Source: Flavobacterium sp. KACC 22763
Lineage (GTDB): Bacteria > Bacteroidota > Bacteroidia > Flavobacteriales > Flavobacteriaceae
DNA length: 64,000 nucleotides
Direction: 5' to 3'
Assembly (NCBI RefSeq): GCF_028736155.1
Contig: NZ_CP117879.1
Span: 3,286,001 to 3,350,000, forward strand
Each line of letters opens with the position of its first letter. The first letter of the stretch is position 1. Positions 1 through 64,000 of the stretch are shown here, in pieces. The position numbers and the translations under genes were made by a program. The notes under the pieces were generated by a model. That model made no database searches. It worked only from the letters and a program-made list of their open reading frames with translations, and was not told where the DNA came from.

Positions 1-1302
1 TATTACACCAAAGCATTTGCTTTGAAAGTTGACAGAATTAATATACTCGAAGCAAAAAACAATATTGCCGCAATTTACCTTAAACAAGGTAAATACAATA
101 AAGCCTTGCAAATTTTCTTATCAATAAGCAAAGAAAAAATTGTACAGCAAAACCCAATATATTATTCCAAAATACTCGATTATATTGGTATTTGTTATTT
201 CAAACTCAGAAATACAAAAGCCCTGTCCTTTTTCCAAAAGAGCATACAAATCAACTCTGAAGCAAAGCATGAAGACGGTTTAGGCAAAACATATTATAAT
301 CTAGCTGAATATTATAATAACAATAAGGCTTTATCGATGATGTATGCCAAATTAAGCTATAAAAATTACACATTATCTGGCAATACCAATGATCGCTTAC
401 TTGCTTTAAAATTTATTATCGATAATACTAATTCGGCTATTGAGACAAAAGAAAAGTCTCTTCTTTATATTAAAGTGAATGATAGCATTTATATAATGAG
501 ACAAAAAGCAAGAAATCAATTTGCAAAAATGAAATATGATTCTAAAATAGAGAAAGAGGAAAACTTAAAACTAAAGGCTCAAAAAATAAAAAACGAACTT
601 CAATTAGAAAAACAGGAAAGCAGAAATATTATTTCATATATCATAATCATATTGGCATCATGTCTAATTGTGATTGTTTATTTCTATTTAACGGCACGAA
701 CCAATCGCCAAAAAATTGAAGCAACTTATCAAAGCGAAACTAGAATTTCAAAAAAACTGCATGATGAATTAGCTAATGACATTTATCATACGTTAGCTTT
801 TGCAGAGAACAGAAATCTCTCTGCTGAAGAAAACAGAAGCCATTTATTGAAAAAGCTAGATGATATTTATTCTCGAACAAGCAATATATCTAAGGAAAAC
901 AATCCGATTTTATGCGATCAAAATTTTACAATTTCACTTAAAGAGATGATTTCTGGATTTAATACATCTACAATAAACCTCTTAATAAATGGGTTAGACG
1001 AAATTTCATTGAATCAACTGGATGAAATTAAAAAAGTATCTGTTTACAGAACCATCCAAGAATTATTGGTGAACATGAAAAAACATAGTGACGCTACTTT
1101 GGTTGCCATAACTTTTAAAAAAAGAAACAATATTATTTTAATTAATTATACCGACAACGGAAAAGGAATCGATTCAAACAAAATGGTTCACAAAAATGGC
1201 TTACATAATATTGAGAATCGAATTCGAGCTATCAAAGGCGAGATCGAAATTCATTCAGATTTAGGAAAAGGTTTCAAGGTTTTAATTAAATTTCCTGTAT
1301 AA
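1..1302 (+). CDS. TPR-containing sensor histidine kinase, 5' end outside window
   Basis: The reading frame is open from base 1, so the N-terminus lies upstream; the TTG at 22 is not a convincing start. The visible 433 residues hold degenerate TPR helices (first ~170), a coiled coil, one membrane helix (about residues 205-227), then a cytoplasmic kinase core. The dimerisation motif KKLHDELANDIY carries a candidate phospho-His. The ATPase domain has an N box (ELLVNMKKHS), a G1 box (DNGKGID) and a G2-like GLHNIENRI, so it looks catalytically competent. The stop overlaps the start of a paralogous kinase by one base (TAATG), and a response regulator follows, so the three are probably one operon. 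The signal sensed is unknown. Confidence 0.88.
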   Translation, partial: YYTKAFALKVDRINILEAKNNIAAIYLKQGKYNKALQIFLSISKEKIVQQNPIYYSKILDYIGICYFKLRNTKALSFFQKSIQINSEAKHEDGLGKTYYNLAEYYNNNKALSMMYAKLSYKNYTLSGNTNDRLLALKFIIDNTNSAIETKEKSLLYIKVNDSIYIMRQKARNQFAKMKYDSKIEKEENLKLKAQKIKNELQLEKQESRNIISYIIIILASCLIVIVYFYLTARTNRQKIEATYQSETRISKKLHDELANDIYHTLAFAENRNLSAEENRSHLLKKLDDIYSRTSNISKENNPILCDQNFTISLKEMISGFNTSTINLLINGLDEISLNQLDEIKKVSVYRTIQELLVNMKKHSDATLVAITFKKRNNIILINYTDNGKGIDSNKMVHKNGLHNIENRIRAIKGEIEIHSDLGKGFKVLIKFPV

Positions 1303-3089
1303 TGATCAAGAACTTCTCCCGCTTTTTTCAAAAAAAAATTATTCTTTCTTGCTTGCTAATCATTTGTTTGATTTTAGCAACTCTTTTTTCCGTACAGTTT
1401 TCTAAAACAGAAAAACAACAAAAAAATCACCTTAAAGCTGATCGTTCAATTAAAATAAAAAAAACATTAGAAAAAGCCCATGCTTTTTTTAATGTTGCTA
1501 AATATGACAGTGCCTATTTTTATTTCAACAAAACACAATTGCTATGCGATCCGAAAGAAGATTATCCAGATGAATATGTTGGTTCATTAAACTACATAGT
1601 CGAAATCTTGCAACGATATGGCAATTTTTACGAAGCAGAAGCTACACTTATAAAAGCATTTCCTTATTTAGAAAAAACATCAGATAAAAAGTATGCCATT
1701 AATGCTTACACATTTATGGCTTACAACTATTTTTATACTTATGATACCGAAATGGCACTTTACTATCATAAAAAAGCATTAAAAAAAGCAATATCCACAT
1801 TTAGAAAAGCGCGAATATTATCTGAAATTGCATTTGTATATGTTCAACAAGAAAAATATCAAGAAGCGAAAGATATATTAGAGCCAATATCTAAGTGTAA
1901 AATTGCAGATAAAATCACGCCTTCAAATACAAATCTTGTGCGTTCGGCTATATTATATAATTTAGCTCTATCCTACATAGGCCTCGGAAATCATAAAGAA
2001 CAAGCTTTAAAGTGTCTTAACGAAAGTTTGGAATTAACTATTCCATATAATAATGATTTTGAACTAATTGCCAATTATTTTGGTTTTTATCTTTATTACT
2101 CAAAATACAACAATCCTGAACTAAAAAAACTTTATGCAGAGAAATCATATTATGCTGCAAAAAGAGCAAAATCAGCTGGAAATGAGATCGACAGATTAGC
2201 AGATCTAATTGAGGTGGACAAAGCTGAAAACTCAAAAAAACTCTGGAAAATTTATACTAGAAAAAATGATAGTCTCTATTTAAGCAGAAAAATGGAAAAA
2301 AATCAATTTGCTGACTTAATATACGACTCAAAGAAAGATAAAAACGAAAACTTTGAACTCAAAAATCAAAAAGCAGAAAAAGAATTACAATTGCAAAGAC
2401 AAAAAAACAGAAGCTACATTTCTTATGTCGTAATTTCTTTAAGCTTATTCATTATACTTTTTTTAATATTTTATATTACTACTAAAGGTAAACGAGAAAA
2501 AAACGATATCATATTTAAAAGCGAAATGAGAATATCTCAGAAATTGCATAGTGAGCTTAACTCAAATATATATGAGACATTATTATTTGTACAGGATAAC
2601 TATCTAGAAAATAAAGAAAATAAAGAAAAACTACTAGATAGTCTAAATAATATTTACTCAAAAACTCGCAACATATCGAGAGAAAACAGCAAAGTCACGA
2701 CAGACGATGGATACTTAGCTGCTTTAAAGGAAATGATTTCAGAATACAAAACTAAAGATGTAAATATCATTTTAAATGGATTTGACTCAACACTTTGGAG
2801 TAAAATTGATAAAAATAAAAAAATAATACTCTATCGAATTTTACAAGAATTATTATTCAATATGAAAAAATCTAATAGCTCTAGTTTAGTGAGCATTATT
2901 GTAAAAGAAATAGATAAAAACCTAGTCATTTCCTATACTGACAACAGCAATAAAGTTGCTTCAGAAAATAGTATTTTAGAAAAAAGACTACAAAATGTGG
3001 AAAACCGTATTGAAACAATAAAAGGAACATTTAATTTTGATGCAAATTCAGAAAGTGGTTTTAAAATAAGTTTCAAATTCCCTATATAA
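1302..3089 (+). CDS. TPR-containing sensor histidine kinase paralogue with degenerate ATP site
   Basis: This 595-residue protein has the same architecture as the upstream kinase: an N-terminal membrane helix (about 12-31), TPR-like helices to about 350, a second membrane helix (about 373-396), a His-containing motif KLHSELNSNIY and an HATPase-like domain. The N box (ELLFNMKKSN) is kept. The G1 box reads DNSNKV where the upstream paralogue has DNGKGI, and the G2 region reads KRLQNVENRI with its leading glycine gone. It may therefore be a pseudokinase or a heterodimer partner of the upstream kinase. It starts inside the previous stop codon and is followed 8 bases later by the response regulator, implying translational coupling. 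Confidence 0.85.
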   Translation: MIKNFSRFFQKKIILSCLLIICLILATLFSVQFSKTEKQQKNHLKADRSIKIKKTLEKAHAFFNVAKYDSAYFYFNKTQLLCDPKEDYPDEYVGSLNYIVEILQRYGNFYEAEATLIKAFPYLEKTSDKKYAINAYTFMAYNYFYTYDTEMALYYHKKALKKAISTFRKARILSEIAFVYVQQEKYQEAKDILEPISKCKIADKITPSNTNLVRSAILYNLALSYIGLGNHKEQALKCLNESLELTIPYNNDFELIANYFGFYLYYSKYNNPELKKLYAEKSYYAAKRAKSAGNEIDRLADLIEVDKAENSKKLWKIYTRKNDSLYLSRKMEKNQFADLIYDSKKDKNENFELKNQKAEKELQLQRQKNRSYISYVVISLSLFIILFLIFYITTKGKREKNDIIFKSEMRISQKLHSELNSNIYETLLFVQDNYLENKENKEKLLDSLNNIYSKTRNISRENSKVTTDDGYLAALKEMISEYKTKDVNIILNGFDSTLWSKIDKNKKIILYRILQELLFNMKKSNSSSLVSIIVKEIDKNLVISYTDNSNKVASENSILEKRLQNVENRIETIKGTFNFDANSESGFKISFKFPI

Positions 3090-3097
3090 CCCAATAT

Positions 3098-3766
3098 ATG
3101 TTTAAAAAAGTTTTAGTTGCCGAAGATCTAGACAGCATCAGCATTGCAGTAGTTCAAGTACTTGAAGAGTTACAAGTTCCAGTAATTCATCACGTAAAAT
3201 ATTGTGATGAAGGTCTACTTAAAATAAAGAAAGCGTTGGCTGACAAAGAACCTTATGATCTATTGATTACTGATTTGTCATTTAAGTCGGACCATAGAAA
3301 AGTAAACCTAAATAGCGGTGATGAACTTATTGAAGCTATAAACAAAGTACAGCCAAATTTAAAAAAGATTGTTTTTTCTATAGAAGACAAGAGCTATAGA
3401 ATTAAAACTCTTTTTAACGAATTGGGTATCAATGCTTACGTTTCTAAAGGACGAAATAGTATTACGGAGTTAAGAAATGCTATTGAAAGTACATTCAATA
3501 ATGGAGAAAAAATACTTTCTTCTGATTTGTCTTTTAATTTTAACGACAAAGCCTTAATCGAAATCGAATCGTACGACATTTCAATCTTAAAACTTCTATC
3601 GCAAGGATACATTTTAGAAAGTATTTCAAAAGAGTTTAAAGATTTATCTATTACACCTAACGGAACAAGCAGTATAGAAAAAAGAATCAATAAATTGAAA
3701 ATTTACTTTAAAGCTAACAATAATGTCCATTTAATTGCTATTGCAAAAGATTTTGGCTTAGTGTAA
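3098..3766 (+). CDS. LuxR/NarL-type response regulator
   Basis: The 222-residue protein has an N-terminal receiver domain: acidic pair in VAEDLD, candidate phospho-Asp in LLITDLSF, and a conserved Lys in YVSKG. The C-terminal segment from about residue 155 (ILKLLSQGYILESISKEF ... SIEKRINKLKIYF) resembles a LuxR helix-turn-helix with a short insertion. It lies 8 bases behind the two kinases, so it is their likely phosphotransfer target. A palindrome 14 bases after its stop, in front of the next gene, is a candidate binding site. The family is clear; the regulon is unknown. Confidence 0.87.
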   Translation: MFKKVLVAEDLDSISIAVVQVLEELQVPVIHHVKYCDEGLLKIKKALADKEPYDLLITDLSFKSDHRKVNLNSGDELIEAINKVQPNLKKIVFSIEDKSYRIKTLFNELGINAYVSKGRNSITELRNAIESTFNNGEKILSSDLSFNFNDKALIEIESYDISILKLLSQGYILESISKEFKDLSITPNGTSSIEKRINKLKIYFKANNNVHLIAIAKDFGLV

Positions 3767-3779
3767 TTTTTATAGCGCT

Positions 3780-3824
3780 TTACGGGTTTCCGTAAGGATT
3801 ACACTTTTGATAACGCTAAATTTG
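3780..3824 (+). promoter_or_regulatory. Palindrome plus -7 element upstream of small membrane protein
   Basis: TTACGG-GTTT-CCGTAA (3780-3795) is a perfect 6-bp inverted repeat. A consensus TAAATTTG -7 element follows at 3817-3824, and no TTTG sits at the usual -33 spacing. The palindrome is centred about where an activator would replace the -33 element. It could instead be an RNA hairpin ending the regulator mRNA, but no T-run follows it. Confidence 0.45.
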
Positions 3825-3844
3825 TGATAATCTAGTAACTAACC

Positions 3845-4078
3845 ATGGAACCAAAAAGTAAAGCGAGTATTATATTCTCCAAAATTAATACTACTCAAAA
3901 TAAAATTATTATGAAAACAATGTTACTTTGTCTTTTTTTATCAATTAGTTTTGCCTTTGTTTCTGAAAAAACAGGCTGGCTAGAAATTGATTGGAAATTA
4001 ATCTTTATTCCAGCATTATTAGTATTGCAAATTATAATTATCGGAACTGCTCTAAAAAACCGATATAAAAAACATTAA
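3845..4078 (+). CDS. Small two-helix membrane protein, unknown function
   Basis: A 77-residue product with no recognised family. It has a polar N-terminus, a hydrophobic helix at about 24-40 (MLLCLFLSISFAFV), a short loop containing W and E/D, a second helix at about 52-68 (LIFIPALLVLQIIIIG) and a basic tail (KNRYKKH). An internal ATG at 3911 is an alternative start. It has its own apparent promoter and palindrome and lies just after a two-component operon, so it may be a target of that system. Confidence 0.55.
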   Translation: MEPKSKASIIFSKINTTQNKIIMKTMLLCLFLSISFAFVSEKTGWLEIDWKLIFIPALLVLQIIIIGTALKNRYKKH

Positions 4079-4146
4079 TTAATTTTAAGAAGGGCTTGAT
4101 TATTGCTGGAAAAGAAAATTTACATCTTATTCCATTACATTCTTAC

Positions 4147-4950
4147 ATGAAAAAAAATCTCTGCCTCGTCTTATTATTCTTTACATTTTTATCTTTTGCA
4201 CAAACCAAAGTTTTATCTTGGAATATTGAAAATTTTGGAAAATCAAAATCAGATGCACATCTAAATTATATTGCCAAAACAATTTCCAATTACGATATCA
4301 TTGCAATTCAAGAAGTTGTTGCTGGAAACGGAGGCGCTCAAACTGTTGCAAAATTGGCATCATTACTTAATGAAAAAGGAAGTAAATGGGATTACAAAAT
4401 AAGTGACCCCACCTCTAGCAGCAGTTACAAAACGGAACGCTATGCATATATTTGGAAAACCCATAAAGCCAAATTAAAAAACAAACCATGGCTGGAGAAA
4501 AAATTCAACTCAGAAATTGATAGAGAACCTTACTTTGCAACTTTTGAGATTAATAAAAAGACAATCACACTAGTTAATTTTCACGCCATAACACAAAAAA
4601 AGCAACCAGAAACTGAAATCAAATACTTCAAGTTTCTGCCAAACCAATACCCAGATTTAAATCTTGTTTTTTTAGGAGATTTTAATTGCCCCGAAAAACA
4701 TTCTGTTTTTAACCCGTTAAAAAAGATGGGATATTCCTCTATATTAAAAAATCAAAAGACAACGCTCAAACATAAATGCAAAAACAATATCTGTCTAGCA
4801 TCTGAATTTGACAATATCTTTTATAAGATATCCAATTTAAAAGTCATCAATTCGGGAATTATCAAATTTTACGAAGATTTTGATTCACTTCAGAACGCAA
4901 GAAAAGTATCCGACCATATCCCGATTTGGTTTGAATTTTCTTTAAACTAA
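4147..4950 (+). CDS. Secreted endonuclease/exonuclease/phosphatase-family protein
   Basis: 267 residues with a signal peptide (MKKNLCLVLLFFTFLSFAQ) followed by a DNase I-like fold. Motifs are LSWNIENFG, IAIQEVV (metal-binding Glu), VFLGDFNCPE (Asp-x-Asn) and a C-terminal SDHIPIW (catalytic His). I chose the ATG at 4147 because the signal peptide begins there; the in-frame TTG at 4096 would add 17 unconvincing residues. The family includes extracellular nucleases and phosphodiesterases; the substrate is unknown. It converges on the next gene with a one-base gap. Confidence 0.85.
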   Translation: MKKNLCLVLLFFTFLSFAQTKVLSWNIENFGKSKSDAHLNYIAKTISNYDIIAIQEVVAGNGGAQTVAKLASLLNEKGSKWDYKISDPTSSSSYKTERYAYIWKTHKAKLKNKPWLEKKFNSEIDREPYFATFEINKKTITLVNFHAITQKKQPETEIKYFKFLPNQYPDLNLVFLGDFNCPEKHSVFNPLKKMGYSSILKNQKTTLKHKCKNNICLASEFDNIFYKISNLKVINSGIIKFYEDFDSLQNARKVSDHIPIWFEFSLN

Positions 4951-4951
4951 T

Positions 4952-6211
4952 TTAAGTTTTAAGCTTTTTCTTTCTAGCAGCCGGAAATAAAACATTATTC
5001 AAAATCAATCTATATCCTGGCGAATTAGGATGCAAATCTAAAACCGTTGGCGGATCTCCAACCTGATGCTGAAAATCTTCTGGGTCATGTCCGCCAAAAA
5101 AAGTAAACATCCCTTTGCCTTTTTCTCCATGAATATATCTTGACTCACCATTCAATTCGCATGTTCCCATGATCAAGATATTAGATTTTATTAGTGAAGT
5201 ATCAAATGAGGTTGTCTGCCCCATAAAACCTTTTACCAATTGGGTGTGATTTTGACATAACATACTCGGAATTGGATCCCATTTTGCCGAAAATTCCATT
5301 AACGTAAAATAATCTTTCTCCATCAATATTCGTCTTTTCGTTGTCATATCGATATCTGAAAACTCATAAACTTCAGGTCTTCTTTCAAGAGTGAAATTTT
5401 TGAAGGCAAAAGAATTATTGTAATTTAATTTTGACTGATAATTAGATTCACTTGGGTCTCCATCAAACATGGTTTCGCAAATATCCACACCATCAGCAGC
5501 AAGCGCAATATCAAAACTATCTGTAGCAGAACACATAGCAAACATAAAACCTCCTCCAATTACAAAGTCTCTAATTTTCTTTGCCACTGCTCCTTTTTCT
5601 TGGGATACTTTAGCATATCCTAGTTTTGCGGCCAAGGCTTCTGCATCTTTTTTTTGATCAATGTACCAAGGCGTATTTTTGTAAGCTGCGTAAAATTTTC
5701 CGTATTGTCCCGTAAAATCTTCATGATGTAAATGCAGCCAATCATACATTAATAGTTGGTCACTTAAAACTTCTTCATCATAAATTGGCGTAAACGGAAT
5801 TTCGGCATAAGTTAAAACCAAAGTCACAGCATCATCCCAAGGTTGTTTTCCTTTTGGAGTATAAACAGCTATTTTAGGAGCTTTTTCTAGAATCACTGAT
5901 TCCATATTCTGAGAAGGACTCGATATTTCATTTAAAATAGAAGCTTGTTCGCTATCTGAAATTACTTCAAAACTAACTCCTCTTATTTTACATTCTTTTC
6001 TAATTTCATCAGCATCAGGAAGTAAAAAAGAACCTCCGCGGTAATTTAAAAGCCAGCTTGCTTTATAATCCCTACTCAAACACCAATAAGTAATTCCGTA
6101 CGCTTTTAAATGATTTTGCTGCGTTGTTTCGTCCATCGGAAGTAAGATAAACGAAGCTCTAGCATTAAGTGTTGCTAATAGTATAAAAATGTAGAGTAAA
6201 CTCTTATTCAT
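4952..6211 (-). CDS. Exported Bacteroidota protein usually labelled 'asparagine synthetase B'
   Basis: 419 residues with an N-terminal signal peptide (MNKSLLYIFILLATLNARA). I see no AsnB glutaminase motif (no N-terminal Cys, no PP-loop SGGxDS), so the traditional label is doubtful. The body contains VLTYAEIPFTPIYDEEV and IGGGFMFAMCSATDSFDIAL, which resemble a glutamine-amidotransferase or ThuA-like flavodoxin fold, and ends with FTFFGGHDPEDFQHQVGDPP. From recall, this family is conserved in Flavobacteriia with the same uninformative name. It appears to be a single gene with no operon partner. Confidence 0.7.
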   Translation of the reverse strand: MNKSLLYIFILLATLNARASFILLPMDETTQQNHLKAYGITYWCLSRDYKASWLLNYRGGSFLLPDADEIRKECKIRGVSFEVISDSEQASILNEISSPSQNMESVILEKAPKIAVYTPKGKQPWDDAVTLVLTYAEIPFTPIYDEEVLSDQLLMYDWLHLHHEDFTGQYGKFYAAYKNTPWYIDQKKDAEALAAKLGYAKVSQEKGAVAKKIRDFVIGGGFMFAMCSATDSFDIALAADGVDICETMFDGDPSESNYQSKLNYNNSFAFKNFTLERRPEVYEFSDIDMTTKRRILMEKDYFTLMEFSAKWDPIPSMLCQNHTQLVKGFMGQTTSFDTSLIKSNILIMGTCELNGESRYIHGEKGKGMFTFFGGHDPEDFQHQVGDPPTVLDLHPNSPGYRLILNNVLFPAARKKKLKT

Positions 6212-6332
6212 CAGAAAATTATTTTAGTAAAGATATAAAAGGCTGCAACAAAAAAGAACGCATCCCATCTTTTTCTGATATAATAGAATGTTAAATAAGA
6301 ATAGTGCGAAAAAAAAGGAGATTTTCAACAAT

Positions 6333-6361
6333 AAAAAAACAGGTAAAAATACCTGTTTTTT
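6333..6361 (-). terminator. Bidirectional hairpin with A/T flanks
   Basis: AAAAAACAGGTA-aaaa-TACCTGTTTTTT is a perfect 12-bp stem. On the minus strand it lies downstream of the response regulator ending at 6560; on the plus strand it precedes the small ORF at 6430. Confidence 0.7.
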
Positions 6362-6429
6362 GATAGAATATTCTCTCTAAATTTGCTATCCCAGGTTCAC
6401 AAAACTAATCGCTGTAAAAATTAGCCACT

Positions 6430-6555
6430 ATGAAGTTTAATGAAAGTAACAACCAACAAAAGGGTTTAAATATGATTCAGAAAATAGGTTTAGGTGTTCT
6501 TGTAATAACAATCATATTATATTATGTGTTGTCAATTCAGTTTTTGACAGCATAA
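6430..6555 (+). CDS. Possible 41-residue single-pass membrane protein
   Basis: ATG at 6430 and TAA at 6553-6555 encode a polar N-terminus (MKFNESNNQQKGLNMIQ) followed by one hydrophobic helix (GLGVLVITIILYYVLS). A TAAATTTG -7-like element lies at 6378-6385, about 45 bases upstream. It converges on the response regulator with four bases between stops. The promoter-like element and clean helix favour a real small protein, but length and composition alone cannot prove it. Confidence 0.4.
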   Translation: MKFNESNNQQKGLNMIQKIGLGVLVITIILYYVLSIQFLTA

Positions 6556-6559
6556 TTTT

Positions 6560-7225
6560 TTAAATTGTTAAGACTGCCAATTCATTCTGTATAGCATAAA
6601 CAACCAAACCTGCAATATTACGCGATTCTGTTTTAAGCAATAAATTATTTCTATGTCCTTCAATAGTTCTAGGACTTAAAAAAAGATGCTCTGCAATCTC
6701 TGCAGTGGTTTTCTGCTGGCAAATTAATTGCAGAATTTCGATTTCACGAGGAGAAAGAAAATTAGTTTCTAAACCACCTCTTGTATTTTTAGGCGAAACT
6801 ATTGTTTCTTGAATTGTTTTTAAGACATTTTCGTTGTAGTAGAAGCCTTTTTTTGCAACTTCGTTTATTGTATGAATTAAATCTTTTGGAGTAGTATTTT
6901 TTATTAAGTAAGCTACTGCCCCAACTTGAATCATATTTGCAATAAAAGATTTGGTGTCATAACTAGTCAATGCAATAATCTTAATATCTGGAAACAGTTT
7001 TTTAATAATTTTAGTGGCTTCGACTCCGTTTAAGACCGGCATCTTTAAATCCATTATTATTATATCTGGCTTTGTCTCTCTTTCGTTTAATTGTGAAATA
7101 AGCTCATCGCCGTTTGAGGCTTCAAAAATCACATCTATATTTTCTTCTCTCTGTAGTAAAAAAGAAATTCCTTTTCGAAACAAAATTTCATCGTCGACTA
7201 GGGCAATTTTTATAGCAGCATTCAT
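6560..7225 (-). CDS. NarL/FixJ-family response regulator
   Basis: A 221-residue canonical regulator. The receiver domain has the acidic pair LVDDE, phospho-Asp in IIMDLKMPVLNG, Thr/Ser in IALTSYD and Lys in LIKNTTP. The C-terminal LuxR helix-turn-helix reads LSPREIEILQLI ... AEIAEHLFLSPRTIEGH. It lies 115 bases downstream of a histidine kinase on the same strand, so the two form a cognate pair with separate or read-through transcription. Confidence 0.93.
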   Translation of the reverse strand: MNAAIKIALVDDEILFRKGISFLLQREENIDVIFEASNGDELISQLNERETKPDIIIMDLKMPVLNGVEATKIIKKLFPDIKIIALTSYDTKSFIANMIQVGAVAYLIKNTTPKDLIHTINEVAKKGFYYNENVLKTIQETIVSPKNTRGGLETNFLSPREIEILQLICQQKTTAEIAEHLFLSPRTIEGHRNNLLLKTESRNIAGLVVYAIQNELAVLTI

Positions 7226-7340
7226 CTTATTAGTTTTTGGTCGTTTAATTTGGTTTGTCGAAATTACAAAATATGATTTAGAAAAAGTCTAAATACCTTA
7301 TTTTATTGACTAAAAACCTTAATAAAAAACATAATTCTAC

Positions 7341-8132
7341 CTAAAAAGTGAAATTTACAACAATACCATTATTAATTTCAGAGGCAATTTCTATTGTTCC
7401 TTCCAAAAATGATATACGGCTATCAATATTCTTCATTCCTAAACCTTTCTGATTTTCTGCATTTGAACTATCAAAACCAACACCATTATCTTTATAATCA
7501 CAAATATTTACTCCGTTTATATTAGCAAACGAAATCCATATTTCTGTTGCTTTTCCATGACGAATTGAATTACTCATAAGCTCCTGCAGGATCCTGAAAA
7601 CATGCAAATGCCTATCTATGTCTTTTTCATCAAAATCAATTTCGTTTTTATAATGCGTTTTTACCGATTTGCTACTTTCAAACTCTTCACATAGTTCTTC
7701 GATACCCGCACTTAAACCAAATTTTTCAAAAACAGGAGGCAATAAATTATGGGCAATCTTTCTAGAATTTTCTAAAGCTTTTGTAGTTAGATTAATTATA
7801 TTCTCTGTTATTTCTGCAGTTTCGGTCTCTGTAAGATTTGGTGCAGTAAGCAAATGGCTGTTTAATGAAACAATATTTAATTTAGAACTAATATCATCAT
7901 GAAGATCTTGCGCAATTCTTTTGCGCTCTTCTTCCTGAGTAAAAATAATTGCATGCAATTGTTCTTTTTGATACCGAAGTATTAAATCTACTTTTTCTAA
8001 TTCCTTTTGGATTATTTTTTGCCTAGAAAAATAGAAGAAAATAATTAAAACTACAGCTAGAATCATAAGAAACATAGAGATGTATAAAATAATTGCGACT
8101 ATCTCTTTTTCTGGCAATGCATGTACACTCAT
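7341..8132 (-). CDS. Sensor histidine kinase, HisKA_3 type
   Basis: 263 residues: one N-terminal membrane helix (about 9-32), a short coiled coil, the dimerisation helix RKRIAQDLHDDISSKL with the phospho-His, and an HATPase domain with N box (ELMSNSIRHG), G1 (DNGVGFD) and G2 (KGLGMKNIDSRI). There is almost no extracytoplasmic sensor domain, so signal input may come from the membrane protein encoded 15 bases upstream. Confidence 0.92.
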   Translation of the reverse strand: MSVHALPEKEIVAIILYISMFLMILAVVLIIFFYFSRQKIIQKELEKVDLILRYQKEQLHAIIFTQEEERKRIAQDLHDDISSKLNIVSLNSHLLTAPNLTETETAEITENIINLTTKALENSRKIAHNLLPPVFEKFGLSAGIEELCEEFESSKSVKTHYKNEIDFDEKDIDRHLHVFRILQELMSNSIRHGKATEIWISFANINGVNICDYKDNGVGFDSSNAENQKGLGMKNIDSRISFLEGTIEIASEINNGIVVNFTF

Positions 8133-8147
8133 ATTTATAAAATAATA

Positions 8148-8777
8148 CTAGTTAGCTGAGCTTCTTGACAAATTCTTTTTCCAATCATATAAAATAAATC
8201 CATAATACATAATTAGCAAAATAGAGTTTAACTCCCAGCTTAAAAATTTAAATTCTTTACTTAAGTTATGAGTCAAATTGCCTATTAAAAACAACACTGT
8301 ACTCGTGAGTAAGTAAAACACAACAGCAATACTGATGAAATAATATTCTTTGCTTTCTGTAAGCATATTGTAGAAATGAATTAATGCGAAAATTACAACT
8401 AACAAAGACGTCAAAGTTATTTCAAACAAATTGAAACGTAAAAACTGATTCCAATCCATTATAAATTGAACTGCAAGTATTAATAGCGCAACAAGAATAC
8501 TAATCAAGACAAATTTCTTTTGGCTTTTTAAACTAAAAATAGAATTGTAGAATAAACCTAAGAGTATCATTTGTCCTATAATAAATATATTGACCAGAAA
8601 TAAATTATTCATTCTTAAATGATAGAAAGTCTCCATCGAAAACTGCATTAAAAAAGAGAATGCAAGGTAACATACAAAAAAAACATTAGCTTTTTTCTCT
8701 CGAAAAAAGCTATATGTATATAGAATTAAGTCTATCGTTAAAATAAAATAGCTTATATATATAAAAACGTCAAACAT
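8148..8777 (-). CDS. Polytopic membrane protein, probable partner of the adjacent kinase
   Basis: 209 residues, almost entirely hydrophobic, with six or seven predicted membrane helices and short loops. No family motif is recognised. Its position between a small soluble protein (2-base gap) and a histidine kinase that lacks a sensor domain suggests it may supply membrane sensing, but that is inference from context only. Confidence 0.7.
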   Translation of the reverse strand: MFDVFIYISYFILTIDLILYTYSFFREKKANVFFVCYLAFSFLMQFSMETFYHLRMNNLFLVNIFIIGQMILLGLFYNSIFSLKSQKKFVLISILVALLILAVQFIMDWNQFLRFNLFEITLTSLLVVIFALIHFYNMLTESKEYYFISIAVVFYLLTSTVLFLIGNLTHNLSKEFKFLSWELNSILLIMYYGFILYDWKKNLSRSSAN

Positions 8778-8779
8778 TT

Positions 8780-9148
8780 TTATGGGTTTAATGGGCTGTC
8801 TGGATCACCATAAGGAGGAACTGGGCGAGCACCATCATAAACAACATCTCCACCAGTAAATAGTCCGTCGTTTTTGAAAACATCAACATAAATTCTCTTT
8901 TCAGGATCCCATTTTGCGCCAACAAATATTAAAGTCTGCTCTCCATCATTATTGATTCCGTTATAAGCACGAACAGCTTGAATATCCTGATCTAATACTA
9001 ATTTTAAAGTTTCTAATGGAATTAAGAAACCGTCAACTTTTTTTCTTTTACCTTCTTCAATTCCAGTATCTTTACGATACTTATCTGCCCATGTAATACC
9101 TTCAGACAAAGAAATTCTAATACTTTCTGAATTTAATTCTTCACTCAT
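8780..9148 (-). CDS. Conserved hypothetical soluble protein
   Basis: 122 residues, acidic, with no signal peptide and no family I recognise. It contains GITWADKYRKDTGIEEGKR, FVGAKWDPEKRIYVDVF and a proline-rich tail (ARPVPPYGDPDSPLNP). It is the first gene of the four-gene sensor cluster, with a 137-base upstream gap after dnaB's terminator region. Confidence 0.65.
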   Translation of the reverse strand: MSEELNSESIRISLSEGITWADKYRKDTGIEEGKRKKVDGFLIPLETLKLVLDQDIQAVRAYNGINNDGEQTLIFVGAKWDPEKRIYVDVFKNDGLFTGGDVVYDGARPVPPYGDPDSPLNP

Positions 9149-9249
9149 AATTTAAAATTTGTTTATTGGTTAATAATTTAAAAAATTAATAGTTTGTAAT
9201 TGGTTCAGCTAAACTACTGATTTTAATTAGAAAATTAACATTTAAACAC

Positions 9250-9275
9250 AAAAAAAGCCTTAAAAATAAGGTTTC
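9250..9275 (-). terminator. Terminator of dnaB
   Basis: On the minus strand the stem is AAACCTTA-tttt-TAAGGCTT, with one mismatch, followed by a run of T, about 12 bases after the dnaB stop. Confidence 0.6.
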
Positions 9276-9285
9276 TTGATTTTTT

Positions 9286-10830
9286 TTAGAATGGAACATC
9301 GCTATCGTCATCGTCGTCGTTTAAATTACTTCCGAAGGCTTCATTAGCAGATGGTAAATTTTTTGTTAGGAAAGGATTATCATCATGATTCATTTTAGAT
9401 GGTAAATCATCATAACCTCCTGTAAATTCTTCTAAGTTATCGAACTTACCTAAATGTCCTAAGAATTTCAGACGAATATTTTCTAATCCACCGTTACGGT
9501 GCTTGGCTATAATAAACTCCGCCTGACCTGTTGTCGAAGAGGCTTCATCATCATCCCATTCTTCAATTTTATAATATTCCGGACGGTATATAAACGATAC
9601 AATATCGGCATCCTGCTCAATCGCTCCAGATTCACGAAGATCCGAAAGTAAAGGTCGTTTACTAGATCCACGGGTTTCAACGGCACGCGATAACTGAGAA
9701 AGTGCAATTACCGGAACGTTCAACTCTTTTGCCAAAGCCTTTAAGTTTCGAGAAATTGTAGAGATCTCTTGCTCACGGTTTCCTCCTCCTTTTCCGCTTC
9801 CTCCTGCAGTCATTAACTGCAAGTAGTCAATAATAATTAATTTAATTCCGTGCTGAGAAGCCAAACGACGGCATTTTGCACGTAAATCAAATATCGAAAG
9901 CGAAGGTGTATCATCAATAAACAACGGTGCTTTTTCTAAGTTTTTCACTTTAGTACTCAGCTGTTCCCATTCGTGCTTTTCTAGTTTACCAGTTCTTAAT
10001 TTCTCAGAAGAAAGTCCAGTTTCAGAAGAAATAAGCCTCGTAATCAACTGAACCGATGCCATCTCCAGAGAGAAAATCGCAACCGCATGCCCAAATTGAA
10101 TACTTACGTTTCTGGCCATCGAAAGGACAAAAGCCGTTTTACCCATACCAGGACGAGCCGCAATAATAATCAAATCCGAAGGTTGCCATCCAGAAGTTAC
10201 TTCATCTAGTTTCTCAAATCCAGTTGCAACACCACTCAAACCTTCTTTACCAGCAATTTCTTCAATACGCTTCTTTGCTTGAAGAACCAAACTCTGAGCT
10301 GTTTCAGAACTACGCTTGATGTTTCCTTGTGTTACTTCATACAATTTAGATTCTGCTTTATCCAGCAAATCGAAAACGTCTGTAGTTTCGTCATAAGATT
10401 CTTCAATAATTTCAGATGAAATTCGAATCAAACTTCTTTGAATAAATTTTTGAAGAATAATACGCGAGTGGAATTCGATGTGTGCCGAAGATGCAATTTT
10501 TTGCGTAAGCTGGATTAGATAGAAATCTCCCCCGGCTAAATCTAGCTTTCCATTTTTCTTTAACTGTGTAGAAACAGTCAGCAAATCTATCGGCTGAGTT
10601 TCTGTAAAAAGCTGTAAAATTGCTTCAAAAATATGTTTGTGTGCATCTTTATAAAAAGCATCTGGCTGTAAAATATCAATTACATCATCTACCCCTTTCT
10701 TATCAATCATCATCGCACCAAGAACTGCCTCTTCTAAGTCGATTACTTGCGGAGGAAGCTTACCTTTTTCTAGATTAATAATTGTGGTTTTGTCGACCTT
10801 GACAGGGTTTACATTTTTGAAATTTTCCAT
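9286..10830 (-). CDS. dnaB: Replicative DNA helicase DnaB
   Basis: 514 residues. The N-terminal DnaB domain begins with LPPQVIDLEEAVLGAMM. The RecA-like helicase core holds Walker A (AARPGMGKTA), Walker B (LIIIDYLQLM) and the C-terminal DnaB signature (SDLRESGAIEQDADIV). The acidic tail (NDDDDDSDVPF) resembles single-strand-binding-protein tails. It unwinds the replication fork as a hexamer and receives primase. Length and motifs are typical. Confidence 0.98.
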   Translation of the reverse strand: MENFKNVNPVKVDKTTIINLEKGKLPPQVIDLEEAVLGAMMIDKKGVDDVIDILQPDAFYKDAHKHIFEAILQLFTETQPIDLLTVSTQLKKNGKLDLAGGDFYLIQLTQKIASSAHIEFHSRIILQKFIQRSLIRISSEIIEESYDETTDVFDLLDKAESKLYEVTQGNIKRSSETAQSLVLQAKKRIEEIAGKEGLSGVATGFEKLDEVTSGWQPSDLIIIAARPGMGKTAFVLSMARNVSIQFGHAVAIFSLEMASVQLITRLISSETGLSSEKLRTGKLEKHEWEQLSTKVKNLEKAPLFIDDTPSLSIFDLRAKCRRLASQHGIKLIIIDYLQLMTAGGSGKGGGNREQEISTISRNLKALAKELNVPVIALSQLSRAVETRGSSKRPLLSDLRESGAIEQDADIVSFIYRPEYYKIEEWDDDEASSTTGQAEFIIAKHRNGGLENIRLKFLGHLGKFDNLEEFTGGYDDLPSKMNHDDNPFLTKNLPSANEAFGSNLNDDDDDSDVPF

Positions 10831-10920
10831 ATAGCGAAAGTAGCAAAATTTAAAAAAAATCTGCTATCGAGTTATAACTAATAATTGTTTATAAATAATC
10901 TTGATTTGTTCATAACCAAA

Positions 10921-10953
10921 AAAAAATCCGAAACCGCAGGGCTTCGGATTTTT
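10921..10953 (-). terminator. Terminator of accA
   Basis: On the minus strand AAAATCCGAA and TTCGGATTTT pair around a GC-rich loop, followed by T residues, 18 bases past the accA stop. Confidence 0.8.
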
Positions 10954-10970
10954 AATTCTATTTTATGAAT

Positions 10971-11924
10971 TTACTCTTTAAACTCGCCCATATTACTGTA
11001 TTTGTCCATTCTTTGGGCAATTAAATCGGCTGTTGATAAGTCTTTCAATTCGTTATATCCTTTTGTAATATATTCCGCTACTGTTTTAAAAGTAGTTTCT
11101 CTATCATAATGCGCTCCTCCTAGTGGTTCTGGAATCACATCATCAACAAGTTTTTGTTTTTTCATGTCAGAAGAAGTCAGTTTTAAAGCTTCTGCTGCAC
11201 GCTCTTTATACTCCCAGCTTTTCCATAAAATAGAAGAGCAAGATTCTGGAGAAATTACAGAATACCAAGTATTCTCTAACATATATACTTTATCACCAAC
11301 ACCAATTCCTAAAGCTCCACCTGAAGCACCTTCACCAATAATAACGGTAATGATTGGCACCTGCAGACGAACCATTTCGAAAATATTTCTAGCAATAGCT
11401 TCTCCTTGTCCTCTTTCTTCAGCTTCAAGTCCTGGATACGCACCTGGAGTATCTACCAAAGTAAGAACTGGAATTCCGAATTTCTCTGCCATTTTCATCA
11501 AACGCAAAGCTTTACGGTATCCTTCTGGATTAGCCATACCGAAATTACGGTATTGACGTGTTTTTGTATTAAAACCTTTTTGCTGACCGATAATCATAAA
11601 CGATTGTCCGTTTATTTTACCAAGACCACCAACCATTGCTTTATCATCTTTAAAACCTCTATCTCCATGAAGCTCTAAGAAAGTATCTCCACAGATTGCT
11701 CTAATGTAGTCTAAAGTATAAGGTCTATTTGGATGTCTTGACAATTGTACTCTCTGCCAAGCCGTAAGGTTTTTATATATTTCTTTTTTAGTCTCTACTA
11801 ATTTTTTGTTGATTTCCTTGCACGTCGGCGTTACGTCAACGTCAGATTCTTTTCCAATAATAACGCACTTTTCTAACTGTTCTTCAAGTTCTTTAATTGG
11901 AAGCTCAAAATCTAAATATTCCAT
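10971..11924 (-). CDS. accA: Acetyl-CoA carboxylase carboxyltransferase subunit alpha
   Basis: A 317-residue canonical AccA. It starts [17 protein letters not shown] and carries [18 protein letters not shown] and the glycine-rich [15 protein letters not shown] of the crotonase-type fold. With AccD it transfers carboxyl from carboxybiotin to acetyl-CoA to give malonyl-CoA for fatty acid synthesis. It appears monocistronic, with a terminator on its 3' side. Confidence 0.98.
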
Positions 11925-12036
11925 GGATTTTTGAATTTTGTTTGTAAATCGAACCGCAAATATAAAAATATTATATCATTGGCGAAGTTAATTGTTATTT
12001 AAAGTATAAAAATGCATTTTAATAATAAGGAAACTA

Positions 12037-12927
12037 TTACAAGTTTTCTTTCTTGTTCTGATAATGCTTGAATACACCGTTTAGAATAACTGTTATGATT
12101 ATTATAACAGCTCCGATGTAAAACTCAACACTCATTTTTTCTTTTCCTCCTAATATAAAATAAGCCAAAACTATTCCGTAAACTGGCTCTAAATTAGTGG
12201 TTAACATTACAGTATAAGGCGTCAATCTCTGCATTACTTTAACCGAAGCTGTAAACGCATAAGCCGTACAGATTGAAGCTAAAACCAATAATAAAACCCA
12301 ATTATTTAAAGACATTTGGAAGAAATCTGCTGTAAATTTTCCTTGAAATAAAAAATAAACTGTAATAAAGAAAACTCCCGCCCCAAATTCATAAAATGTA
12401 ATAACTGAGGGTTCATGATCTGATATTAACTTTCCATTCATTAAAGTAAATAATACTCCTAAAATGATCGCTGCCAAAGCATAATAAACACCCTCGAGGT
12501 ATTTTATTTCAACCTGAAGAATCAATCCTAAACCGGCAATTATTACAAGCCCGAAAAGAACTTCATACCAAAGTACTTTTCTTCCATAAAATAATGGTTC
12601 TAATAAAGAAGCAAAAAATGCTCCTAAAGAAAATATAGAAAGTGTAATAGAAACGTTGGAAACATGGATTGCCCTAAAAAAGAAAATCCAATGAAGTGCA
12701 ATCAATAATCCGACAAAAATCAATTTAAAAAATTCTTTTATCGGAACCTGAAAAGACTGCTTTTTATAAGCAATAAATCCGCCGAGAAATATCATGGCAA
12801 TCAACATTCTGTACCAAACCAAATTTTCGGCATCAATTGTAATTAAAGCGCCCAAAATGGCTGTAAAACCCCAGATAAAAACAATTAAGTGAAGATTTAA
12901 ATAACTTTTTAAATTATCGTTTCGCAT
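12037..12927 (-). CDS. EamA/DMT-family transporter
   Basis: 296 residues with about ten membrane helices in two EamA repeats. Typical features are HLIVFIWGFTAILGALI at the N-terminus and LTTNLEPVYGIVLAYFILG in the second repeat. It is an inner-membrane drug/metabolite-type permease of unknown substrate. It overlaps the upstream LptF/G permease gene by 14 bases, so the two are translationally coupled. Confidence 0.9.
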   Translation of the reverse strand: MRNDNLKSYLNLHLIVFIWGFTAILGALITIDAENLVWYRMLIAMIFLGGFIAYKKQSFQVPIKEFFKLIFVGLLIALHWIFFFRAIHVSNVSITLSIFSLGAFFASLLEPLFYGRKVLWYEVLFGLVIIAGLGLILQVEIKYLEGVYYALAAIILGVLFTLMNGKLISDHEPSVITFYEFGAGVFFITVYFLFQGKFTADFFQMSLNNWVLLLVLASICTAYAFTASVKVMQRLTPYTVMLTTNLEPVYGIVLAYFILGGKEKMSVEFYIGAVIIIITVILNGVFKHYQNKKENL

Positions 12928-14002
12928 TACGTAATAAGTAAACTGCTAGTATTCCGAAAACAATATTTGGGAACCAGACAGCTAATAAAGGTGAGAAGGT
13001 AGATTTTTCAGCTAGTGTACCAAAGATTTTATCAAAGAATACAAATGAAAACGCAATTGCAATTCCGATGGCAAGGTTCATTCCCATTCCGCCACGACGT
13101 TTCATAGAAGAAACCGAAACCGCAATAATGGTCAAAATAAATGCTGAAACTGGAATACTATATTTTTTATAAAGAACAACCAAATAGGTATTAATATTTC
13201 CTGAACCTCTTTTTCTTTCTTTTTCAATAAAATCAATTAATTTACCAAGAGTAAGAGTTTCTGCAATATAAACTACTGGCGTTAAATCTGCCAATTCAAA
13301 TTTAAAAGCTACATTTCTTTCGGGAAATTTTTCAATTACATCATTTAATTCTCCTACTGTTCTTTTAGTATAATCGTACAAAACGTAAATCTTCTTTTTA
13401 GGATCCCATTTTATACGACTTGCAGTGATTTTATAAGTCAATTTTTCATTTTCAAAATGTTCTAAAGAAAAATTGAAAGCCGTTTTTGATTCTTCATTAA
13501 AGCTGTTTACAAAAATAAAATCATGATCGTTAATTTGTCTGTAAACATTAGTGTTTTCACCTCGCATGAGCTCTTTTCCATTTCCTTTCAAATAAGTATA
13601 CCTAAAATTATTATACCCTTCGCTCGCCGCAGGAACAATAAAAAATCCCATAAGCAACACAAAAATTGAAACAATTGTTGCACCTATAATATAAGGACGC
13701 AAGAAACGAGTAAATGAAATTCCAGAACTCAAAATGGCAATAATTTCAGTATTATTGGCCAGTTTTGATGTAAACCATATTACCGATAAAAACAAAAATA
13801 TCGGGAACAGCGAATTAATAAAATAGATTGTAAAGTTGTAATAATAGAAAGCAATATCTCCAAAAGGAATCTTGTTTTCAAGCATTTTATTCACCTTTTC
13901 AGAAACATCAATCACAATTCCGATCGGTGCAAACAAAAGCAGCATGACAGAAAAAGTTCCCAGATATCTTTTTAAGATGTATTTATCTATTATTGTTAAC
14001 AT
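12914..14002 (-). CDS. LptF/LptG-family (YjgP/YjgQ) permease
   Basis: 362 residues. An N-terminal trio of membrane helices (KYILKRYLGTFSVMLLLFAPIG), a periplasmic beta-jellyroll segment (about 130-260) and a C-terminal trio give the LptF/G topology. In the family, LptF and LptG form the inner-membrane part of the LptB2FG exporter that drives lipopolysaccharide to the outer membrane. Which of the two this is cannot be settled from one sequence. Confidence 0.92.
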   Translation of the reverse strand: MLTIIDKYILKRYLGTFSVMLLLFAPIGIVIDVSEKVNKMLENKIPFGDIAFYYYNFTIYFINSLFPIFLFLSVIWFTSKLANNTEIIAILSSGISFTRFLRPYIIGATIVSIFVLLMGFFIVPAASEGYNNFRYTYLKGNGKELMRGENTNVYRQINDHDFIFVNSFNEESKTAFNFSLEHFENEKLTYKITASRIKWDPKKKIYVLYDYTKRTVGELNDVIEKFPERNVAFKFELADLTPVVYIAETLTLGKLIDFIEKERKRGSGNINTYLVVLYKKYSIPVSAFILTIIAVSVSSMKRRGGMGMNLAIGIAIAFSFVFFDKIFGTLAEKSTFSPLLAVWFPNIVFGILAVYLLRNAKR

Positions 14003-14011
14003 AGATTTTTT

Positions 14012-14097
14012 GTTTCAAGTTTTTCTTGTTTCAGGTTTCAAGTTTGTTAGATTCGATTCTTACCAGAACCTGAAACTTGAAACCTGAAACTTAAAAC
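14012..14097. repeat. Inverted-repeat intergenic element (GTTTCAGGTTTCAAGTTT family)
   Basis: GTTTCAGGTTTCAAGTTT near 14031 and its reverse complement AAACTTGAAACCTGAAAC near 14074 flank a 25-base loop. Extra TTTCAAGTTTT and AAACTTAAAAC words lie outside. It sits between tgt and the LptF/G permease, both on the minus strand, and could fold into a long hairpin in their transcript. Confidence 0.75.
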
Positions 14098-14100
14098 TTT

Positions 14101-15231
14101 TTAAAGTCTTTGGCTCATATTCTTAACCATCATTTCTTTCCATGGTCTAAAATCGCCTGCTAAGATATGTTTTCTAGCTTCACGAACCAACCACATATAG
14201 AAACCAAGATTATGAATGGTAGCAATTTGTTTTCCTAAATATTCATTGGCCGCAAACAAGTGTCGTAAATATGCTTTTGTATATTCTGTATCAACAAAAG
14301 TATGTCCCATTTCATCAATTGGAGAAAAATCAGCTTCCCACTTTTTATTCTTGATATTGATAGTTCCGTTTGCTGTAAACAACATTCCATTTCTTGCATT
14401 ACGAGTTGGCATAACGCAATCGAACATATCAATTCCTAACGCGATATTTTCTAAAATATTAATCGGAGTTCCAACGCCCATTAAATAACGAGGTTTATCT
14501 TCTGGAAGAATTTCGCAAACTACTTCAGTCATAGCGTACATTTCTTCAGCAGGTTCACCAACAGAAAGTCCTCCAATTGCATTTCCTTGCTGACCAGCAT
14601 TTGCAATATATTCAGCCGACTGGCGACGCAAATCTTTGTAGGTACTTCCTTGAACAATCGGGAAAAATGTTTGTTCGTATCCGTATTTATAAGGCACTTT
14701 TTCCAAATGATTGATACATCTGTCCAACCAACGATGTGTCATATGCATAGAACGCTGTGCATAACGGTAATCACAAGGATAAGGCGTACATTCATCAAAT
14801 GCCATAATAATATCAGCTCCAATGGTACGCTGAATTTCCATTACATTTTCTGGTGTAAAAAAGTGGTACGAACCATCAATATGCGATTTAAACTTAACCC
14901 CTTCTTCCTTTATTTTTCTATTTGAAGAAAGAGAATACACCTGATATCCACCAGAATCTGTCAAAATATTACGATCCCAGTTCATGAATTTATGCAATCC
15001 ACCCGCTTTTTCCAAAATCTCGGTTTGCGGACGCAAATATAAATGGTATGTATTTCCAAGAATAATATCCGGATTTATTTCTTCTTTCAATTCGCGCTGA
15101 TGCACTCCTTTTACAGAAGCAACCGTTCCAACCGGCATAAAAATTGGCGTTTCAATTACGCCGTGATCAGTAGTTATACTTCCCGCTCTTGCTTTAGACT
15201 GCGGATCTTTTTGTAATAAATCGAACTTCAT
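14101..15231 (-). CDS. tgt: Queuine/preQ1 tRNA-guanine transglycosylase
   Basis: 376 residues. Conserved elements are LTDSGGYQVYSLS (first active-site Asp), GGLSVGEP (substrate pocket), DMFDCVMPTRNARNG (catalytic Asp and tRNA loop) and IATIHNLGFY. It exchanges guanine-34 of GUN-anticodon tRNAs for preQ1. The segment that holds the three zinc Cys in E. coli and Zymomonas Tgt here reads SPIDEMGHTFVDTEYTKAYL, with no cysteine; only the His in TIHN is kept. The overall call is firm, and the missing zinc site is listed as a finding. Confidence 0.97.
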   Translation of the reverse strand: MKFDLLQKDPQSKARAGSITTDHGVIETPIFMPVGTVASVKGVHQRELKEEINPDIILGNTYHLYLRPQTEILEKAGGLHKFMNWDRNILTDSGGYQVYSLSSNRKIKEEGVKFKSHIDGSYHFFTPENVMEIQRTIGADIIMAFDECTPYPCDYRYAQRSMHMTHRWLDRCINHLEKVPYKYGYEQTFFPIVQGSTYKDLRRQSAEYIANAGQQGNAIGGLSVGEPAEEMYAMTEVVCEILPEDKPRYLMGVGTPINILENIALGIDMFDCVMPTRNARNGMLFTANGTINIKNKKWEADFSPIDEMGHTFVDTEYTKAYLRHLFAANEYLGKQIATIHNLGFYMWLVREARKHILAGDFRPWKEMMVKNMSQRL

Positions 15232-15388
15232 TTCTTTCTTTTTTCAGTCGGCAAAGATAAGCTAATTTCAGGGAAATTTAATTAATTAGAAAAATTGTGA
15301 ATTATAAAATTGAGTTAATTCAAAAACAATATAAAACCTAAACTTGATAAATTTTTAAATTTGAATAAAATCTATTGAAAATGAAATG

Positions 15389-15424
15389 TAGTGCTGTCTG
15401 ACTGAGCGAAGTCGAAGTGCTCAC
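15389..15424. repeat. Short dispersed repeat containing ACTGAGCGAAGTCGAAGTGC
   Basis: This GC-richer word sits in the 221-base gap between tgt and the ChbG/YdjC gene. I recognise it as a sequence commonly dispersed between genes in Flavobacterium. Only one copy is seen here, so its repeat status rests on recall. Confidence 0.4.
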
Positions 15425-15453
15425 ACAGCAAATTCACAACAATAAAAAATCAG

Positions 15454-16332
15454 ATGAACTTAGCACAAAAACTCGGATATCCTGAAAACACCAAATTATT
15501 AATCATTCACGCCGATGATGCGGGATTATCCCATTCCGAAAACCAGGCAACTAAACAGTCTCTCCAAAACGGATCTGTTAATTCTTATAGCATAATGGTA
15601 CCTTGTCCATGGTTTTTTGAAATGGCAACTTTCGCAAAAAACAATCCGAATTATGATTGCGGCATTCATTTGACTCTAACCTGTGAATGGGAAAATTATA
15701 AATTTGGCCCCATCCTTCCAGTTTCTGAAGTCTCAAGTTTAGTGGATCAGAATGGCTATTTTTATAAAAACAGACAGGATTTCAAAAACAATGCAAAACC
15801 CTCTGAAATTAAAAAAGAACTTACTGCACAAATAGAAAAAGCTTTGAAGTTTGGCATTGAGCCAACGCATCTCGATTCGCACATGTGTAGTGTTGGCGTC
15901 ACTCCTGAAATTTTAGAAATCTATAAAGAGCTAGGAAAAACATACAATTTACCTGTTTTTATCAATAAAGACTTTGTAGAATCAATTTCTTTATCTGATG
16001 AAAAATATAATTTTGATGATGCGCTTTTGACCGATAACCTTTTAATTGGATACTATACTGACTTTGAAAAAGGAGAACTTAAAAAATCTTATGCAAGAGC
16101 TTTAGATAGTGCAGTTTCTGGATTAAATGTTTTCCTGCTTCATCCTGCCTTTGATGATTTTGAAATGCAAGGCATCACAATAAATCATCCTAATTTTGGC
16201 TCAGAATGGCGTCAAATAGACTTTGATTTTTTTATAAGTGATGAATGCAAAACAAAACTAAAGGAGAATAATATTCAGTTAATTACCTGGAAACAAATTG
16301 GGCAAGTAGAGAATTTGTCAAGTAGAGAATAA
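15454..16332 (+). CDS. ChbG/YdjC-family carbohydrate deacetylase
   Basis: 292 residues. The metal site is recognisable: Asp pair in [10 protein letters not shown], His in [11 protein letters not shown] and [10 protein letters not shown], and a late HPAF. Family members remove acetyl groups from N-acetylated oligosaccharides such as chitobiose. The protein has no signal peptide, so it should act in the cytoplasm on imported sugars. It appears to be a single gene. Confidence 0.88.
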
Positions 16333-16452
16333 GATAATTTCTTTTTCTGAAAATTTATAACATACTGATTTTAAAAATATAAGCATTGAAAGCATAGATT
16401 TCATAACTTTATAATAGAAAAAATCTGTTTAATAATATTTAATACTGGCATT

Positions 16453-16752
16453 ATGATAAACTCAGAAGATAAAAACACCTCAAAAGAAAATGAAATAGAA
16501 AGAAATCTGGAAAATCTAAATTATCCATCAAATGAAGACATTTACAATCGTGAAGATAAGTTAGATGATATTGACCCAGAAAACATTTCTACTGACAAAA
16601 CCATTATTCAAAATAATAATGAGTGGAAACAAAACAGCGACAAAATTGGAAATGATTTAGACATTCCAGGTGCTGAGCTAGACGATGATCAAGAGGAAAT
16701 AGGCTCAGAAGATGAAGAAAATAATTACTATAGCGAAGGAGATACCGAGTAA
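16453..16752 (+). CDS. Acidic low-complexity hypothetical protein
   Basis: 99 residues rich in Asp, Glu and Asn and probably disordered, ending DDQEEIGSEDEENNYYSEGD. No family is recognised. A second protein of similar composition lies at 47161. A clear terminator 30 bases after the stop supports an expressed gene. Confidence 0.6.
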   Translation: MINSEDKNTSKENEIERNLENLNYPSNEDIYNREDKLDDIDPENISTDKTIIQNNNEWKQNSDKIGNDLDIPGAELDDDQEEIGSEDEENNYYSEGDTE

Positions 16753-16782
16753 AAAACTTTCTATTCTTAATTCCACACATAA

Positions 16783-16812
16783 AAGTCTTGCCAAAATGCA
16801 GGGCTTTTTTTC
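16783..16812 (+). terminator. Intrinsic terminator
   Basis: AAGTCTTGC-caaaat-GCAGGGCTT pairs along nine bases in RNA with G-U pairs and runs into TTTTTTT. It lies just after the acidic protein gene. Confidence 0.75.
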
Positions 16813-16998
16813 TGCCTTATTCAAAAATGAGAAAAATGCATTTATAAAAAATCAAAAACAAAACCCTCACGATATTTTATTTCATAATGTAAAAAAAACA
16901 GTAAAATTTAACAATTGCTATAAAACTAAAGCAAAAAATCATTTGTCTCCCCGCAAAATAACGATTACTTTTGCTCCAGTTTAACTTTTACATATAAA

Positions 16999-17847
16999 AT
17001 GAAGCCTAACACACAACAATTAAGCGATTTAACGATCCAAGTAAGAAGAGATATTCTTAGAATGGTACATGCTGTAAACTCTGGACACCCAGGTGGTTCA
17101 TTAGGTTGTACTGAATTTTTGGTAACATTATATCAAAATATAATGGACCGCAAAGAAGGTTTTGATATGGACGGAATTGGAGAAGATTTATTTTTCCTTT
17201 CAAACGGACACATTTCTCCTGTCTTTTATAGCGTTCTAGCACGTAGTGGTTACTTTCCAGTTTCAGAATTAGCTACATTCAGATTATTAGATTCTCGTTT
17301 ACAAGGACACCCAACAACTCACGAAGGTTTACCTGGAGTTCGCATTGCGTCTGGTTCATTAGGACAAGGTTTATCTGTAGCTTTGGGAGCTGCTCAAGCT
17401 AAAAAATTAAACAAAGACAATCATATCGTATATAGTTTGCACGGAGACGGAGAACTACAAGAAGGTCAAAACTGGGAAGCTATCATGTATGCTTCTGCAA
17501 AAAAAGTAGACAACATTATTGCTACAATTGACCTTAACGGTAAACAAATTGACGGAACAACAGATGAAGTTTTACCAATGGGAAGTCTTCGCGCTAAGTT
17601 TGAAGCTTTTGACTGGGATGTTTTAGAAATTAAAGAAGGAAACAGCATCGATGCTATCATCGCTGGATTGACTGATGCTAAATCAAGAACAGGAAAAGGA
17701 AAACCAGTTTGCATCTTATTACACACAGAAATGGGTAATGGTGTAGACTTCATGATGCACACTCATGCTTGGCATGGTAAAGCTCCAAACAATGATCAAT
17801 TGGCTAGTGCTTTAGCTCAAAACATCTCAACTTTAGCGGACTATTAA
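16999..17847 (+). CDS. Transketolase, N-terminal subunit
   Basis: 282 residues matching the N-terminal half of transketolase. Features are HAVNSGHPGGSLGC at the start, the thiamine diphosphate motif GDGELQEGQNWEAIMYAS ... IDLNG, and a His-rich end (HTHAWHGKAPNN). Together with the next gene it makes a split two-subunit transketolase for the non-oxidative pentose phosphate pathway. The subunits are separated by a 79-base gap of AAGCTTAG-like repeats. Confidence 0.95.
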   Translation: MKPNTQQLSDLTIQVRRDILRMVHAVNSGHPGGSLGCTEFLVTLYQNIMDRKEGFDMDGIGEDLFFLSNGHISPVFYSVLARSGYFPVSELATFRLLDSRLQGHPTTHEGLPGVRIASGSLGQGLSVALGAAQAKKLNKDNHIVYSLHGDGELQEGQNWEAIMYASAKKVDNIIATIDLNGKQIDGTTDEVLPMGSLRAKFEAFDWDVLEIKEGNSIDAIIAGLTDAKSRTGKGKPVCILLHTEMGNGVDFMMHTHAWHGKAPNNDQLASALAQNISTLADY

Positions 17848-17926
17848 AAAGTACTCAGTCTCAGCAGACAAGTTTTCAGCTTAGAAACTTAGTCACTTAG
17901 AAGCTTAGTACCTCAAAAGAAATAAA

Positions 17927-18880
17927 ATGAAAAAATACGAAAATACAGGAAGTAAAGATACTCGTTCTGGTTTTGGAGCGGGAATGACTGAACTAGGTCA
18001 AAAAAACGAAAATGTTGTAGCATTATGTGCTGACTTAATTGGATCATTAAAATTTGATGATTTCAAAAAAAATCATCCAGAGCGTTTTTTCCAAATCGGA
18101 ATTGCTGAAGCAAACATGATCGGAATCGCAGCAGGTTTAACAATTGGAGGAAAAATTCCTTTTACTGGAACTTTTGCTAACTTTTCTACAGGAAGAGTTT
18201 ACGATCAAATTCGTCAATCTGTTGCTTATTCAGATAAAAATGTAAAAATCTGTGCTTCTCACGCTGGTTTAACTTTAGGAGAAGACGGTGCAACTCACCA
18301 AATCTTAGAAGATATCGGATTAATGAAAATGTTGCCAGGAATGACTGTAATCAACACTTGCGATTACAACCAGACTAAAGCTGCAACTATCGCATTAGCA
18401 GACCACCATGGTCCTGCTTACTTACGTTTCGGACGTCCAGTGGTAGCAAACTTTACTCCTGCTGACGAGCCATTCGTAATTGGAAAAGCAATTCTATTAA
18501 ACGAAGGAACTGATGTAACTATTATTGCAACTGGACACTTAGTTTGGGAAGCTCTTATTGCTGCTGAAAAATTAGAAGAAAAAGGAATTTCTGCTGAAGT
18601 AATTAACATCCACACCATCAAACCTCTTGACGAAGAAGCTATCCTTAAATCGGTTGCTAAAACAAGATGTGTAGTTACTGCTGAAGAGCACAACTACCTT
18701 GGAGGTCTTGGAGAAAGTGTTTCTGGAGTATTAGCTTTAAACAATCCAACTCCACAAGAATTTGTAGCAGTAAAAGATAGTTTTGGTGAATCCGGAACTC
18801 CAGAGCAATTAATGGAAAAATACAAACTAAACAATCAAGCGATTGTCGAAGCTGTAGAAAGAGTAATCAAAAGAAAGTAA
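17927..18880 (+). CDS. Transketolase, C-terminal subunit
   Basis: 317 residues matching the pyrimidine-binding and C-terminal domains of transketolase. The catalytic Glu for the thiazolium cofactor lies in QIGIAEANMIGIAAGL, with SHAGLTLGEDGATHQ and AEEHNYLGGLGE following. It pairs with the upstream N-terminal subunit to form the active enzyme. Split transketolases occur widely in bacteria and archaea, so this is not a broken gene. Confidence 0.95.
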   Translation: MKKYENTGSKDTRSGFGAGMTELGQKNENVVALCADLIGSLKFDDFKKNHPERFFQIGIAEANMIGIAAGLTIGGKIPFTGTFANFSTGRVYDQIRQSVAYSDKNVKICASHAGLTLGEDGATHQILEDIGLMKMLPGMTVINTCDYNQTKAATIALADHHGPAYLRFGRPVVANFTPADEPFVIGKAILLNEGTDVTIIATGHLVWEALIAAEKLEEKGISAEVINIHTIKPLDEEAILKSVAKTRCVVTAEEHNYLGGLGESVSGVLALNNPTPQEFVAVKDSFGESGTPEQLMEKYKLNNQAIVEAVERVIKRK

Positions 18881-18903
18881 TCTTTAAACTTTCTTACTTT
18901 ATA

Positions 18904-18937
18904 AAAAAACCTCGAAATTCATATTTCGAGGTTTTTT
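18904..18937 (+). terminator. Terminator of the transketolase operon
   Basis: AAAACCTCGAAAT-tca-ATTTCGAGGTTTT is a near-perfect stem ending in a T run, about 25 bases after the stop. Confidence 0.9.
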
Positions 18938-18998
18938 ATTGGCCTGCCTTTTCTTAAAAACTGACAGATCAAAAATCTGGGTTTTCTCATAAAAAAAA

Positions 18999-19029
18999 AA
19001 GCCTCAAAATTTACATTTCGAGGCTTCAT
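18999..19029 (-). terminator. Terminator of the FKBP lipoprotein gene
   Basis: On the minus strand GCCTCGAAAT-gtaa-ATTTTGAGGC is followed by ten T residues. Its stem is nearly the same sequence as the transketolase terminator 90 bases away. Confidence 0.85.
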
Positions 19030-19046
19030 TTTATAATATTAAAAAA

Positions 19047-20216
19047 TTATTTCTTTTGATAAGGATACGTTTTATCAAGATGAATTCTTAATCGTCCTGA
19101 TGCCGTATAATCTTCCGGAACAAATTTACGAGGATTGTCAATTGACTCAGGTTTAGCAGGATCAGTAAGCTCTCCAGTTGGCCTTCTAGGAATTCCTCTT
19201 GGCTCTGTTTCATCAACATTTGGCGTATTAGTATCATCAGTCATTGGATCCCAAGGATAATAATTTCTTATTCCAAAATAAAAAGATGTCCCATCTAATG
19301 TCCCCCAACCTATCTGATCAGTAGGCTTTGCAAGTTCAAATCTAGTTGTATAACCATCTCCGTCGTCGTCAAAATCTAAAAAGTCAGGAATTCCATCTTT
19401 ATCAGTATCTTCTATTTTATCATCTGACAAAGTAGGATATCTTGCAGTATCTCTCGGATCATAAAGATAACCATCACCATTAAGATCTTCCAAATAACTT
19501 GACACACCATCACCTACTTTTGTTTGTGTAGAAGCGTTGTACTCAAGATCAGATCGTTTTAAAGCTAATAATTTAAAGCTAAACACTAAAGGAGCATATT
19601 GAGGAATACCTGCTGGAGGATTTCCATAATATGCCAATCCTGAAGGCAAAAACATTACTCCAGCACCATAGCCATCATATGTAAAACTTCCATCAGTACC
19701 AGCTGGATTACGAGTTCCTACTCTAAATTGTGGCATAATCTCAGGCCAACCATCTATAATAGGTCTTGTAACATAAATATCTAAGTTAAAATCACGCTCA
19801 ACCCCATAAGAACTATCAAACTGCTTATTATCTAAAAATGTTCCTGTGTATGAAACAGTAATCTCATCAAAATTACATGGTCTCTCGCCAACACCTTCTC
19901 TAAAACTTAGATAATAAACTTTATAATCAACACCACGACTAGAAACAGATCTAATCCTCAAAGGATACTCTTGCTGTTCCCAAATAGAAGTCTGTGTTCC
20001 TCCTGCTGGAATCTTTGCTATTGTAACATCATAATTCTCTGTTACCGTAATATAATTAGTCTTTAAATATTTTTCAATTGAATCATTATCTGCTTTATAC
20101 TGCTCTGAATAATCCCTTAAAGGAACCACTACCACCTCATCGTCATCCTTTTTACTACAAGAAGCGATAGCTAGACCAGCTAGTAATAAAACAAAATAAT
20201 ATTTAAATTTATTCAT
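19047..20216 (-). CDS. FKBP-type peptidyl-prolyl isomerase lipoprotein with Ca-binding-like repeats
   Basis: 389 residues from the Met of MNKFKYYFVLLLAGLAIASC, a lipoprotein signal peptide; an in-frame ATG three codons upstream is less likely. An FKBP-like domain spans about 115-230 (EITVSYTGTFLDNKQFDSSYG ... FLPSGLAYYG ... LVFSFKLLAL). After it come Asp-rich repeats (DLNGDGYLYDPRD, DTDKDGIPDFLDFDDDGDG) like thrombospondin type 3 calcium sites. It probably acts as an envelope-attached foldase. It is divergent from the S4 protein gene. Confidence 0.88.
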   Translation of the reverse strand: MNKFKYYFVLLLAGLAIASCSKKDDDEVVVVPLRDYSEQYKADNDSIEKYLKTNYITVTENYDVTIAKIPAGGTQTSIWEQQEYPLRIRSVSSRGVDYKVYYLSFREGVGERPCNFDEITVSYTGTFLDNKQFDSSYGVERDFNLDIYVTRPIIDGWPEIMPQFRVGTRNPAGTDGSFTYDGYGAGVMFLPSGLAYYGNPPAGIPQYAPLVFSFKLLALKRSDLEYNASTQTKVGDGVSSYLEDLNGDGYLYDPRDTARYPTLSDDKIEDTDKDGIPDFLDFDDDGDGYTTRFELAKPTDQIGWGTLDGTSFYFGIRNYYPWDPMTDDTNTPNVDETEPRGIPRRPTGELTDPAKPESIDNPRKFVPEDYTASGRLRIHLDKTYPYQKK

Positions 20217-20256
20217 TATTATCATTTTTTTAGGTGCGCAAGATACAATATTGATT

Positions 20257-20264
20257 TATTTTTG
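20257..20264 (+). promoter_or_regulatory. -7 element of the S4-protein gene
   Basis: TATTTTTG matches TAnnTTTG, 32 bases upstream of the chosen ATG at 20296. That supports the later start over an in-frame ATG at 20251, which would lie upstream of the promoter. Confidence 0.5.
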
Positions 20265-20295
20265 TAAAGAATTTAACTTGGATTTTAGAAAAATT

Positions 20296-20697
20296 ATGAG
20301 AATAGATAAATACTTGTGGTGTGTTCGTTATTACAAGACCAGAAACATGGTTACTGAAGCTTGCAAAAAGAATCAGATCACTGTAAATGGACAGATTGCA
20401 AAACCTTCAAAAGAAGTTTTTCCTACAGACCGAATTACCTTTAGAAAAGATCAAATTACACAAATTATAACGGTTTTAGATATTCCGCAAAGTCGTGTTG
20501 GAGCAAAATTGGTAGATATTTATCGAAAAAATGAAACTCCGCCAGAAGCTTATGCACATTTAGAGTTATTAAAACTTTCCAAAGAACATTACAGAAGAAG
20601 TGGCACCGGGCGTCCAACTAAAAAAGACCGAAGAGACATTGATGATTACGGAGACGAAATTTACGATGACGAAGAAGAGGAAACTGAAACCGAATAA
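20296..20697 (+). CDS. S4-domain RNA-binding protein (HslR/Hsp15-like)
   Basis: 133 residues. An N-terminal S4 fold (MRIDKYLWCVRYYKTRNMVTEACKK ... VNGQIAKPSKEV) is followed by a basic segment and an acidic tail (DDEEEETETE). In E. coli Hsp15 binds free 50S subunits carrying nascent chains after heat stress. The start at 20296 is chosen because S4 proteins of this family begin MRIDKYLW. Confidence 0.88.
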   Translation: MRIDKYLWCVRYYKTRNMVTEACKKNQITVNGQIAKPSKEVFPTDRITFRKDQITQIITVLDIPQSRVGAKLVDIYRKNETPPEAYAHLELLKLSKEHYRRSGTGRPTKKDRRDIDDYGDEIYDDEEEETETE

Positions 20698-20699
20698 AT

Positions 20700-20795
20700 C
20701 TAAATTTCATTAAATTCCAAATTTCAAAAAACAATCAAATTCCAAACAGAAAAACAAAACAAGCTTCCCTTAAAAATTGGAATTTGGTTTTTCTA
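20700..20795. repeat. AATTCCAAATT-family inverted-repeat spacer
   Basis: CAAATTCCAA and TTGGAATTTG lie in inverted orientation about 35 bases apart between the S4 and phosphoribosyltransferase genes. The same word family recurs at 31226-31269 and 54587-54715. Confidence 0.6.
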
Positions 20796-20836
20796 TATTG
20801 GATTTTAAATTAATTATCTTAGCAAAAAATTATATT

Positions 20837-21337
20837 ATGAGTAGCAATATTATCCTAACACATCAGGAAATCGAACATAAAATAAAACGTATCGCTTATC
20901 AAATTTACGAGACTTTTGTAGACGAAGATGAAGTTGTTATTGCCGGAATTGCCTCTAACGGATTTGTTTTTGCCGAAAAAGTCGCTTCGGCACTCAGCAG
21001 CATTTCAACCTTAAAGGTTTCTATCTGCGAAGTCAAAATCAATAAACAAAATCCGCAAGAAGCGATACAAACTTCATTAAGTACGGAACAATATAAAAAT
21101 AAAGGATTGGTTCTGGTTGACGATGTGTTAAACTCGGGCACTACATTAATATATGCTGTTCGTCATTTCTTAGACGTTCCGCTTAAAAAATTCAAAACAG
21201 CAGTACTTGTTGACCGAAACCATAAAAAATATCCTGTAAAGGCAGATTTCAAAGGAATTTCACTTTCAACTTCTTTATTAGAGCATGTTCAAGTAGTTTT
21301 CAATTCAGAAAACGGCGATTACGCTTCTTTAAGCTAA
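20837..21337 (+). CDS. Phosphoribosyltransferase-family protein
   Basis: 166 residues from the Met of MSSNIILTHQEIEHKIKR. The PRPP-binding loop GLVLVDDVLNSGTTLIYA is a textbook type I signature. It resembles PyrR/hypoxanthine-type phosphoribosyltransferases, but I cannot assign the base. The ATG at 20777 would put the start in repeat DNA, so the later one is preferred. Its 3' end overlaps aroK, in convergent orientation, by nine bases. Confidence 0.85.
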   Translation: MSSNIILTHQEIEHKIKRIAYQIYETFVDEDEVVIAGIASNGFVFAEKVASALSSISTLKVSICEVKINKQNPQEAIQTSLSTEQYKNKGLVLVDDVLNSGTTLIYAVRHFLDVPLKKFKTAVLVDRNHKKYPVKADFKGISLSTSLLEHVQVVFNSENGDYASLS

Positions 21338-21847
21338 TATTTCTAAAATATCCTGAACCGTTTCTTCGACAGATTTATCATCTACCGAAACTTTATGTTT
21401 TGCTTGATTGTAATAATAACTTCTGTCGAATAAATGTTTCGCGATAAATTCTTTCATTTCCTCTTCATTCATATTAGCAATCAAAGGACGTTTGCTTTTA
21501 TTATGCACCAATCTATTATATAAAGTATCAATAGATGCTTTTAAATATATAGAAACAACATCATCTCCTTTTAATAATTCATGATTATTGGCATAACATG
21601 GAGTTCCTCCACCTAATCCGATAATATTATTATCGGGAGATTGCAGCAATTCGACAAACATTTCGTGTTCTAATTTTCTAAAATACACTTCTCCGTGCTT
21701 CTCAAAAATCTCATTTATGGATAAATTTGCTCTTTCTTCGATACATTTATCCAAATCTAAGAACGGAATATTTGTAATTTTTGACAAATTTTGGGCAATT
21801 GTTGACTTTCCGCAACCCATGTAACCTAACAGTACAATTTTTTTCAT
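21329..21847 (-). CDS. aroK: Shikimate kinase
   Basis: 172 residues. Walker A is LLGYMGCGKSTIAQNL, the shikimate-binding DLDKCIEE and FRKLE motifs follow, and GLGGGTPCY plus KRPLI complete the pattern. It phosphorylates the 3-hydroxyl of shikimate in the chorismate pathway. It is divergent from the tRNA-Lys promoter region. Confidence 0.95.
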   Translation of the reverse strand: MKKIVLLGYMGCGKSTIAQNLSKITNIPFLDLDKCIEERANLSINEIFEKHGEVYFRKLEHEMFVELLQSPDNNIIGLGGGTPCYANNHELLKGDDVVSIYLKASIDTLYNRLVHNKSKRPLIANMNEEEMKEFIAKHLFDRSYYYNQAKHKVSVDDKSVEETVQDILEILA

Positions 21848-21918
21848 ATTAATAAAACCTTATAAACTAAGCAATTGGAGATTTTTCCAAAAAAAAGACA
21901 AATTTATGATAAAATAGC

Positions 21919-21950
21919 TTGGAAACTTCAAAAAAAACTCCTTATATTTG
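21919..21950 (+). promoter_or_regulatory. Promoter of the first tRNA-Lys gene
   Basis: TTG at 21919-21921 and a perfect TATATTTG -7 element at 21943-21950 are separated by 21 bases. The tRNA begins 23 bases after the -7 element. The third tRNA-Lys copy has the same arrangement. Confidence 0.8.
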
Positions 21951-21973
21951 CACCCGCATTCAAGAAATTAAAT

Positions 21974-22046
21974 GACTCGATAGCTCAGTCGGTAGAGCAC
22001 ATCACTTTTAATGATGGGGTCCTGGGTTCGAGCCCCAGTCGGGTCA
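21974..22046 (+). tRNA. tRNA-Lys (anticodon TTT), copy 1
   Basis: 73 nt, full cloverleaf. The acceptor GACTCGA/TCGGGTC pairs with one G-U, the anticodon loop is CTTTTAA and the T loop TTCGAGC. CCA is not encoded. Confidence 0.97.
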
Positions 22047-22086
22047 CAAATTTTGTGATTAACAAATTAAATTTCTTGAAAGCAAT

Positions 22087-22159
22087 GACTCGATAGCTCA
22101 GTCGGTAGAGCACATCACTTTTAATGATGGGGTCCTGGGTTCGAGCCCCAGTCGGGTCA
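22087..22159 (+). tRNA. tRNA-Lys (anticodon TTT), copy 2
   Basis: Identical to copy 1 over all 73 bases and 40 bases downstream of it, so the two are probably one transcript processed into two tRNAs. Confidence 0.97.
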
Positions 22160-22160
22160 C

Positions 22161-22195
22161 AAAGGTCGGGTAATTTATTTTACTCGACCTTTTTT
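22161..22195 (+). terminator. Terminator after tRNA-Lys copy 2
   Basis: AAAGGTCGGGTAA pairs with TTACTCGACCTTT (one G-U) around a short loop, followed by a T run. It is eight bases before tRNA-Leu, so tRNA-Leu relies on read-through or a promoter not seen. Confidence 0.75.
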
Positions 22196-22202
22196 CTTTT
22201 TA

Positions 22203-22285
22203 GGCCATGTGGAGAAACGGTAGACTCGCCATCTTGAGGGGGTGGTGCTCGCAAGGGCGTGAGGGTTCAAATCCCTCCATGGTCA
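22203..22285 (+). tRNA. tRNA-Leu (anticodon GAG)
   Basis: 83 nt with the long variable arm of leucine tRNAs. Acceptor GGCCATG/CATGGTC, anticodon stem CCATC/GGTGG with loop TTGAGGG, variable stem around GCAA, T stem GAGGG/CCCTC. CCA is not encoded. Confidence 0.95.
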
Positions 22286-22287
22286 CT

Positions 22288-22323
22288 AAAAAAGCCTATT
22301 TCGTTCTGAAATAGGCTTTTTTA
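22288..22323 (+). terminator. Terminator after tRNA-Leu
   Basis: AAAAAGCCTATTTC and GAAATAGGCTTTTT form a strong stem with loop GTTCT and a T tail. Confidence 0.88.
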
Positions 22324-22393
22324 TTTTACTTCATTCTTATTGCATTAATTACTATTAAAGCCTGATTAAAAAATTTAAATAACCATAAACGCT

Positions 22394-23152
22394 TTAATAG
22401 ATTATTTCCCTATAATACACGTCTGGATTTTCTTTTCTATCACTTTTTTTAACTATCCAATTGCCATGCTTATCCCTTTTATATGAATAATTAGTTTCAT
22501 CCAAACCATTAGACTTACTTGAAGCAATTCTTTCTACATCTGCATTCTTTAAGCTATCTACATTATATTGTTTATTGAAGTATTCTTTTCGCCATACAGT
22601 CACTTTATTATTGCTATTATAATTGGAAACTTCAAGAATACGATTTTCATTAATGACTACTGTTCCACCTTTTTGAATCTCTTTCCAAGTACTGTTAGTT
22701 ACTTTTTTTACAACATTCCCCATTTCATCATATTTCTTAAGACAACCAAAGTAAACTGTATCCGATTTAACTTTCCTTAAATCATCAACCAATCTATTAT
22801 CAACCTTATCTTTAAAATAAATAAACTTTTGCACAAATTTTTCCCCAAGAAAGTTTTCGCTTGAATTTATTACTAATTGATTATTTTTAAACTTATAAAT
22901 ATGACAATTGGCATCTACTTTTATAGAATCAGATCCAACAATTTGATAACAAGTTTCATTAATACCTTTCGGATTACCATACAAAGTATCCCCTTGAAAA
23001 ATCAACATTTTGGGTTCATCATAAACTTTCCCAACAATTAATGAATCTAAAGAATTATCAAATTTTTCAAGCGCAACATATATTTCTTTTTTTGAGTTTT
23101 GACAACTAACCAAACTTACTGCAAAAATTAGAGGCATTAAGATTCTATTCAT
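22394..23152 (-). CDS. Hypothetical lipoprotein with repeated YxYDxxGN-like motifs
   Basis: 252 residues with a lipoprotein signal (MNRILMPLIFAVSLVSC). Sequence words such as KYDEMGNVVKK and YSYKRDKHGNWIVKK resemble short beta-hairpin repeats seen in surface or RHS-like proteins, but no family is assigned. It sits between tRNA-Leu and the third tRNA-Lys on the opposite strand, a position typical of inserted accessory genes. Confidence 0.65.
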   Translation of the reverse strand: MNRILMPLIFAVSLVSCQNSKKEIYVALEKFDNSLDSLIVGKVYDEPKMLIFQGDTLYGNPKGINETCYQIVGSDSIKVDANCHIYKFKNNQLVINSSENFLGEKFVQKFIYFKDKVDNRLVDDLRKVKSDTVYFGCLKKYDEMGNVVKKVTNSTWKEIQKGGTVVINENRILEVSNYNSNNKVTVWRKEYFNKQYNVDSLKNADVERIASSKSNGLDETNYSYKRDKHGNWIVKKSDRKENPDVYYREIIY

Positions 23153-23451
23153 TCGATGACTAATATTATAAAATTCACATTACTTACATAACCTTCAATT
23201 CTTCTCTATTTCGAAAAGAAAAAGGACACAATTTATATAGCTAATATAAAACTATTTTTGAGGTAAAATAATTTCCGTCTCCTTAATCAGTGAGTTTAAA
23301 AAATATCCCGCAAATTAAATAACCCCAAGTCTTTCTAAAACATTTCTTTTTCATTATTGAAGTCTTTACAAAATATAAAAACATATTTCACTACAAAACA
23401 AGCACTTAAAACAATAATTAAATTTTATTCAAAAATTCATTAAAAAAAGGC
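23153..23451. other. Intergenic stretch with no recognised content
   Basis: About 300 bases between the hypothetical lipoprotein and the third tRNA-Lys promoter. The sequence is very AT-rich; I see no ORF with coding character, no stable hairpin and no repeat shared with the rest of the window. Confidence 0.5.
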
Positions 23452-23481
23452 TTGTTAAGCTAAATAAAGTACTTATATTTG
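23452..23481 (+). promoter_or_regulatory. Promoter of the third tRNA-Lys gene
   Basis: TTG at 23452-23454 and TATATTTG at 23474-23481, 19 bases apart, fit the Bacteroidota sigma factor consensus. The sequence around the -7 element (ACTTATATTTGCACCC) nearly repeats that of copy 1. Confidence 0.82.
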
Positions 23482-23502
23482 CACCCTCATTGAAGAAATG
23501 AA

Positions 23503-23575
23503 GACTCGATAGCTCAGTCGGTAGAGCACATCACTTTTAATGATGGGGTCCTGGGTTCGAGCCCCAGTCGGGTCA
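23503..23575 (+). tRNA. tRNA-Lys (anticodon TTT), copy 3
   Basis: Identical to copies 1 and 2 over 73 bases, with its own promoter and terminator. Confidence 0.97.
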
Positions 23576-23577
23576 CA

Positions 23578-23611
23578 AAAGGTCAAGTAATTATTTTACT
23601 TGGCCTTTTTT
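23578..23611 (+). terminator. Terminator after tRNA-Lys copy 3
   Basis: AAAGGTCAAGTAA pairs with TTACTTGGCCTTT (one G-U), then a T run. The stem resembles the terminator of copy 2, with paired changes. It may also serve the convergent gene ending at 23627. Confidence 0.78.
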
Positions 23612-23626
23612 GTTTTTAGAGCAATT

Positions 23627-24397
23627 CTACTTATAGTTAATAATGCACGAAAGTGCCAATGCTTCCAAATCTAAATCAATTGCAAGAATAGGCTTCTTAA
23701 TACTATTCAATATTGACTCCTTCATATTACTCCCTGAAATAACGCCAAGATTATTTTCAATTGCAATTTCTATAAATTTCAAAAATTCCTGAAAATAGTC
23801 TTCAGAATCAGCATCCGTCGAAAATAAACTTTCTTTATCCATCCACAAAAGCTGCAAATCGTCATTAGTAACCCAATTTACTATTCCCGAATTATACGGA
23901 AAAACGCTTCCGTATTCCTGATCTGTAATTCTTGTAATAATTTCTGCTGCTGCCGACTTTGGTCTCGCATTAACACGACTTCTAAAAATATTTCGCCCTA
24001 AAATCAAATGCGGATTAAAACTAGCACATTCAGAAAAAATCAGCAACGGTAAAATCTCAGTTAAGTCATCAATCACCTGACTATTTTGTTCTTTAAACTC
24101 TTTTTCATCTTTACGAATTGCATGTAAAGCTTCTAAATATTGTTCGCCTGGTTTTTTCTCCCTAGATATAAGAGCATACAAATCCTGATGCACTTTAAAA
24201 TCTTTGTCAAAAAAATGACAAAATTTTAAAATCGCATCAATTCTTTCTTTAGAATTCCTGTTGTCCCACAAAATATTGTTTCCTAATTTTGATTCAAAAT
24301 GCTTTTTTAACAGCTCCCCTTTCCCTAATAAATCAGGAACAACTTTTGTGTAAAAGGTTTTATCATCAAAAAAATGCAGTGTATTCCAATCGCTCAT
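23627..24397 (-). CDS. Conserved hypothetical cytoplasmic protein
   Basis: 256 residues with no signal peptide and no recognised motif. It begins MSDWNTLHFFDDKTFYTKVV, is rich in helices, and has a middle segment LTEILPLLIFSECASFNPHLILGRN. Codon use looks like its neighbours. It converges on the third tRNA-Lys terminator. I cannot assign a function. Confidence 0.65.
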   Translation of the reverse strand: MSDWNTLHFFDDKTFYTKVVPDLLGKGELLKKHFESKLGNNILWDNRNSKERIDAILKFCHFFDKDFKVHQDLYALISREKKPGEQYLEALHAIRKDEKEFKEQNSQVIDDLTEILPLLIFSECASFNPHLILGRNIFRSRVNARPKSAAAEIITRITDQEYGSVFPYNSGIVNWVTNDDLQLLWMDKESLFSTDADSEDYFQEFLKFIEIAIENNLGVISGSNMKESILNSIKKPILAIDLDLEALALSCIINYK

Positions 24398-24569
24398 TTT
24401 ATATTTCTTTAATTACGAATGTATTAATAATTTACTTTTCCCAATTATTCCTTTTTTAATAAATACTTAAATTTTCTAACCAATATTTAAAAAAGAAATC
24501 CTCTTACAAAATAAAAACTTTCTTAAATTCGTTGACAAATAATAAAATCACTAATCCCAAATTAGTTTT

Positions 24570-25070
24570 ATGAAAAACCTACTATTAGCATCATTTATGA
24601 TGATTACATGCTCTATCTGGGCACAATCTGCAACTGGCTATTTTGACAAAGCCATGAAAAAAGCTGAAGCTGGCAACACAAAAGGCGCAATCGCCGATTA
24701 CACCAAAGCCATCAGCATGAATTCTAAATTTGTCGAAGCTTATCAGAATCGCGGTGTCGCAAAATTCAAACTAAATGATTTAAAAGGCGCTCAAGCCGAC
24801 TTTAGCAAAACAATCGAGTTGGACAGCATGAATGCCGACGCTTTTACAGGCAGAGCCAATGTGAATTACAAATTACAAAACTATCAAGGGACTATCGATG
24901 ATTGTACAGCTTCTTTAGGTTTAAATCCGAAAGATTACATTGCCTACAATCTAAGAGGTTTGGCTTACAACAAAATTGGCGATAAGAAAAACTCTTGCAA
25001 AGATTTCAGCAAAGCAATTGAGCTTGGAAGTCAGAGCGCTATAAAAAACAAAGCTACTTTTTGTAAATAA
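24570..25070 (+). CDS. Periplasmic TPR-repeat protein
   Basis: 166 residues with a signal peptide (MKNLLLASFMMITCSIWAQ) followed by about four TPR units carrying the usual G-Y-N-G pattern (GNTKGAIADYTKAISMN, DYIAYNLRGLAYNKIGD). TPRs mediate protein contacts; the partner is unknown. It is followed by a strong terminator and is a single-gene transcript. Confidence 0.85.
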   Translation: MKNLLLASFMMITCSIWAQSATGYFDKAMKKAEAGNTKGAIADYTKAISMNSKFVEAYQNRGVAKFKLNDLKGAQADFSKTIELDSMNADAFTGRANVNYKLQNYQGTIDDCTASLGLNPKDYIAYNLRGLAYNKIGDKKNSCKDFSKAIELGSQSAIKNKATFCK

Positions 25071-25088
25071 CAACAGCCTAAAAATTAA

Positions 25089-25128
25089 AAACGGACTGCA
25101 TATCAAAAATATGCAGTCCGTTTTTTTT
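25089..25128 (+). terminator. Terminator of the TPR gene
   Basis: ACGGACTGCATAT and ATATGCAGTCCGT form a perfect 13-bp stem with a five-base loop and an eight-T tail. Confidence 0.93.
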
Positions 25129-25158
25129 ATCAAAGTAATATATTTCTTAAAAATTATA

Positions 25159-25262
25159 TACCTGATTATAGGTAAAAAATATATTTTGAATACCTAAACC
25201 TCTAATCCTCTATCTTTTTAATGTAGTTTTAAGGCCGAATCTAAGATTTTATTTTACATTTG
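25159..25262 (+). promoter_or_regulatory. carH upstream region: three TACCT half-sites and a -7 element
   Basis: TACCT (25159), AGGTA (25170, inverted) and TACCT (25191) lie within 37 bases; the first two form TACCT-gattat-AGGTA. TACATTTG at 25255-25262 matches the -7 consensus, 18 bases before the ATG. The half-sites are candidates for an autoregulatory or other operator. Confidence 0.4.
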
Positions 25263-25280
25263 TTGACTTAATCGCGAAAA

Positions 25281-26180
25281 ATGATAAACAATATTAAAAC
25301 TGTTTTCAGCATTAAAGATCTTGAGAACTTATCTGGAATAAAAGCGCATACCATACGCATCTGGGAAAAGAGATACAACATCCTTGAACCTATGCGAACT
25401 GATACTAATATTAGATTTTACAATCTTCACAATCTGCAGAAACTTTTAAATATAACGTTACTGCATGAATACGGTTATAAGATTTCCAAAATTGCAACAT
25501 ACCCTGAAGAAAAGATACCACAACTGGTACGCGAAATAATCTCGAAGAAAAACTCTCAAAACTACGCCATTACATCTTTTAAAATGGCAATGATGAACTT
25601 TGATCAAGAGTTATTCTTTAATACATTCGATTGGCTAATTACCGAAAAAACGTTTAAAGAAGTTTTTAAAGAACATTTTTTACCTCTTTTAAAAGAGCTT
25701 GGATTATTATGGCAATCTGAAACCATCACTCCTGCAAATGAACATTTCATGAGCCATTTGATCAAGCAGAAAATCTTAATTTACACAGAAAGTCTTCAAA
25801 TAAGAAAACCCATAAAAACTGATCGAATTTTTGTTTTATCACTTCCGTTAAACGAAATTCACCAGATCGGATTATTGTATCTGCAATACGAAATTCTTGA
25901 TAAAGGCTACAAAACCATTTATCTTGGAGAAAGCATGCCAATTGAAAACCTACAAGATTTAACCAAACATTTTGAGAACATTACGTTTATTTCTTTCATG
26001 ACTGTCCAACCTGACAGAAGTGTAATTAATCAGTATGTAAAATCTATGGGACAGAAATTGCTGCAGGAAAATAACGAAATCTGGCTTATGGGTAAAATGG
26101 TAGAACATATCGACCAAAAAATCATTACAGACAGAATTCGCATTTTTGATTCTATGGAAGAAACTATTAACATGCTTTAA
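25281..26180 (+). CDS. carH: MerR-family B12-dependent photoreceptor repressor, CarH/LitR type
   Basis: 299 residues. An N-terminal MerR winged helix (TVFSIKDLENLSGIKAHTIRIWEKRY) is followed by a four-helix bundle with W-x9-EH (WQSETITPANEH) and a Rossmann B12 domain carrying ExHxxG (NEIHQIG). Both are the cobalamin-contacting signatures of CarH. In characterised CarH proteins, adenosylcobalamin drives tetramer formation and operator binding in the dark, and light breaks the Co-C bond and releases DNA. The next genes are crtI and crtB, a photolyase lies nearby and B12 salvage genes are 24 kb away. Lower-ligand His presence argues for a light-sensing rather than B12-free paralogue. Confidence 0.9.
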   Translation: MINNIKTVFSIKDLENLSGIKAHTIRIWEKRYNILEPMRTDTNIRFYNLHNLQKLLNITLLHEYGYKISKIATYPEEKIPQLVREIISKKNSQNYAITSFKMAMMNFDQELFFNTFDWLITEKTFKEVFKEHFLPLLKELGLLWQSETITPANEHFMSHLIKQKILIYTESLQIRKPIKTDRIFVLSLPLNEIHQIGLLYLQYEILDKGYKTIYLGESMPIENLQDLTKHFENITFISFMTVQPDRSVINQYVKSMGQKLLQENNEIWLMGKMVEHIDQKIITDRIRIFDSMEETINML

Positions 26181-26186
26181 TTTAGT

Positions 26187-26220
26187 TTTGTTTAAGTTTT
26201 TCTTATATTTGTTAAACAAA
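26187..26220 (+). promoter_or_regulatory. crtI operator/promoter: 9-bp inverted repeat spanning the -7 element
   Basis: TTTGTTTAA (26187-26195) and TTAAACAAA (26212-26220) are perfect reverse complements 16 bases apart. The spacer ends with the -7 element TATATTTG (26204-26211), and the right arm includes the A of the crtI ATG. No -33 TTTG occurs at 19-21 bases. The same repeat and spacing recurs at 33292 and 53546. Confidence 0.75.
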
Positions 26221-27686
26221 TGAGAAAGACGATTCAAATAATAGGTTCAGGCTTCTCTTCTTTAGCAGCCGCATGTTACCTTGCCCAACAAGGAAACGAG
26301 GTAACTGTTTACGAAAAAAACAATACAATTGGCGGACGTGCGAGACAGTTTAAAGCAGACGGTTTCACTTTTGACATGGGACCAAGCTGGTATTGGATGC
26401 CTGATGTCTTCGAACGCTTTTTTCAGGATTTCAATAAAAAGCCTTCTGATTATTACGAACTGATAAAATTAAATCCAGCCTACAGGGTTTATTTCGGAAT
26501 CGATGATTTTATCAGTATTTATGATAATTTGGAAGAAATAAAATACACTTTTGAAACCATAGAAAAAGGAAGCGGTATAAAACTGCAGAATTTTATTGAC
26601 CAAGCTAAAAGCAACTATGACATTGCCATTAAAAATTTAGTGTATCGTCCAGGAATCTCTCCTCTCGAATTAATCACTAAAGAAACTGCTTTAAAACTGG
26701 ATCAGTTTTTTAAGAATGTCAGCAGTGATATTCGCAAAAATTTTAAAAATGAAAGATTAATTCAGATTCTAGAATTTCCCGTTTTATTTCTCGGAGCAAA
26801 ACCGGACAAAACTCCTTCATTTTACAATTTTATGAATTATGCCGATTTCGGTTTAGGAACTTGGCATCCAAAAACAGGAATGTTTGATGTCATTCAAGGA
26901 ATCGAAAAACTGGCTTTGGAACTTGGCGTAACTATTAAAACCAATTCGCCAATAGAAAAAATTATTGTTGAGAATAAAATCGCAACTGGAATCGTGATTA
27001 ACGGTGAGGCTCTAAAAGCTGATATAGTTCTAAGCGGAGCAGATTATCATCATTCTGAAACTTTACTTGAAAACGAATATAGAATGTATTCTGAAAAATA
27101 TTGGGAGAATAGAATTTTTGCACCTTCATCTCTCCTATTTTTTATTGGTTTTGATAAAAAAATAGAGAATATTTCGCATCATGCCTTGTTTTTTGATGTT
27201 GATTTCAATCAGCATGCAGCAGCTATTTACGATCAGCCAAAGTGGCCAGAAGCTCCATTGTTCTACGCCAACTTTCCATCTAAAACAGATAAAACTGCTG
27301 CGCCAGAAGGAATGGAATCTGGGTTTTTCTTGATTCCGCTTGCCCCTGGAATTGAAGATAATGAAGAACTGAGAGAAGAATATTTTGAAAAAATCATATC
27401 CCGCTTTGAAGAACTTACCCAGCAAAAAATTAAAAATAACATTATCTTTAAGAGATCATTCTGTAAAAACGACTTTGTAACCGATTATAATGCCTACAAA
27501 GGAAATGCTTACGGAATGGCCAATACTTTATTGCAAACGGCTTTTTTGAGACCAAAATTAAAAAGCAAAAAGGTCAAGAATCTATATTTTACAGGACAAT
27601 TAACTGTTCCTGGCCCAGGTGTTCCGCCTGCTTTAATTTCAGGAAAACTAGCAGCTGAATTAATTCAAAAATCTTTTAGATCTTAA
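26220..27686 (+). CDS. crtI: Phytoene desaturase
   Basis: 488 residues. The FAD-binding Rossmann motif is at the N-terminus (IIGSGFSSLAAACYLAQQG ... YEKNNTIGGRARQF), and the C-terminus has LYFTGQLTVPGPGVPPALISG, diagnostic of CrtI-type carotenoid desaturases. It converts phytoene to lycopene-type carotenoids. It overlaps the operator and is followed three bases later by crtB. Confidence 0.96.
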   Translation: MRKTIQIIGSGFSSLAAACYLAQQGNEVTVYEKNNTIGGRARQFKADGFTFDMGPSWYWMPDVFERFFQDFNKKPSDYYELIKLNPAYRVYFGIDDFISIYDNLEEIKYTFETIEKGSGIKLQNFIDQAKSNYDIAIKNLVYRPGISPLELITKETALKLDQFFKNVSSDIRKNFKNERLIQILEFPVLFLGAKPDKTPSFYNFMNYADFGLGTWHPKTGMFDVIQGIEKLALELGVTIKTNSPIEKIIVENKIATGIVINGEALKADIVLSGADYHHSETLLENEYRMYSEKYWENRIFAPSSLLFFIGFDKKIENISHHALFFDVDFNQHAAAIYDQPKWPEAPLFYANFPSKTDKTAAPEGMESGFFLIPLAPGIEDNEELREEYFEKIISRFEELTQQKIKNNIIFKRSFCKNDFVTDYNAYKGNAYGMANTLLQTAFLRPKLKSKKVKNLYFTGQLTVPGPGVPPALISGKLAAELIQKSFRS

Positions 27687-27689
27687 AAA

Positions 27690-28529
27690 ATGAAATCACT
27701 ATTCGACGCCGTTTCTTTCAAATGCAGCAAATTGGTTACCAAAAATTACAGCACTTCATTTTCTCTGGCTGTAAAAATGCTTTCGCCAAGTATTCGTGAT
27801 GCGATTTACAGCATTTACGGATTTGTACGTTTTGCCGATGAAATTGTAGATTCATTTCATGGCTACGAAAAAGAATATCTAATTGAAGATTTTGAAAAAG
27901 AATATTACAAAGCAATGGAATTGGGCATCAGCTTAAACCCGATTTTGAATTCTTTTCAGCAAACTGTAAAAGAATATAATATTACCGACGATTTGGTTCA
28001 GGCTTTTCTAAAAAGCATGAAAATGGATCTTATAAAATCAAATTACCAAACACAAACCGAATACATCGATTACATTTATGGTTCTGCAGACGTTGTGGGT
28101 TTAATGTGCCTAAAAGTTTTTGTGACTGGAAAAGAGCACAAATACGAACAGCTGAAATACGAAGCCATGCGTTTAGGATCGGCTTTTCAGAAAGTAAATT
28201 TCCTGAGAGATTTAAAAGACGACAATACCATCTTAAACCGTTCATATTTTCCTGGCATAAACTTGAATAACTTTAACGAAGATTCAAAAAACCAGATTAT
28301 CAAAGAAATTGAAGAAGATTTTAGAATTGCTTATCAAGGAATTGTAAAGCTGCCTATAGAAGCTAAATTCGGAGTTTATACTGCCTATGTATATTACAAA
28401 AAATTGCTCAAAAAGCTAAAAAATACGCCTTATTATGAAATTGGAAATGCAAGAATTCGAGTTTCCAACTATACCAAAGCGGGACTTTTGGCGCAGTCTT
28501 TTGTGACTTATAAATTGAAGTTGGTTTAA
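27690..28529 (+). CDS. crtB: Phytoene synthase
   Basis: 279 residues. The two Asp-rich motifs of squalene/phytoene synthases are present as RFADEIVDSF and NFLRDLKDD. It condenses two geranylgeranyl diphosphates to phytoene at the membrane surface. The three-base gap to crtI implies one transcript and translational coupling. No isoprenyl diphosphate synthase or lycopene cyclase lies in the window. Confidence 0.95.
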   Translation: MKSLFDAVSFKCSKLVTKNYSTSFSLAVKMLSPSIRDAIYSIYGFVRFADEIVDSFHGYEKEYLIEDFEKEYYKAMELGISLNPILNSFQQTVKEYNITDDLVQAFLKSMKMDLIKSNYQTQTEYIDYIYGSADVVGLMCLKVFVTGKEHKYEQLKYEAMRLGSAFQKVNFLRDLKDDNTILNRSYFPGINLNNFNEDSKNQIIKEIEEDFRIAYQGIVKLPIEAKFGVYTAYVYYKKLLKKLKNTPYYEIGNARIRVSNYTKAGLLAQSFVTYKLKLV

Positions 28530-28531
28530 TT

Positions 28532-28671
28532 TTTAAACACATAGATTCATAGAATACTAAGTCTATAAAAGGCGTTTCACTTGTATAAAGAAGCATAGCT
28601 ATGTGTGAGAAACTAGTTTCTTTCTGCAATCTTTTACAAATAACAAAAATCTATGTTTCTATGTGTTAAAA
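28532..28671. repeat. MITE-like repeat, copy A (140 bp)
   Basis: Ends are TTTAAACACATAGATTCATAG and CTATGTTTCTATGTGTTAAA, i.e. imperfect terminal inverted repeats. Inside are AAAGGCGTTTCACTT, a CATAGCTATG palindrome and the palindrome AGAAACTAGTTTCT. It separates crtB from crtZ. Copy B at 29710 shares all these parts. Confidence 0.85.
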
Positions 28672-28760
28672 AAATAAAATCTATTTGAGTCAATCTTTTA
28701 TAATCTAAAGCAAAACTCAAAAACAATAAAACGATAATTTTAAAACATCAACATTACAAA

Positions 28761-29201
28761 ATGATTTCTTTTTTAATCTTTTTAGGCGTTTTTCTGTTCA
28801 TGGAATGTGTGACTTGGCTTACGCACAAATACGTCATGCATGGTTTTATGTGGTATTTTCACGCCGATCATCATCAGCCGAAATATGAAAACACCTTTGA
28901 GCGCAACGATATTTTCTTTGTCATTTTTGCCACTCCGAGTATAATTTTATTCTATTTTGGTGTCGAAGGCGGATTCAATTATCTTTTTTTTATCGCATGC
29001 GGCATTACACTTTATGGCGCTTGTTATTTTCTAATCCATGATGTTTTAATTCATCAGCGATTTAAATGGTTTAAAAACACCAAAAACAAATACCTCATCG
29101 GACTCCGAAAAGCTCATAAAATACACCACAAACACCTAGAAAAAGAAAAAGGAGAATGTTTCGGAATGTTGTTTGTTCCATTCAAATATTATAAAATATA
29201 G
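28761..29201 (+). CDS. crtZ: Beta-carotene 3-hydroxylase (CrtZ, fatty-acid-hydroxylase superfamily)
   Basis: 146 residues, four membrane helices, and the di-iron histidine clusters HKYVMHG, HADHHQP, HDVLIHQR and HKIHHKH. It hydroxylates beta-ionone rings to give zeaxanthin. Its substrate needs a lycopene cyclase, which must be encoded elsewhere. A MITE-like repeat lies between it and crtB, and the SRPBCC gene follows after 34 bases. Confidence 0.93.
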   Translation: MISFLIFLGVFLFMECVTWLTHKYVMHGFMWYFHADHHQPKYENTFERNDIFFVIFATPSIILFYFGVEGGFNYLFFIACGITLYGACYFLIHDVLIHQRFKWFKNTKNKYLIGLRKAHKIHHKHLEKEKGECFGMLFVPFKYYKI

Positions 29202-29235
29202 CATTATTTGGGCGTTTTTCAAGAACAATTTGATT

Positions 29236-29706
29236 ATGAAATTATACAAAATAGTAACCGTACAGCATATAAATGCTAGTGTTGAAGATTGCTGGGATTT
29301 TTTCTCAAGTCCGATAAACCTGCAAACTATTACACTAGATACCATGAATTTCCAAATTCAGGATTATGACGGCAAACGTATGTATCACGGACAGATTATT
29401 ACCTACACCTTAAAACCACTTTTTGGAATCAAAATGTCTTGGATAACTGAAATTACGGCTTGCCAAGAAAATGAGTATTTTGTAGACATTCAGCAATTCG
29501 GTCCTTATAAATTATGGCATCACAAACATTTCTTTGAACCAACATCAGATGGAGGAACAAAAATGACCGACATTGTTCATTACGCTCTCCCATTTGGAAT
29601 TCTAGGAAGGATCATAAACCGTTTAGTCGTAAAAAACAAACTGAAAAACATTTTCGATTACAGATATAACAAAATCGAAGAGTTATTTAATTCTAAAAAC
29701 GCTTAA
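29236..29706 (+). CDS. SRPBCC-family (START-like) protein of the carotenoid cluster
   Basis: 156 residues from the Met of MKLYKIVTVQHINASVEDCW. The pattern of an N-terminal strand, DCWDFFSSP and a C-terminal amphipathic helix matches the SRPBCC hydrophobic-cavity fold. An in-frame ATG at 29173 overlaps crtZ and is rejected. Similar proteins commonly sit beside crt genes and photolyases in Flavobacteriia; a role in binding or handling a carotenoid or other lipid is inference. Confidence 0.82.
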   Translation: MKLYKIVTVQHINASVEDCWDFFSSPINLQTITLDTMNFQIQDYDGKRMYHGQIITYTLKPLFGIKMSWITEITACQENEYFVDIQQFGPYKLWHHKHFFEPTSDGGTKMTDIVHYALPFGILGRIINRLVVKNKLKNIFDYRYNKIEELFNSKNA

Positions 29707-29709
29707 AAA

Positions 29710-29848
29710 TTCAAACACATAGAATCATAGAATTTAGATTGAGAAAAAAGGCGTTTCACTTGCATAAACACACATAGCTATGTGTTAGAAACTAGTTTCT
29801 TTCCAAACTTCTTAAAAAGTAAAATAAATCTATGTTTCTATGTGTTGA
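29710..29848. repeat. MITE-like repeat, copy B (139 bp)
   Basis: Same orientation and layout as copy A: TTCAAACACATAGAATCATAG end, AAAGGCGTTTCACTT, the perfect palindrome ACACATAGCTATGTGT, AGAAACTAGTTTCT, and CTATGTTTCTATGTGTTGAG at the other end. It lies between the SRPBCC and photolyase genes, so copies A and B bracket crtZ and SRPBCC as direct repeats. Confidence 0.85.
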
Positions 29849-29913
29849 GAAAAACAGTACAGAGAATAAAAAATCATTTAAATCCCATTAATCTGTGGCA
29901 AAAAAACAAAACA

Positions 29914-31209
29914 ATGACAAAACAAAAAGTTACTTTATTCTGGTTTAGACGCGATTTACGTTTAGAAGACAACACGGGATTATTTCATGCTTTGCAATCA
30001 GATTTTCCTGTTGTTCCATTATTCATTTTTGACGATGACATTATAGAACATCTTCCTAAAAACGATGCCAGAGTAACTTTTATCTATGATTCATTAGAAA
30101 AAATAAATTCAGAATTAAACAAACTTGATTCTTCCATTTTAATTAAAAAAGGAAAAACTACTGACGTTTGGAAATCGCTTATTGAAGAATTTGACATTCA
30201 AAGTATTTTCTTCAATAAAGATTACGAACCGTTTGCTATCAAACGTGATACTGTAATTTCATCTTTATTACAAGAAAACAACATTGAAACTTTCTCTTTT
30301 AAAGATCACGTCATCTTCGAAGAAAAAGAAATCACAAAAGCTGACGGACTTCCATACACGGTTTACACGCCTTATAAAAACAAATGGCTAGAGAAATATC
30401 ATTTTTTAGGATCAGCTCCAGAATATGATTCTACTTCACATCTCTCTAATTTTGCAAAAATTAATTTCAAATTTCCTGACTTAACCGAAATTGGTTTTGA
30501 AAGAAGCTCTATAAAAGTTCTTCCACACAACTTAACACAAATTGCCAATTATAAAGAAACCAGAGATTTTCCAGCCTTAGACAGCACTTCTTATCTTTCG
30601 CCACATTTACGTTTTGGAACAGTTAGCATTAGAAAATTAGTAAACTGGGCAAATAGAAAAAATCAGACATTTTTGAGCGAATTAGTTTGGAGAGAATTCT
30701 TTATTCAGATTTTATTTAGTTTTCCAAATTGCATCAATCATAATTTCAAATCTAATTATGACGGAATCCAATGGCGAAATAATGAAGAAGATTTCAAACG
30801 ATGGTGTTCTGGAACAACCGGATATCCGATGGTCGATGCTGGAATGCGTCAGTTAAATGAAACTGGATACATGCATAATCGCGTTCGCATGGTTGTGGCG
30901 AGTTTTTTATGCAAACATTTGCTGATTAACTGGCAATGGGGCGAAGCGTATTTTGCCGAAAAACTTTTAGATTTTGAATTGGCTTCAAATGTAGGAAACT
31001 GGCAATGGGCAGCAGGAACAGGTTGTGATGCCGCGCCTTATTTCAGAGTTTTTAATCCTGAAATCCAGCAAAAAAAGTTTGACCCAAAAGGAGAATACAT
31101 CCGAAAATGGATTCCTGAATTTGATTTAGGCTATAACGAACCGATGGTTGATCATGCTTTTGCGAGAGATCGTGCGATTGCTACTTATAAAAAGGGAATT
31201 ATTAAATAA
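29914..31209 (+). CDS. phr: Deoxyribodipyrimidine photolyase / cryptochrome family protein
   Basis: 431 residues. The N-terminal antenna domain starts VTLFWFRRDLRLEDNTGLF. The FAD domain holds FLSELVWREFFIQILF, GYMHNRVRMVVASFL and NWQWAAGTGCDAAPYFRVF, closest to class I CPD photolyases. It repairs UV-induced cyclobutane dimers using blue light. The start at 29914 is chosen by family N-terminus; earlier in-frame codons run into the repeat. Confidence 0.94.
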   Translation: MTKQKVTLFWFRRDLRLEDNTGLFHALQSDFPVVPLFIFDDDIIEHLPKNDARVTFIYDSLEKINSELNKLDSSILIKKGKTTDVWKSLIEEFDIQSIFFNKDYEPFAIKRDTVISSLLQENNIETFSFKDHVIFEEKEITKADGLPYTVYTPYKNKWLEKYHFLGSAPEYDSTSHLSNFAKINFKFPDLTEIGFERSSIKVLPHNLTQIANYKETRDFPALDSTSYLSPHLRFGTVSIRKLVNWANRKNQTFLSELVWREFFIQILFSFPNCINHNFKSNYDGIQWRNNEEDFKRWCSGTTGYPMVDAGMRQLNETGYMHNRVRMVVASFLCKHLLINWQWGEAYFAEKLLDFELASNVGNWQWAAGTGCDAAPYFRVFNPEIQQKKFDPKGEYIRKWIPEFDLGYNEPMVDHAFARDRAIATYKKGIIK

Positions 31210-31225
31210 AATACCCAATTTTAAA

Positions 31226-31269
31226 AAATTCCAAATTCCAATGTCTGATTCAATTGGAATTTGGAATTT
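31226..31269. terminator. Bidirectional hairpin from the AATTCCAAATT repeat family
   Basis: A perfect 17-bp stem: left arm 31226-31242 (AAATTCCAAATTCCAAT), right arm 31253-31269, loop of ten. It lies between the convergent photolyase and ABC1 kinase genes, so it can end both transcripts. Confidence 0.78.
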
Positions 31270-31290
31270 AAATATTGAAAATTTTGAAAC

Positions 31291-32595
31291 TTAGTATTTC
31301 AAATAATTCTCCACAACGATTTTCGCTTTCAAATCAAACATTAAATTATATAGACCAAAGAAAGTACGATTCATATAAATAAAGTGCTTAGAGCCGCGAT
31401 TTCCGTTCATTTTTTTCAAGTTTGTATCTTCTGAGAATCTTTTACCTAATTGAGCAATCGCATTGAAGAATTCTTCATCTGCAAAATCGAACGTATCGTT
31501 TTGAAACGGTTTAGTAAAAAGAGACAATAAGTCATGAAACATTTCGGTGAAATATTCAATTTCTGCTGGCGTATCATCTGGACGAAGAATTTCTAATTCG
31601 AATAATTTCTGATTGAAAAGCTTCTCATCTGTTATGACATTTTTATTGATCAGCTCAAAATATGGTGTATAGAAATCGTCTGGAATTTGTTTCATACAGC
31701 CAAAATCTAAAGCAATTAATTGATTTTGATCATCAACCAAAAAATTTCCTGGATGCGGATCTGCGTGGACTTTTCTTAAAACATGAATTTGATACATATA
31801 AAAATCCCAAAGCGCCTGACCTAGTTTGTCACCAGCTTCTTGATCTTTGTTTATAGCTGTAAATTCAGAAAGATGAATTCCTGTCATCCAATCCATTGTA
31901 ATTATTTTCTCAGATGAAAACTCTGGATAATAATTCGGAAAAGTAATATTTTCGATTTTACTACAAGCCTCGACAACCTCTTGGCTTTGCTTTAATTCCA
32001 GCAAATAGTTGGTTTCTTCAATCAGTTTATCTTCAACTTCTTTGAAGTATTTATCAGAATCTTTTCCTTGTAGATTAAACATTCTAATTGCAATAGGTTT
32101 TACCAAAGCTAAATCGGAAGAAATACTATTGGCAACACCTGGATATTGAATTTTAACTGCCAGTTTTTTATCGCCTTTCTTTGCCAAATGCACCTGACCA
32201 ATACTCGCCGCATTTACAGAATTTGGGTTGAACTCGTCAAAAATCTCATAAGGCGTTTTTCCAAAATTGCTTTTGAACGTCTTTAAAACCAAAGGAGCAG
32301 AAAGAGGCGGAACAGAAAACTGCGACAATGAAAATTTCTCAACATAAGCTTGAGGCAGAAAGTTCTTATCCATACTCAACATTTGAGCCACTTTCAAGGC
32401 GCTTCCTTTTAAGCTTTTTAGTCCGTCATAAATATCTTCGGCGTTGTTCTCGTTAAGTTTGTCACGGCTCAAATCTGGATTAACCATTTTTTCGGCATAA
32501 TGTTTTACGTAGTTTACGCCAATTTTAGCACCAGTCTGAACCAATTTTCCTGCTCGTTCTATTTTTGAGGTCGGAATATAATCGATCGTTTTCAT
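31291..32595 (-). CDS. ABC1/UbiB-family atypical kinase-like protein
   Basis: 434 residues. ABC1 signatures are KGSALKVAQMLSMD (the KxGQ-like motif, here KVAQM), AASIGQVHLA, LAVKIQYPGV and VHADPHPGNFLV followed by LALDFGCMKQ. The family includes UbiB and plant plastid kinases tied to isoprenoid quinone and carotenoid metabolism; activity is ATPase-like. It overlaps the upstream TetR gene by four bases, so both are one transcript. Confidence 0.9.
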   Translation of the reverse strand: MKTIDYIPTSKIERAGKLVQTGAKIGVNYVKHYAEKMVNPDLSRDKLNENNAEDIYDGLKSLKGSALKVAQMLSMDKNFLPQAYVEKFSLSQFSVPPLSAPLVLKTFKSNFGKTPYEIFDEFNPNSVNAASIGQVHLAKKGDKKLAVKIQYPGVANSISSDLALVKPIAIRMFNLQGKDSDKYFKEVEDKLIEETNYLLELKQSQEVVEACSKIENITFPNYYPEFSSEKIITMDWMTGIHLSEFTAINKDQEAGDKLGQALWDFYMYQIHVLRKVHADPHPGNFLVDDQNQLIALDFGCMKQIPDDFYTPYFELINKNVITDEKLFNQKLFELEILRPDDTPAEIEYFTEMFHDLLSLFTKPFQNDTFDFADEEFFNAIAQLGKRFSEDTNLKKMNGNRGSKHFIYMNRTFFGLYNLMFDLKAKIVVENYLKY

Positions 32596-33254
32596 TGTCT
32601 GCTGTATACTTTTTCTTTGAACAAAAATTTTCCGAAATCTATCAAATGATTCATTGGCGCAACATTCATCAATTCAAATGATGCATTAACAGATTTTTCA
32701 ATAAAAATATCTGTCTTTTCGAAAGCAGGAGATTCATCTTCCATCCAGAATTTGATTGTCATCATTAATTGCACCCAAGAAGATTCCTGAATGGCTTTTT
32801 CTTGAAATTTCTGAAACTTTTCCTGTTCTAATCTGTAATCATCTGTCAGGATTTCAGAAACATATTCTTTAAAACTATTTCGAAGAGCAGTTAGCTGAAC
32901 TAAATTTTTAAGCGGATTTTTGTCCATCTTTAGCGATTGCAAAACATAGCTTCTGTTGGCAGTCAGGATTTCGAAGAAAGTAAAATAAAAACTCAGCATT
33001 TTATTTTTCATATCATATCCTTGGTATTCTTCGTTTTTATGAAGAAGATTAACCGTATTTTCAAAAAACAGTCGGAATATTTCTTTTTCTAAACCTTCTA
33101 ATGTTCCAAAGAAAGCATAAAATTCAGCTTCTGTAAAATCATTTTCTTTGGCAAAATGATAAACCGATTTTGGTTTTTGGCCTTTTTCTAAAACCTCTTC
33201 CATATATTTTGAAACGATATCATCTTTGGTAATTACCTTTTTTTTAGTCGCCAT
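32592..33254 (-). CDS. TetR-family transcriptional regulator
   Basis: 220 residues. The N-terminal helices (TKDDIVSKYMEEVLEKGQKP ... YHFAKENDFTEAEFYAFFGT) match a TetR DNA-binding fold, though the recognition segment is unusual. The C-terminal ligand-binding domain is unassigned. It is translationally coupled to the ABC1 kinase gene and divergent from the TIGR01777 gene. A long inverted repeat shared with crtI and btuF lies in the intergenic region, so it is the alternative candidate to CarH for binding it. Confidence 0.82.
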   Translation of the reverse strand: MATKKKVITKDDIVSKYMEEVLEKGQKPKSVYHFAKENDFTEAEFYAFFGTLEGLEKEIFRLFFENTVNLLHKNEEYQGYDMKNKMLSFYFTFFEILTANRSYVLQSLKMDKNPLKNLVQLTALRNSFKEYVSEILTDDYRLEQEKFQKFQEKAIQESSWVQLMMTIKFWMEDESPAFEKTDIFIEKSVNASFELMNVAPMNHLIDFGKFLFKEKVYSRQ

Positions 33255-33279
33255 CTTATTAAATTTTAGAATTTGCCAT

Positions 33280-33323
33280 AAAGGTAAACATTGTTTAAGT
33301 ACCTTTACTAATCCTTAAACAAG
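33280..33323. promoter_or_regulatory. Divergent tetR/epimerase operator
   Basis: TTGTTTAA (33292-33299) and TTAAACAA (33316-33323) are perfect reverse complements 16 bases apart, as at crtI. A second perfect pair, TAAAGGTA (33280-33287) and TACCTTTA (33301-33308), interleaves with it. Each TACCTTTA reads as a seven-of-eight match to the -7 consensus, one on each strand. Confidence 0.72.
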
Positions 33324-33352
33324 TAAGACTGTTAAATATATTATAAACTATT

Positions 33353-34264
33353 ATGGCTCAAAATGTTCTATTGACAGGTGGAAGTGGTTTCATTGGAAAA
33401 CATTTGACAGATGTCCTAATCGAAGCAGGTTTTTCTGTGTCTGTTTTAAGCCGTTCTGATAGAGAAAATACCCCAAGAGTTACCTATTACAAATGGGATA
33501 TCAAGAAAAACTATATTGACAAAAATGCAATTCTAAATGCAGATTACATCATTCATCTAGCTGGCGAAGGAATCGTCGAAAAAAGATGGACCAAAAGACG
33601 TAAAAGAGCCATTATTGAGAGTCGTGTTAGACCAGTCGAAATGATTTATTCCGTTTTAGAAATGAATAATAAAAAACTGGAAGCTTTTGTTTCTGCTTCT
33701 GGCATCGGAATTTATGGCGCTATTACAAGCCATAAAATATGTACTGAAAATACGCCTCCAGCCGATGATTTTTTAGGCACAACTTGTCAAAAATGGGAAA
33801 GCGCCGCAGATAAAATCAGTTCTTTAAATATTCGAACAGTTAAAATTAGAACTGGTATCGTTTTAGGCAAAAACGAAGGCTTTTTAAAAAAAATGACTCC
33901 ATCATTTAAATCTGGTTTTGGCGCCATTTTGGGTTCTGGCAAGCAATACCTTCCTTGGATTCATATTGAAGATCTGTGTCAGATTTATTTAAAAAGCATT
34001 GAAGACACTAAACTAGAAGGTGCCTACAATGCTTGTGTAACAGATAATACAACAAATGCCAGATTTTCTAAAACTTTGGCTAAACTGTACGATTATACTA
34101 TATGGTTGCCCAAAGTTCCGCCTTTTGTATTAAAGATTATGCTTGGGCAAATGAGCGTAGCAGTTTTAACCGGACAGCGTGTTTCGTCGGAGAAAATCCA
34201 GAAAGCAGGTTTCGAGTTTCAATTTACCGATTTAGAAAAGACGCTTATCAATTGTATCAAGTAA
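33353..34264 (+). CDS. TIGR01777-family NAD-dependent epimerase-like protein
   Basis: 303 residues. The N-terminal Rossmann motif NVLLTGGSGFIGKHL is followed by IIHLAGEGIVEKRWTKRRKR and a DUF1731-like C-terminal end (VLTGQRVSSEKIQKAGFEF). The family (E. coli YfcH, plant SDR39U1) has no settled reaction. In Flavobacteriia such genes often accompany photolyases and crt genes. Its promoter is shared with tetR. Confidence 0.9.
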   Translation: MAQNVLLTGGSGFIGKHLTDVLIEAGFSVSVLSRSDRENTPRVTYYKWDIKKNYIDKNAILNADYIIHLAGEGIVEKRWTKRRKRAIIESRVRPVEMIYSVLEMNNKKLEAFVSASGIGIYGAITSHKICTENTPPADDFLGTTCQKWESAADKISSLNIRTVKIRTGIVLGKNEGFLKKMTPSFKSGFGAILGSGKQYLPWIHIEDLCQIYLKSIEDTKLEGAYNACVTDNTTNARFSKTLAKLYDYTIWLPKVPPFVLKIMLGQMSVAVLTGQRVSSEKIQKAGFEFQFTDLEKTLINCIK

Positions 34265-34267
34265 CTC

Positions 34268-34834
34268 TTATTTCAAAGTTAGCATTGTCTCGTCACTGCG
34301 AATAATACCCGTCAGTTCTGTATTGGCTGTTGTAGCAATTTTTGACGCTATAGAACTTGGAATATGAATATTAAAATCAGATACCAAAATTGGAAAATCT
34401 GAAATAACCTGAATGCCTTCTGGCACTCTTTTAATCAAAGCGTTTACGATAATCTCTTTTGATTTTCCGCGTAAATTAAGTTTCCCTTTTATCTGATATT
34501 GTTTTTCAATCTCATTAATATCTTTTAAATCGAATTTTTCAATTTTCCCTTTAAATACAGCTTTAGGATAGCGATTGCTTTGCATGTAATTTTCATTAAA
34601 ATGCTCTTGCATCAAATCCAATTTAAAGCGAAAATTTTTGACAATAACAGTACAGATAAAAGTACTTGTTTTAGGTTCTAAAAGTATCGCAACTTGTCTA
34701 TTTACCGCTCTAACTTCTTCAAACATAGGAACAGAAGCTTCAAAGTTTATTGTTCCAGTATTCGTAAAAAATTTGTCTTGGGCGATGACAGAAAAGGCGG
34801 TAAAAAATAAAAATAATAAAGTAGTTGTTTTCAT
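34268..34834 (-). CDS. YceI-family periplasmic protein
   Basis: 188 residues from the Met of MKTTTLLFLFFTAFSVIAQ, a signal peptide; an ATG four codons upstream is possible. The YceI beta-barrel pattern includes NTGTINFEASVP, NEN-YMQSNRYPKAVFKG and the end TANTELTG. A Thermus homologue binds polyisoprenoid lipid, so a role in isoprenoid handling is plausible here. A weak version of the inverted repeat (TTGTTT-N18-AAACAA, 34825-34854) overlaps its start. Confidence 0.85.
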   Translation of the reverse strand: MKTTTLLFLFFTAFSVIAQDKFFTNTGTINFEASVPMFEEVRAVNRQVAILLEPKTSTFICTVIVKNFRFKLDLMQEHFNENYMQSNRYPKAVFKGKIEKFDLKDINEIEKQYQIKGKLNLRGKSKEIIVNALIKRVPEGIQVISDFPILVSDFNIHIPSSIASKIATTANTELTGIIRSDETMLTLK

Positions 34835-34846
34835 AATCGTCTGCAT

Positions 34847-35049
34847 TTAAACAATTATGTCATTCAATTTATTCTGACTAAGAGAAAATAAAAAAAGAGA
34901 TTTTAGTTAATCCGAAAAATCGAACGGCAATACCCAGTGAAAAAATTCCGTAACCCAATAATTATACTTAAAGTTACGAAATTTCTGCATTAAAAGTTCT
35001 GAGATTAATGCTAAAAATTTGTGAATTTTTCCTTCATTAAAGAGATCGT
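34847..35049. other. Intergenic stretch before the satellite array
   Basis: About 200 bases of AT-rich sequence. It contains the weak inverted repeat at the yceI start and otherwise nothing I recognise. Confidence 0.4.
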
Positions 35050-35545
35050 AAAAAAAGTCCCTACGGGACAAAATATAGGTGTGTCTAATATTTTTTCTCT
35101 ACCGATATTTAATCTCTACGAGATATTTCTTCACAATATCATTTTCAAAATATTCTGTTAGTAATTATATATCGGCAGAAAAAATATTGCGTGTGTAATT
35201 TTTTTCTGCCGATACGTAATCTCTACGAGATATTTCTTCACAATATCATTTTTAAAATATTCCGCTAGGAATTATATATCGGCAGAAAAAATATTGCGTG
35301 TGTAATTTTTTTCTGCCGATATGTAATCTCTACGAGATATTTTTTCACAATATCATTTTCAAAATATTCCGCTAGGAATTATATATCGGTAGACAAAATA
35401 TTGGCGTGTGTATTTTTTTCTACCGAAATGTAATTTCTTCGAAATATTTTTTTAATATCAATTTTTCAAGTATTCCGCTAGGAATTACATATCGGTAGAA
35501 AAAAAATATTGGTTCATCCACATTTTGTCCCGTAGGGACTTTACG
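35050..35545. repeat. 107-bp tandem structured repeat bounded by inverted GTCCCTACGGGAC hairpins
   Basis: Units start at 35111, 35218, 35325 and 35432, each 107 bases apart. Each unit holds a hairpin TCTCTACGAGA (or TTTCTTCGAAA), a hairpin ATTCCGCTAGGAAT and a long stem ATATCGGCAGAAAAA/TTTTTCTGCCGATAT. The array is closed by AAAGTCCCTACGGGACAAAAT at 35054 and its reverse complement ending at 35542. Base changes between units are compensated on the other arm. No ORF of coding character spans it. It is not a CRISPR array. Confidence 0.9.
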
Positions 35546-35565
35546 TAATTTTTGACAGCGAATTT

Positions 35566-35961
35566 CTATGCTTTTACCTCTGTGCAAATCTCAATCAAAA
35601 AACCATTCAAATCTCTTGCGTACGCTACAATTTGTCCCCATGGTTTTTCTACCGGTTCTGAAACGATAACGGCTCCATAAGAAGTTGCTTTTTGTAAAAC
35701 TTCAGGAACATTATCTGTAATAAAACCAATTTCGATGGCAAAAGGCTTATTTTCTAAACTACTTTCTATAAAACCATCGGGTAAACTTTTTGAGGCTAAT
35801 TTCTTGGAAGCAAACGAAAGCGTTGTTTCTCCCGTAATCAATTCGCCATAATCCCCTTCTGGCGTGACAAACTTTCTCGAAAAACCAAAAGCATTTTCAT
35901 AAAACGCAATAGATTCTTCGACATTTTCGACGTATAAAATTGTATATCCAAACTTGACCAT
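35566..35961 (-). CDS. VOC-family (glyoxalase/bleomycin-resistance-like) protein
   Basis: 131 residues with paired beta-alpha-beta-beta-beta modules: GYTILYVENVEESIAFYENAFGF at the start, and WGQIVAYARDLNGFLIEICT at the end. Members bind a metal and small electrophilic substrates; the function here is unknown. It lies directly beside the satellite array. Confidence 0.88.
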   Translation of the reverse strand: MVKFGYTILYVENVEESIAFYENAFGFSRKFVTPEGDYGELITGETTLSFASKKLASKSLPDGFIESSLENKPFAIEIGFITDNVPEVLQKATSYGAVIVSEPVEKPWGQIVAYARDLNGFLIEICTEVKA

Positions 35962-36003
35962 AATTTCTAATATTTAATGTGCGTTAAATAAATATAAGAA
36001 AAT

Positions 36004-36552
36004 TTAGCTAATTTCTAAAAGGACATTATACTTTTCTAGGCTTGCTAAATCTTCAATAGAGTTTATATTGGCCAATTTTTCGTGTTCTTCTACTTCTTTT
36101 CTAACTTCAATATGTTTTATTGCTTTTCTAAAACGGCGCACCTCTTCTAAGTTTGACAAAATTAATCCTGGCACCTGCACGCTTTTCCCTTCTTTATCTT
36201 TGGCAACCATTGTAAAATAAGACGAATTGCAATGTTTGATAACTCCTGTCTGAATATTTTCTGCTTCTACGCGAATGCCAACAACCATTGAACTTCTTCC
36301 AACATAATTTACAGAAGCTTTCATAGTCACCAATTCTCCAACTTCAATTGGCTTAAGAAAGTTTACGGTATCTACAGAAGCTGTTACGCAATAATTTCCG
36401 CTGAATTTTGATGCTGATGCAAAAGCAATTTGATCTAATAATAGTAAAATATATCCTCCGTGAATTTTTCCGCTAAAGTTGGTATGTGATGGCAGCATTA
36501 ATTCTGATATACTAACTTTTGATGAAGAAACGGGCTTAAAATCTGTACTCAT
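36004..36552 (-). CDS. Acyl-CoA thioesterase, hotdog fold (YciA/BFIT-like)
   Basis: 182 residues from the Met of MSTDFKPVSSSKVSISELM. HTNFSGKIHGGYILLLLDQIA and the SVDTVNFLKPIEVGELV strand are typical of hexameric acyl-CoA thioesterases. Earlier in-frame codons (to 36597) run into the repeat at 36590 and are rejected. It hydrolyses fatty acyl-CoA, chain length unknown. Confidence 0.9.
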   Translation of the reverse strand: MSTDFKPVSSSKVSISELMLPSHTNFSGKIHGGYILLLLDQIAFASASKFSGNYCVTASVDTVNFLKPIEVGELVTMKASVNYVGRSSMVVGIRVEAENIQTGVIKHCNSSYFTMVAKDKEGKSVQVPGLILSNLEEVRRFRKAIKHIEVRKEVEEHEKLANINSIEDLASLEKYNVLLEIS

Positions 36553-36589
36553 GTTTTTGTTTTTGGTATTTTGATTAGTTGTATTTTTT

Positions 36590-36668
36590 TTCAACACATA
36601 GAAACATAGTTTTTCTATATCGTTAAAGACGTTTCACTTTTATTAACAAACATAGCCATGTGTTTAAA
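36590..36668. repeat. MITE-like repeat, copy C (short form)
   Basis: TCAACACATAGAAACATAG at one end and CATAGCCATGTGTTTAAA at the other, with AAAGACGTTTCACTT inside. It is shorter than copies A and B, lacking the AGAAACTAGTTTCT palindrome and outer arm. It lies between the thioesterase and rmuC genes. Confidence 0.75.
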
Positions 36669-36678
36669 TATTTTTTTC

Positions 36679-38052
36679 TTAGTTCAATAATTCATTTTCA
36701 TCTAAATTTATAGCTCGTGCAATAATGTTATCTGGAAGTGATTTCTTGGCTTTGGCTCCCATTTTTTTCAATCTTTCTACACTGGAAATCAGATTTCCTT
36801 TTCCATCAACCAATTTATTCATTGCACTTTCATATTCAGTTTTGGTATCTTTTATTTTATTTCCAATTCGGACTAAATCGGTTACAAAACCTTCAAATTT
36901 GTCATATAAAGCTCCTGCCTGTCTTGCAATTTCTAAGGCGTTTTCCTGCTGTTTCTGATTGGTCCACATACTATCAATAGTACGTAAAGTGGCCAAAAGC
37001 GTGCTTGGCGTTACAATAACAATATTTCGATCAAAAGCTTTAGTATATAATGTAGGATCTTCGTTTAAAGCAACGGCAAAAGCGGGCTCCATCGGAATAA
37101 AAAGTAAAACAAAATCTGGGCTTTCCATTTGATATAAATCATGATAGTTTTTGCTGCCCAACTGCTCGACATGTCTTTTTATAGAACTGACATGTTCTTT
37201 AAGAAATTCTATTTTTAAAAGTTCCGATTCTTCGTTAACCCATTTTTCATAGGCCGAAAGAGAAACTTTAGAATCAACAATCATTTTTTTACCGTCAGGA
37301 AGATTAATTACTACATCTGGTAAAACACGATTTCCTTCACTATTTGTAAAACTCTGTTGCACTTCGTATTCTCTTCCTTTTTCTAATCCCGATTTTTCTA
37401 AAACACGTTCTAGCACCAATTCGCCCCAATTCCCTTGCATTTTGCTGTCGCCTTTTAATGCTTTTGTAAGATTTAAGGTTTCTTTGCTCATTTGCGCATT
37501 CATTTCGCTCAAGCCAATTATCTGCTGACGAAGCGCCGCATGATAATCGATGCTTTCTTTATGCGTCTGTTCTACTTTCTGCTCAAAAACCTGAATTTTA
37601 TCCTGCAAAGGCGTCAAGATATTTTTCATGTTTACGGTATTTTGTTCGGTAAACTTTGCCGATTTTTCTTCTAGAATTTTGTTGGCAAGATTTTCAAATT
37701 CTTTAGTGAATTTTTCTTGAAGCTCGTTGATTTCGCTTTTTTGTTCTTTGTGACGTTCCCATAAATTTTCAAAATCGACTTCTTTTTTTGAAAGCTGAAT
37801 TGCCAGACTATCTTTTTCTGTCCTAATATTTTCTTTCTCAGAAATACTCAGCTGCAACTGTTTCTGAAAATTATTTTTTTCACTTTCAAACTGTTCTTTT
37901 AGCATTTGCAATTGACTATTTAGCGCATTTAATCTCTCCTCAGCAATTGTTTTTTCTGACTGAAACTTCGAAGCAGAAAGCATTCTGCCTACGTAGATCC
38001 CTGCAAAAAGTGCCACAACAAAACCTAATAAAAACGGTATATAATCAAACAT
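36679..38052 (-). CDS. rmuC: DNA recombination protein RmuC
   Basis: 457 residues: an N-terminal membrane helix (FLLGFVVALFAGIYVGRML), a long coiled coil to about residue 190, then the RmuC domain (GNWGELVLERVLEKSGLEKGREY ... LPDGKKMIVDSKVSLSAYE). The D-x-K core places it in the PD-(D/E)xK nuclease superfamily. It limits inversions at short inverted repeats in E. coli, which is notable in so repeat-rich a segment. Confidence 0.94.
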   Translation of the reverse strand: MFDYIPFLLGFVVALFAGIYVGRMLSASKFQSEKTIAEERLNALNSQLQMLKEQFESEKNNFQKQLQLSISEKENIRTEKDSLAIQLSKKEVDFENLWERHKEQKSEINELQEKFTKEFENLANKILEEKSAKFTEQNTVNMKNILTPLQDKIQVFEQKVEQTHKESIDYHAALRQQIIGLSEMNAQMSKETLNLTKALKGDSKMQGNWGELVLERVLEKSGLEKGREYEVQQSFTNSEGNRVLPDVVINLPDGKKMIVDSKVSLSAYEKWVNEESELLKIEFLKEHVSSIKRHVEQLGSKNYHDLYQMESPDFVLLFIPMEPAFAVALNEDPTLYTKAFDRNIVIVTPSTLLATLRTIDSMWTNQKQQENALEIARQAGALYDKFEGFVTDLVRIGNKIKDTKTEYESAMNKLVDGKGNLISSVERLKKMGAKAKKSLPDNIIARAINLDENELLN

Positions 38053-38240
38053 AACTAAGTTAATTTTAAGTAAAAGTACGCAATAATACGTAGTACTTGA
38101 TTTTTAAAATAGAAATTTCACGAATTGATTTTCAAATCCAACTAAACCAACATTTTATTTTTTTTTGAAAAAAGTTTAACCTCAACGCAACCTTTTTTTA
38201 AAAGCTCTATCTACTAAGATATAAACCTATTAAAATGATT

Positions 38241-39116
38241 ATGAAAAAATTAATGCTTGGCTTGTTTGTAGCCTTTGGATTCAGTGCTTGTTCTCTCAAT
38301 GACGGAAATAAATATGTAGATTGTGGAGCTAATACAGTTGTAAATTTTACCGGTTTTCCTTTTGCATGTAATTATAGTGTAAAATCAATGCCTAATAATC
38401 CTGCTGCTGTTGTTATTGTATCTCAAGAAAAAATGGATGAGTTTTTTACAAAACATGATAACAACTGTCCTGTTGCAAGTGATCCGAATATTGATTTTAC
38501 AAAAGAATATCTAGTTGGAATTTTTGCAGGCGCTAAACCTACAAATGGATATGCCATCAAAATTACTTCGATTGTAGAAAACAATTGCGAGATCGTTGTT
38601 AATTACTACGAAAAAGCTCCTGCTCAAGGTGAAAACGTAACCCAAACGCCTACTTATCCTTATGATTTTGTTTTGATCCCGAAAACATCAAAAGGAATGA
38701 TTTTCAACAAAACAGCAGAAAGTCCTGACAATATGATTATTGGAAGTTTCAATAACCAATGTTTAAGTTCTGACTGCCAAAAATTCTATCAGATTAACGA
38801 CTATAATACTTTAAAATTCTTAAATGTTGGAGCTAATCAATATGATTTTGGACAATATAGATATACTCCGACAATTAAAAGAGGTGAATATACTTTATTA
38901 TTAAAAAGTGTTCCTGCTGAAATCTTGGCTTTAAAAGGACAAACTAAAACGTATGGTTCTCCAGATGCTGCAGATCAAGGCGGAATTTATTTTGAACTTC
39001 GTCAAGGAGCAAGTACTACAAAAGTTTACATCGATAATAACGATACTGCAGATCAAAGCACTGAAATAAAACTTTTCAAAAAAGCGATTCAAGAAAAAAT
39101 TACAAGTTTAAAATAA
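38241..39116 (+). CDS. Lipoprotein with PrcB-like C-terminal domain
   Basis: 291 residues with a lipobox (MKKLMLGLFVAFGFSACS). Two regions resemble PrcB_C: GYAIKITSIVENNCEIVVNYYEKAP followed by TYPYDFVLIPK. In the family this domain was found with a spirochaete protease. The middle has several Cys pairs that could form disulfides in the periplasm. It and the next gene are ten bases apart. Confidence 0.75.
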   Translation: MKKLMLGLFVAFGFSACSLNDGNKYVDCGANTVVNFTGFPFACNYSVKSMPNNPAAVVIVSQEKMDEFFTKHDNNCPVASDPNIDFTKEYLVGIFAGAKPTNGYAIKITSIVENNCEIVVNYYEKAPAQGENVTQTPTYPYDFVLIPKTSKGMIFNKTAESPDNMIIGSFNNQCLSSDCQKFYQINDYNTLKFLNVGANQYDFGQYRYTPTIKRGEYTLLLKSVPAEILALKGQTKTYGSPDAADQGGIYFELRQGASTTKVYIDNNDTADQSTEIKLFKKAIQEKITSLK

Positions 39117-39126
39117 TAATTCGGTC

Positions 39127-39525
39127 ATGAAGAAACTCTTTTTATCTTTTATTATCTGTTTTCTTTTTACATCAATGATTTCTATAAATGATTCTAAAGA
39201 AGCAGCAGGATCAATAGTAAATACTTGGACTTGGGAAAAATCTATCGGAGGTTCAAACAATCCTTATGTAGCTACACCAAAAACAATTGGATTTACTAAG
39301 AAAATTATTTTCACTCCAGACGGAAGGGTTATTACTTATAAAAACAATGTAGAAATTAGAAACAGCGCTTATCAGATAGAAAAAGGAAAGGGATATTTTG
39401 ATCAGTCAGAACATGATCTGATTACGTTTGAAGGGAAAACTTACGTAATAGAAAACCTTGACAATCAAAATCTAACCATTGTAAGCAACAGTCAAGACGG
39501 TACTCGAACTATTTTTAAAAGATAG
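39127..39525 (+). CDS. Small secreted protein, lipocalin-like
   Basis: 132 residues with a signal peptide (MKKLFLSFIICFLFTSMIS). The rest is beta-rich (NTWTWEKSIGG, IIFTPDGRVITYKNN), a pattern seen in Bacteroidota lipocalin-like envelope proteins. No specific function can be assigned. Probably cotranscribed with the upstream PrcB-like gene. Confidence 0.7.
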   Translation: MKKLFLSFIICFLFTSMISINDSKEAAGSIVNTWTWEKSIGGSNNPYVATPKTIGFTKKIIFTPDGRVITYKNNVEIRNSAYQIEKGKGYFDQSEHDLITFEGKTYVIENLDNQNLTIVSNSQDGTRTIFKR

Positions 39526-39576
39526 TTTTGTAAGCTATTTAAAACTATTTTTGCCAAATCAAATTTAAACCATTTC

Positions 39577-40128
39577 TTGAAAGACGAGTTAGAAAAATAT
39601 ATCAAACTGTGCATGAAAAATGACAGAGAGGGACAGCTGAAAATTTATCAGTTGTTCTCTCCTGTTTTATATGGTATTTGTTTGAAATATATGAAGAACG
39701 AAGATGACGCGAAAGACGTTTTTCAGGAAGCATTTGTAATTGCCTTTCAGAAAATAAGCCAATATAAATTTGAAGGAAGCTTTGAGGGATGGTTAAAACG
39801 AATCTTTATAAACAAACTCATTGAAACTTTAAACAAAAAGAAAAAAGAAAGTTTCTTTTTAGATGTTTTTGATCCCGATACAGATTTTATTGAAGAAGAA
39901 GAACTGGAAGCTATTCCGATAGAACAGGAAAAACTGTTGGAGTACATTCGGGATTTACCAGATCAATATAGAACGGTTTTTAACTTGTATGTATTCGAAA
40001 AAATGAAGCACAGAGAAATTGCCGAACTACTAAAAATCTCCGAAGGGACATCAAAATCAAATTTAAATCGCGCCAAACATATATTACAAAAGCGAATTTT
40101 GAGCATAAAAAATTTTAAGATAGCATGA
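39577..40128 (+). CDS. ECF-type RNA polymerase sigma factor
   Basis: 183 residues starting at TTG. Region 2 (GICLKYMKNEDDAKDVFQEAF) and region 4 (LPDQYRTVFNLYVFEKMKHREIAELL) are clear. No ATG precedes the conserved LEKYIKLC segment, so TTG at 39577 is chosen; an ATG at 39613 would remove part of region 2. Its stop overlaps the next start by four bases, so it is coupled to its likely anti-sigma partner. Confidence 0.92.
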   Translation: MKDELEKYIKLCMKNDREGQLKIYQLFSPVLYGICLKYMKNEDDAKDVFQEAFVIAFQKISQYKFEGSFEGWLKRIFINKLIETLNKKKKESFFLDVFDPDTDFIEEEELEAIPIEQEKLLEYIRDLPDQYRTVFNLYVFEKMKHREIAELLKISEGTSKSNLNRAKHILQKRILSIKNFKIA

Positions 40129-41894
40129 AGAAGCAAAAAATAGAAGATATTTTTTCATCAATGGAAGACCTTTCGAGTATTCCGCCTCCAGAATTATGGA
40201 GTCAGATTGAAGAAAAATTAGACAAACCTAAAAAGAAGAAGAGAGTTGTTCTTTGGTGGTCGGCTGCTGCATGCTTATTATTAGGGTTGCTTCTGCCTTC
40301 AATTTTACATTTTACTAATTCATCTGAAAATACAAACCTCAACAACGGCAATTTAGAAAACAACACAAACAGCGTTGTTATTGACAAAAAAACAAACGAC
40401 ATTCATAATAACAAAGATTTAAATCGAAATAAAAGTACTGGCAAAGCGATAGATTCATTAAACGGAAATGCTGTAAAAAATCAATTTAATACTGACCCAC
40501 AAATTCAGTCTCAAGAAACTTCTATAGCAGAAACAAACTCTAAGAACAAAACCGGTAAAAAAGATTCTAAATCTAACACAGTAGTTCCAGCAAATGCTCC
40601 GAACCAATCTGTTGCTTATCAAAACTCTGGCTCAGAAGAAAAATCAATTGTAAAATCTTCTAAAAAATCTAGTACAATTGTTCCTGCAAATGTTCCCAAC
40701 CAATCTGTTGCTTATCAAAATTTAGGTTCATCACAAGAAAAATCAATCGCAAAATCTACTAAAAAATCTATTTTAGAAAGCAAGGCAAAGTCTTCTAATT
40801 CTTCCATCAAAGGGATTTCTGAAGAAAGAATTGCATTTGGAAAACAAAGCAAGTTTAATTCGACTGCAAAAAAGCAGCTTTCAAATTCTATTTTTGAAGA
40901 ACAGATTGCTCCGAAAAACGATAAAAATATTGCCTTCAATAATCAGCGCTATTCTGCAAATAATAACTCTTTTGCAAATAGCAGTGCGTATAATTCAACT
41001 AATGCCGTTTCGGGTAAAAATGAGAATAAGCGAACTGACAAAGCGGTTATCATAAAAGACGATGTAAAAATTGCTAACGGCTTGAGTAAAACAGACTCTA
41101 TGCAGCTGGCTGAGCTTCAGAATTTAGAAAAAGGAATTTTAGCTCCAGAAAAGGAAAAAGAAGAAAAGGAGGAAAAAGACAATCTAATCAACAAAAAAGA
41201 AAGATGGGCAGTTGCTGTTTTTGCTGGTGTTGCAAGTTCTGAAAATACTAAGAACGAGAAAACTTTGGGTAACGTAAATGACTCTAAACAGTCTAATTCT
41301 TATGGTGTAAAAACAAAATACAGCATTAACAAAAAATGGGCTGTTGGTTCTGGTCTAAAAATTAGCGAATTAGGACAGAGTGTTGCCAATGTATCGTATT
41401 TAAGCGCCAAAAGCAATGCTTTTTTTAATCCTGGTGCTCTAAATGCCGATAGTAATAACAGTCCCGTCGTTTCAGCAGACCCGTCAAGCCAAGGTTATCT
41501 TTTTATTTCAAATAGCACAAAAGAAGCTTTGAAAAATGAAAACGTGCAAACTGGTAAATTGGATCAAAATCTAAGATATGTAGAAATGCCTCTTGAGGTT
41601 TCTTATTCTGTTTTCAATAAAAATAAAGCGAGCATTAACTTAAACACTGGTGGTTTCGTTGGTAAATTAATTTCTAATAATGTAGCCCTAGACGGACATT
41701 CTATTGGAGAGAATATGAATGCCAATGATTATGTATATGGCTCTACTTTGAGCAGTACAGTACAATATCGTGTGTACAAAAAGACCAATGTTTTTGTTGA
41801 ACCGGCTGTCAATTATTATATCAATCCGCTAAATAGCCAGTCTTTCAACCAGTTCCAATGGGGATTAAATTTTGGTCTGAATGTTAATTTCTAA
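40125..41894 (+). CDS. Anti-sigma-like membrane protein fused to an outer-membrane-barrel-like domain
   Basis: 589 residues. A cytoplasmic N-terminus (IPPPELWSQIEEKL) and one membrane helix (about 44-62) look like a Bacteroidota anti-sigma factor. Next comes a Ser/Asn/Lys-rich linker of about 280 residues with a direct repeat of VPANxPNQSVAYQN. The C-terminal 220 residues (KERWAVAVFAGVASSE to NFGLNVNF) alternate like an outer-membrane beta-barrel ending in Phe. It could link outer-membrane state to the sigma factor; that is inference. Confidence 0.75.
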   Translation: MKKQKIEDIFSSMEDLSSIPPPELWSQIEEKLDKPKKKKRVVLWWSAAACLLLGLLLPSILHFTNSSENTNLNNGNLENNTNSVVIDKKTNDIHNNKDLNRNKSTGKAIDSLNGNAVKNQFNTDPQIQSQETSIAETNSKNKTGKKDSKSNTVVPANAPNQSVAYQNSGSEEKSIVKSSKKSSTIVPANVPNQSVAYQNLGSSQEKSIAKSTKKSILESKAKSSNSSIKGISEERIAFGKQSKFNSTAKKQLSNSIFEEQIAPKNDKNIAFNNQRYSANNNSFANSSAYNSTNAVSGKNENKRTDKAVIIKDDVKIANGLSKTDSMQLAELQNLEKGILAPEKEKEEKEEKDNLINKKERWAVAVFAGVASSENTKNEKTLGNVNDSKQSNSYGVKTKYSINKKWAVGSGLKISELGQSVANVSYLSAKSNAFFNPGALNADSNNSPVVSADPSSQGYLFISNSTKEALKNENVQTGKLDQNLRYVEMPLEVSYSVFNKNKASINLNTGGFVGKLISNNVALDGHSIGENMNANDYVYGSTLSSTVQYRVYKKTNVFVEPAVNYYINPLNSQSFNQFQWGLNFGLNVNF

Positions 41895-41939
41895 AGTAAA
41901 TTTGTAGTAATTTTCAAACTATTTTTAAAATAGATTTTT

Positions 41940-42449
41940 ATGAATTTTACCATTGGCTCACCTGATTTAGTATTGAGCAAAGAAAGTATTTTTGACAGAG
42001 CAGATTTGCAGATGACTTCTTTAGAAAAAGAAAAGGAAAGTGAAGAATACAGTGCATTTCGTTTTCAGCTAGACAATAAAAATATTTGTTATAGAGAGGC
42101 GAAAATTACCCCAACCAAAACGGGACAGTTCGTCACATTATGGAAACGAAACCAATCAGGTATAATTGAACCTTTTGATTATTCGGATACTATTGATTTT
42201 GTAATTGTGACTGTTCGAAAAGATGAGAATTGGGGACAGTTTATTTTTCCAAAGAAAACGTTACTTGAAAAAGGCATTTTCTCTACCCAAAATAAAGAAG
42301 GAATAAGAGCTACAAGAGTTTATCCGCCGTGGGACGAAACCACGAGTAAGCAAGCGCAGAAAACGCAGAAATGGCAATTGGATTATTTTTTCAATTTTTC
42401 AGATCATAGCAATATTGATTTAGAGAAATTGAAAAAAGTATTTATATAA
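41940..42449 (+). CDS. mepB: MepB-family protein
   Basis: 169 residues. SAFRFQLDNKNICYREAKITPTKTGQFV and the late RVYPPWDETTSKQAQKTQKW match the MepB family, first named beside the MepA efflux pump of Staphylococcus. Its biochemical role is unknown. It has its own gap upstream and a terminator downstream. Confidence 0.88.
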   Translation: MNFTIGSPDLVLSKESIFDRADLQMTSLEKEKESEEYSAFRFQLDNKNICYREAKITPTKTGQFVTLWKRNQSGIIEPFDYSDTIDFVIVTVRKDENWGQFIFPKKTLLEKGIFSTQNKEGIRATRVYPPWDETTSKQAQKTQKWQLDYFFNFSDHSNIDLEKLKKVFI

Positions 42450-42481
42450 AAAAAGGCAGTCATTTTAAGACTGCCTTTTCT
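42448..42481. terminator. Bidirectional terminator between mepB and the T9SS nuclease gene
   Basis: AAAAGGCAGTC and GACTGCCTTTT form an 11-bp stem with a seven-base loop; A and T runs flank both sides, and the two genes converge on it. Confidence 0.9.
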
Positions 42482-42500
42482 GTTTTTTTATAGAAGATTT

Positions 42501-45500
42501 TTACTTCTTGATGACTTTATCTTTAAAAATCACTTTATTATTTTCTGTAACCGTGTAGAAATAAACTCCAGAAACTAAATTACCAACAGCAACAACTGCG
42601 GTGCTAACTTCAGATTCATTCTTAACACTGATTGGATTTCCAATAGCACGACCATTAAAATCATATAACCTGATTTTTAGATCTCTTCCTTGCGTTGTTT
42701 TTACATCAAAATTCAAAACATCTGTTGCAGGGTTTGGATAAGCTTTTACAAAATATTTATTTTTTCCAAAATCTGGCGTAGAAAGTACATCTTGTTTCAA
42801 TTGGAAACGAGCAATTACTGGTCCGTGGTCAGAAGTTGTTGTCGTGTAATTTGCAATATCATTTCTTGGATCGTAAACTGCAATCGACTTATCGATATAA
42901 TCATCATTCAATTCATTAGAAATTAAAATATGATCTAAAAATCCTTGTGAACTTAAAAAACTATAAGCTCCAGCCTGACTAATATCCCATGTTAAAGCAT
43001 TATAATTAACAGTATCATCTACAAATTTCTTATAAGAAGAAGCTGTACTTGCATTTCCAACCCAAGCTTTTACATCATCATTAAAATCTCCTAAAAGAAT
43101 TAAATTCGCATCTGGATATTCAGCATCTAGCGCATCTTTTAAATAGTCAATATCATATTTACGCTGATTGTACTCCTTTATAGATGTCCCGCTATTTGCA
43201 CGTGCATGAAGGTCGATTAAAGTAACGTCTTTTTTAATGCCACCAATATTGGTTTCTAATTCGACCACATAAGGCAAACGCCCAGAAGAGAAAAAGCTGT
43301 CATCATTTTTTTCTGGAGTATCTGAACCTGGATAATTGGGCAAAACTAAAGTTTGAGCTAGAATTTGATCATAAACTTCTTTAAACAATACTTTTGTACT
43401 TTTTACAGAAGTAGTTTGCGTATTGTACAGGACAACTAATTTCTGAGGCGGAAACTTCGGATCTGGAAGCTTCCAAGAATAAGACCACGAAGAACAGATT
43501 ACCTTATCGTACGTTTTTCCATTCACGTTTATCTTCTGAATCAGCATATCAATTGAAGGATCATCAGAAACTTCTTGAAGTGCGTAAACATCTGCATTTA
43601 ATTTATTCATGACTTTGGCCACATTTTCAATTTGTAACGCATCATTAGTTGGGCCAAATTCTTGTCCGTTGCTCCCCACTACATCAGTTCCAAAAAACTC
43701 TAAGTTATAAGTTACTACATCAAAAGTATCCACCTTTAGAATAGATGATCCCGTAAATAAGCCAATTTGCTTGTTTAGCGATGTTCCTGTAATGTTCAAC
43801 ACACCAGAAATTGTTGGTTCTTTTGCAGTTGGAGCAAATCTTGCATAAACTGTTTTTCCGGTTAATGCATCTGCTGCAGCAATAATAATGCTTGATGAAA
43901 ATGAAATATTATCTAATGACAATTCGTAAGAAGCGGGAGCTGCAATAGTGATATCGCCATAGCCTGCTGCTGCAAAAACAAAAGTTTGACTAGCAGAAAC
44001 CGAATTTGGACTTACATCTGCAAAATCTAAACGCGGATTAGAATCCACATATTTTGATTCGTCAATAATCGCAAAATCGTCAAAAGACCATTCTGCGGCA
44101 TTATCATTTCCGCCAGAAGTAGTTTCATAAACCCAAGCCAAATAAGTATGATCTGTTTTATAAGCCGATAAATTTATATATTCAGATTTCACATAACTTC
44201 CTGTATCTTGTGGAAATCTTCCGTTTATCGGTGTCCATGTTGCAGTATTTGGATCACTTACTCCATCATAATTGGTTGAAACCATTAATTTTAAAGATGG
44301 CCCATCATAAAATTGACGAGAATAAAAAGATAATAACGGAATTTGACTAAAACCATCTAAACGTAATCTTGGAGAAATCAACCAATCTTTACTTGCACCA
44401 CTATCCGAAAATCCGTTCATTAAAACAGCTCCAGTTCCAGAGTTAACATTACGTGACTGATTCGTATAAGCCCATTTGTTTATTGGTCCAGCCTCATTAT
44501 ATTGTAACCATTTACTATTTGCAAAAACATTTGCATCATCAAAATTCTGTACAAAAGGATTTACTCCAAGAGCTGTCAGATTAACTGTCTTAGTTGTACC
44601 TCCAGTTGTTTCATGAGTTATTGTACCTGTAAAACTGCCAACTGAAGTTGGGGTAAATTTTACATAAACTGTTGGCGTTGCATTAGAATCAAAATCAGTA
44701 GGAACAAAAGTTAAAGATGTTGAGAATGCCACGTTATCTTTTGAAATAGTAAAATTCCCTGAAGCTGTAAGCACAACATTCGCCGTAAGATCTGAAGCTC
44801 CTATCTGATAGCTTTTTGTTAAAGGATCAAAATTTGGTTCAGTACCTCCTAAGTTTAATGCAGAAACAGATGGAGATATGGCAGGAGGCATTACACTTAA
44901 AGTTGTCACATCTACTTTATTAACTGATGCTTGAATATTTCCAGCAATATCTTCTGAGATAGAAAAAACAGAATATGCCGTGCTTAAAGGTAATCCTGTA
45001 AAACTTTTAATATATTCCTGAGCAGAACTTGTTACATCAAAAATTCCTGATTGTAGTGCTGGAGTTCCATTTGAATCTTGACCTGCTTTTATCTGTGTAA
45101 TTGTTGGTTCAGCGCTTCCACCTGGCAACAATACATAATATGTTTTTCCAACTTCATCTATTTTATTAATAAAATTGAAACTATCTCCTAAAATGCTAGC
45201 TACTTTTGGATATCCAGAAACATTTGTTGGAGCATAAATATCTTTTTTAACATCGACGTCATCAATTGCAAAAGAAGGACGAGAACCCTGTCCTGAAACT
45301 TGCCTTGTTAACCATCGTATTTGAACTATTGGCTTATTATCACACTCTGCAGGCAACGTTACTCTTATATGCCCTGTTTGCAGAGGATCGGTTTCTTTTG
45401 TGCGTGTAGTTGTATTATTCTGAAAAAAAGTTTCTGATAAGGTTATAAAATTTCCTGTCTCTCCCACACGATATTGTAAAGCTAGCTCATTAATACGACT

Positions 45501-45944
45501 ATTAGAAGTTCCTGAAACATATGGATTACGAATTACCAATACATTATATTCCACTTGTACTCCAGTATCGTTATTTGTATTTAAAGCAAGTACTATTGAT
45601 TGATCCAGATAACTTCCTGCATTTAAAAAACCTATTTTTTGATTGAAATTATAAATATTTCCACCTGAAGAAGTAGCTGAACCACCAGTAGCCATAGTTT
45701 TATCCGAGGTAGTTGTAGTCGTAAAAGACGAAGGTGTAGGCAAAGTCGAACTTGTCGGAGTACTTGCATTCCAGCCTTGAAAACCAGGAATATCAGAATA
45801 TGAAGTAGATGTTACTGGCAATAAGTTAAAATCCTGAAGATAAGGTACATCTTGAGGGGCTGGCATTGTCTGCGCATTTAAGGCAAAGCAATAGAGAAAA
45901 CCTAAAAAAGTCACTAAATGACGAAAAGAGTAATTGTTTTTCAT
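42501..45944 (-). CDS. Large T9SS-secreted endonuclease/exonuclease/phosphatase protein
   Basis: 1147 residues. A signal peptide leads to a beta-sandwich 'choice-of-anchor J'-like region, Ig-like segments (SVGSFTGTITHETTGGTTK), a second similar region, then an EEP catalytic domain from about residue 745 (TYNLEFFGTDV, VYALQEVSDD, LILLGDFNDDV, TSDHGPVIARF). The last 80 residues (YFVKAYPNPATDVLNF ... GVYFYTVTENNKVIFKDKVI) are a type IX sorting domain. It should be exported and surface-attached or released to cut extracellular DNA or phosphodiesters. Confidence 0.93.
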   Translation of the reverse strand: MKNNYSFRHLVTFLGFLYCFALNAQTMPAPQDVPYLQDFNLLPVTSTSYSDIPGFQGWNASTPTSSTLPTPSSFTTTTTSDKTMATGGSATSSGGNIYNFNQKIGFLNAGSYLDQSIVLALNTNNDTGVQVEYNVLVIRNPYVSGTSNSRINELALQYRVGETGNFITLSETFFQNNTTTRTKETDPLQTGHIRVTLPAECDNKPIVQIRWLTRQVSGQGSRPSFAIDDVDVKKDIYAPTNVSGYPKVASILGDSFNFINKIDEVGKTYYVLLPGGSAEPTITQIKAGQDSNGTPALQSGIFDVTSSAQEYIKSFTGLPLSTAYSVFSISEDIAGNIQASVNKVDVTTLSVMPPAISPSVSALNLGGTEPNFDPLTKSYQIGASDLTANVVLTASGNFTISKDNVAFSTSLTFVPTDFDSNATPTVYVKFTPTSVGSFTGTITHETTGGTTKTVNLTALGVNPFVQNFDDANVFANSKWLQYNEAGPINKWAYTNQSRNVNSGTGAVLMNGFSDSGASKDWLISPRLRLDGFSQIPLLSFYSRQFYDGPSLKLMVSTNYDGVSDPNTATWTPINGRFPQDTGSYVKSEYINLSAYKTDHTYLAWVYETTSGGNDNAAEWSFDDFAIIDESKYVDSNPRLDFADVSPNSVSASQTFVFAAAGYGDITIAAPASYELSLDNISFSSSIIIAAADALTGKTVYARFAPTAKEPTISGVLNITGTSLNKQIGLFTGSSILKVDTFDVVTYNLEFFGTDVVGSNGQEFGPTNDALQIENVAKVMNKLNADVYALQEVSDDPSIDMLIQKINVNGKTYDKVICSSWSYSWKLPDPKFPPQKLVVLYNTQTTSVKSTKVLFKEVYDQILAQTLVLPNYPGSDTPEKNDDSFFSSGRLPYVVELETNIGGIKKDVTLIDLHARANSGTSIKEYNQRKYDIDYLKDALDAEYPDANLILLGDFNDDVKAWVGNASTASSYKKFVDDTVNYNALTWDISQAGAYSFLSSQGFLDHILISNELNDDYIDKSIAVYDPRNDIANYTTTTSDHGPVIARFQLKQDVLSTPDFGKNKYFVKAYPNPATDVLNFDVKTTQGRDLKIRLYDFNGRAIGNPISVKNESEVSTAVVAVGNLVSGVYFYTVTENNKVIFKDKVIKK

Positions 45945-46189
45945 ACGTTAAAAAATAGAGTTTTTAGAGTTCAAATTTATAGTCTTTAAAGTTAAGCGAA
46001 TATTACAAAAACATAAACTTAATGTTTTTGTTTTTGTAAATATTTTTCATCAAAACTTAACACATCGCTAAATGTAATAAAATAAAATCAACAAAAAAGG
46101 CATAAAACAAAACATTATTCAAAACAACCAAAGCACACGAAAACCCCGAAAACGCTAGGTTTCCTACAAATGAAACAGGTTTAAAAACA
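45945..46189. other. Upstream region of the T9SS nuclease gene
   Basis: Contains a minus-strand -7 match (CAAATTTA at 45972-45979, reading TAAATTTG) and a hairpin AAAAACAT-aaactta-ATGTTTTT (about 46010-46032). No ORF of coding character is visible in the rest. Confidence 0.45.
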
Positions 46190-46222
46190 AAAAAAGCAGT
46201 AAACTTTCGCTTACTGCTTTTA
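46190..46222 (-). terminator. Terminator of the SDR gene
   Basis: AAAAGCAGTAA and TTACTGCTTTT form an 11-bp stem with T residues on the minus strand, about 30 bases past the stop. Confidence 0.85.
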
Positions 46223-46253
46223 CTAATTCAAAATAGTATTCTCTAAAAAAATA

Positions 46254-47006
46254 TTAAACCGCGGTATAACCACCATCGGCAATAATATAACTTCCTGTTG
46301 TAAATGATGATTTATCAGAATTTAGAAAAACGACCAATTCGGCAACTTCTTCTGCGGTTCCTAAACGGTTCATTGCAGATTTTGCCGCAACGGCCTGCAT
46401 CATTTCTTTATTTAAATTATCTTTTAAAAGTGCTGTTTCAATATAACCTGGTCCAACGGCATTACAGCGAATATTTTTCTGTGCATATTCTACGGCAATA
46501 TTTTTAGTCAAACCAACTACACCGTGTTTACTTGCTGTATATGCAACACTATTTGGCGCGGCTACCTGTCCGTGAATTGAAGCAATATTTACAATGCTTC
46601 CTCCCCCATTTTTCTCCATTTGTTCCAATTGGTATCGGCAAGCATAAAAAACACCGCTTAAGTTTAATGCAATAACTTTATCCCAAGCTTCTGGCTCATA
46701 TTCTCCAGTTGGTTTTGCTGGCCCTCCCATTCCCGCATTATTACAGGCAATGTCCAATCGGCCGTATTTGGAAACTGTAACCTCAACCATATGTTTATTA
46801 TCAGCTGCGCTTGACGAGTCTCCTTTTATGAAAAAAGCTTCTCCACCCTTTTCCTTTATCATTTTTACGGTTTCTTCACCGTGTTCTACATTTATATCAG
46901 CTACTACTACTTTTGCTCCTTCTCGAGCGTATGCTTTTGCCACTGCGCGTCCGATTCCAGATCCTCCGCCAGATACAAAAGCTACTTTATTTTCTAAAAG
47001 TGCCAT
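46254..47006 (-). CDS. Short-chain dehydrogenase/reductase
   Basis: 250 residues of a classical SDR. Cofactor motif is VSGGGSGIGRAVAKAYAREG, with NNAG, the Ser in NIASIHGQV and YTASKHG as the Tyr-Lys pair, ending TTGSYIIADGGYTAV. The Asp after beta-2 (VVADINVEHG) suggests NAD rather than NADP. Substrate unknown; it resembles glucose-1-dehydrogenase-like SDRs. Confidence 0.92.
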   Translation of the reverse strand: MALLENKVAFVSGGGSGIGRAVAKAYAREGAKVVVADINVEHGEETVKMIKEKGGEAFFIKGDSSSAADNKHMVEVTVSKYGRLDIACNNAGMGGPAKPTGEYEPEAWDKVIALNLSGVFYACRYQLEQMEKNGGGSIVNIASIHGQVAAPNSVAYTASKHGVVGLTKNIAVEYAQKNIRCNAVGPGYIETALLKDNLNKEMMQAVAAKSAMNRLGTAEEVAELVVFLNSDKSSFTTGSYIIADGGYTAV

Positions 47007-47083
47007 TTTGTATATATTTTAAATTGATTCCTCTAATTTACGAAGATCTCAACCGATACAGAAGCTTTAAAAAGAGTTTAAAA

Positions 47084-47120
47084 TAACATTAACTCGAACC
47101 GCTAATGTTATGTTATTTGA
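47084..47120. repeat. Inverted repeat upstream of the SDR gene
   Basis: TAACATTA and TAATGTTA, perfect 8-bp arms around 11 bases, between the SDR promoter side and the acidic protein's 3' side. A candidate operator or terminator, with no T run. Confidence 0.4.
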
Positions 47121-47160
47121 CATTTTATTGACTCTATTTTGTTTTAAATTTCGTATTGTC

Positions 47161-47535
47161 TCATTCCTCCTCATCCAATTTCATATTTCCACGATCTTTA
47201 TGATTATCGGGATGTGAATTTGGATATCGATTTGGAGTTATATCAGAATTACGATCTTTGTTCTCAACTGTTTTATTGGCTTCTTCCTCTGTTTCCACTC
47301 CACGATTTGCATTTGGATTATCAGGATTTGTTTTATGAAGCTTTTGGTTAATGTCTTCATTCTCATTTCGCGCTCGCTCCACAATCTTTTTATCTCCGTC
47401 TGCGTCTGTTACCAATTCTTTATTCAGTTTTGCATCTTTTAGTTCTTTATCATGCGAGACATTTTTTCCTTTAGATTCATCAATATTCTTTTGTGTCCCG
47501 TTTATCTTTTTTGCTCCTAAATTATTTGTTTCCAT
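47161..47535 (-). CDS. Hydrophilic low-complexity protein
   Basis: 124 residues made mostly of Asn, Asp, Glu and Lys (DSKGKNVSHDKELKDAKLN-like). It is probably disordered and lacks any signal peptide. Such proteins in Bacteroidota are often stress-associated, but no function can be given. Similar in style to the acidic protein at 16453. Confidence 0.6.
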   Translation of the reverse strand: METNNLGAKKINGTQKNIDESKGKNVSHDKELKDAKLNKELVTDADGDKKIVERARNENEDINQKLHKTNPDNPNANRGVETEEEANKTVENKDRNSDITPNRYPNSHPDNHKDRGNMKLDEEE

Positions 47536-47678
47536 GGCATTATTCTTTTTTACATTAATGTATAATATTACGAATTCTGAGCACGAAAAAATTATGACTT
47601 ACTATTGCTTTTCTTTTATAATTGCCACCTGTTTTTTATTTATTACCTTTATTAAAAGCAACTTAACACCTAATTATT

Positions 47679-47882
47679 ATGAATTTCTTCAAAATTAAAA
47701 CCAGCTGGTCTAATGCCGAATTTATATTGATTAAGCTTTGTATGGCTTCTGTTTATATTTTGGTCGGAAGTTATTTTCATGAATTTTTCGAAAACTATTA
47801 TTCAGTTTTAATTGTCATTTTTGCCGTAACTGTAATTTGGTTTGTCTACCAATGGTTGAAAAAAATGAAATCTGAAAAATAG
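47679..47882 (+). CDS. Small two-helix membrane protein
   Basis: 67 residues: polar start (MNFFKIKTSWSNAEFILIK), two hydrophobic helices (about 18-33 and 42-58) joined by HEFFENY, and a basic end (WLKKMKSEK). No recognised family. It lies 49 bases before the pseudouridine synthase, which has its own promoter-like element. Confidence 0.6.
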   Translation: MNFFKIKTSWSNAEFILIKLCMASVYILVGSYFHEFFENYYSVLIVIFAVTVIWFVYQWLKKMKSEK

Positions 47883-47910
47883 TTATCAGTTTTAGTTTTA
47901 AGAAAGAAGC

Positions 47911-47918
47911 TATCTTTG
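47911..47918 (+). promoter_or_regulatory. -7 element of the pseudouridine synthase gene
   Basis: TATCTTTG, a perfect match to TAnnTTTG, 13 bases before the ATG. No clear -33 element. Confidence 0.5.
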
Positions 47919-47931
47919 CAAAAAATTAAAA

Positions 47932-48504
47932 ATGCACCGACACTTCATTCTTTTTAAACCTTACGGTTATTTGAGCCAATTTATTTACGAATTAAAAAGA
48001 AAGAAAAAGCTTTTGGGCGAATTGTACGATTTCCCAGAAGGTACAATGGCAATTGGAAGATTGGATGAAGATTCTGAAGGATTGCTTCTTTTGACAACTG
48101 ATGGAAACATGAGCGAACTCGTAAGAAGTAAAAAGGTTGAAAAAGAATATTATGTTCAGGTTGACGGATTAATTACGCCAGAAGCAATTGAACAATTACA
48201 AAATGGGGTAGAAATTGGACTTGACGGTGGGAAATACAAAACGAAACGCTGCAAAGCATCTATCGTGACCGAAATTCCAGATTTTGGAGCGAGGGCAAAA
48301 AAAATAAGAGACGAGCGTCATGGCCCAACCTCTTGGGCATCCATCACAGTAAGAGAAGGAAAATTTCGTCAAGTCAGAAAAATGACCGCTGCAGTTGGTT
48401 TTCCAACCTTGCGTCTCGTTCGCGTTCGAATAGGAAATGTATATTTGCAAAACTTAAAAGCGGGTCAAGTTTTGGAAGTTTCCGATTTTCAATTAGATAA
48501 TTAG
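47932..48504 (+). CDS. RsuA/RluB/E/F-family rRNA pseudouridine synthase
   Basis: 190 residues. It starts HFILFKPYGYLSQF and carries AIGRLDEDSEGLLLLTTDG with the catalytic Asp, then GKFRQVRKMTAAVGFPTLRLVRVRIG. It lacks an S4 domain, as RluE does. It converts a specific uridine of rRNA to pseudouridine; RluE acts on 23S U2457 in E. coli. Confidence 0.92.
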   Translation: MHRHFILFKPYGYLSQFIYELKRKKKLLGELYDFPEGTMAIGRLDEDSEGLLLLTTDGNMSELVRSKKVEKEYYVQVDGLITPEAIEQLQNGVEIGLDGGKYKTKRCKASIVTEIPDFGARAKKIRDERHGPTSWASITVREGKFRQVRKMTAAVGFPTLRLVRVRIGNVYLQNLKAGQVLEVSDFQLDN

Positions 48505-48526
48505 TCAATGTGCCAATTAGATAATT

Positions 48527-48569
48527 TCCAGAAACTCATAACTTATAACTCATAATTCATAACTAAAAA
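48527..48569. repeat. ACTCATAACT/AATTCATAACT repeat word
   Basis: Direct repeats of CATAACTTATAACTCATAATTCATAA type in the short gap before trmL. The same words appear as an inverted pair at 53957-54056. Confidence 0.6.
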
Positions 48570-48572
48570 AAG

Positions 48573-49031
48573 ATGTTAAACGTTGTTCTTGTAGAACCAG
48601 AAATACCAAATAATACTGGAAATATCGGCAGATTGTGTGTAGGCACAGAAAGCCGTCTTCATTTAATTCATCCTTTCGGATTTGTGATTAATGACAAAAA
48701 TCTAAAACGTTCTGGATTGGATTATTGGGTTCATCTTGATGTTACAGAATATCAAAATGTAGAAGAATGGATTGCACAGATTCCAGATCAATCTCGCGTC
48801 TTTTTAATGAGTTCACATTCTGATAAATCGTATTTAGAAAACGAATTTCAAGATGGCGACTGGCTGGTTTTCGGAAAAGAGAGCGTTGGTTTGAGCAAAG
48901 AATTTATGGCAAGATTCGAAAATCATTTAACGATTCCGATGTCACCGCTTATTCGCAGTTTTAATATTGCTAATTCGGTTGCTTTTGTGGTTGGAGAGGC
49001 CAAGAGACAGATTGGATTGAAAAAAATTTAA
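48573..49031 (+). CDS. trmL: tRNA (cytidine/uridine-34 2'-O)-methyltransferase
   Basis: 152 residues of a minimal SPOUT enzyme. VLVEPEIPNNTGNIGRLCVGT, LVFGKESVGLSKEF and IPMSPLIRSFNIANSVAFVVGE are the three family motifs forming the trefoil knot. It methylates the wobble ribose of tRNA-Leu isoacceptors. A short ACTCATAACT-type repeat lies upstream. Confidence 0.95.
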   Translation: MLNVVLVEPEIPNNTGNIGRLCVGTESRLHLIHPFGFVINDKNLKRSGLDYWVHLDVTEYQNVEEWIAQIPDQSRVFLMSSHSDKSYLENEFQDGDWLVFGKESVGLSKEFMARFENHLTIPMSPLIRSFNIANSVAFVVGEAKRQIGLKKI

Positions 49032-49083
49032 TTGTTTATTTGCTTCATCAAAATATGCAAATTAAAATCCTTCTTTAATCTTT

Positions 49084-49902
49084 ATGAAAGAAAACGTAAC
49101 GGTAGATCAAGCATTAAGCAAAGGCAGATGGCAATTGAAATATTTGCCTATGATTGTAACTTTTGGCTTTATGTGTGGCGGAATTTACTTTTCGTACATA
49201 AAATTGTTAGAAGGATGGATTATTCCCGTTGGTTTTCTTTTAGGATTTGTATCTGGTTGGCTAGTATGGAGTTATTTTGTTAATAATTGGAAAATATGGG
49301 CATATGAAAATGTTAGAAATATCCATGAATTACAAAGAAAAGCCATCGAAGAAAAATTAATTTGGGAGAAAGGCAGCTGGTTTGAAAAGACAGAATTTAA
49401 AAACTATCAGCAAAAACAAAAATTAAAACAATTAGACAAAAAATTTCTAGAAAAAGATATTTTCAAAGATGATATTTCGATTCCAAAAGAAACAGTTATT
49501 TATTTTTCGAAAACTATTATTCTCTTCTTTCTGGCAATGTACGTGGGAAGTATTTTTTTAGGTGTTTATATGTTAATTGAAAAAGAATATTGGGGAATAC
49601 TTTTTTTAGGACTTGGTTTTTATGGAACTTACAATCAAATTAAAAAATTACTAGATAACAGTCCTCAAATTATAATAAATGATGAAGGAATTAAATTAAA
49701 AAACCTAAAACTTCTCAACTGGAAAAACATACAAAACGATAGAGTTTTTAGCGAAAGACGAGGGAAAAATTCCACGACTTACTTAGCATTTAATAATGAA
49801 AAGATTGATATTGGAGAATTAGATATAAAAAATCAAGAATTAGAAAAACTACTTCAAGTCTATCGTGTACGTTTTGAAAACAATAATTCTAACTCACAAT
49901 AA
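49084..49902 (+). CDS. Membrane protein of unknown function
   Basis: 272 residues with two helix pairs: about 22-38 and 43-60, then about 143-162 and 170-190. Between them is a charged segment; the C-terminal 70 residues are cytoplasmic-like (INDEGIKLKNLKLLNWKNI), resembling membrane proteins with a PH-like tail in Bacteroidota. No family assigned. Its 3' end overlaps btuD, in convergent orientation, by 14 bases. Confidence 0.7.
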   Translation: MKENVTVDQALSKGRWQLKYLPMIVTFGFMCGGIYFSYIKLLEGWIIPVGFLLGFVSGWLVWSYFVNNWKIWAYENVRNIHELQRKAIEEKLIWEKGSWFEKTEFKNYQQKQKLKQLDKKFLEKDIFKDDISIPKETVIYFSKTIILFFLAMYVGSIFLGVYMLIEKEYWGILFLGLGFYGTYNQIKKLLDNSPQIIINDEGIKLKNLKLLNWKNIQNDRVFSERRGKNSTTYLAFNNEKIDIGELDIKNQELEKLLQVYRVRFENNNSNSQ

Positions 49903-50668
49903 ACTTCCCTTTTTCAGCATCAAAAACAATATGTTCATCTTTGAATAAATTGCTGAAACTTCCATTAGAAATTAAATTACAAGGCTGATCTTGCACTATA
50001 TTTTCTGGTGTCATCATAATCATTTCATCACTTAACTGAATAGCCAAATCAATATCATGTGTAGAAAACAAGATACATTTTTGAGTTTCTTGTGTTAGCT
50101 TCTTTAATAACTTAAACAAGGAAACTTTATGCAGTAAATCAAGATGCGTTGTTGGTTCGTCTAAAATAATCAAAGGTGTATCTTGCGCCAAAGCTCTTGC
50201 AATTAAAACTTTCTGCAATTGTCCATCGCTAATTTGAAAATGTTTTTTTGAAGCTAAATGTTCGATTTGCGTCAAATTCATTGCTTCCTGCACTTTTAGA
50301 ACATCTTCGTCAGACAATTTATCAACCCAATTGGTATAAGGTTGGCGACCCAGAGCTACCAATTCAAAAACAGAAAGATTACTTGGTGGCAGTTTTTCGG
50401 TTAAAACCAAACTGAGATTTTGTGCCAATTCTAGAGGCTGATAGTCTGAAATATTTCTTTCGTTCAAATAAACATTTCCCGATAAAGGTTTCTGAATTCC
50501 TGTAAGCGTTCGGAGTAAAGTTGACTTTCCAATTCCGTTTGCTCCTATCAAAGTAATTAATTTACCCGCTTCAAAATTAAGATTAAGATTCTCAGCAATA
50601 GTCGTAACACCTTTCTTGGATTTGTATCCAATGTTTAAATTTGATGTCTTTAAAATACTTCTAATCAT
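49889..50668 (-). CDS. btuD: ABC transporter ATPase, vitamin B12/siderophore type
   Basis: 259 residues. Walker A is LIGANGIGKSTLLRTLTG, the signature is FQISDGQLQKVLIARALAQ (degenerate at LSGGQ) and Walker B is PLIILDEPTTHLD with the H loop STHDIDLA. The family powers BtuCD-F-type importers. The permease and binding protein lie upstream on the same strand, split from it by a repeat-bounded element with the GxxExxY gene. B12 as substrate is inferred from the cob genes around. Confidence 0.87.
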   Translation of the reverse strand: MIRSILKTSNLNIGYKSKKGVTTIAENLNLNFEAGKLITLIGANGIGKSTLLRTLTGIQKPLSGNVYLNERNISDYQPLELAQNLSLVLTEKLPPSNLSVFELVALGRQPYTNWVDKLSDEDVLKVQEAMNLTQIEHLASKKHFQISDGQLQKVLIARALAQDTPLIILDEPTTHLDLLHKVSLFKLLKKLTQETQKCILFSTHDIDLAIQLSDEMIMMTPENIVQDQPCNLISNGSFSNLFKDEHIVFDAEKGKFIVS

Positions 50669-50679
50669 TGTGGTTGTTA

Positions 50680-51295
50680 TTTAAACACATAGAAACATAG
50701 ATTTTCTATTTTTTTTTATTTAAAAGATTATTTGAAAATTTACTCGTAAATTAACACATAGACTTTGAGCTTAAAACTTTGGCAACAATTTAAAATATTC
50801 ATTTACAAATGTCTTTTGACCTTCTTTAAAAATATTAAAACAATTAAAATTAATCAAAATGCCTTTAGGCGCTCTTAAAAGTTTCATATAAGTCATTAAT
50901 TGCGCTTCATATATAGGATTTAATTCTGATGTTGCTTTTAATTCTACAACTAAACAATTCTCTACTAATAAATCACATTTGAAATCTGCGTTTATTTCTT
51001 TGCCTTTGTAAATTAGAGGAACTTTCATTTCGGAAACAAAAATTATATTTCGACATCTAAGTTCTTCTTTCAAACATTGATGATAAACATTTTCAAGTAA
51101 CCCTTTTCCGATTTCCTTATGCACCTCAATACATGCTCCGATAACATTATAAGTTAATTCATCTAAATATTTTTGGGTAATCATAGTCTTTTTATAAGTA
51201 GAACATCGTCTTATTTATTCTTGCAAAACTATGATTGTTGCAAAAAGTGAAACGCCTTTAATCGGCTTTTAAAACTATGTATCTATGTGTTTAAA
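50680..51295. mobile_element. 616-bp element with 21-bp terminal inverted repeats and a GxxExxY gene
   Basis: TTTAAACACATAGAAACATAG at 50680-50700 and the reverse complement of TTTAAACACATAGATACATAG at 51275-51295 match in 20 of 21 bases. An AGTGAAACGCCTTT word near 51247 is the inverse of the AAAGGCGTTTCACTT inside the MITE-like copies A, B and C. It sits between btuD and btuC and holds one gene, the GxxExxY protein. Confidence 0.75.
50771..51184 (-). CDS. GxxExxY-family PD-(D/E)xK nuclease-like protein
   Basis: 137 residues. The name-giving motif is GLLENVYHQCL, preceded by IGACIEVHKEIGKG. A PD-(D/E)xK-like core appears as ADFKCDLL ... LVVELKA. Members are widespread in Bacteroidota in variable copy number; their function is not established. 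It is the only gene of a repeat-bounded element that interrupts the B12 transporter operon. Confidence 0.88.
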   Translation of the reverse strand: MITQKYLDELTYNVIGACIEVHKEIGKGLLENVYHQCLKEELRCRNIIFVSEMKVPLIYKGKEINADFKCDLLVENCLVVELKATSELNPIYEAQLMTYMKLLRAPKGILINFNCFNIFKEGQKTFVNEYFKLLPKF

Positions 51296-51328
51296 AAACT
51301 AAGATATTGCTTTTTTGTAATACTTTAC

Positions 51329-52354
51329 TTAAAAATTTCTTTTTCTCATTACCAGCCAAATAACAACCGGCGCACCGATAATAGAGGTAATTGCATTTAT
51401 TGGAAGTGTGACATCATAACCAGGCATTTGTGAAACAATATCACAAAACAGCATTATTATCGAACCAAAAAATAAAGTACTCCAAAACAAAATAGTATGA
51501 TTGCTTGTATGAAAAGTCAGCTTTGCAATATGAGGTACCGCCAAACCGATAAATGCAATTGGCCCTACAAATGCAGTGATAGCCCCAGATAATAAGCTGG
51601 TTGCCAATATAATTATTAATCTAGCCTGTTTAAAATTCAATCCCATGCTTTTGGCATAATTTTCTCCAAGCAGCAAAGCGTTTAATGGTTTGATACTTTT
51701 GGCACTCAAAAGTAACCCTATTCCAACACAGAAAGTTAAAATTCCAATGTTTGACCATGAAAGATTTCCGAGGTTTCCCATTGTCCAAAAAGTAAATTTC
51801 TGAAGCTGTTCTGCCGTGCTAAAGTAAGTCAGAATACTTACGATTGCCGTGCTAAAACTTCCAAACATCAGTCCCACAATTAAGATTGCCATTGTATTCC
51901 GTAATCTTTGCGAAACAATTAAAACTAAGAAAAGAACCAATGTGCTTCCTAAAGTAGATGCCAAAACAATGGCGTAAGAAGACAATGCAATTACACTTAA
52001 AAATGAAGGCAAAAATCCTGCTCCCAAAATTACAAAAGCAACACCTAAGCTAGCTCCAGAACTTAGCCCTAAAACATAAGGTTCTGCTAGCGGGTTTCGA
52101 AACAAAGTCTGCATCAAAAGTCCGCTCATTGAAAGTCCTGTTCCTGCTAAAACCGCGGTGATGGTTTTAGGAAGACGGTAATTAATAATAATATATTCCC
52201 AAGTCGATTTTGTTGCCTGACCTCCTGTTAAACTGGCTACAACATCTTTTAGCGGAATTGTAACCGACCCTAAACTAATGCTCGCAAAAAACATTAGCAA
52301 AAATCCTAAAGCCAAAACGACAAATAAAATGGTATTTCGTTTTTTATTTGCCAA
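51329..52354 (-). CDS. btuC: ABC transporter permease, BtuC/FecCD family
   Basis: 341 residues with about ten membrane helices. RLPKTITAVLAGTGLSMSGLLMQTLFRNPLAEPYVLGLSSGA-type segments and GPIAFIGLAVPHIAK are the family signature. It forms the inner-membrane channel of a cobalamin or siderophore importer. The binding protein gene ends one base upstream; the ATPase is separated by the GxxExxY element. Confidence 0.92.
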   Translation of the reverse strand: MANKKRNTILFVVLALGFLLMFFASISLGSVTIPLKDVVASLTGGQATKSTWEYIIINYRLPKTITAVLAGTGLSMSGLLMQTLFRNPLAEPYVLGLSSGASLGVAFVILGAGFLPSFLSVIALSSYAIVLASTLGSTLVLFLVLIVSQRLRNTMAILIVGLMFGSFSTAIVSILTYFSTAEQLQKFTFWTMGNLGNLSWSNIGILTFCVGIGLLLSAKSIKPLNALLLGENYAKSMGLNFKQARLIIILATSLLSGAITAFVGPIAFIGLAVPHIAKLTFHTSNHTILFWSTLFFGSIIMLFCDIVSQMPGYDVTLPINAITSIIGAPVVIWLVMRKRNF

Positions 52355-52355
52355 T

Positions 52356-53498
52356 TTAATTCAGTTTTGATGCAAAAGTAAATTCGTAGCCTGCCAGTAA
52401 ATCTGGATGAAAAATCTTGATATAATCTTTTAAAACTAAATCGGGACGGCTTGGTGCAAGTTCATAATAAACTGTTCCGCCTGTTGCTCCCATTTTCCCT
52501 TCAAAATTATATACCGTTTTATTTTTAAAAGCGTCAAATTCTGCATAATGCGGATTTGCTTTTTGCAATTCATCCAAACTTTTAAAAGATCCAGAAGCAA
52601 TCCATATATTAGCTATTTTTGCCTTATCTAATACTTGTTCAAAAGACAATCCTTCACTTCCCGTTCCTTGCAAGTCGGCCCATAAATAATTAGATTTTGC
52701 ATCTTTCATAAACTGCGCCACCCAACTATTTCCTTTGGCAACATACCAAACATCTTCGTACATAGAACCATATAAAACTTTTGAAGTTGCAGGTTTATCG
52801 GTTACTAGTTTTTTTGCTTGATTGTAACTTTCAACGATTTTATCAAAGAGCTCTTTTGCTTTTTCTTCTTTCCCGAATAAAGCACCATAAAGTTTAATCC
52901 ATTCTGCTTTTCCTAGCGGAGACTGTTCCATCCAATCGCCTTGAATAAGAACTTTTAAACCGCTTTTTTTCAAATTATCCAACATCGGATTATTATTATC
53001 GACACCAAACGTAACGATCAAATCTGGTGACAATTCTATTAATTGTTCAATGTTCAATTTTTCATTTTGTCCAACGTTTTTCACAGAACCTTTATCAATT
53101 AATGCTCTAGTTTTTTCTGAAGAAATATAATCGGTATGAGGAAATCCGACCAATTTATTCTCAACTTCCAACATTTCTAAAAAAGGAATATTTGTAGTTG
53201 AAGTTACAACAACACTTTCTAGTGGAACTTTTATTGAGGGATATTTTTTTAAACTGTCTGGAATTTGTGAGTCTTTTTCCTCTAAAATGTAAGTGAATTT
53301 CTCCTTAGCATTTGGCCACGGATTCACCACATTTACAATTGAATAGCCTTCGTTTTTCACAATTGAAAGTCCCGATGCAAATTCGATGCATTCTTTGGCA
53401 GTGGCAGATTTTACAGGAGTTTGTATCTCATTTTTTTTACAGCCAACTACTATAAAAAGTAAAAAAACGACTGATAATTTATGGAAAAAATATTTCAT
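52356..53498 (-). CDS. btuF: ABC transporter substrate-binding lipoprotein, BtuF/FepB type
   Basis: 380 residues with a lipobox (FLLFIVVGC) and a two-lobed binding fold: VVVTSTTNIPFLEMLEV, LSPDLIVTFGVDN and IWIASGSFKSLDELQ. Homologues deliver cobalamin or siderophores to the permease. Neighbouring cobU, bluB-cobT and cobS genes support cobalamin. It is divergent from the CWC gene, and the long inverted repeat lies between them. Confidence 0.88.
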   Translation of the reverse strand: MKYFFHKLSVVFLLFIVVGCKKNEIQTPVKSATAKECIEFASGLSIVKNEGYSIVNVVNPWPNAKEKFTYILEEKDSQIPDSLKKYPSIKVPLESVVVTSTTNIPFLEMLEVENKLVGFPHTDYISSEKTRALIDKGSVKNVGQNEKLNIEQLIELSPDLIVTFGVDNNNPMLDNLKKSGLKVLIQGDWMEQSPLGKAEWIKLYGALFGKEEKAKELFDKIVESYNQAKKLVTDKPATSKVLYGSMYEDVWYVAKGNSWVAQFMKDAKSNYLWADLQGTGSEGLSFEQVLDKAKIANIWIASGSFKSLDELQKANPHYAEFDAFKNKTVYNFEGKMGATGGTVYYELAPSRPDLVLKDYIKIFHPDLLAGYEFTFASKLN

Positions 53499-53519
53499 AT
53501 TTTATGTTTTGAATAGCAA

Positions 53520-53578
53520 CAAAGGTAAATCAATTTCTATTTTTTTTGTTTACCTTTATTTGTACAAATTTAAACAAA
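53520..53578. promoter_or_regulatory. Divergent btuF/CWC operator
   Basis: TTTGTTTAC (53545-53553) and TTAAACAAA (53570-53578) match the crtI and tetR sites, with the same 16-base spacer and one arm mismatch. TACCTTTG (minus strand, 53520-53527) is a consensus -7 element for btuF. AAAGGTAAA (53521) and TTTACCTTT (53549) are a second inverted pair, and ATTTGTACAAAT is a palindrome inside the spacer. Confidence 0.7.
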
Positions 53579-53592
53579 TAGCCTTTTATTTA

Positions 53593-53955
53593 ATGAGTGC
53601 ACCAAAAACAAAAATTTGCTCCAGTTGTGAAGCCGCTTTTTCATGCGGAGACATTTCATCTGAAAATAAGTGCTGGTGTAATGATTACCCTCCTATTTTC
53701 AACCTTGCCGACGGAGGTGACTGCCTTTGTCCTCTATGTTTTAAAGAAGCTTGCGAAGATAAAATCGATGCTTACATTGAAACTTTAACCCCAAAAAAGG
53801 CACTTAATAATAAAGCTATGCAATTACCCAAAACCGACAATCTAATTGAGGGAATCGATTTTTATATCGAAAATGGCAATTATGTCTTTAAAACTTGGTT
53901 TCATCTAAAAAGAGGAACCTGTTGCGGAAATAATTGTCGACATTGCCCTTATTAA
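53593..53955 (+). CDS. Cysteine-rich CWC protein with DUF5522-like C-terminus
   Basis: 120 residues. The N-terminal half holds CSSCEAAFSCGDIS ... CWCNDYP (CWC family). The C-terminal half holds FYIENGNYVFKTWFHLKRG followed by CCGNNCRHCPY, typical of DUF5522. Fifteen or so Cys suggest zinc binding. The ATG at 53593 follows the operator by 14 bases; earlier in-frame codons lie in btuF. The function is unknown, and position links it to B12 uptake. Confidence 0.82.
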   Translation: MSAPKTKICSSCEAAFSCGDISSENKCWCNDYPPIFNLADGGDCLCPLCFKEACEDKIDAYIETLTPKKALNNKAMQLPKTDNLIEGIDFYIENGNYVFKTWFHLKRGTCCGNNCRHCPY

Positions 53956-53956
53956 A

Positions 53957-54056
53957 GAGTTATGAGTTATAAATTATGAGTTATGAGTGAGTAGCTCATA
54001 ATTTAATTTATAAATTGCCAAACAAAACTCATAACTCATAATTCAAAACTTATAAT
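53957..54056. repeat. AGTTATGAGTTAT / ATAACTCATAACT inverted repeat
   Basis: GAGTTATGAGTTATAAATTATGAG near 53957 is mirrored by CTCATAACTCATAATTCAAAAC near 54030, giving a potential long hairpin between the CWC gene and cobU. Related words occur before trmL. Confidence 0.7.
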
Positions 54057-54064
54057 TAATAAAA

Positions 54065-54574
54065 ATGATTTACTTAGTAACTGGTGGCGAACGTTCTGGA
54101 AAAAGTGGTTATGCACAGAAACTTGCTTTAGAACTTTCCGGCTCTCCTATATATGTAGCAACTGCCCGAAAATGGGATGCTGACTTTCAAAATCGAATTG
54201 ATCGCCATCAGCAGGAAAGAGACGAACATTGGACGAATATTGAAAAAGAAAAATATTTAAGTGAAATTGATTTTTCTGGAAAAACTGCCCTAATTGATTG
54301 TGTAACGCTCTGGCTGACTAATTTTTTTATCGATACTAAAAATGATGTCGCATTAAGCCTAGAAGAAGCAAAAAAAGAATTTCTTGCCATTGCAAAACAC
54401 AAAAATGCTAATATCATTATTGTAACAAATGAAATTGGCATGGGGGTTCATGCGGAAACGCATATCGGAAGAAAATTTGTTGAGCTTCAAGGCTGGATGA
54501 ATCAATTTCTTGCGACAAATGCCCATGAAGTGGTATTGATGGTTTCTGGAATTCCGGTTAAAATAAAAGGATAA
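54065..54574 (+). CDS. cobU: Adenosylcobinamide kinase / adenosylcobinamide-phosphate guanylyltransferase
   Basis: 169 residues. The P-loop is LVTGGERSGKSGYAQKLA. The guanylyl-acceptor His lies in RIDRHQQERDEHW, and VTNEIGMGVHAETHIGRKF completes the family pattern. It phosphorylates and guanylylates adenosylcobinamide for cobalamin salvage. No CbiP or CbiB is visible, so this cluster supports salvage rather than full synthesis. Confidence 0.95.
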   Translation: MIYLVTGGERSGKSGYAQKLALELSGSPIYVATARKWDADFQNRIDRHQQERDEHWTNIEKEKYLSEIDFSGKTALIDCVTLWLTNFFIDTKNDVALSLEEAKKEFLAIAKHKNANIIIVTNEIGMGVHAETHIGRKFVELQGWMNQFLATNAHEVVLMVSGIPVKIKG

Positions 54575-54586
54575 ATTCCAATACAA

Positions 54587-54715
54587 AAAATTCCAAATTC
54601 CAATAAATTGAAACGAAATTCCAAGTTTTAAACTCCAAATTTCAAAGCTATGCTTTATCTTTACTAGAATCTTTCCTTTTTCAGATTTGGAATTTGGAAT
54701 TTAAAAAATTGGAAT
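54587..54715. repeat. AATTCCAAATTCCAAT / TTTGGAATTTGGAATT inverted pair
   Basis: AAATTCCAAATTCCAATAAATT near 54590 and TTTGGAATTTGGAATTT near 54686 flank about 80 bases between cobU and the bluB-cobT fusion. The same family forms the terminator-like hairpin at 31226. Confidence 0.7.
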
Positions 54716-54723
54716 TTAAAGAA

Positions 54724-56403
54724 ATGAGCAATTTAGACGATATATTAAAATCACGCCGCGACACACGACATTTTACTGCCGACGAAGTTCCTGATCACGT
54801 AATTGAGAAAGCTTTACAGGCTGGACATTGGGCTCCGTCTGTAGGACTGACCGATGCTACAAGATATTATCTCATTAAATCTCATGAGGTTAAAACGTCT
54901 ATTAAAAAGCTGTTTTTAGATTACAATAAAAAAGCCGAAGAACTTACTGATAATCCAGAACAAAAAGAACTTTACAGGTCCCTTAAACTAGAAGCAATCG
55001 AAGAAGCACCAATCGGACTTATAATAGCTTATGACCGTTCCGTTTTAAATCAATTCACAATTGGAACAATTGGCAGTAACGAAGCCGTGAAATTCAGTTC
55101 GGTTTGTGCTGCGCAAAACATCTGGCTTTCGCTTACAGAACAAGGTTACGGAATGGGTTGGGTTTCAATTCTTAACTATTATCAGTTTAAAAAAATTCTC
55201 AATTTACCCGAAAATATAGAACCGCTTGGCTATTTCTGCATCGGGAAACCAGCAACCAATTATAATAATCAGCCAATGCTGCAGCAATTGCATTGGAAAC
55301 AAAAATCAGAAGCTCCCATTTGCACAGAAATCAAAGAAATTCATCAAATAAATGTTTCTTCTTTCGATTTTCAATCAGAAAACAAAATCCAAAATAAAAC
55401 CGATTTCTACACCATTTTACAAGATAAAATAGATTCTAAAACAAAACCTGTTGGTTCTTTGGGAACATTAGAATCTTTGGCTTTCCAAATGGCAACGGTT
55501 TTTGAAACTTTGAATCCAAAAATCGAAAAACCTAATATTGTAGTTTTTGCTGCCGATCACGGAATTGCCAATCATGGCGTAAGCGATTATCCGCAAGATG
55601 TCACGCGACAGATGGTCAATAATTTTCTAGATGGCGGTGCTGCTATAAACGTTTTTTGCAATCAGAATAATATAGAATTATCAATTGTAGATTCGGGTGT
55701 TAATTATGATTTTCCAACCAATGCAAAATTAATCGATGCAAAAATTGCCAAAGGAACTCAGTCTTTTCTTCACGTTCCTGCAATGAGCGAATCTGAAGTG
55801 CAGTTATGTTTTGAGAAAGGAAAATCAATTGCTGAAAATATCGCAAAATCTGGCTCGAATTGTATTGGTTTTGGAGAAATGGGAATTGGAAATACTTCTA
55901 CCGCTTCTGTTTTAATGAGTATTTTAACAGGTTTCCCTATTGAAGATTGTGTCGGAAAAGGAACTGGAGTTGAAAACGAAAAACTGCTCCTAAAACAAAA
56001 TTTACTCAAAAAAGCAATTGAAACCTATTCTGGTCAAGCCGAAATACTATCGCAACTCTCCTATTTTGGAGGTTTTGAAATTCTTCAAATGGCTGGCGGA
56101 ATGCTGGCTGCTTTTGAAAACAAAATGCTGATTCTTGTTGACGGTTTTATTTGCACTGTCGCGTACTTGATTGCTTTTAAAATAAATCCGAATATCAAAC
56201 AAAATGCTGTTTTCTGTCATTGTTCTGCCGAAAAAGCGCATTCAGAATTGCTAAATTATTTAGAAGCAAAACCTATTTTAAATCTTGATTTGCGTCTAGG
56301 AGAAGGAACTGGCTGTGCCATTGCATTTCCGATTTTAAAATCGGCTGAGGCTTTTTTGAATGAAATGGCTAGTTTTGAAAGTGCAGGTATAAGTAGGAAA
56401 TAA
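54724..56403 (+). CDS. cobT: BluB-CobT fusion: dimethylbenzimidazole synthase and its phosphoribosyltransferase
   Basis: 559 residues. Residues 1-200 are a BluB nitroreductase-fold flavoenzyme (SRRDTRHFTADEVPDHV, FGYFCIGKPA region), which makes 5,6-dimethylbenzimidazole from FMN. Residues about 220-559 are CobT (KPVGSLGTLESLA, FAADHGIANHGVSDYPQDV, GFGEMGIGNTSTAS, catalytic Glu in LRLGEGTGCA), which forms alpha-ribazole phosphate. The start at 54724 fits the BluB N-terminus; an upstream TTG lies in a repeat. The fusion couples making the lower ligand to activating it. Confidence 0.93.
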   Translation: MSNLDDILKSRRDTRHFTADEVPDHVIEKALQAGHWAPSVGLTDATRYYLIKSHEVKTSIKKLFLDYNKKAEELTDNPEQKELYRSLKLEAIEEAPIGLIIAYDRSVLNQFTIGTIGSNEAVKFSSVCAAQNIWLSLTEQGYGMGWVSILNYYQFKKILNLPENIEPLGYFCIGKPATNYNNQPMLQQLHWKQKSEAPICTEIKEIHQINVSSFDFQSENKIQNKTDFYTILQDKIDSKTKPVGSLGTLESLAFQMATVFETLNPKIEKPNIVVFAADHGIANHGVSDYPQDVTRQMVNNFLDGGAAINVFCNQNNIELSIVDSGVNYDFPTNAKLIDAKIAKGTQSFLHVPAMSESEVQLCFEKGKSIAENIAKSGSNCIGFGEMGIGNTSTASVLMSILTGFPIEDCVGKGTGVENEKLLLKQNLLKKAIETYSGQAEILSQLSYFGGFEILQMAGGMLAAFENKMLILVDGFICTVAYLIAFKINPNIKQNAVFCHCSAEKAHSELLNYLEAKPILNLDLRLGEGTGCAIAFPILKSAEAFLNEMASFESAGISRK

Positions 56404-56461
56404 CTTTCTTTTAAGATTTAAAGTTCATAGCTTTGAATTTCTAATTGAAATTACTTATTAC

Positions 56462-56893
56462 ATGCCTTTTACAAAAGTTTATATTCATTGTGTCTGGAGT
56501 ACCAAAAATAGATTCCCGTTTTTAAATACAATTAATCTTCGTCAAAAAGTATGGCATCACATACAAGAAAATGCTTTAAAAAAGGAAATTTATCTTGACT
56601 TTATTAGTGGCCATTCTGATCATTGTCATTGTTTAATTTCACTGGGAAATAATCAAACTATACAAAAAACAATACAATTATTAAAAGGCGAATCTTCATA
56701 TTGGATTAATAAAAATCAGTTAACTAAACATAAATTCGAATGGCAAGATGAGTATTTTGCTGTTTCAGTTTCAGAATCTATTGTAGATAAAGTTCGGGAT
56801 TATATTAAAAATCAGGAAGAACATCATAAAAAGAAAACATTTCAAGAAGAATATGATGAATTTATGATCAAATTTGGGTTTAAGCATTTATGA
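56462..56893 (+). mobile_element. REP-associated tyrosine transposase (IS200-like HUH enzyme)
   Basis: 143 residues. The N-terminus VYIHCVWSTKNRFPFL and the HUH motif DHCHCLISL (His-Cys-His) belong to the Y1 transposase family; the catalytic Tyr lies in VRDYIKNQEEHHKKKT. RAYT proteins cut single-stranded DNA at REP hairpins. REP-like palindrome pairs lie immediately downstream. It separates bluB-cobT from cobS. Confidence 0.9.
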
Positions 56894-56897
56894 AAAA

Positions 56898-57079
56898 TTT
56901 GGCTAAAGCCTCATTCTTTGACATTTTCTCAACCTCCAGATAAATCTGGAGGCAATTCAAAAAAAGAGTACGATTAAATTTTGAAAAAGAAATACTAATA
57001 GATTTACAAATACAAACTGAATTGCCAACATCTTTAGATGTTGGTTTAATATTGACACCCAAAAAGGGCTTTAGCCAAA
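56898..57079. repeat. REP-like palindrome pair, block 1
   Basis: Outer arms TTTGGCTAAAGCC (56898) and GGCTTTAGCCAAA (57067-57079) enclose two hairpins: CCTCCAGAT-aa-ATCTGGAGG (56933-56952) and CCAACATC-ttta-GATGTTGG (57025-57044), each next to CAATTC or GAATTG. Confidence 0.85.
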
Positions 57080-57146
57080 TAGCCCTAGTCAAATGAAATA
57101 TGACAAATTTTATAGTCAATTTTGAATGTAAGCAATCTCAAGAAAA

Positions 57147-57298
57147 TTTGGCTAAAGCCTTTCTTAATACATATAAACAAACCAACATCTAAAGATGTTG
57201 GCAATTCATAGAAATCTTTTTTTTCAAAATTTTATTTTGAATTGCCTCCAGATTTATCTGGAGGTTATAAATTTGCTTCCAAAGAAGCTTTAGCCAAA
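57147..57298. repeat. REP-like palindrome pair, block 2 (inverted copy)
   Basis: The same outer arms and hairpins in reverse order: TTTGGCTAAAGCC (57147), CCAACATC-taaa-GATGTTGG, GAATTG, CCTCCAGAT-tt-ATCTGGAGG, then GCTTTAGCCAAA (57287-57298). Block 2 is roughly the reverse complement of block 1. It ends 13 bases before cobS. Confidence 0.85.
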
Positions 57299-57311
57299 TA
57301 ATCACAATCAA

Positions 57312-58097
57312 ATGAAAAAAGAACTGCACATTTTCTTCACCTGTTTAATGTTTTACACCAGAATTCCGTGTCCAAAAAACATTACGCATCATCCAGATTA
57401 TTTAAATAAAGCCACAAGATATTTTCCTTTTATTGGATGGATTGTTGGGAGTATTTCCTTTCTGACTTTTTATCTTTTTTCATTTTTTCTTTCAACAGAA
57501 ATTGCTGTTATTTTAGCGATTATTGCTTCTATTTTAACAACAGGAGCTTTTCACGAAGACGGATTTGCCGATGTCTGTGATGGCTTTGGCGGAGGCTGGA
57601 CTAAAGAAAAAATCTTGATGATTATGAAAGATAGTGCCATTGGTGCTTATGGAGCAATCGGATTGGTTTTACTTTTTTTATTAAAATTCAAATTGCTTTC
57701 AGAATCTATTTTACTTTTTACTAATAACATTTCACTAATTTTCCTTTTATTTATTTCCGCGCATTCTTTGAGTCGTCTGGCAGCAATCAGCATTATTTTT
57801 ACACACGAATATTCTCGTGATGATGCTTCGAGCAAAAGCAAACCTATTGCCAAACAATACACTTGGAAAGAAATTTTTGGTTCTTTCTTTTTTGGATTAA
57901 TTCCGCTGATTGTATTTTCTTATTTCAATTTGAAATTTCTTCTTGCTATAATTCCTGTTTTTATAACTCGATATTTTCTAGCGCGTTATTTTCAAAAATG
58001 GATTGACGGTTATACAGGAGATTGTCTTGGAGCGACACAACAGGTTTGTGAAGTGGTATTTTATTTAAGCATTTTATTTTTATGGAAATTTATTTAG
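57312..58097 (+). CDS. cobS: Cobalamin synthase (adenosylcobinamide-GDP ribazoletransferase)
   Basis: 261 residues, six or more membrane helices. HEDGFADVCDGFGGGWTKEKIL, MKDSAIGAYGAIGL and the late DGYTGDCLGATQQVCEV are the family motifs, with the Asp-rich metal site. It joins GDP-cobinamide and alpha-ribazole to make cobalamin in the membrane. It overlaps cobC by 16 bases. Confidence 0.96.
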   Translation: MKKELHIFFTCLMFYTRIPCPKNITHHPDYLNKATRYFPFIGWIVGSISFLTFYLFSFFLSTEIAVILAIIASILTTGAFHEDGFADVCDGFGGGWTKEKILMIMKDSAIGAYGAIGLVLLFLLKFKLLSESILLFTNNISLIFLLFISAHSLSRLAAISIIFTHEYSRDDASSKSKPIAKQYTWKEIFGSFFFGLIPLIVFSYFNLKFLLAIIPVFITRYFLARYFQKWIDGYTGDCLGATQQVCEVVFYLSILFLWKFI

Positions 58098-58615
58098 TTC
58101 GCCATACCGAAACTGTCTGCGAAAAAGGAATCTGTTACGGGCAGTCAGACGTTGATATTGCTGAACCTTTTGATGAAATTTTTGGCAGAATTATTTCTAA
58201 ACTTCCTTCTGAGGCAATTATCTTCTCAAGTCCGTTAAAGCGCTGTGTTATTTTAGCTAAACATATTCAAGAAAATATCAAAACTATTTCTTATCAGGAA
58301 GACGAACGCTTAAAAGAAATGAATTTTGGAGATTGGGAATTGAAAAGCTGGAACGATATTCCGTCTGAAGAACTCAATCCATGGATGGAAGATTTTGTAA
58401 ACATAAAAGTTTCAAATGGAGAATCTTTTGTAGAACTGCATAAAAGAGTTGGTGACTTTTTATCTGAAACCATTTCAAAAATAAATCAGCCAATCGTTAT
58501 TGTTGCTCATGCCGGAATCATCAGAAGTGTCTTATGCCATCAGAGTTCACTGCCATTAAAGGAAGCTTTCAATAATAAAGTTGATTTCGGAGAAGTTATA
58601 AAAATCGATTTTTAA
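58082..58615 (+). CDS. cobC: Alpha-ribazole phosphatase (histidine phosphatase family)
   Basis: 177 residues. The catalytic RHT motif is in YLVRHTETVCEKGICYGQSDV, the second Arg in SSPLKRCV, and the late His in VIVAHAGIIRS. Family members dephosphorylate alpha-ribazole 5'-phosphate or cobalamin phosphate. The overlap with cobS and the pathway neighbours set the assignment; a general phosphoglycerate-mutase-like phosphatase is less likely. Confidence 0.92.
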   Translation: MEIYLVRHTETVCEKGICYGQSDVDIAEPFDEIFGRIISKLPSEAIIFSSPLKRCVILAKHIQENIKTISYQEDERLKEMNFGDWELKSWNDIPSEELNPWMEDFVNIKVSNGESFVELHKRVGDFLSETISKINQPIVIVAHAGIIRSVLCHQSSLPLKEAFNNKVDFGEVIKIDF

Positions 58616-58654
58616 TGCAAATAATTTATAATTTTTCATGAAACGCAAAACAAA

Positions 58655-58687
58655 TTTGAATAATCAATATTTTTAACTTTATCTTTG
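58655..58687 (+). promoter_or_regulatory. Promoter of the riboswitch-btuB transcript
   Basis: TTTG at 58655-58658 and TATCTTTG at 58680-58687, 21 bases apart, fit the consensus. It lies just upstream of the riboswitch. Confidence 0.8.
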
Positions 58688-58697
58688 CAGCAAATTA

Positions 58698-58880
58698 AGG
58701 TTGTGTTTTTGATTTAAAAATACATTAAAAGGGAATCAAGTAAATTCTTGAGCTGTACCCGCAACTGTAAGCTAAGTTCAAAACGAATGCTTGCTGTTAA
58801 CTACAAACCACTGTCACGCCTTGCGTGATGGGAAGGTAAACAGCAAGACGCAAGCCAGGAGACCTGCCTTTGTAACAATT
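58698..58880 (+). ncRNA. Cobalamin riboswitch
   Basis: In order: AAGGGAAT, GAGCTGTACCCGCAACTGTAA, ACCACTGTC ... GGGAAGGTAAACAGC and the B12 box GCCAGGAGACCTGCC (58854-58868), all conserved elements of the AdoCbl/MeCbl riboswitch. It is followed by btuB. In the family, cobalamin binding reduces translation or transcription of the uptake genes. Confidence 0.97.
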
Positions 58881-58913
58881 TATCGAACTCTCGGGAAAAA
58901 GAGTGAAGAATTT

Positions 58914-60767
58914 ATGACTTTAAAACGACTTTTTGCTTTTTGCTTATTTGTAATGTGTCAGATTATTTCGGCGCAAAACGATTCTATTACCAGTCTTAAA
59001 GAAGTATTGGTTTCAGACAAAAATTTAAAATCCTATTCGGTTTCACAATCTGTTTTAAAACTAAATGACTCTGTTATTAGTAAAAACGAAGCTCTTTTAA
59101 CCGATTTATTAAACTTTAATTCTACGATTTACTTTAAAGAATATGGTCGCGGAATGTTATCTACGGTCGCTTTTAGAGGAACAACTTCTTCTCAAACAGC
59201 AGTAATTTGGAACGGAATAAACATCAATTCTCAAATGAACGGAAGCACCGATTTCAACACAATTTCGGGTTCAGATTATAATTCAATAAGTGTAAAAGCA
59301 GGTGGCGGAAGTGTTATTTACGGAAGTGGTGCAGTTGGAGGAACGGTGCATTTAAACAACGATTTGTTATTTTCTAATCGTTTTGAGAATAATTTAAGAC
59401 TAGACTATGGCAGTTTTAATACGATTGGTATTAATTATAAAACTTCTATTTCTAACAAAAAATGGAGTGCTCAAATCGGACTTTCGAAAAATAGTTCGAC
59501 TAACGATTATAAATATCTGAATCAGTACAACTGGAAAGGCGAACAGCGCTGGAATCAAAATGGGCAATATGATGTTATTACCCTAAGCGCCAATGCTGGT
59601 TATAAAATTAATGCCAAAAACATTCTAAGATTATACACCCAAAGCTCAAATACAGATAGAAATACTTCTTTAGTGTCCGAATCGGAAATGAAAAGTAAAT
59701 ATGTTAATGGTTTTAATAGAAACTTACTAGAATATGACGGTAACTTTGGGAAGTTTACAACCAATTTAAAAACCGCTTATATTTTCGAGAACTATCAGTA
59801 TTATGCAGATAATTCGAGTAATATTTATACTTACGGAAAAACTGAAAGCTTTATCACAAAAGCAGATTTAGGATATCAATTATTCAAATCATTGCAAGTC
59901 AACGGAATTTTGGACTATAATCGAACGAAAGGATATGGTTCTGGTTTTGGTGATAATGTAAGAGAAATAAGTTCTGCAGCTTTACTTATTAAACAAGATG
60001 TTTCTGCTGACTGGAAAAATGAATTCGGTGTTCGCAAAGAATTTACGGACAATTATAAATCTCCTGTTTTGTTTTCCGTTGGTTCTTCTTATCAGTTTGG
60101 AAAACTATACAATTTGAAATTGAATGTATCACGAAATTTCAGGATTCCAACTTTTAATGATTTGTATTGGGAAGAAGGCGGAAATCCAAACTTAAAACCT
60201 GAAAGCTCTTATCAGGCTGAAATAGGAAATATTTTTACTTTTCAAAATTTTAATATATCGCAGACCTTTTATTACATGAAAATAAAAGATTTGTTGAGAT
60301 GGGTTCCTGGAACAAATGGTATCTGGATGCCACAAAATACAGACAAGGTAAATAGCTATGGAGCTGAAACATTGTTGGGCTGGAAAAAAAGTTTTGGAAA
60401 AAACAACTTGACAGCAAATGCAACTTATGCTTATACAGTTTCGGAGAATGTTGAAACTAAAAAACAATTGTTTTTTGTTCCTTTCAATAAAGTAACGGCA
60501 TCTGTTGCTTATTCAAGAAAAAACCTTTCTGCGTATTATCAATTTCTTTATAATGGCTTTGTCTATACACAATCTGACAACGATCCTGAGAAAATTGTTG
60601 ATGCCTACAACGTATCAAACATTGGAATTGATTACGATTTTAAACTTTTATCATCTTTCAAAGTAGGATTTCAAGTTCTAAATCTTTGGAATACATTTTA
60701 TCAAAGTTTAGAATACAGACCAATGCCAGGAAGAAATTTTAATTTGTACTTAAACCTTAAATTTTAA
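58914..60767 (+). CDS. btuB: TonB-dependent vitamin B12 receptor
   Basis: 617 residues from the ATG after the riboswitch. A signal peptide (MTLKRLFAFCLFVMCQIISA) leads to the plug domain (SVSQSVLKLNDSVI ... GRGMLSTVAFRGTTSSQTAV) and a beta-barrel ending YLNLKF with terminal Phe. It imports cobalamin across the outer membrane using TonB energy. An open frame extends back through the riboswitch and is rejected as coding. Confidence 0.93.
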   Translation: MTLKRLFAFCLFVMCQIISAQNDSITSLKEVLVSDKNLKSYSVSQSVLKLNDSVISKNEALLTDLLNFNSTIYFKEYGRGMLSTVAFRGTTSSQTAVIWNGININSQMNGSTDFNTISGSDYNSISVKAGGGSVIYGSGAVGGTVHLNNDLLFSNRFENNLRLDYGSFNTIGINYKTSISNKKWSAQIGLSKNSSTNDYKYLNQYNWKGEQRWNQNGQYDVITLSANAGYKINAKNILRLYTQSSNTDRNTSLVSESEMKSKYVNGFNRNLLEYDGNFGKFTTNLKTAYIFENYQYYADNSSNIYTYGKTESFITKADLGYQLFKSLQVNGILDYNRTKGYGSGFGDNVREISSAALLIKQDVSADWKNEFGVRKEFTDNYKSPVLFSVGSSYQFGKLYNLKLNVSRNFRIPTFNDLYWEEGGNPNLKPESSYQAEIGNIFTFQNFNISQTFYYMKIKDLLRWVPGTNGIWMPQNTDKVNSYGAETLLGWKKSFGKNNLTANATYAYTVSENVETKKQLFFVPFNKVTASVAYSRKNLSAYYQFLYNGFVYTQSDNDPEKIVDAYNVSNIGIDYDFKLLSSFKVGFQVLNLWNTFYQSLEYRPMPGRNFNLYLNLKF

Positions 60768-60771
60768 TATA

Positions 60772-61830
60772 ATGAAATTAACTAGATTATTTTTAGCAGC
60801 ACTTAGCGTTTCGCTTCTTGTTTCTTGTTCTAATGATGATGACTCCAATGATCCAAAAGGAGTTTATGATAATGGTATTTTCATCTTAAACGAAGGAAAT
60901 TTCACTGATGGCGGTTCTGTTTCTTTCGTTAGCGACGATTTAAATACTTTCACAAAAGATGTATACAATACTGTAAATGGTTCTGATTTTGTTGGAAAAT
61001 ATCTTCAAAATATATTCTTCGATGGAGATAAAGCATACATCATTGCTGGCGGTTCTAATGTTATAAATGTTGTAAATCGTTATACATTTAAACTTGTAGC
61101 AAAAATTGAAACTGGTTTAATTACTCCACGATATGGTGTTGTAAAAGACGGAAAAGCTTATGTAACTAATGCTAATACGTATTGGTCTAAAACAAACCCT
61201 GCTGGTAACACTGATGATTTTATCGCCGTTATCAACTTAGCTACAAATAAAGTAGAATCTACAATTGCGCTAAATACAACTGCTAACCACATTGAAGTTT
61301 ACAACAATAAACTTTATGTAACTGAACCTTACAACAATGACAAATTACTTGTAGTGAATACCGCAACAAATAAGCTTGAAACTCCTGTAAATCTTGGTCT
61401 GGGAGCAGATACAATGGAAATTAAAGATGGTATTTTGTACGTAATTAGAAGCACATACGGAGAAAGAAGCGAAATTGTAAAAGTAAAATTATCTGATAAT
61501 TCTATCAGCAAAATTACTTTCCCTGAATCTCTTGACGGAGTTAAAAATCTAGACATTAACAACAATAAAATCTACTATACTCTAGAAACTGCGGTTTATG
61601 CTATAGACTATACTGCAACATCAGCTTCTACAACTCCTATTTTCCAATACAGCTCAACTTCTGAGTATGGAAAAATGTATGGTTTTGCGGTAAAAAATGA
61701 TAAAATCTTTATTGCAGATGGTGGTGATTTTGCTTCAAGCAGTAAAGCATACATTTATAATTTAAGCGGAAGCTTATTAAAAGAATTAACTGTAGGTGTA
61801 GGTCCAAACGGATTCTACTTTAACGATTAA
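60772..61830 (+). CDS. BtuG-like surface lipoprotein (YncE/DUF5074 beta-propeller)
   Basis: 352 residues. The lipobox LLVSC is followed by an acidic SNDDDSND stretch, like the export signal that sends Bacteroidota lipoproteins to the cell surface. The rest is a beta-propeller with repeated units (IAGGSNVINVVNRYTFKLV, ITTNANT-like, LYVTEPYNNDKLLVVNTATNKL). In Bacteroides thetaiotaomicron the beta-propeller lipoprotein BtuG binds B12 tightly on top of BtuB; this gene follows btuB by four bases under the same riboswitch, so the same role is likely. Confidence 0.83.
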   Translation: MKLTRLFLAALSVSLLVSCSNDDDSNDPKGVYDNGIFILNEGNFTDGGSVSFVSDDLNTFTKDVYNTVNGSDFVGKYLQNIFFDGDKAYIIAGGSNVINVVNRYTFKLVAKIETGLITPRYGVVKDGKAYVTNANTYWSKTNPAGNTDDFIAVINLATNKVESTIALNTTANHIEVYNNKLYVTEPYNNDKLLVVNTATNKLETPVNLGLGADTMEIKDGILYVIRSTYGERSEIVKVKLSDNSISKITFPESLDGVKNLDINNNKIYYTLETAVYAIDYTATSASTTPIFQYSSTSEYGKMYGFAVKNDKIFIADGGDFASSSKAYIYNLSGSLLKELTVGVGPNGFYFND

Positions 61831-61864
61831 TTTTACAATTAGAATTAGTTTTTGTTTTTTTTTA

Positions 61865-61900
61865 TGGAAAAGGCTTTCAGTGATGAAAGCCTTTTCTATT
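61865..61900. terminator. Terminator between the BtuG-like gene and the S41 peptidase gene
   Basis: GAAAAGGCTTTCA and TGAAAGCCTTTTC form a perfect 13-bp stem with loop GTGA; the genes converge here. Confidence 0.9.
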
Positions 61901-61918
61901 TAATTGGATTTTATTATT

Positions 61919-63379
61919 CTAAAAATTCTTAGGAGCATTTTGAAAATACATTCCGTGTCTTAATCCATTTATGATTTTTGAATCTGTCAAATAAGGAGTA
62001 TTTGGCGCAGAATCATCCAGAATTCTTTTAGCACTAGATCCTGTAATTTTTGAAATAGCCAAATTAAGCAAAGGCTCTGAAGTTTCTCCTAAAACACCAT
62101 AAGTGCTTACTTTCTCGTACTGTTGATATGTTGGCTGTAATCCTTGAGTATAATCTCCAAAACCGGCAGAGTTTGAAATTTTAAAAACCAAAGGCTGCAT
62201 TGCATATTTATGATTTGGATTGATTCCTTTTTTAGTAAACAAAGTTTCAGAATCATAAATCGTATACGAACCAACATTTTTACCTGTTGTAGTTTCTCCA
62301 ATCTGAACTACATTGATATAAGGTTTTAACCCGTTTACAACCAATTCGCTCGCAGATGCTGTACTCGCAGTTGTAATAATATAGACTGTGCTTAAATTTA
62401 AACTGTTTAATGCCTTTCCATCAATATTATTCACAAATCTGTAATTTAAACTTTCTAAATCTTCGGCAGTCATGTCTTTCATCCACTTAGCATTAAATTG
62501 CGTTTTTGCAAAAATCTGAGTATCAAACTGTCCTGTGATCATACTAGAAAGTCTAATTGCAGATGCAACAGATCCTCCTCCATTGTATCGAAGATCTAAA
62601 ACTAAATCTGTTATACCTTGCGATTTCAATTCGCCAAAAGCCAGATTCAATTTATCATCATATCCTGGGTAAAAACCATTATACATTAAATAACCAATTT
62701 TATGACTTCCAGAAGCAATCACTTTATTAATCAAAATTGGATTTTCTTCTAAGACAGTTTTAGTTAAAGCAACTGATTTTCCGTTTAGAACATAACTTGT
62801 TCCATTATAATCTGCCAAATCTAAAGTATAGCTATCCTGATTTAACAACAGCTGCTGATAATTAGAAACCGTAAGTTTTGTTCCGTTTACACTAGTAAAC
62901 AGATCACCACGTTTAATTGCTTTTGTAGAGGCATCAGAGTTTGGTATAATGTATCGTACAAAACCCACCACGTCATTTGATCCTGCTGCAACGCGACTCA
63001 ATCTGAAATCGACACCATTATTTTTTGTAACACCACTTAATTCCTGTTCTAAAACAGTATAATCGTTAACAATCCAGCTGAAACGATCAATCGCATCTCC
63101 GTTTGGATATTTACTCACTGGCTTGTTCAATAAATCTTGAAACAAATCTTCAGGTTGATTGTACCCTCTCAAAAACTGATCGAAATCTGGTTGTAAATTA
63201 CGGCCATCAGCTAGATTTGGAACATCTTGCTGCCATAAGTAAACTTCATTTAATCCTCTCCAGATAAAATTATTAATCTGTAGATCTGCTGGAGCTGCAA
63301 CATCATCCTGATCTTCGCAAGACTGTAAAGAAAATGCGAATAAAAATAGAAAAAGAACGCTCTTAAAATTTGTTTTCAT
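61919..63379 (-). CDS. S41-family carboxyl-terminal processing protease, lipoprotein
   Basis: 486 residues with a lipobox (LFAFSLQSC). A PDZ-like region (about 125-205) precedes the S41 domain, whose catalytic Ser lies in TASTASASELVVNGLKPY and Lys in IGETTTGKNVGS. It should act in the periplasm or on the surface on unknown proteins. It is divergent from the ECF sigma gene at the window end. Confidence 0.93.
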   Translation of the reverse strand: MKTNFKSVLFLFLFAFSLQSCEDQDDVAAPADLQINNFIWRGLNEVYLWQQDVPNLADGRNLQPDFDQFLRGYNQPEDLFQDLLNKPVSKYPNGDAIDRFSWIVNDYTVLEQELSGVTKNNGVDFRLSRVAAGSNDVVGFVRYIIPNSDASTKAIKRGDLFTSVNGTKLTVSNYQQLLLNQDSYTLDLADYNGTSYVLNGKSVALTKTVLEENPILINKVIASGSHKIGYLMYNGFYPGYDDKLNLAFGELKSQGITDLVLDLRYNGGGSVASAIRLSSMITGQFDTQIFAKTQFNAKWMKDMTAEDLESLNYRFVNNIDGKALNSLNLSTVYIITTASTASASELVVNGLKPYINVVQIGETTTGKNVGSYTIYDSETLFTKKGINPNHKYAMQPLVFKISNSAGFGDYTQGLQPTYQQYEKVSTYGVLGETSEPLLNLAISKITGSSAKRILDDSAPNTPYLTDSKIINGLRHGMYFQNAPKNF

Positions 63380-63545
63380 ATCATTTCGGTATCTTAGTAG
63401 TATTACTGTAAAAGTAGCATCTTTAATTTTAGCTACGTTAAAAAGCAGTATTTTTTTACGTGAAAAAAATATTTTAATTTTTCTTGTAACAAATATAATT
63501 GTGCCTCGTCTTGAATATATAAGCTAACGATTAACCATCAGATTA

Positions 63546-64000
63546 ATGAACCAAGTTGTATTTATAGAATTAATAAATCCTTTCAAAGACAAAGTTTTTC
63601 GTCTGGCAAAAAGATTGCTTACCAGCACTGAAGAAGCAGAAGATGCAACTCAGGAAGTAATGGTAAAATTATGGAACAAAAAAGATAATCTGCAAAGCTA
63701 CAATAGCGTCGAAGCATTGGCCATGACAATGACAAAAAATTATTGTCTGGACCAGCTAAAATCTAAAAGAGCCAGTAATCTTCAGATTGTCCATAATAAT
63801 TTTACCGATCGGCAGCCGCAATTGGATAAAAAATTAGAAGACCAAGACAGTTTAGAATGGGTCGAAAAAATTATAAACGAAATGCCCGAACAAATGCAAC
63901 TATTAATTCAGCTTCGGGATGTTGAACAATATGAATTTGAAGAAATAGCCAAAATCGTAAACATGAACGAAACCGCAATACGAGTGGCACTTTCTAGAGC
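63546..64000 (+). CDS. ECF-type RNA polymerase sigma factor, 3' end outside window
   Basis: 151 codons visible from the ATG at 63546. Region 2 (VFRLAKRLLTSTEEAEDATQEV) and region 4 (MPEQMQLLIQLRDVEQYEFEE) are clear, and the frame runs off the end at 64000. An anti-sigma partner probably lies downstream. Confidence 0.92.
   Translation, partial: MNQVVFIELINPFKDKVFRLAKRLLTSTEEAEDATQEVMVKLWNKKDNLQSYNSVEALAMTMTKNYCLDQLKSKRASNLQIVHNNFTDRQPQLDKKLEDQDSLEWVEKIINEMPEQMQLLIQLRDVEQYEFEEIAKIVNMNETAIRVALSR

Follow-up and report, generated by a model that had tools for sequence, protein, structure and literature searches.

The crtI gene of this Flavobacterium genome begins at the edge of a long palindrome, which raises the question of what protein reads the element and which other genes it governs. 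We analyzed the window, i.e., the whole stretch of 64,000 nucleotides, together with related loci and genomes, and regard the palindrome as very probably the operator of the adjacent CarH-type B12 photoreceptor-repressor, marking a family-wide light (photoprotection) regulon. The sites and genes of the window on which the argument draws are as follows.

25260 to 25291: candidate operator 2, weak (3 mismatches), TTGTTGAC-N16-ATAAACAA, over the carH start codon.
25281 to 26180, plus strand: carH-like gene, the proposed binder of the sites, with MerR DNA-binding and B12-binding cap domains (Pfam) and a CarH-like predicted fold.
26187 to 26220: candidate operator 1, at crtI, TTTGTTTAA-N16-TTAAACAAA, its right arm abutting or overlapping the crtI ATG.
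26204 to 26211, plus strand: TATATTTG, the -7 element, inside the spacer of operator 1 and directly before the right arm.
26220 to 27686, plus strand: crtI, phytoene desaturase (NF058655, 730.5 bits, cut-off 640).
27690 to 28529, plus strand: crtB, squalene/phytoene synthase family (Pfam SQS_PSY).
28761 to 29201, plus strand: crtZ-like hydroxylase, labelled by reading (no Pfam match at 1e-3).
29173 to 29706, plus strand: SRPBCC-like protein, labelled by reading (no Pfam match).
29782 to 31209, plus strand: DNA photolyase (Pfam).
31291 to 32595, minus strand: ABC1-type kinase, abc1 (Pfam).
32592 to 33254, minus strand: TetR-type protein with TetR_C_23 (Pfam), a proposed target and not the binder.
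33291 to 33322: candidate operator 3, between the divergent tetR-abc1 (minus strand) and TIGR01777 oxidoreductase gene (plus strand).
33353 to 34264, plus strand: TIGR01777 family oxidoreductase (family profile).
52356 to 53498, minus strand: periplasmic binding protein (Pfam Peripla_BP_2), BtuF-like by reading and by its B12 neighbours.
53546 to 53577: candidate operator 4 (1 mismatch), between the divergent gene of the B12-type periplasmic binding protein (minus strand) and DUF5522-cobU (plus strand).
53593 to 53955, plus strand: DUF5522 protein, the first gene before cobU and bluB-cobT.

The genes thus run in the order carH, site, crtI, crtB, crtZ-like, SRPBCC-like and photolyase, followed by abc1 and tetR on the minus strand, an exact site and the TIGR01777 gene. 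In other species, genes similar to the SRPBCC-like one have a site of their own. A pattern scan of the window yielded two exact copies of TTGTTTAA-N16-TTAAACAA, one at 26188-26219 and the other at 33291-33322, besides a one-mismatch copy, with TTGTTTAC as its left arm, at 53546-53577. The original prediction had counted three copies of an eight-base arm pair at one spacing: all three are present, exact twice and with one mismatch in the third, and the second lies one base before the position given for it (33292-33323). Its placement of every copy in a gene cluster with light or B12 functions needs correcting for the second, which serves the tetR-abc1 // TIGR01777 promoter pair and not a known light gene. 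The crtI copy does span the -7 element (26204-26211) and touch the start codon, as had been described, its outermost A being the A of the crtI ATG (26220). We take TATATTTG to be a Bacteroidota-type -7 element, of which the consensus is TAnnTTTG.

At up to two mismatches, the window contained 4 matches against 0.49 expected, and none of 100 shuffles gave 4. The fourth of these matches (56629-56660; two mismatches) is within an ORF and looks like chance. The whole genome (5.56 Mb) possesses only the two exact matches and the single one-mismatch match, all three within 27 kb. Matches at up to two mismatches carry no signal in this genome alone, as they number 39 versus 36 for a reversed-pattern control, and no obvious regulon member was found near 12 of 36 two-mismatch sites when the first 40 residues of the neighbouring ORFs were read.

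The symmetrised consensus of the sites is TTTTGTTTAAY-N14-RTTAAACAAAA, in which the eight inner arm bases were fixed by the search itself. A core TAAACA is present in both arms, inverted and 24 bp apart, such that the element reads TGTTTA-N18-TAAACA. This half-site core fits the TnnACA core of the CarH repeats, as given in the accessible parts of two reports (PMC9304148, PMC8156234). Tandem 11-bp recurrence of TnnACA was not found: among 332 oriented windows, it occurred at -11 in 1.2% and at +11 in 0.3%, with a background mean of 0.7%. Thus, the protein, if it binds, would recognize a familiar half-site arranged in another way. A palindrome with the same arms and a 14-base spacer (AATCTGGGAAATTT type), found at G006:C10:103179, G013:C5:305592, G015:C16:88233 and G052:C61:832, is probably a different element.

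We then compared 151 unique carH-crtI loci, counted as unique sequences, among which one species may recur under a slightly different sequence. Conservation upstream of crtI, on which the original prediction had staked itself, was borne out: 108 of the 151 loci keep a site there with up to two mismatches and a spacer of 16 or 17 bases. When spacers from 6 to 26 bases were allowed, the 108 crtI sites had 16 in 97 cases, 17 in nine, and 15 and 10 in one each, and TAnnTTT stood directly before the right arm, at the same offset, in 94 of the 97 gaps with the 16-base spacer. The remaining 43 loci have no site within two mismatches upstream of crtI, and 38 of them have one at carH. At the carH start, a match with up to three mismatches was detected in 123 of 155 unique loci, 120 of which have the last base of the right arm at +11 of the gene, and 39 of 3100 random 80-mers from the same loci (real sites included) matched equally well. 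The weak copy at 25260-25291, which the original prediction lacked, is credited only because its position is conserved in relatives, and since the right arm falls in the coding sequence, the left arm alone is free evidence. Altogether, a site was present at crtI (up to two mismatches) and/or carH (up to three) in 146 of the 151 loci and at neither in five. At two loci, L244 and L246, each of the two genes has a full-strength site, with a spacer of 17 bases at carH and of 16 at crtI, which makes these loci a natural test of spacer tolerance.

The protein encoded between these two sites is CarH-like. A MerR-type N-terminal domain is present (Pfam MerR_1, 1e-13), followed by the B12-binding_2 cap domain (1.5e-7); Pfam matched no further B12 domain at 1e-3. 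According to the accessible part of PMC8156234, CarH homologues are defined by the motifs Wx9EH and ExHx2G. The adenosyl-capping motif Wx9EH is found at W144..EH155 of the window protein and in all of 186 unique homologues, and ExHxxG at E192-G197 and in 184 of the 186. The tail of the motif ExHx2Gx41SxV/Tx22-27GG is degenerate: a loose SxV/T is recognizable in 84 of 184 homologues (the window protein reads FMT), and the GG is kept in three of 184, with G followed by R, K, Q or S in 155. The residue after the Trp is Gln in 182 of 186. An AlphaFold model made from 12 sequences had a mean pLDDT of 90.5, and its top Foldseek matches were the Thermus thermophilus CarH entries 5c8e, 5c8d and 5c8f (E about 1e-14, 18% identity). 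Over the full chain the model and CarH agreed with a TM of 0.5-0.6 and a large rmsd, and over the cobalamin-binding part at about 3-4 A with a target TM of about 0.8. A sequence search returned 3whp and the CarH entry 5c8d as the best matches. The CarH equivalog of NCBIfam, NF052513, was the best family match, at 69.2 bits and far under its cut-off of 400.

Whether the sites follow this protein was surveyed in 121 Flavobacterium genomes, that of the window included, and in one genome each from 119 other genera of the family. CarH was regarded as present at about 40% identity or more, and homologues of 32-39% identity as weak. We detected 245 exact sites in 99 of the 121 genus genomes, as opposed to seven for the reversed pattern, and 161 in 76 of the 119 family genomes, as opposed to three, so that 175 of the 240 sampled genomes bear an exact site. 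The palindrome is a genuine feature, well beyond what chance would give. In the genus, an exact site was found in 95 of 105 CarH-positive and 4 of 16 CarH-negative genomes, and in the family in 73 of 85 genomes with CarH and 3 of 34 with none or a weak homologue only (1 of 24 with none, 2 of 10 with a weak one). The corresponding Fisher p values, 7e-8 and 2e-15, are overstated, as related genomes are not independent. The scan of relatives that had been proposed thus links the sites to CarH, and the pattern was the same among genomes at least 90% complete, with 83 of 91 versus 2 of 12 in the genus and 67 of 78 versus 2 of 22 in the family (CarH versus none or weak). Genomes with CarH and no exact site amounted to 10 of 105 and 12 of 85, respectively. 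The sampled carH loci included three, L218, L224 and L239, titled as Bifidobacterium breve, Rhizobium and Klebsiella pneumoniae MAGs, with a carH 60-62% identical to the Flavobacterium one; they are probably mislabelled or mixed bins.

The exceptions on the CarH-negative side are as follows. Four CarH-negative genomes of the genus carry a site, one each; two of these genomes are 89% complete, with sites at rhodopsin/blh and flavin reductase, and in the other two no ORF start was found within 260 bases of the site. The sole CarH-less family genome with sites has five in an assembly that is 81% complete, and the two with a weak homologue are G145 (four sites, one of them before a gene resembling the same TetR by reading) and G127 (one site). 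We also inspected crtI itself in 36 of the 50 genomes with no or weak CarH (12 of 16 in the genus; 16 of 24 and 8 of 10 in the family), of which 17 possess a full-length crtI homologue (46-72% identity). No site with up to two mismatches was found in the 180 bases around the crtI start in any of the 17. Ten of these homologues are at least 60% identical, three from genomes without detectable CarH and seven from those with a weak homologue, and the remaining seven may be distant desaturases.

To identify the genes behind the sites, we used 166 distinct exact sites, a non-random subset of the 406 in both samples, drawn from loci among the matches listed and 80 hand-chosen stretches, with most carH-adjacent sites and some others left out. 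A gene was taken as a target when its ORF start lay within 260 bases, and a site between divergent genes was assigned to the named class. Fasciclin, rhodopsin, beta-carotene dioxygenase, GTP cyclohydrolase I, photolyase, SDR, flavin reductase, DUF2805 and CHRD were named with Pfam, and the SRPBCC-like class by reading. Of the 166 sites, 132 lie 5' of the named gene classes: fasciclin lipoproteins, the commonest target, with 33 (e.g., L385, L049 and L169), crtI with 23, SRPBCC-like and DUF2805 with 14 each (two of the latter with SDR on the opposite side), flavin reductase with 12, folE with 10, rhodopsin with blh with nine, SDR with six more, CHRD, photolyase and tetR with three each, and carH with two. 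This set looks like a CarH/LitR light regulon. The other 34 have no target in the named classes. Some of them also fit photo-oxidative stress or isoprenoid supply, their genes being those for two photolyase-related proteins, a peroxiredoxin, methionine sulfoxide reductase and a GHMP kinase and, at one site, a DUF2805-DUF2452-photolyase run; others are themeless.

Several individual loci deserve mention. At L325 (1601-1675), two exact sites, 43 bases from start to start, lie between divergent rhodopsin and blh genes as a double operator. At L355, on the minus strand, DUF2805 (1307-1588), DUF2452 (862-1392) and photolyase (2-664) follow one site in a row, and DUF2805 and DUF2452 look photolyase-linked. 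L066 (1501-1532) and G083:C31:667334 are exact sites of nearly identical sequence in two species; the one examined is before an aspartate carbamoyltransferase-like gene, off the light theme, and could be a coincidence. For the fasciclin and DUF2805 targets, no close homologue is present in the genome of the window (best hits 40%, along part of the query, and 31%, respectively), and its own regulon therefore seems small.

Of 20 close relatives, 16 have a site with up to two mismatches at the B12-salvage genes, which was absent from all three distant Flavobacterium loci checked. The reading started from btuF in the positive loci except L450, where it started from DUF5522. The presence of this site in close and not in distant relatives looks like a clade-level addition. 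The only cobalamin riboswitch in the window at gathering score (58681-58885) precedes neither of these genes; it lies in this region, away from the site at 53546-53577, where a TonB-dependent receptor gene begins.

The binder could be some other regulator that co-occurs with CarH, the latter being a bystander in the crt cluster. Adjacency and co-occurrence are correlation only, and the known CarH operators are tandem repeats, not one inverted pair, in the accessible parts of the reports on them. Against this, the sites at carH and/or in the carH-crtI gap of nearly every locus are where a local regulator that controls its own gene usually binds, the core of the half-site agrees with the TnnACA of CarH/LitR, and the target classes overlap the LitR regulon as presented in the accessible part of PMC9758184. 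We consider such a regulator unlikely.

Instead of repressing in the dark, CarH could bind as an activator or a MerR-like twister. Activation from a position between the promoter elements is common in the MerR family. TAnnTTTG is inside the site (offset 16) in 21 of 23 crtI and 9 of 10 folE sites and 3' of it (offset 34-36) in many flavin reductase and two of three tetR sites, whereas the left arm itself contributes to it in 11 of 14 DUF2805 sites; it was found near only a minority of the SDR, SRPBCC-like and blh sites. A position that varies among gene classes fits blocking better than an activator of fixed geometry, and the carH site covers the start codon. Activation is thus quite doubtful, and we retain CarH as the probable dark repressor.

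The TetR-type protein (32592-33254) was the alternative binder in the original prediction, with crtI and the others as its targets. TetR proteins usually bind inverted repeats. Operator 3 lies at the promoter of tetR itself, 39 of the 43 unique loci with tetR near carH keep a site 5' of it (up to two mismatches, spacer 16 or 17), and exact sites occur just 5' of tetR located elsewhere as well (e.g., G038, G026 and G068). TetR homologues were detected in 96 of the 121 genus genomes; nevertheless, sites are present in 11 of the 12 Flavobacterium genomes that possess CarH and lack a TetR homologue, among which G009 and G011, estimated to be 100% complete, have exact ones at crtI. The genomes that have TetR without CarH, three in number, are too few to be informative; two of them carry a single site, in one case at a rhodopsin/blh pair and in the other without a target. 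Genomes with neither protein had a site in 2 of 13 cases. The TetR-type protein as the binder is therefore largely rejected and highly improbable, and the CarH-like protein remains the better candidate, as had been anticipated, judging from these distributions.

That the palindromes arose by chance in an AT-rich genome or by overlap with the -33/-7 consensus has the resemblance of the arms to TTTG promoter elements and the background level of two-mismatch matches in the own genome (39 vs 36) in its favor, and is refuted, in agreement with the original prediction, by the reversed-pattern counts in relatives (245 vs 7 and 161 vs 3), the strong preference for the 16-base spacer and the recurrent gene classes, leaving it a negligible probability.

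With CarH as the putative repressor, we infer CarH binding, dark repression, release by light and B12 feedback at the sites by analogy with the known systems. In the dark, oligomers of AdoCbl-loaded CarH would hold both half-sites, and RNA polymerase would be blocked, the site lying over the -7 element, the adjoining space or the start region. The oligomer would break up in light, or when AdoCbl is lacking, and CarH would leave the DNA, allowing expression of crtI-crtB, carH itself, tetR-abc1 and the TIGR01777 gene; the genes released likewise in other species would include rhodopsin/blh, photolyases, folE and fasciclin. At the B12-salvage genes of the close relatives, the absence of AdoCbl would mean no repressor and more salvage, by which the chromophore would be resupplied. 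We lean slightly toward a broader proposal, namely that a B12 photoreceptor with an operator geometry not encountered in the literature examined is the master switch of light physiology in Flavobacteriaceae, including rhodopsin phototrophy and retinal synthesis, and that in one clade it also governs B12 salvage, such that loss of the AdoCbl of the sensor by light turns on its replacement.

In the open-access literature, judged by titles and the starts of abstracts, we found no study on a CarH operator or regulon in Bacteroidota. The bare arm sequences retrieved papers that looked unrelated by title among the matches listed, and no description of the inverted-pair geometry, with cores facing outward and 24 bp apart, was found in the accessible text. 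That literature, as far as its accessible portions go, does not appear to settle how light turns on the carotenoid, photolyase and rhodopsin genes of Bacteroidota. A single motif and a single protein would unite these genes, supply targets in many genomes and point to a light-response gene set in flavobacteria. They would also add a further operator geometry to the CarH photoreceptor family, which is used in optogenetics. The site at the B12-salvage genes hints at a feedback loop between B12 and light, which the accessible parts of the CarH/LitR literature examined do not describe.

Among known systems, a light-induced carotenoid cluster has been reported from Chryseobacterium lacus, of the same phylum as Flavobacterium. 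In the accessible part of that report, light induces crtI, crtB and crtZ, no genes of a car or lit operon were found, and the authors suppose a new regulator (PMC7064467). The CarH proteins of T. thermophilus and Bacillus megaterium, AdoCbl-dependent dark repressors of carotenoid genes, resemble the Flavobacterium protein in the MerR and B12-binding parts, Wx9EH, ExHxxG, the predicted fold, the place beside crt genes, the promoter-overlapping operator and the TnnACA core. The Flavobacterium operator is one inverted pair, whereas those of T. thermophilus and B. megaterium consist of three to four tandem 11-bp repeats. The Flavobacterium protein further differs in the degenerate end of the B12 motif and the wider set of site-bearing genes, and has Gln beside the Trp where T. 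thermophilus CarH has the His that ligates cobalamin after photolysis.

Pseudomonas LitR/PplR (class II LitR) is alike in its multi-gene light regulon, the light-induced targets of which include photolyase, SDR, cryB and folE in the accessible part of PMC9758184. The LitR operator given there, T(G/A)TACA-N12-TGTA(C/T)A, is likewise a spaced pair of TnnACA-type hexamers, of which the direction is ambiguous because TGTACA is its own complement; the Flavobacterium TGTTTA-N18-TAAACA differs from it in both hexamer and spacing. Pseudomonas PmlR2 is governed by a LOV partner, whereas the Flavobacterium protein keeps the Wx9EH and ExHxxG of CarH. Altogether, the predicted Flavobacterium system would differ from the known CarH/LitR regulons in the geometry of its operator and in the greater breadth of its targets.
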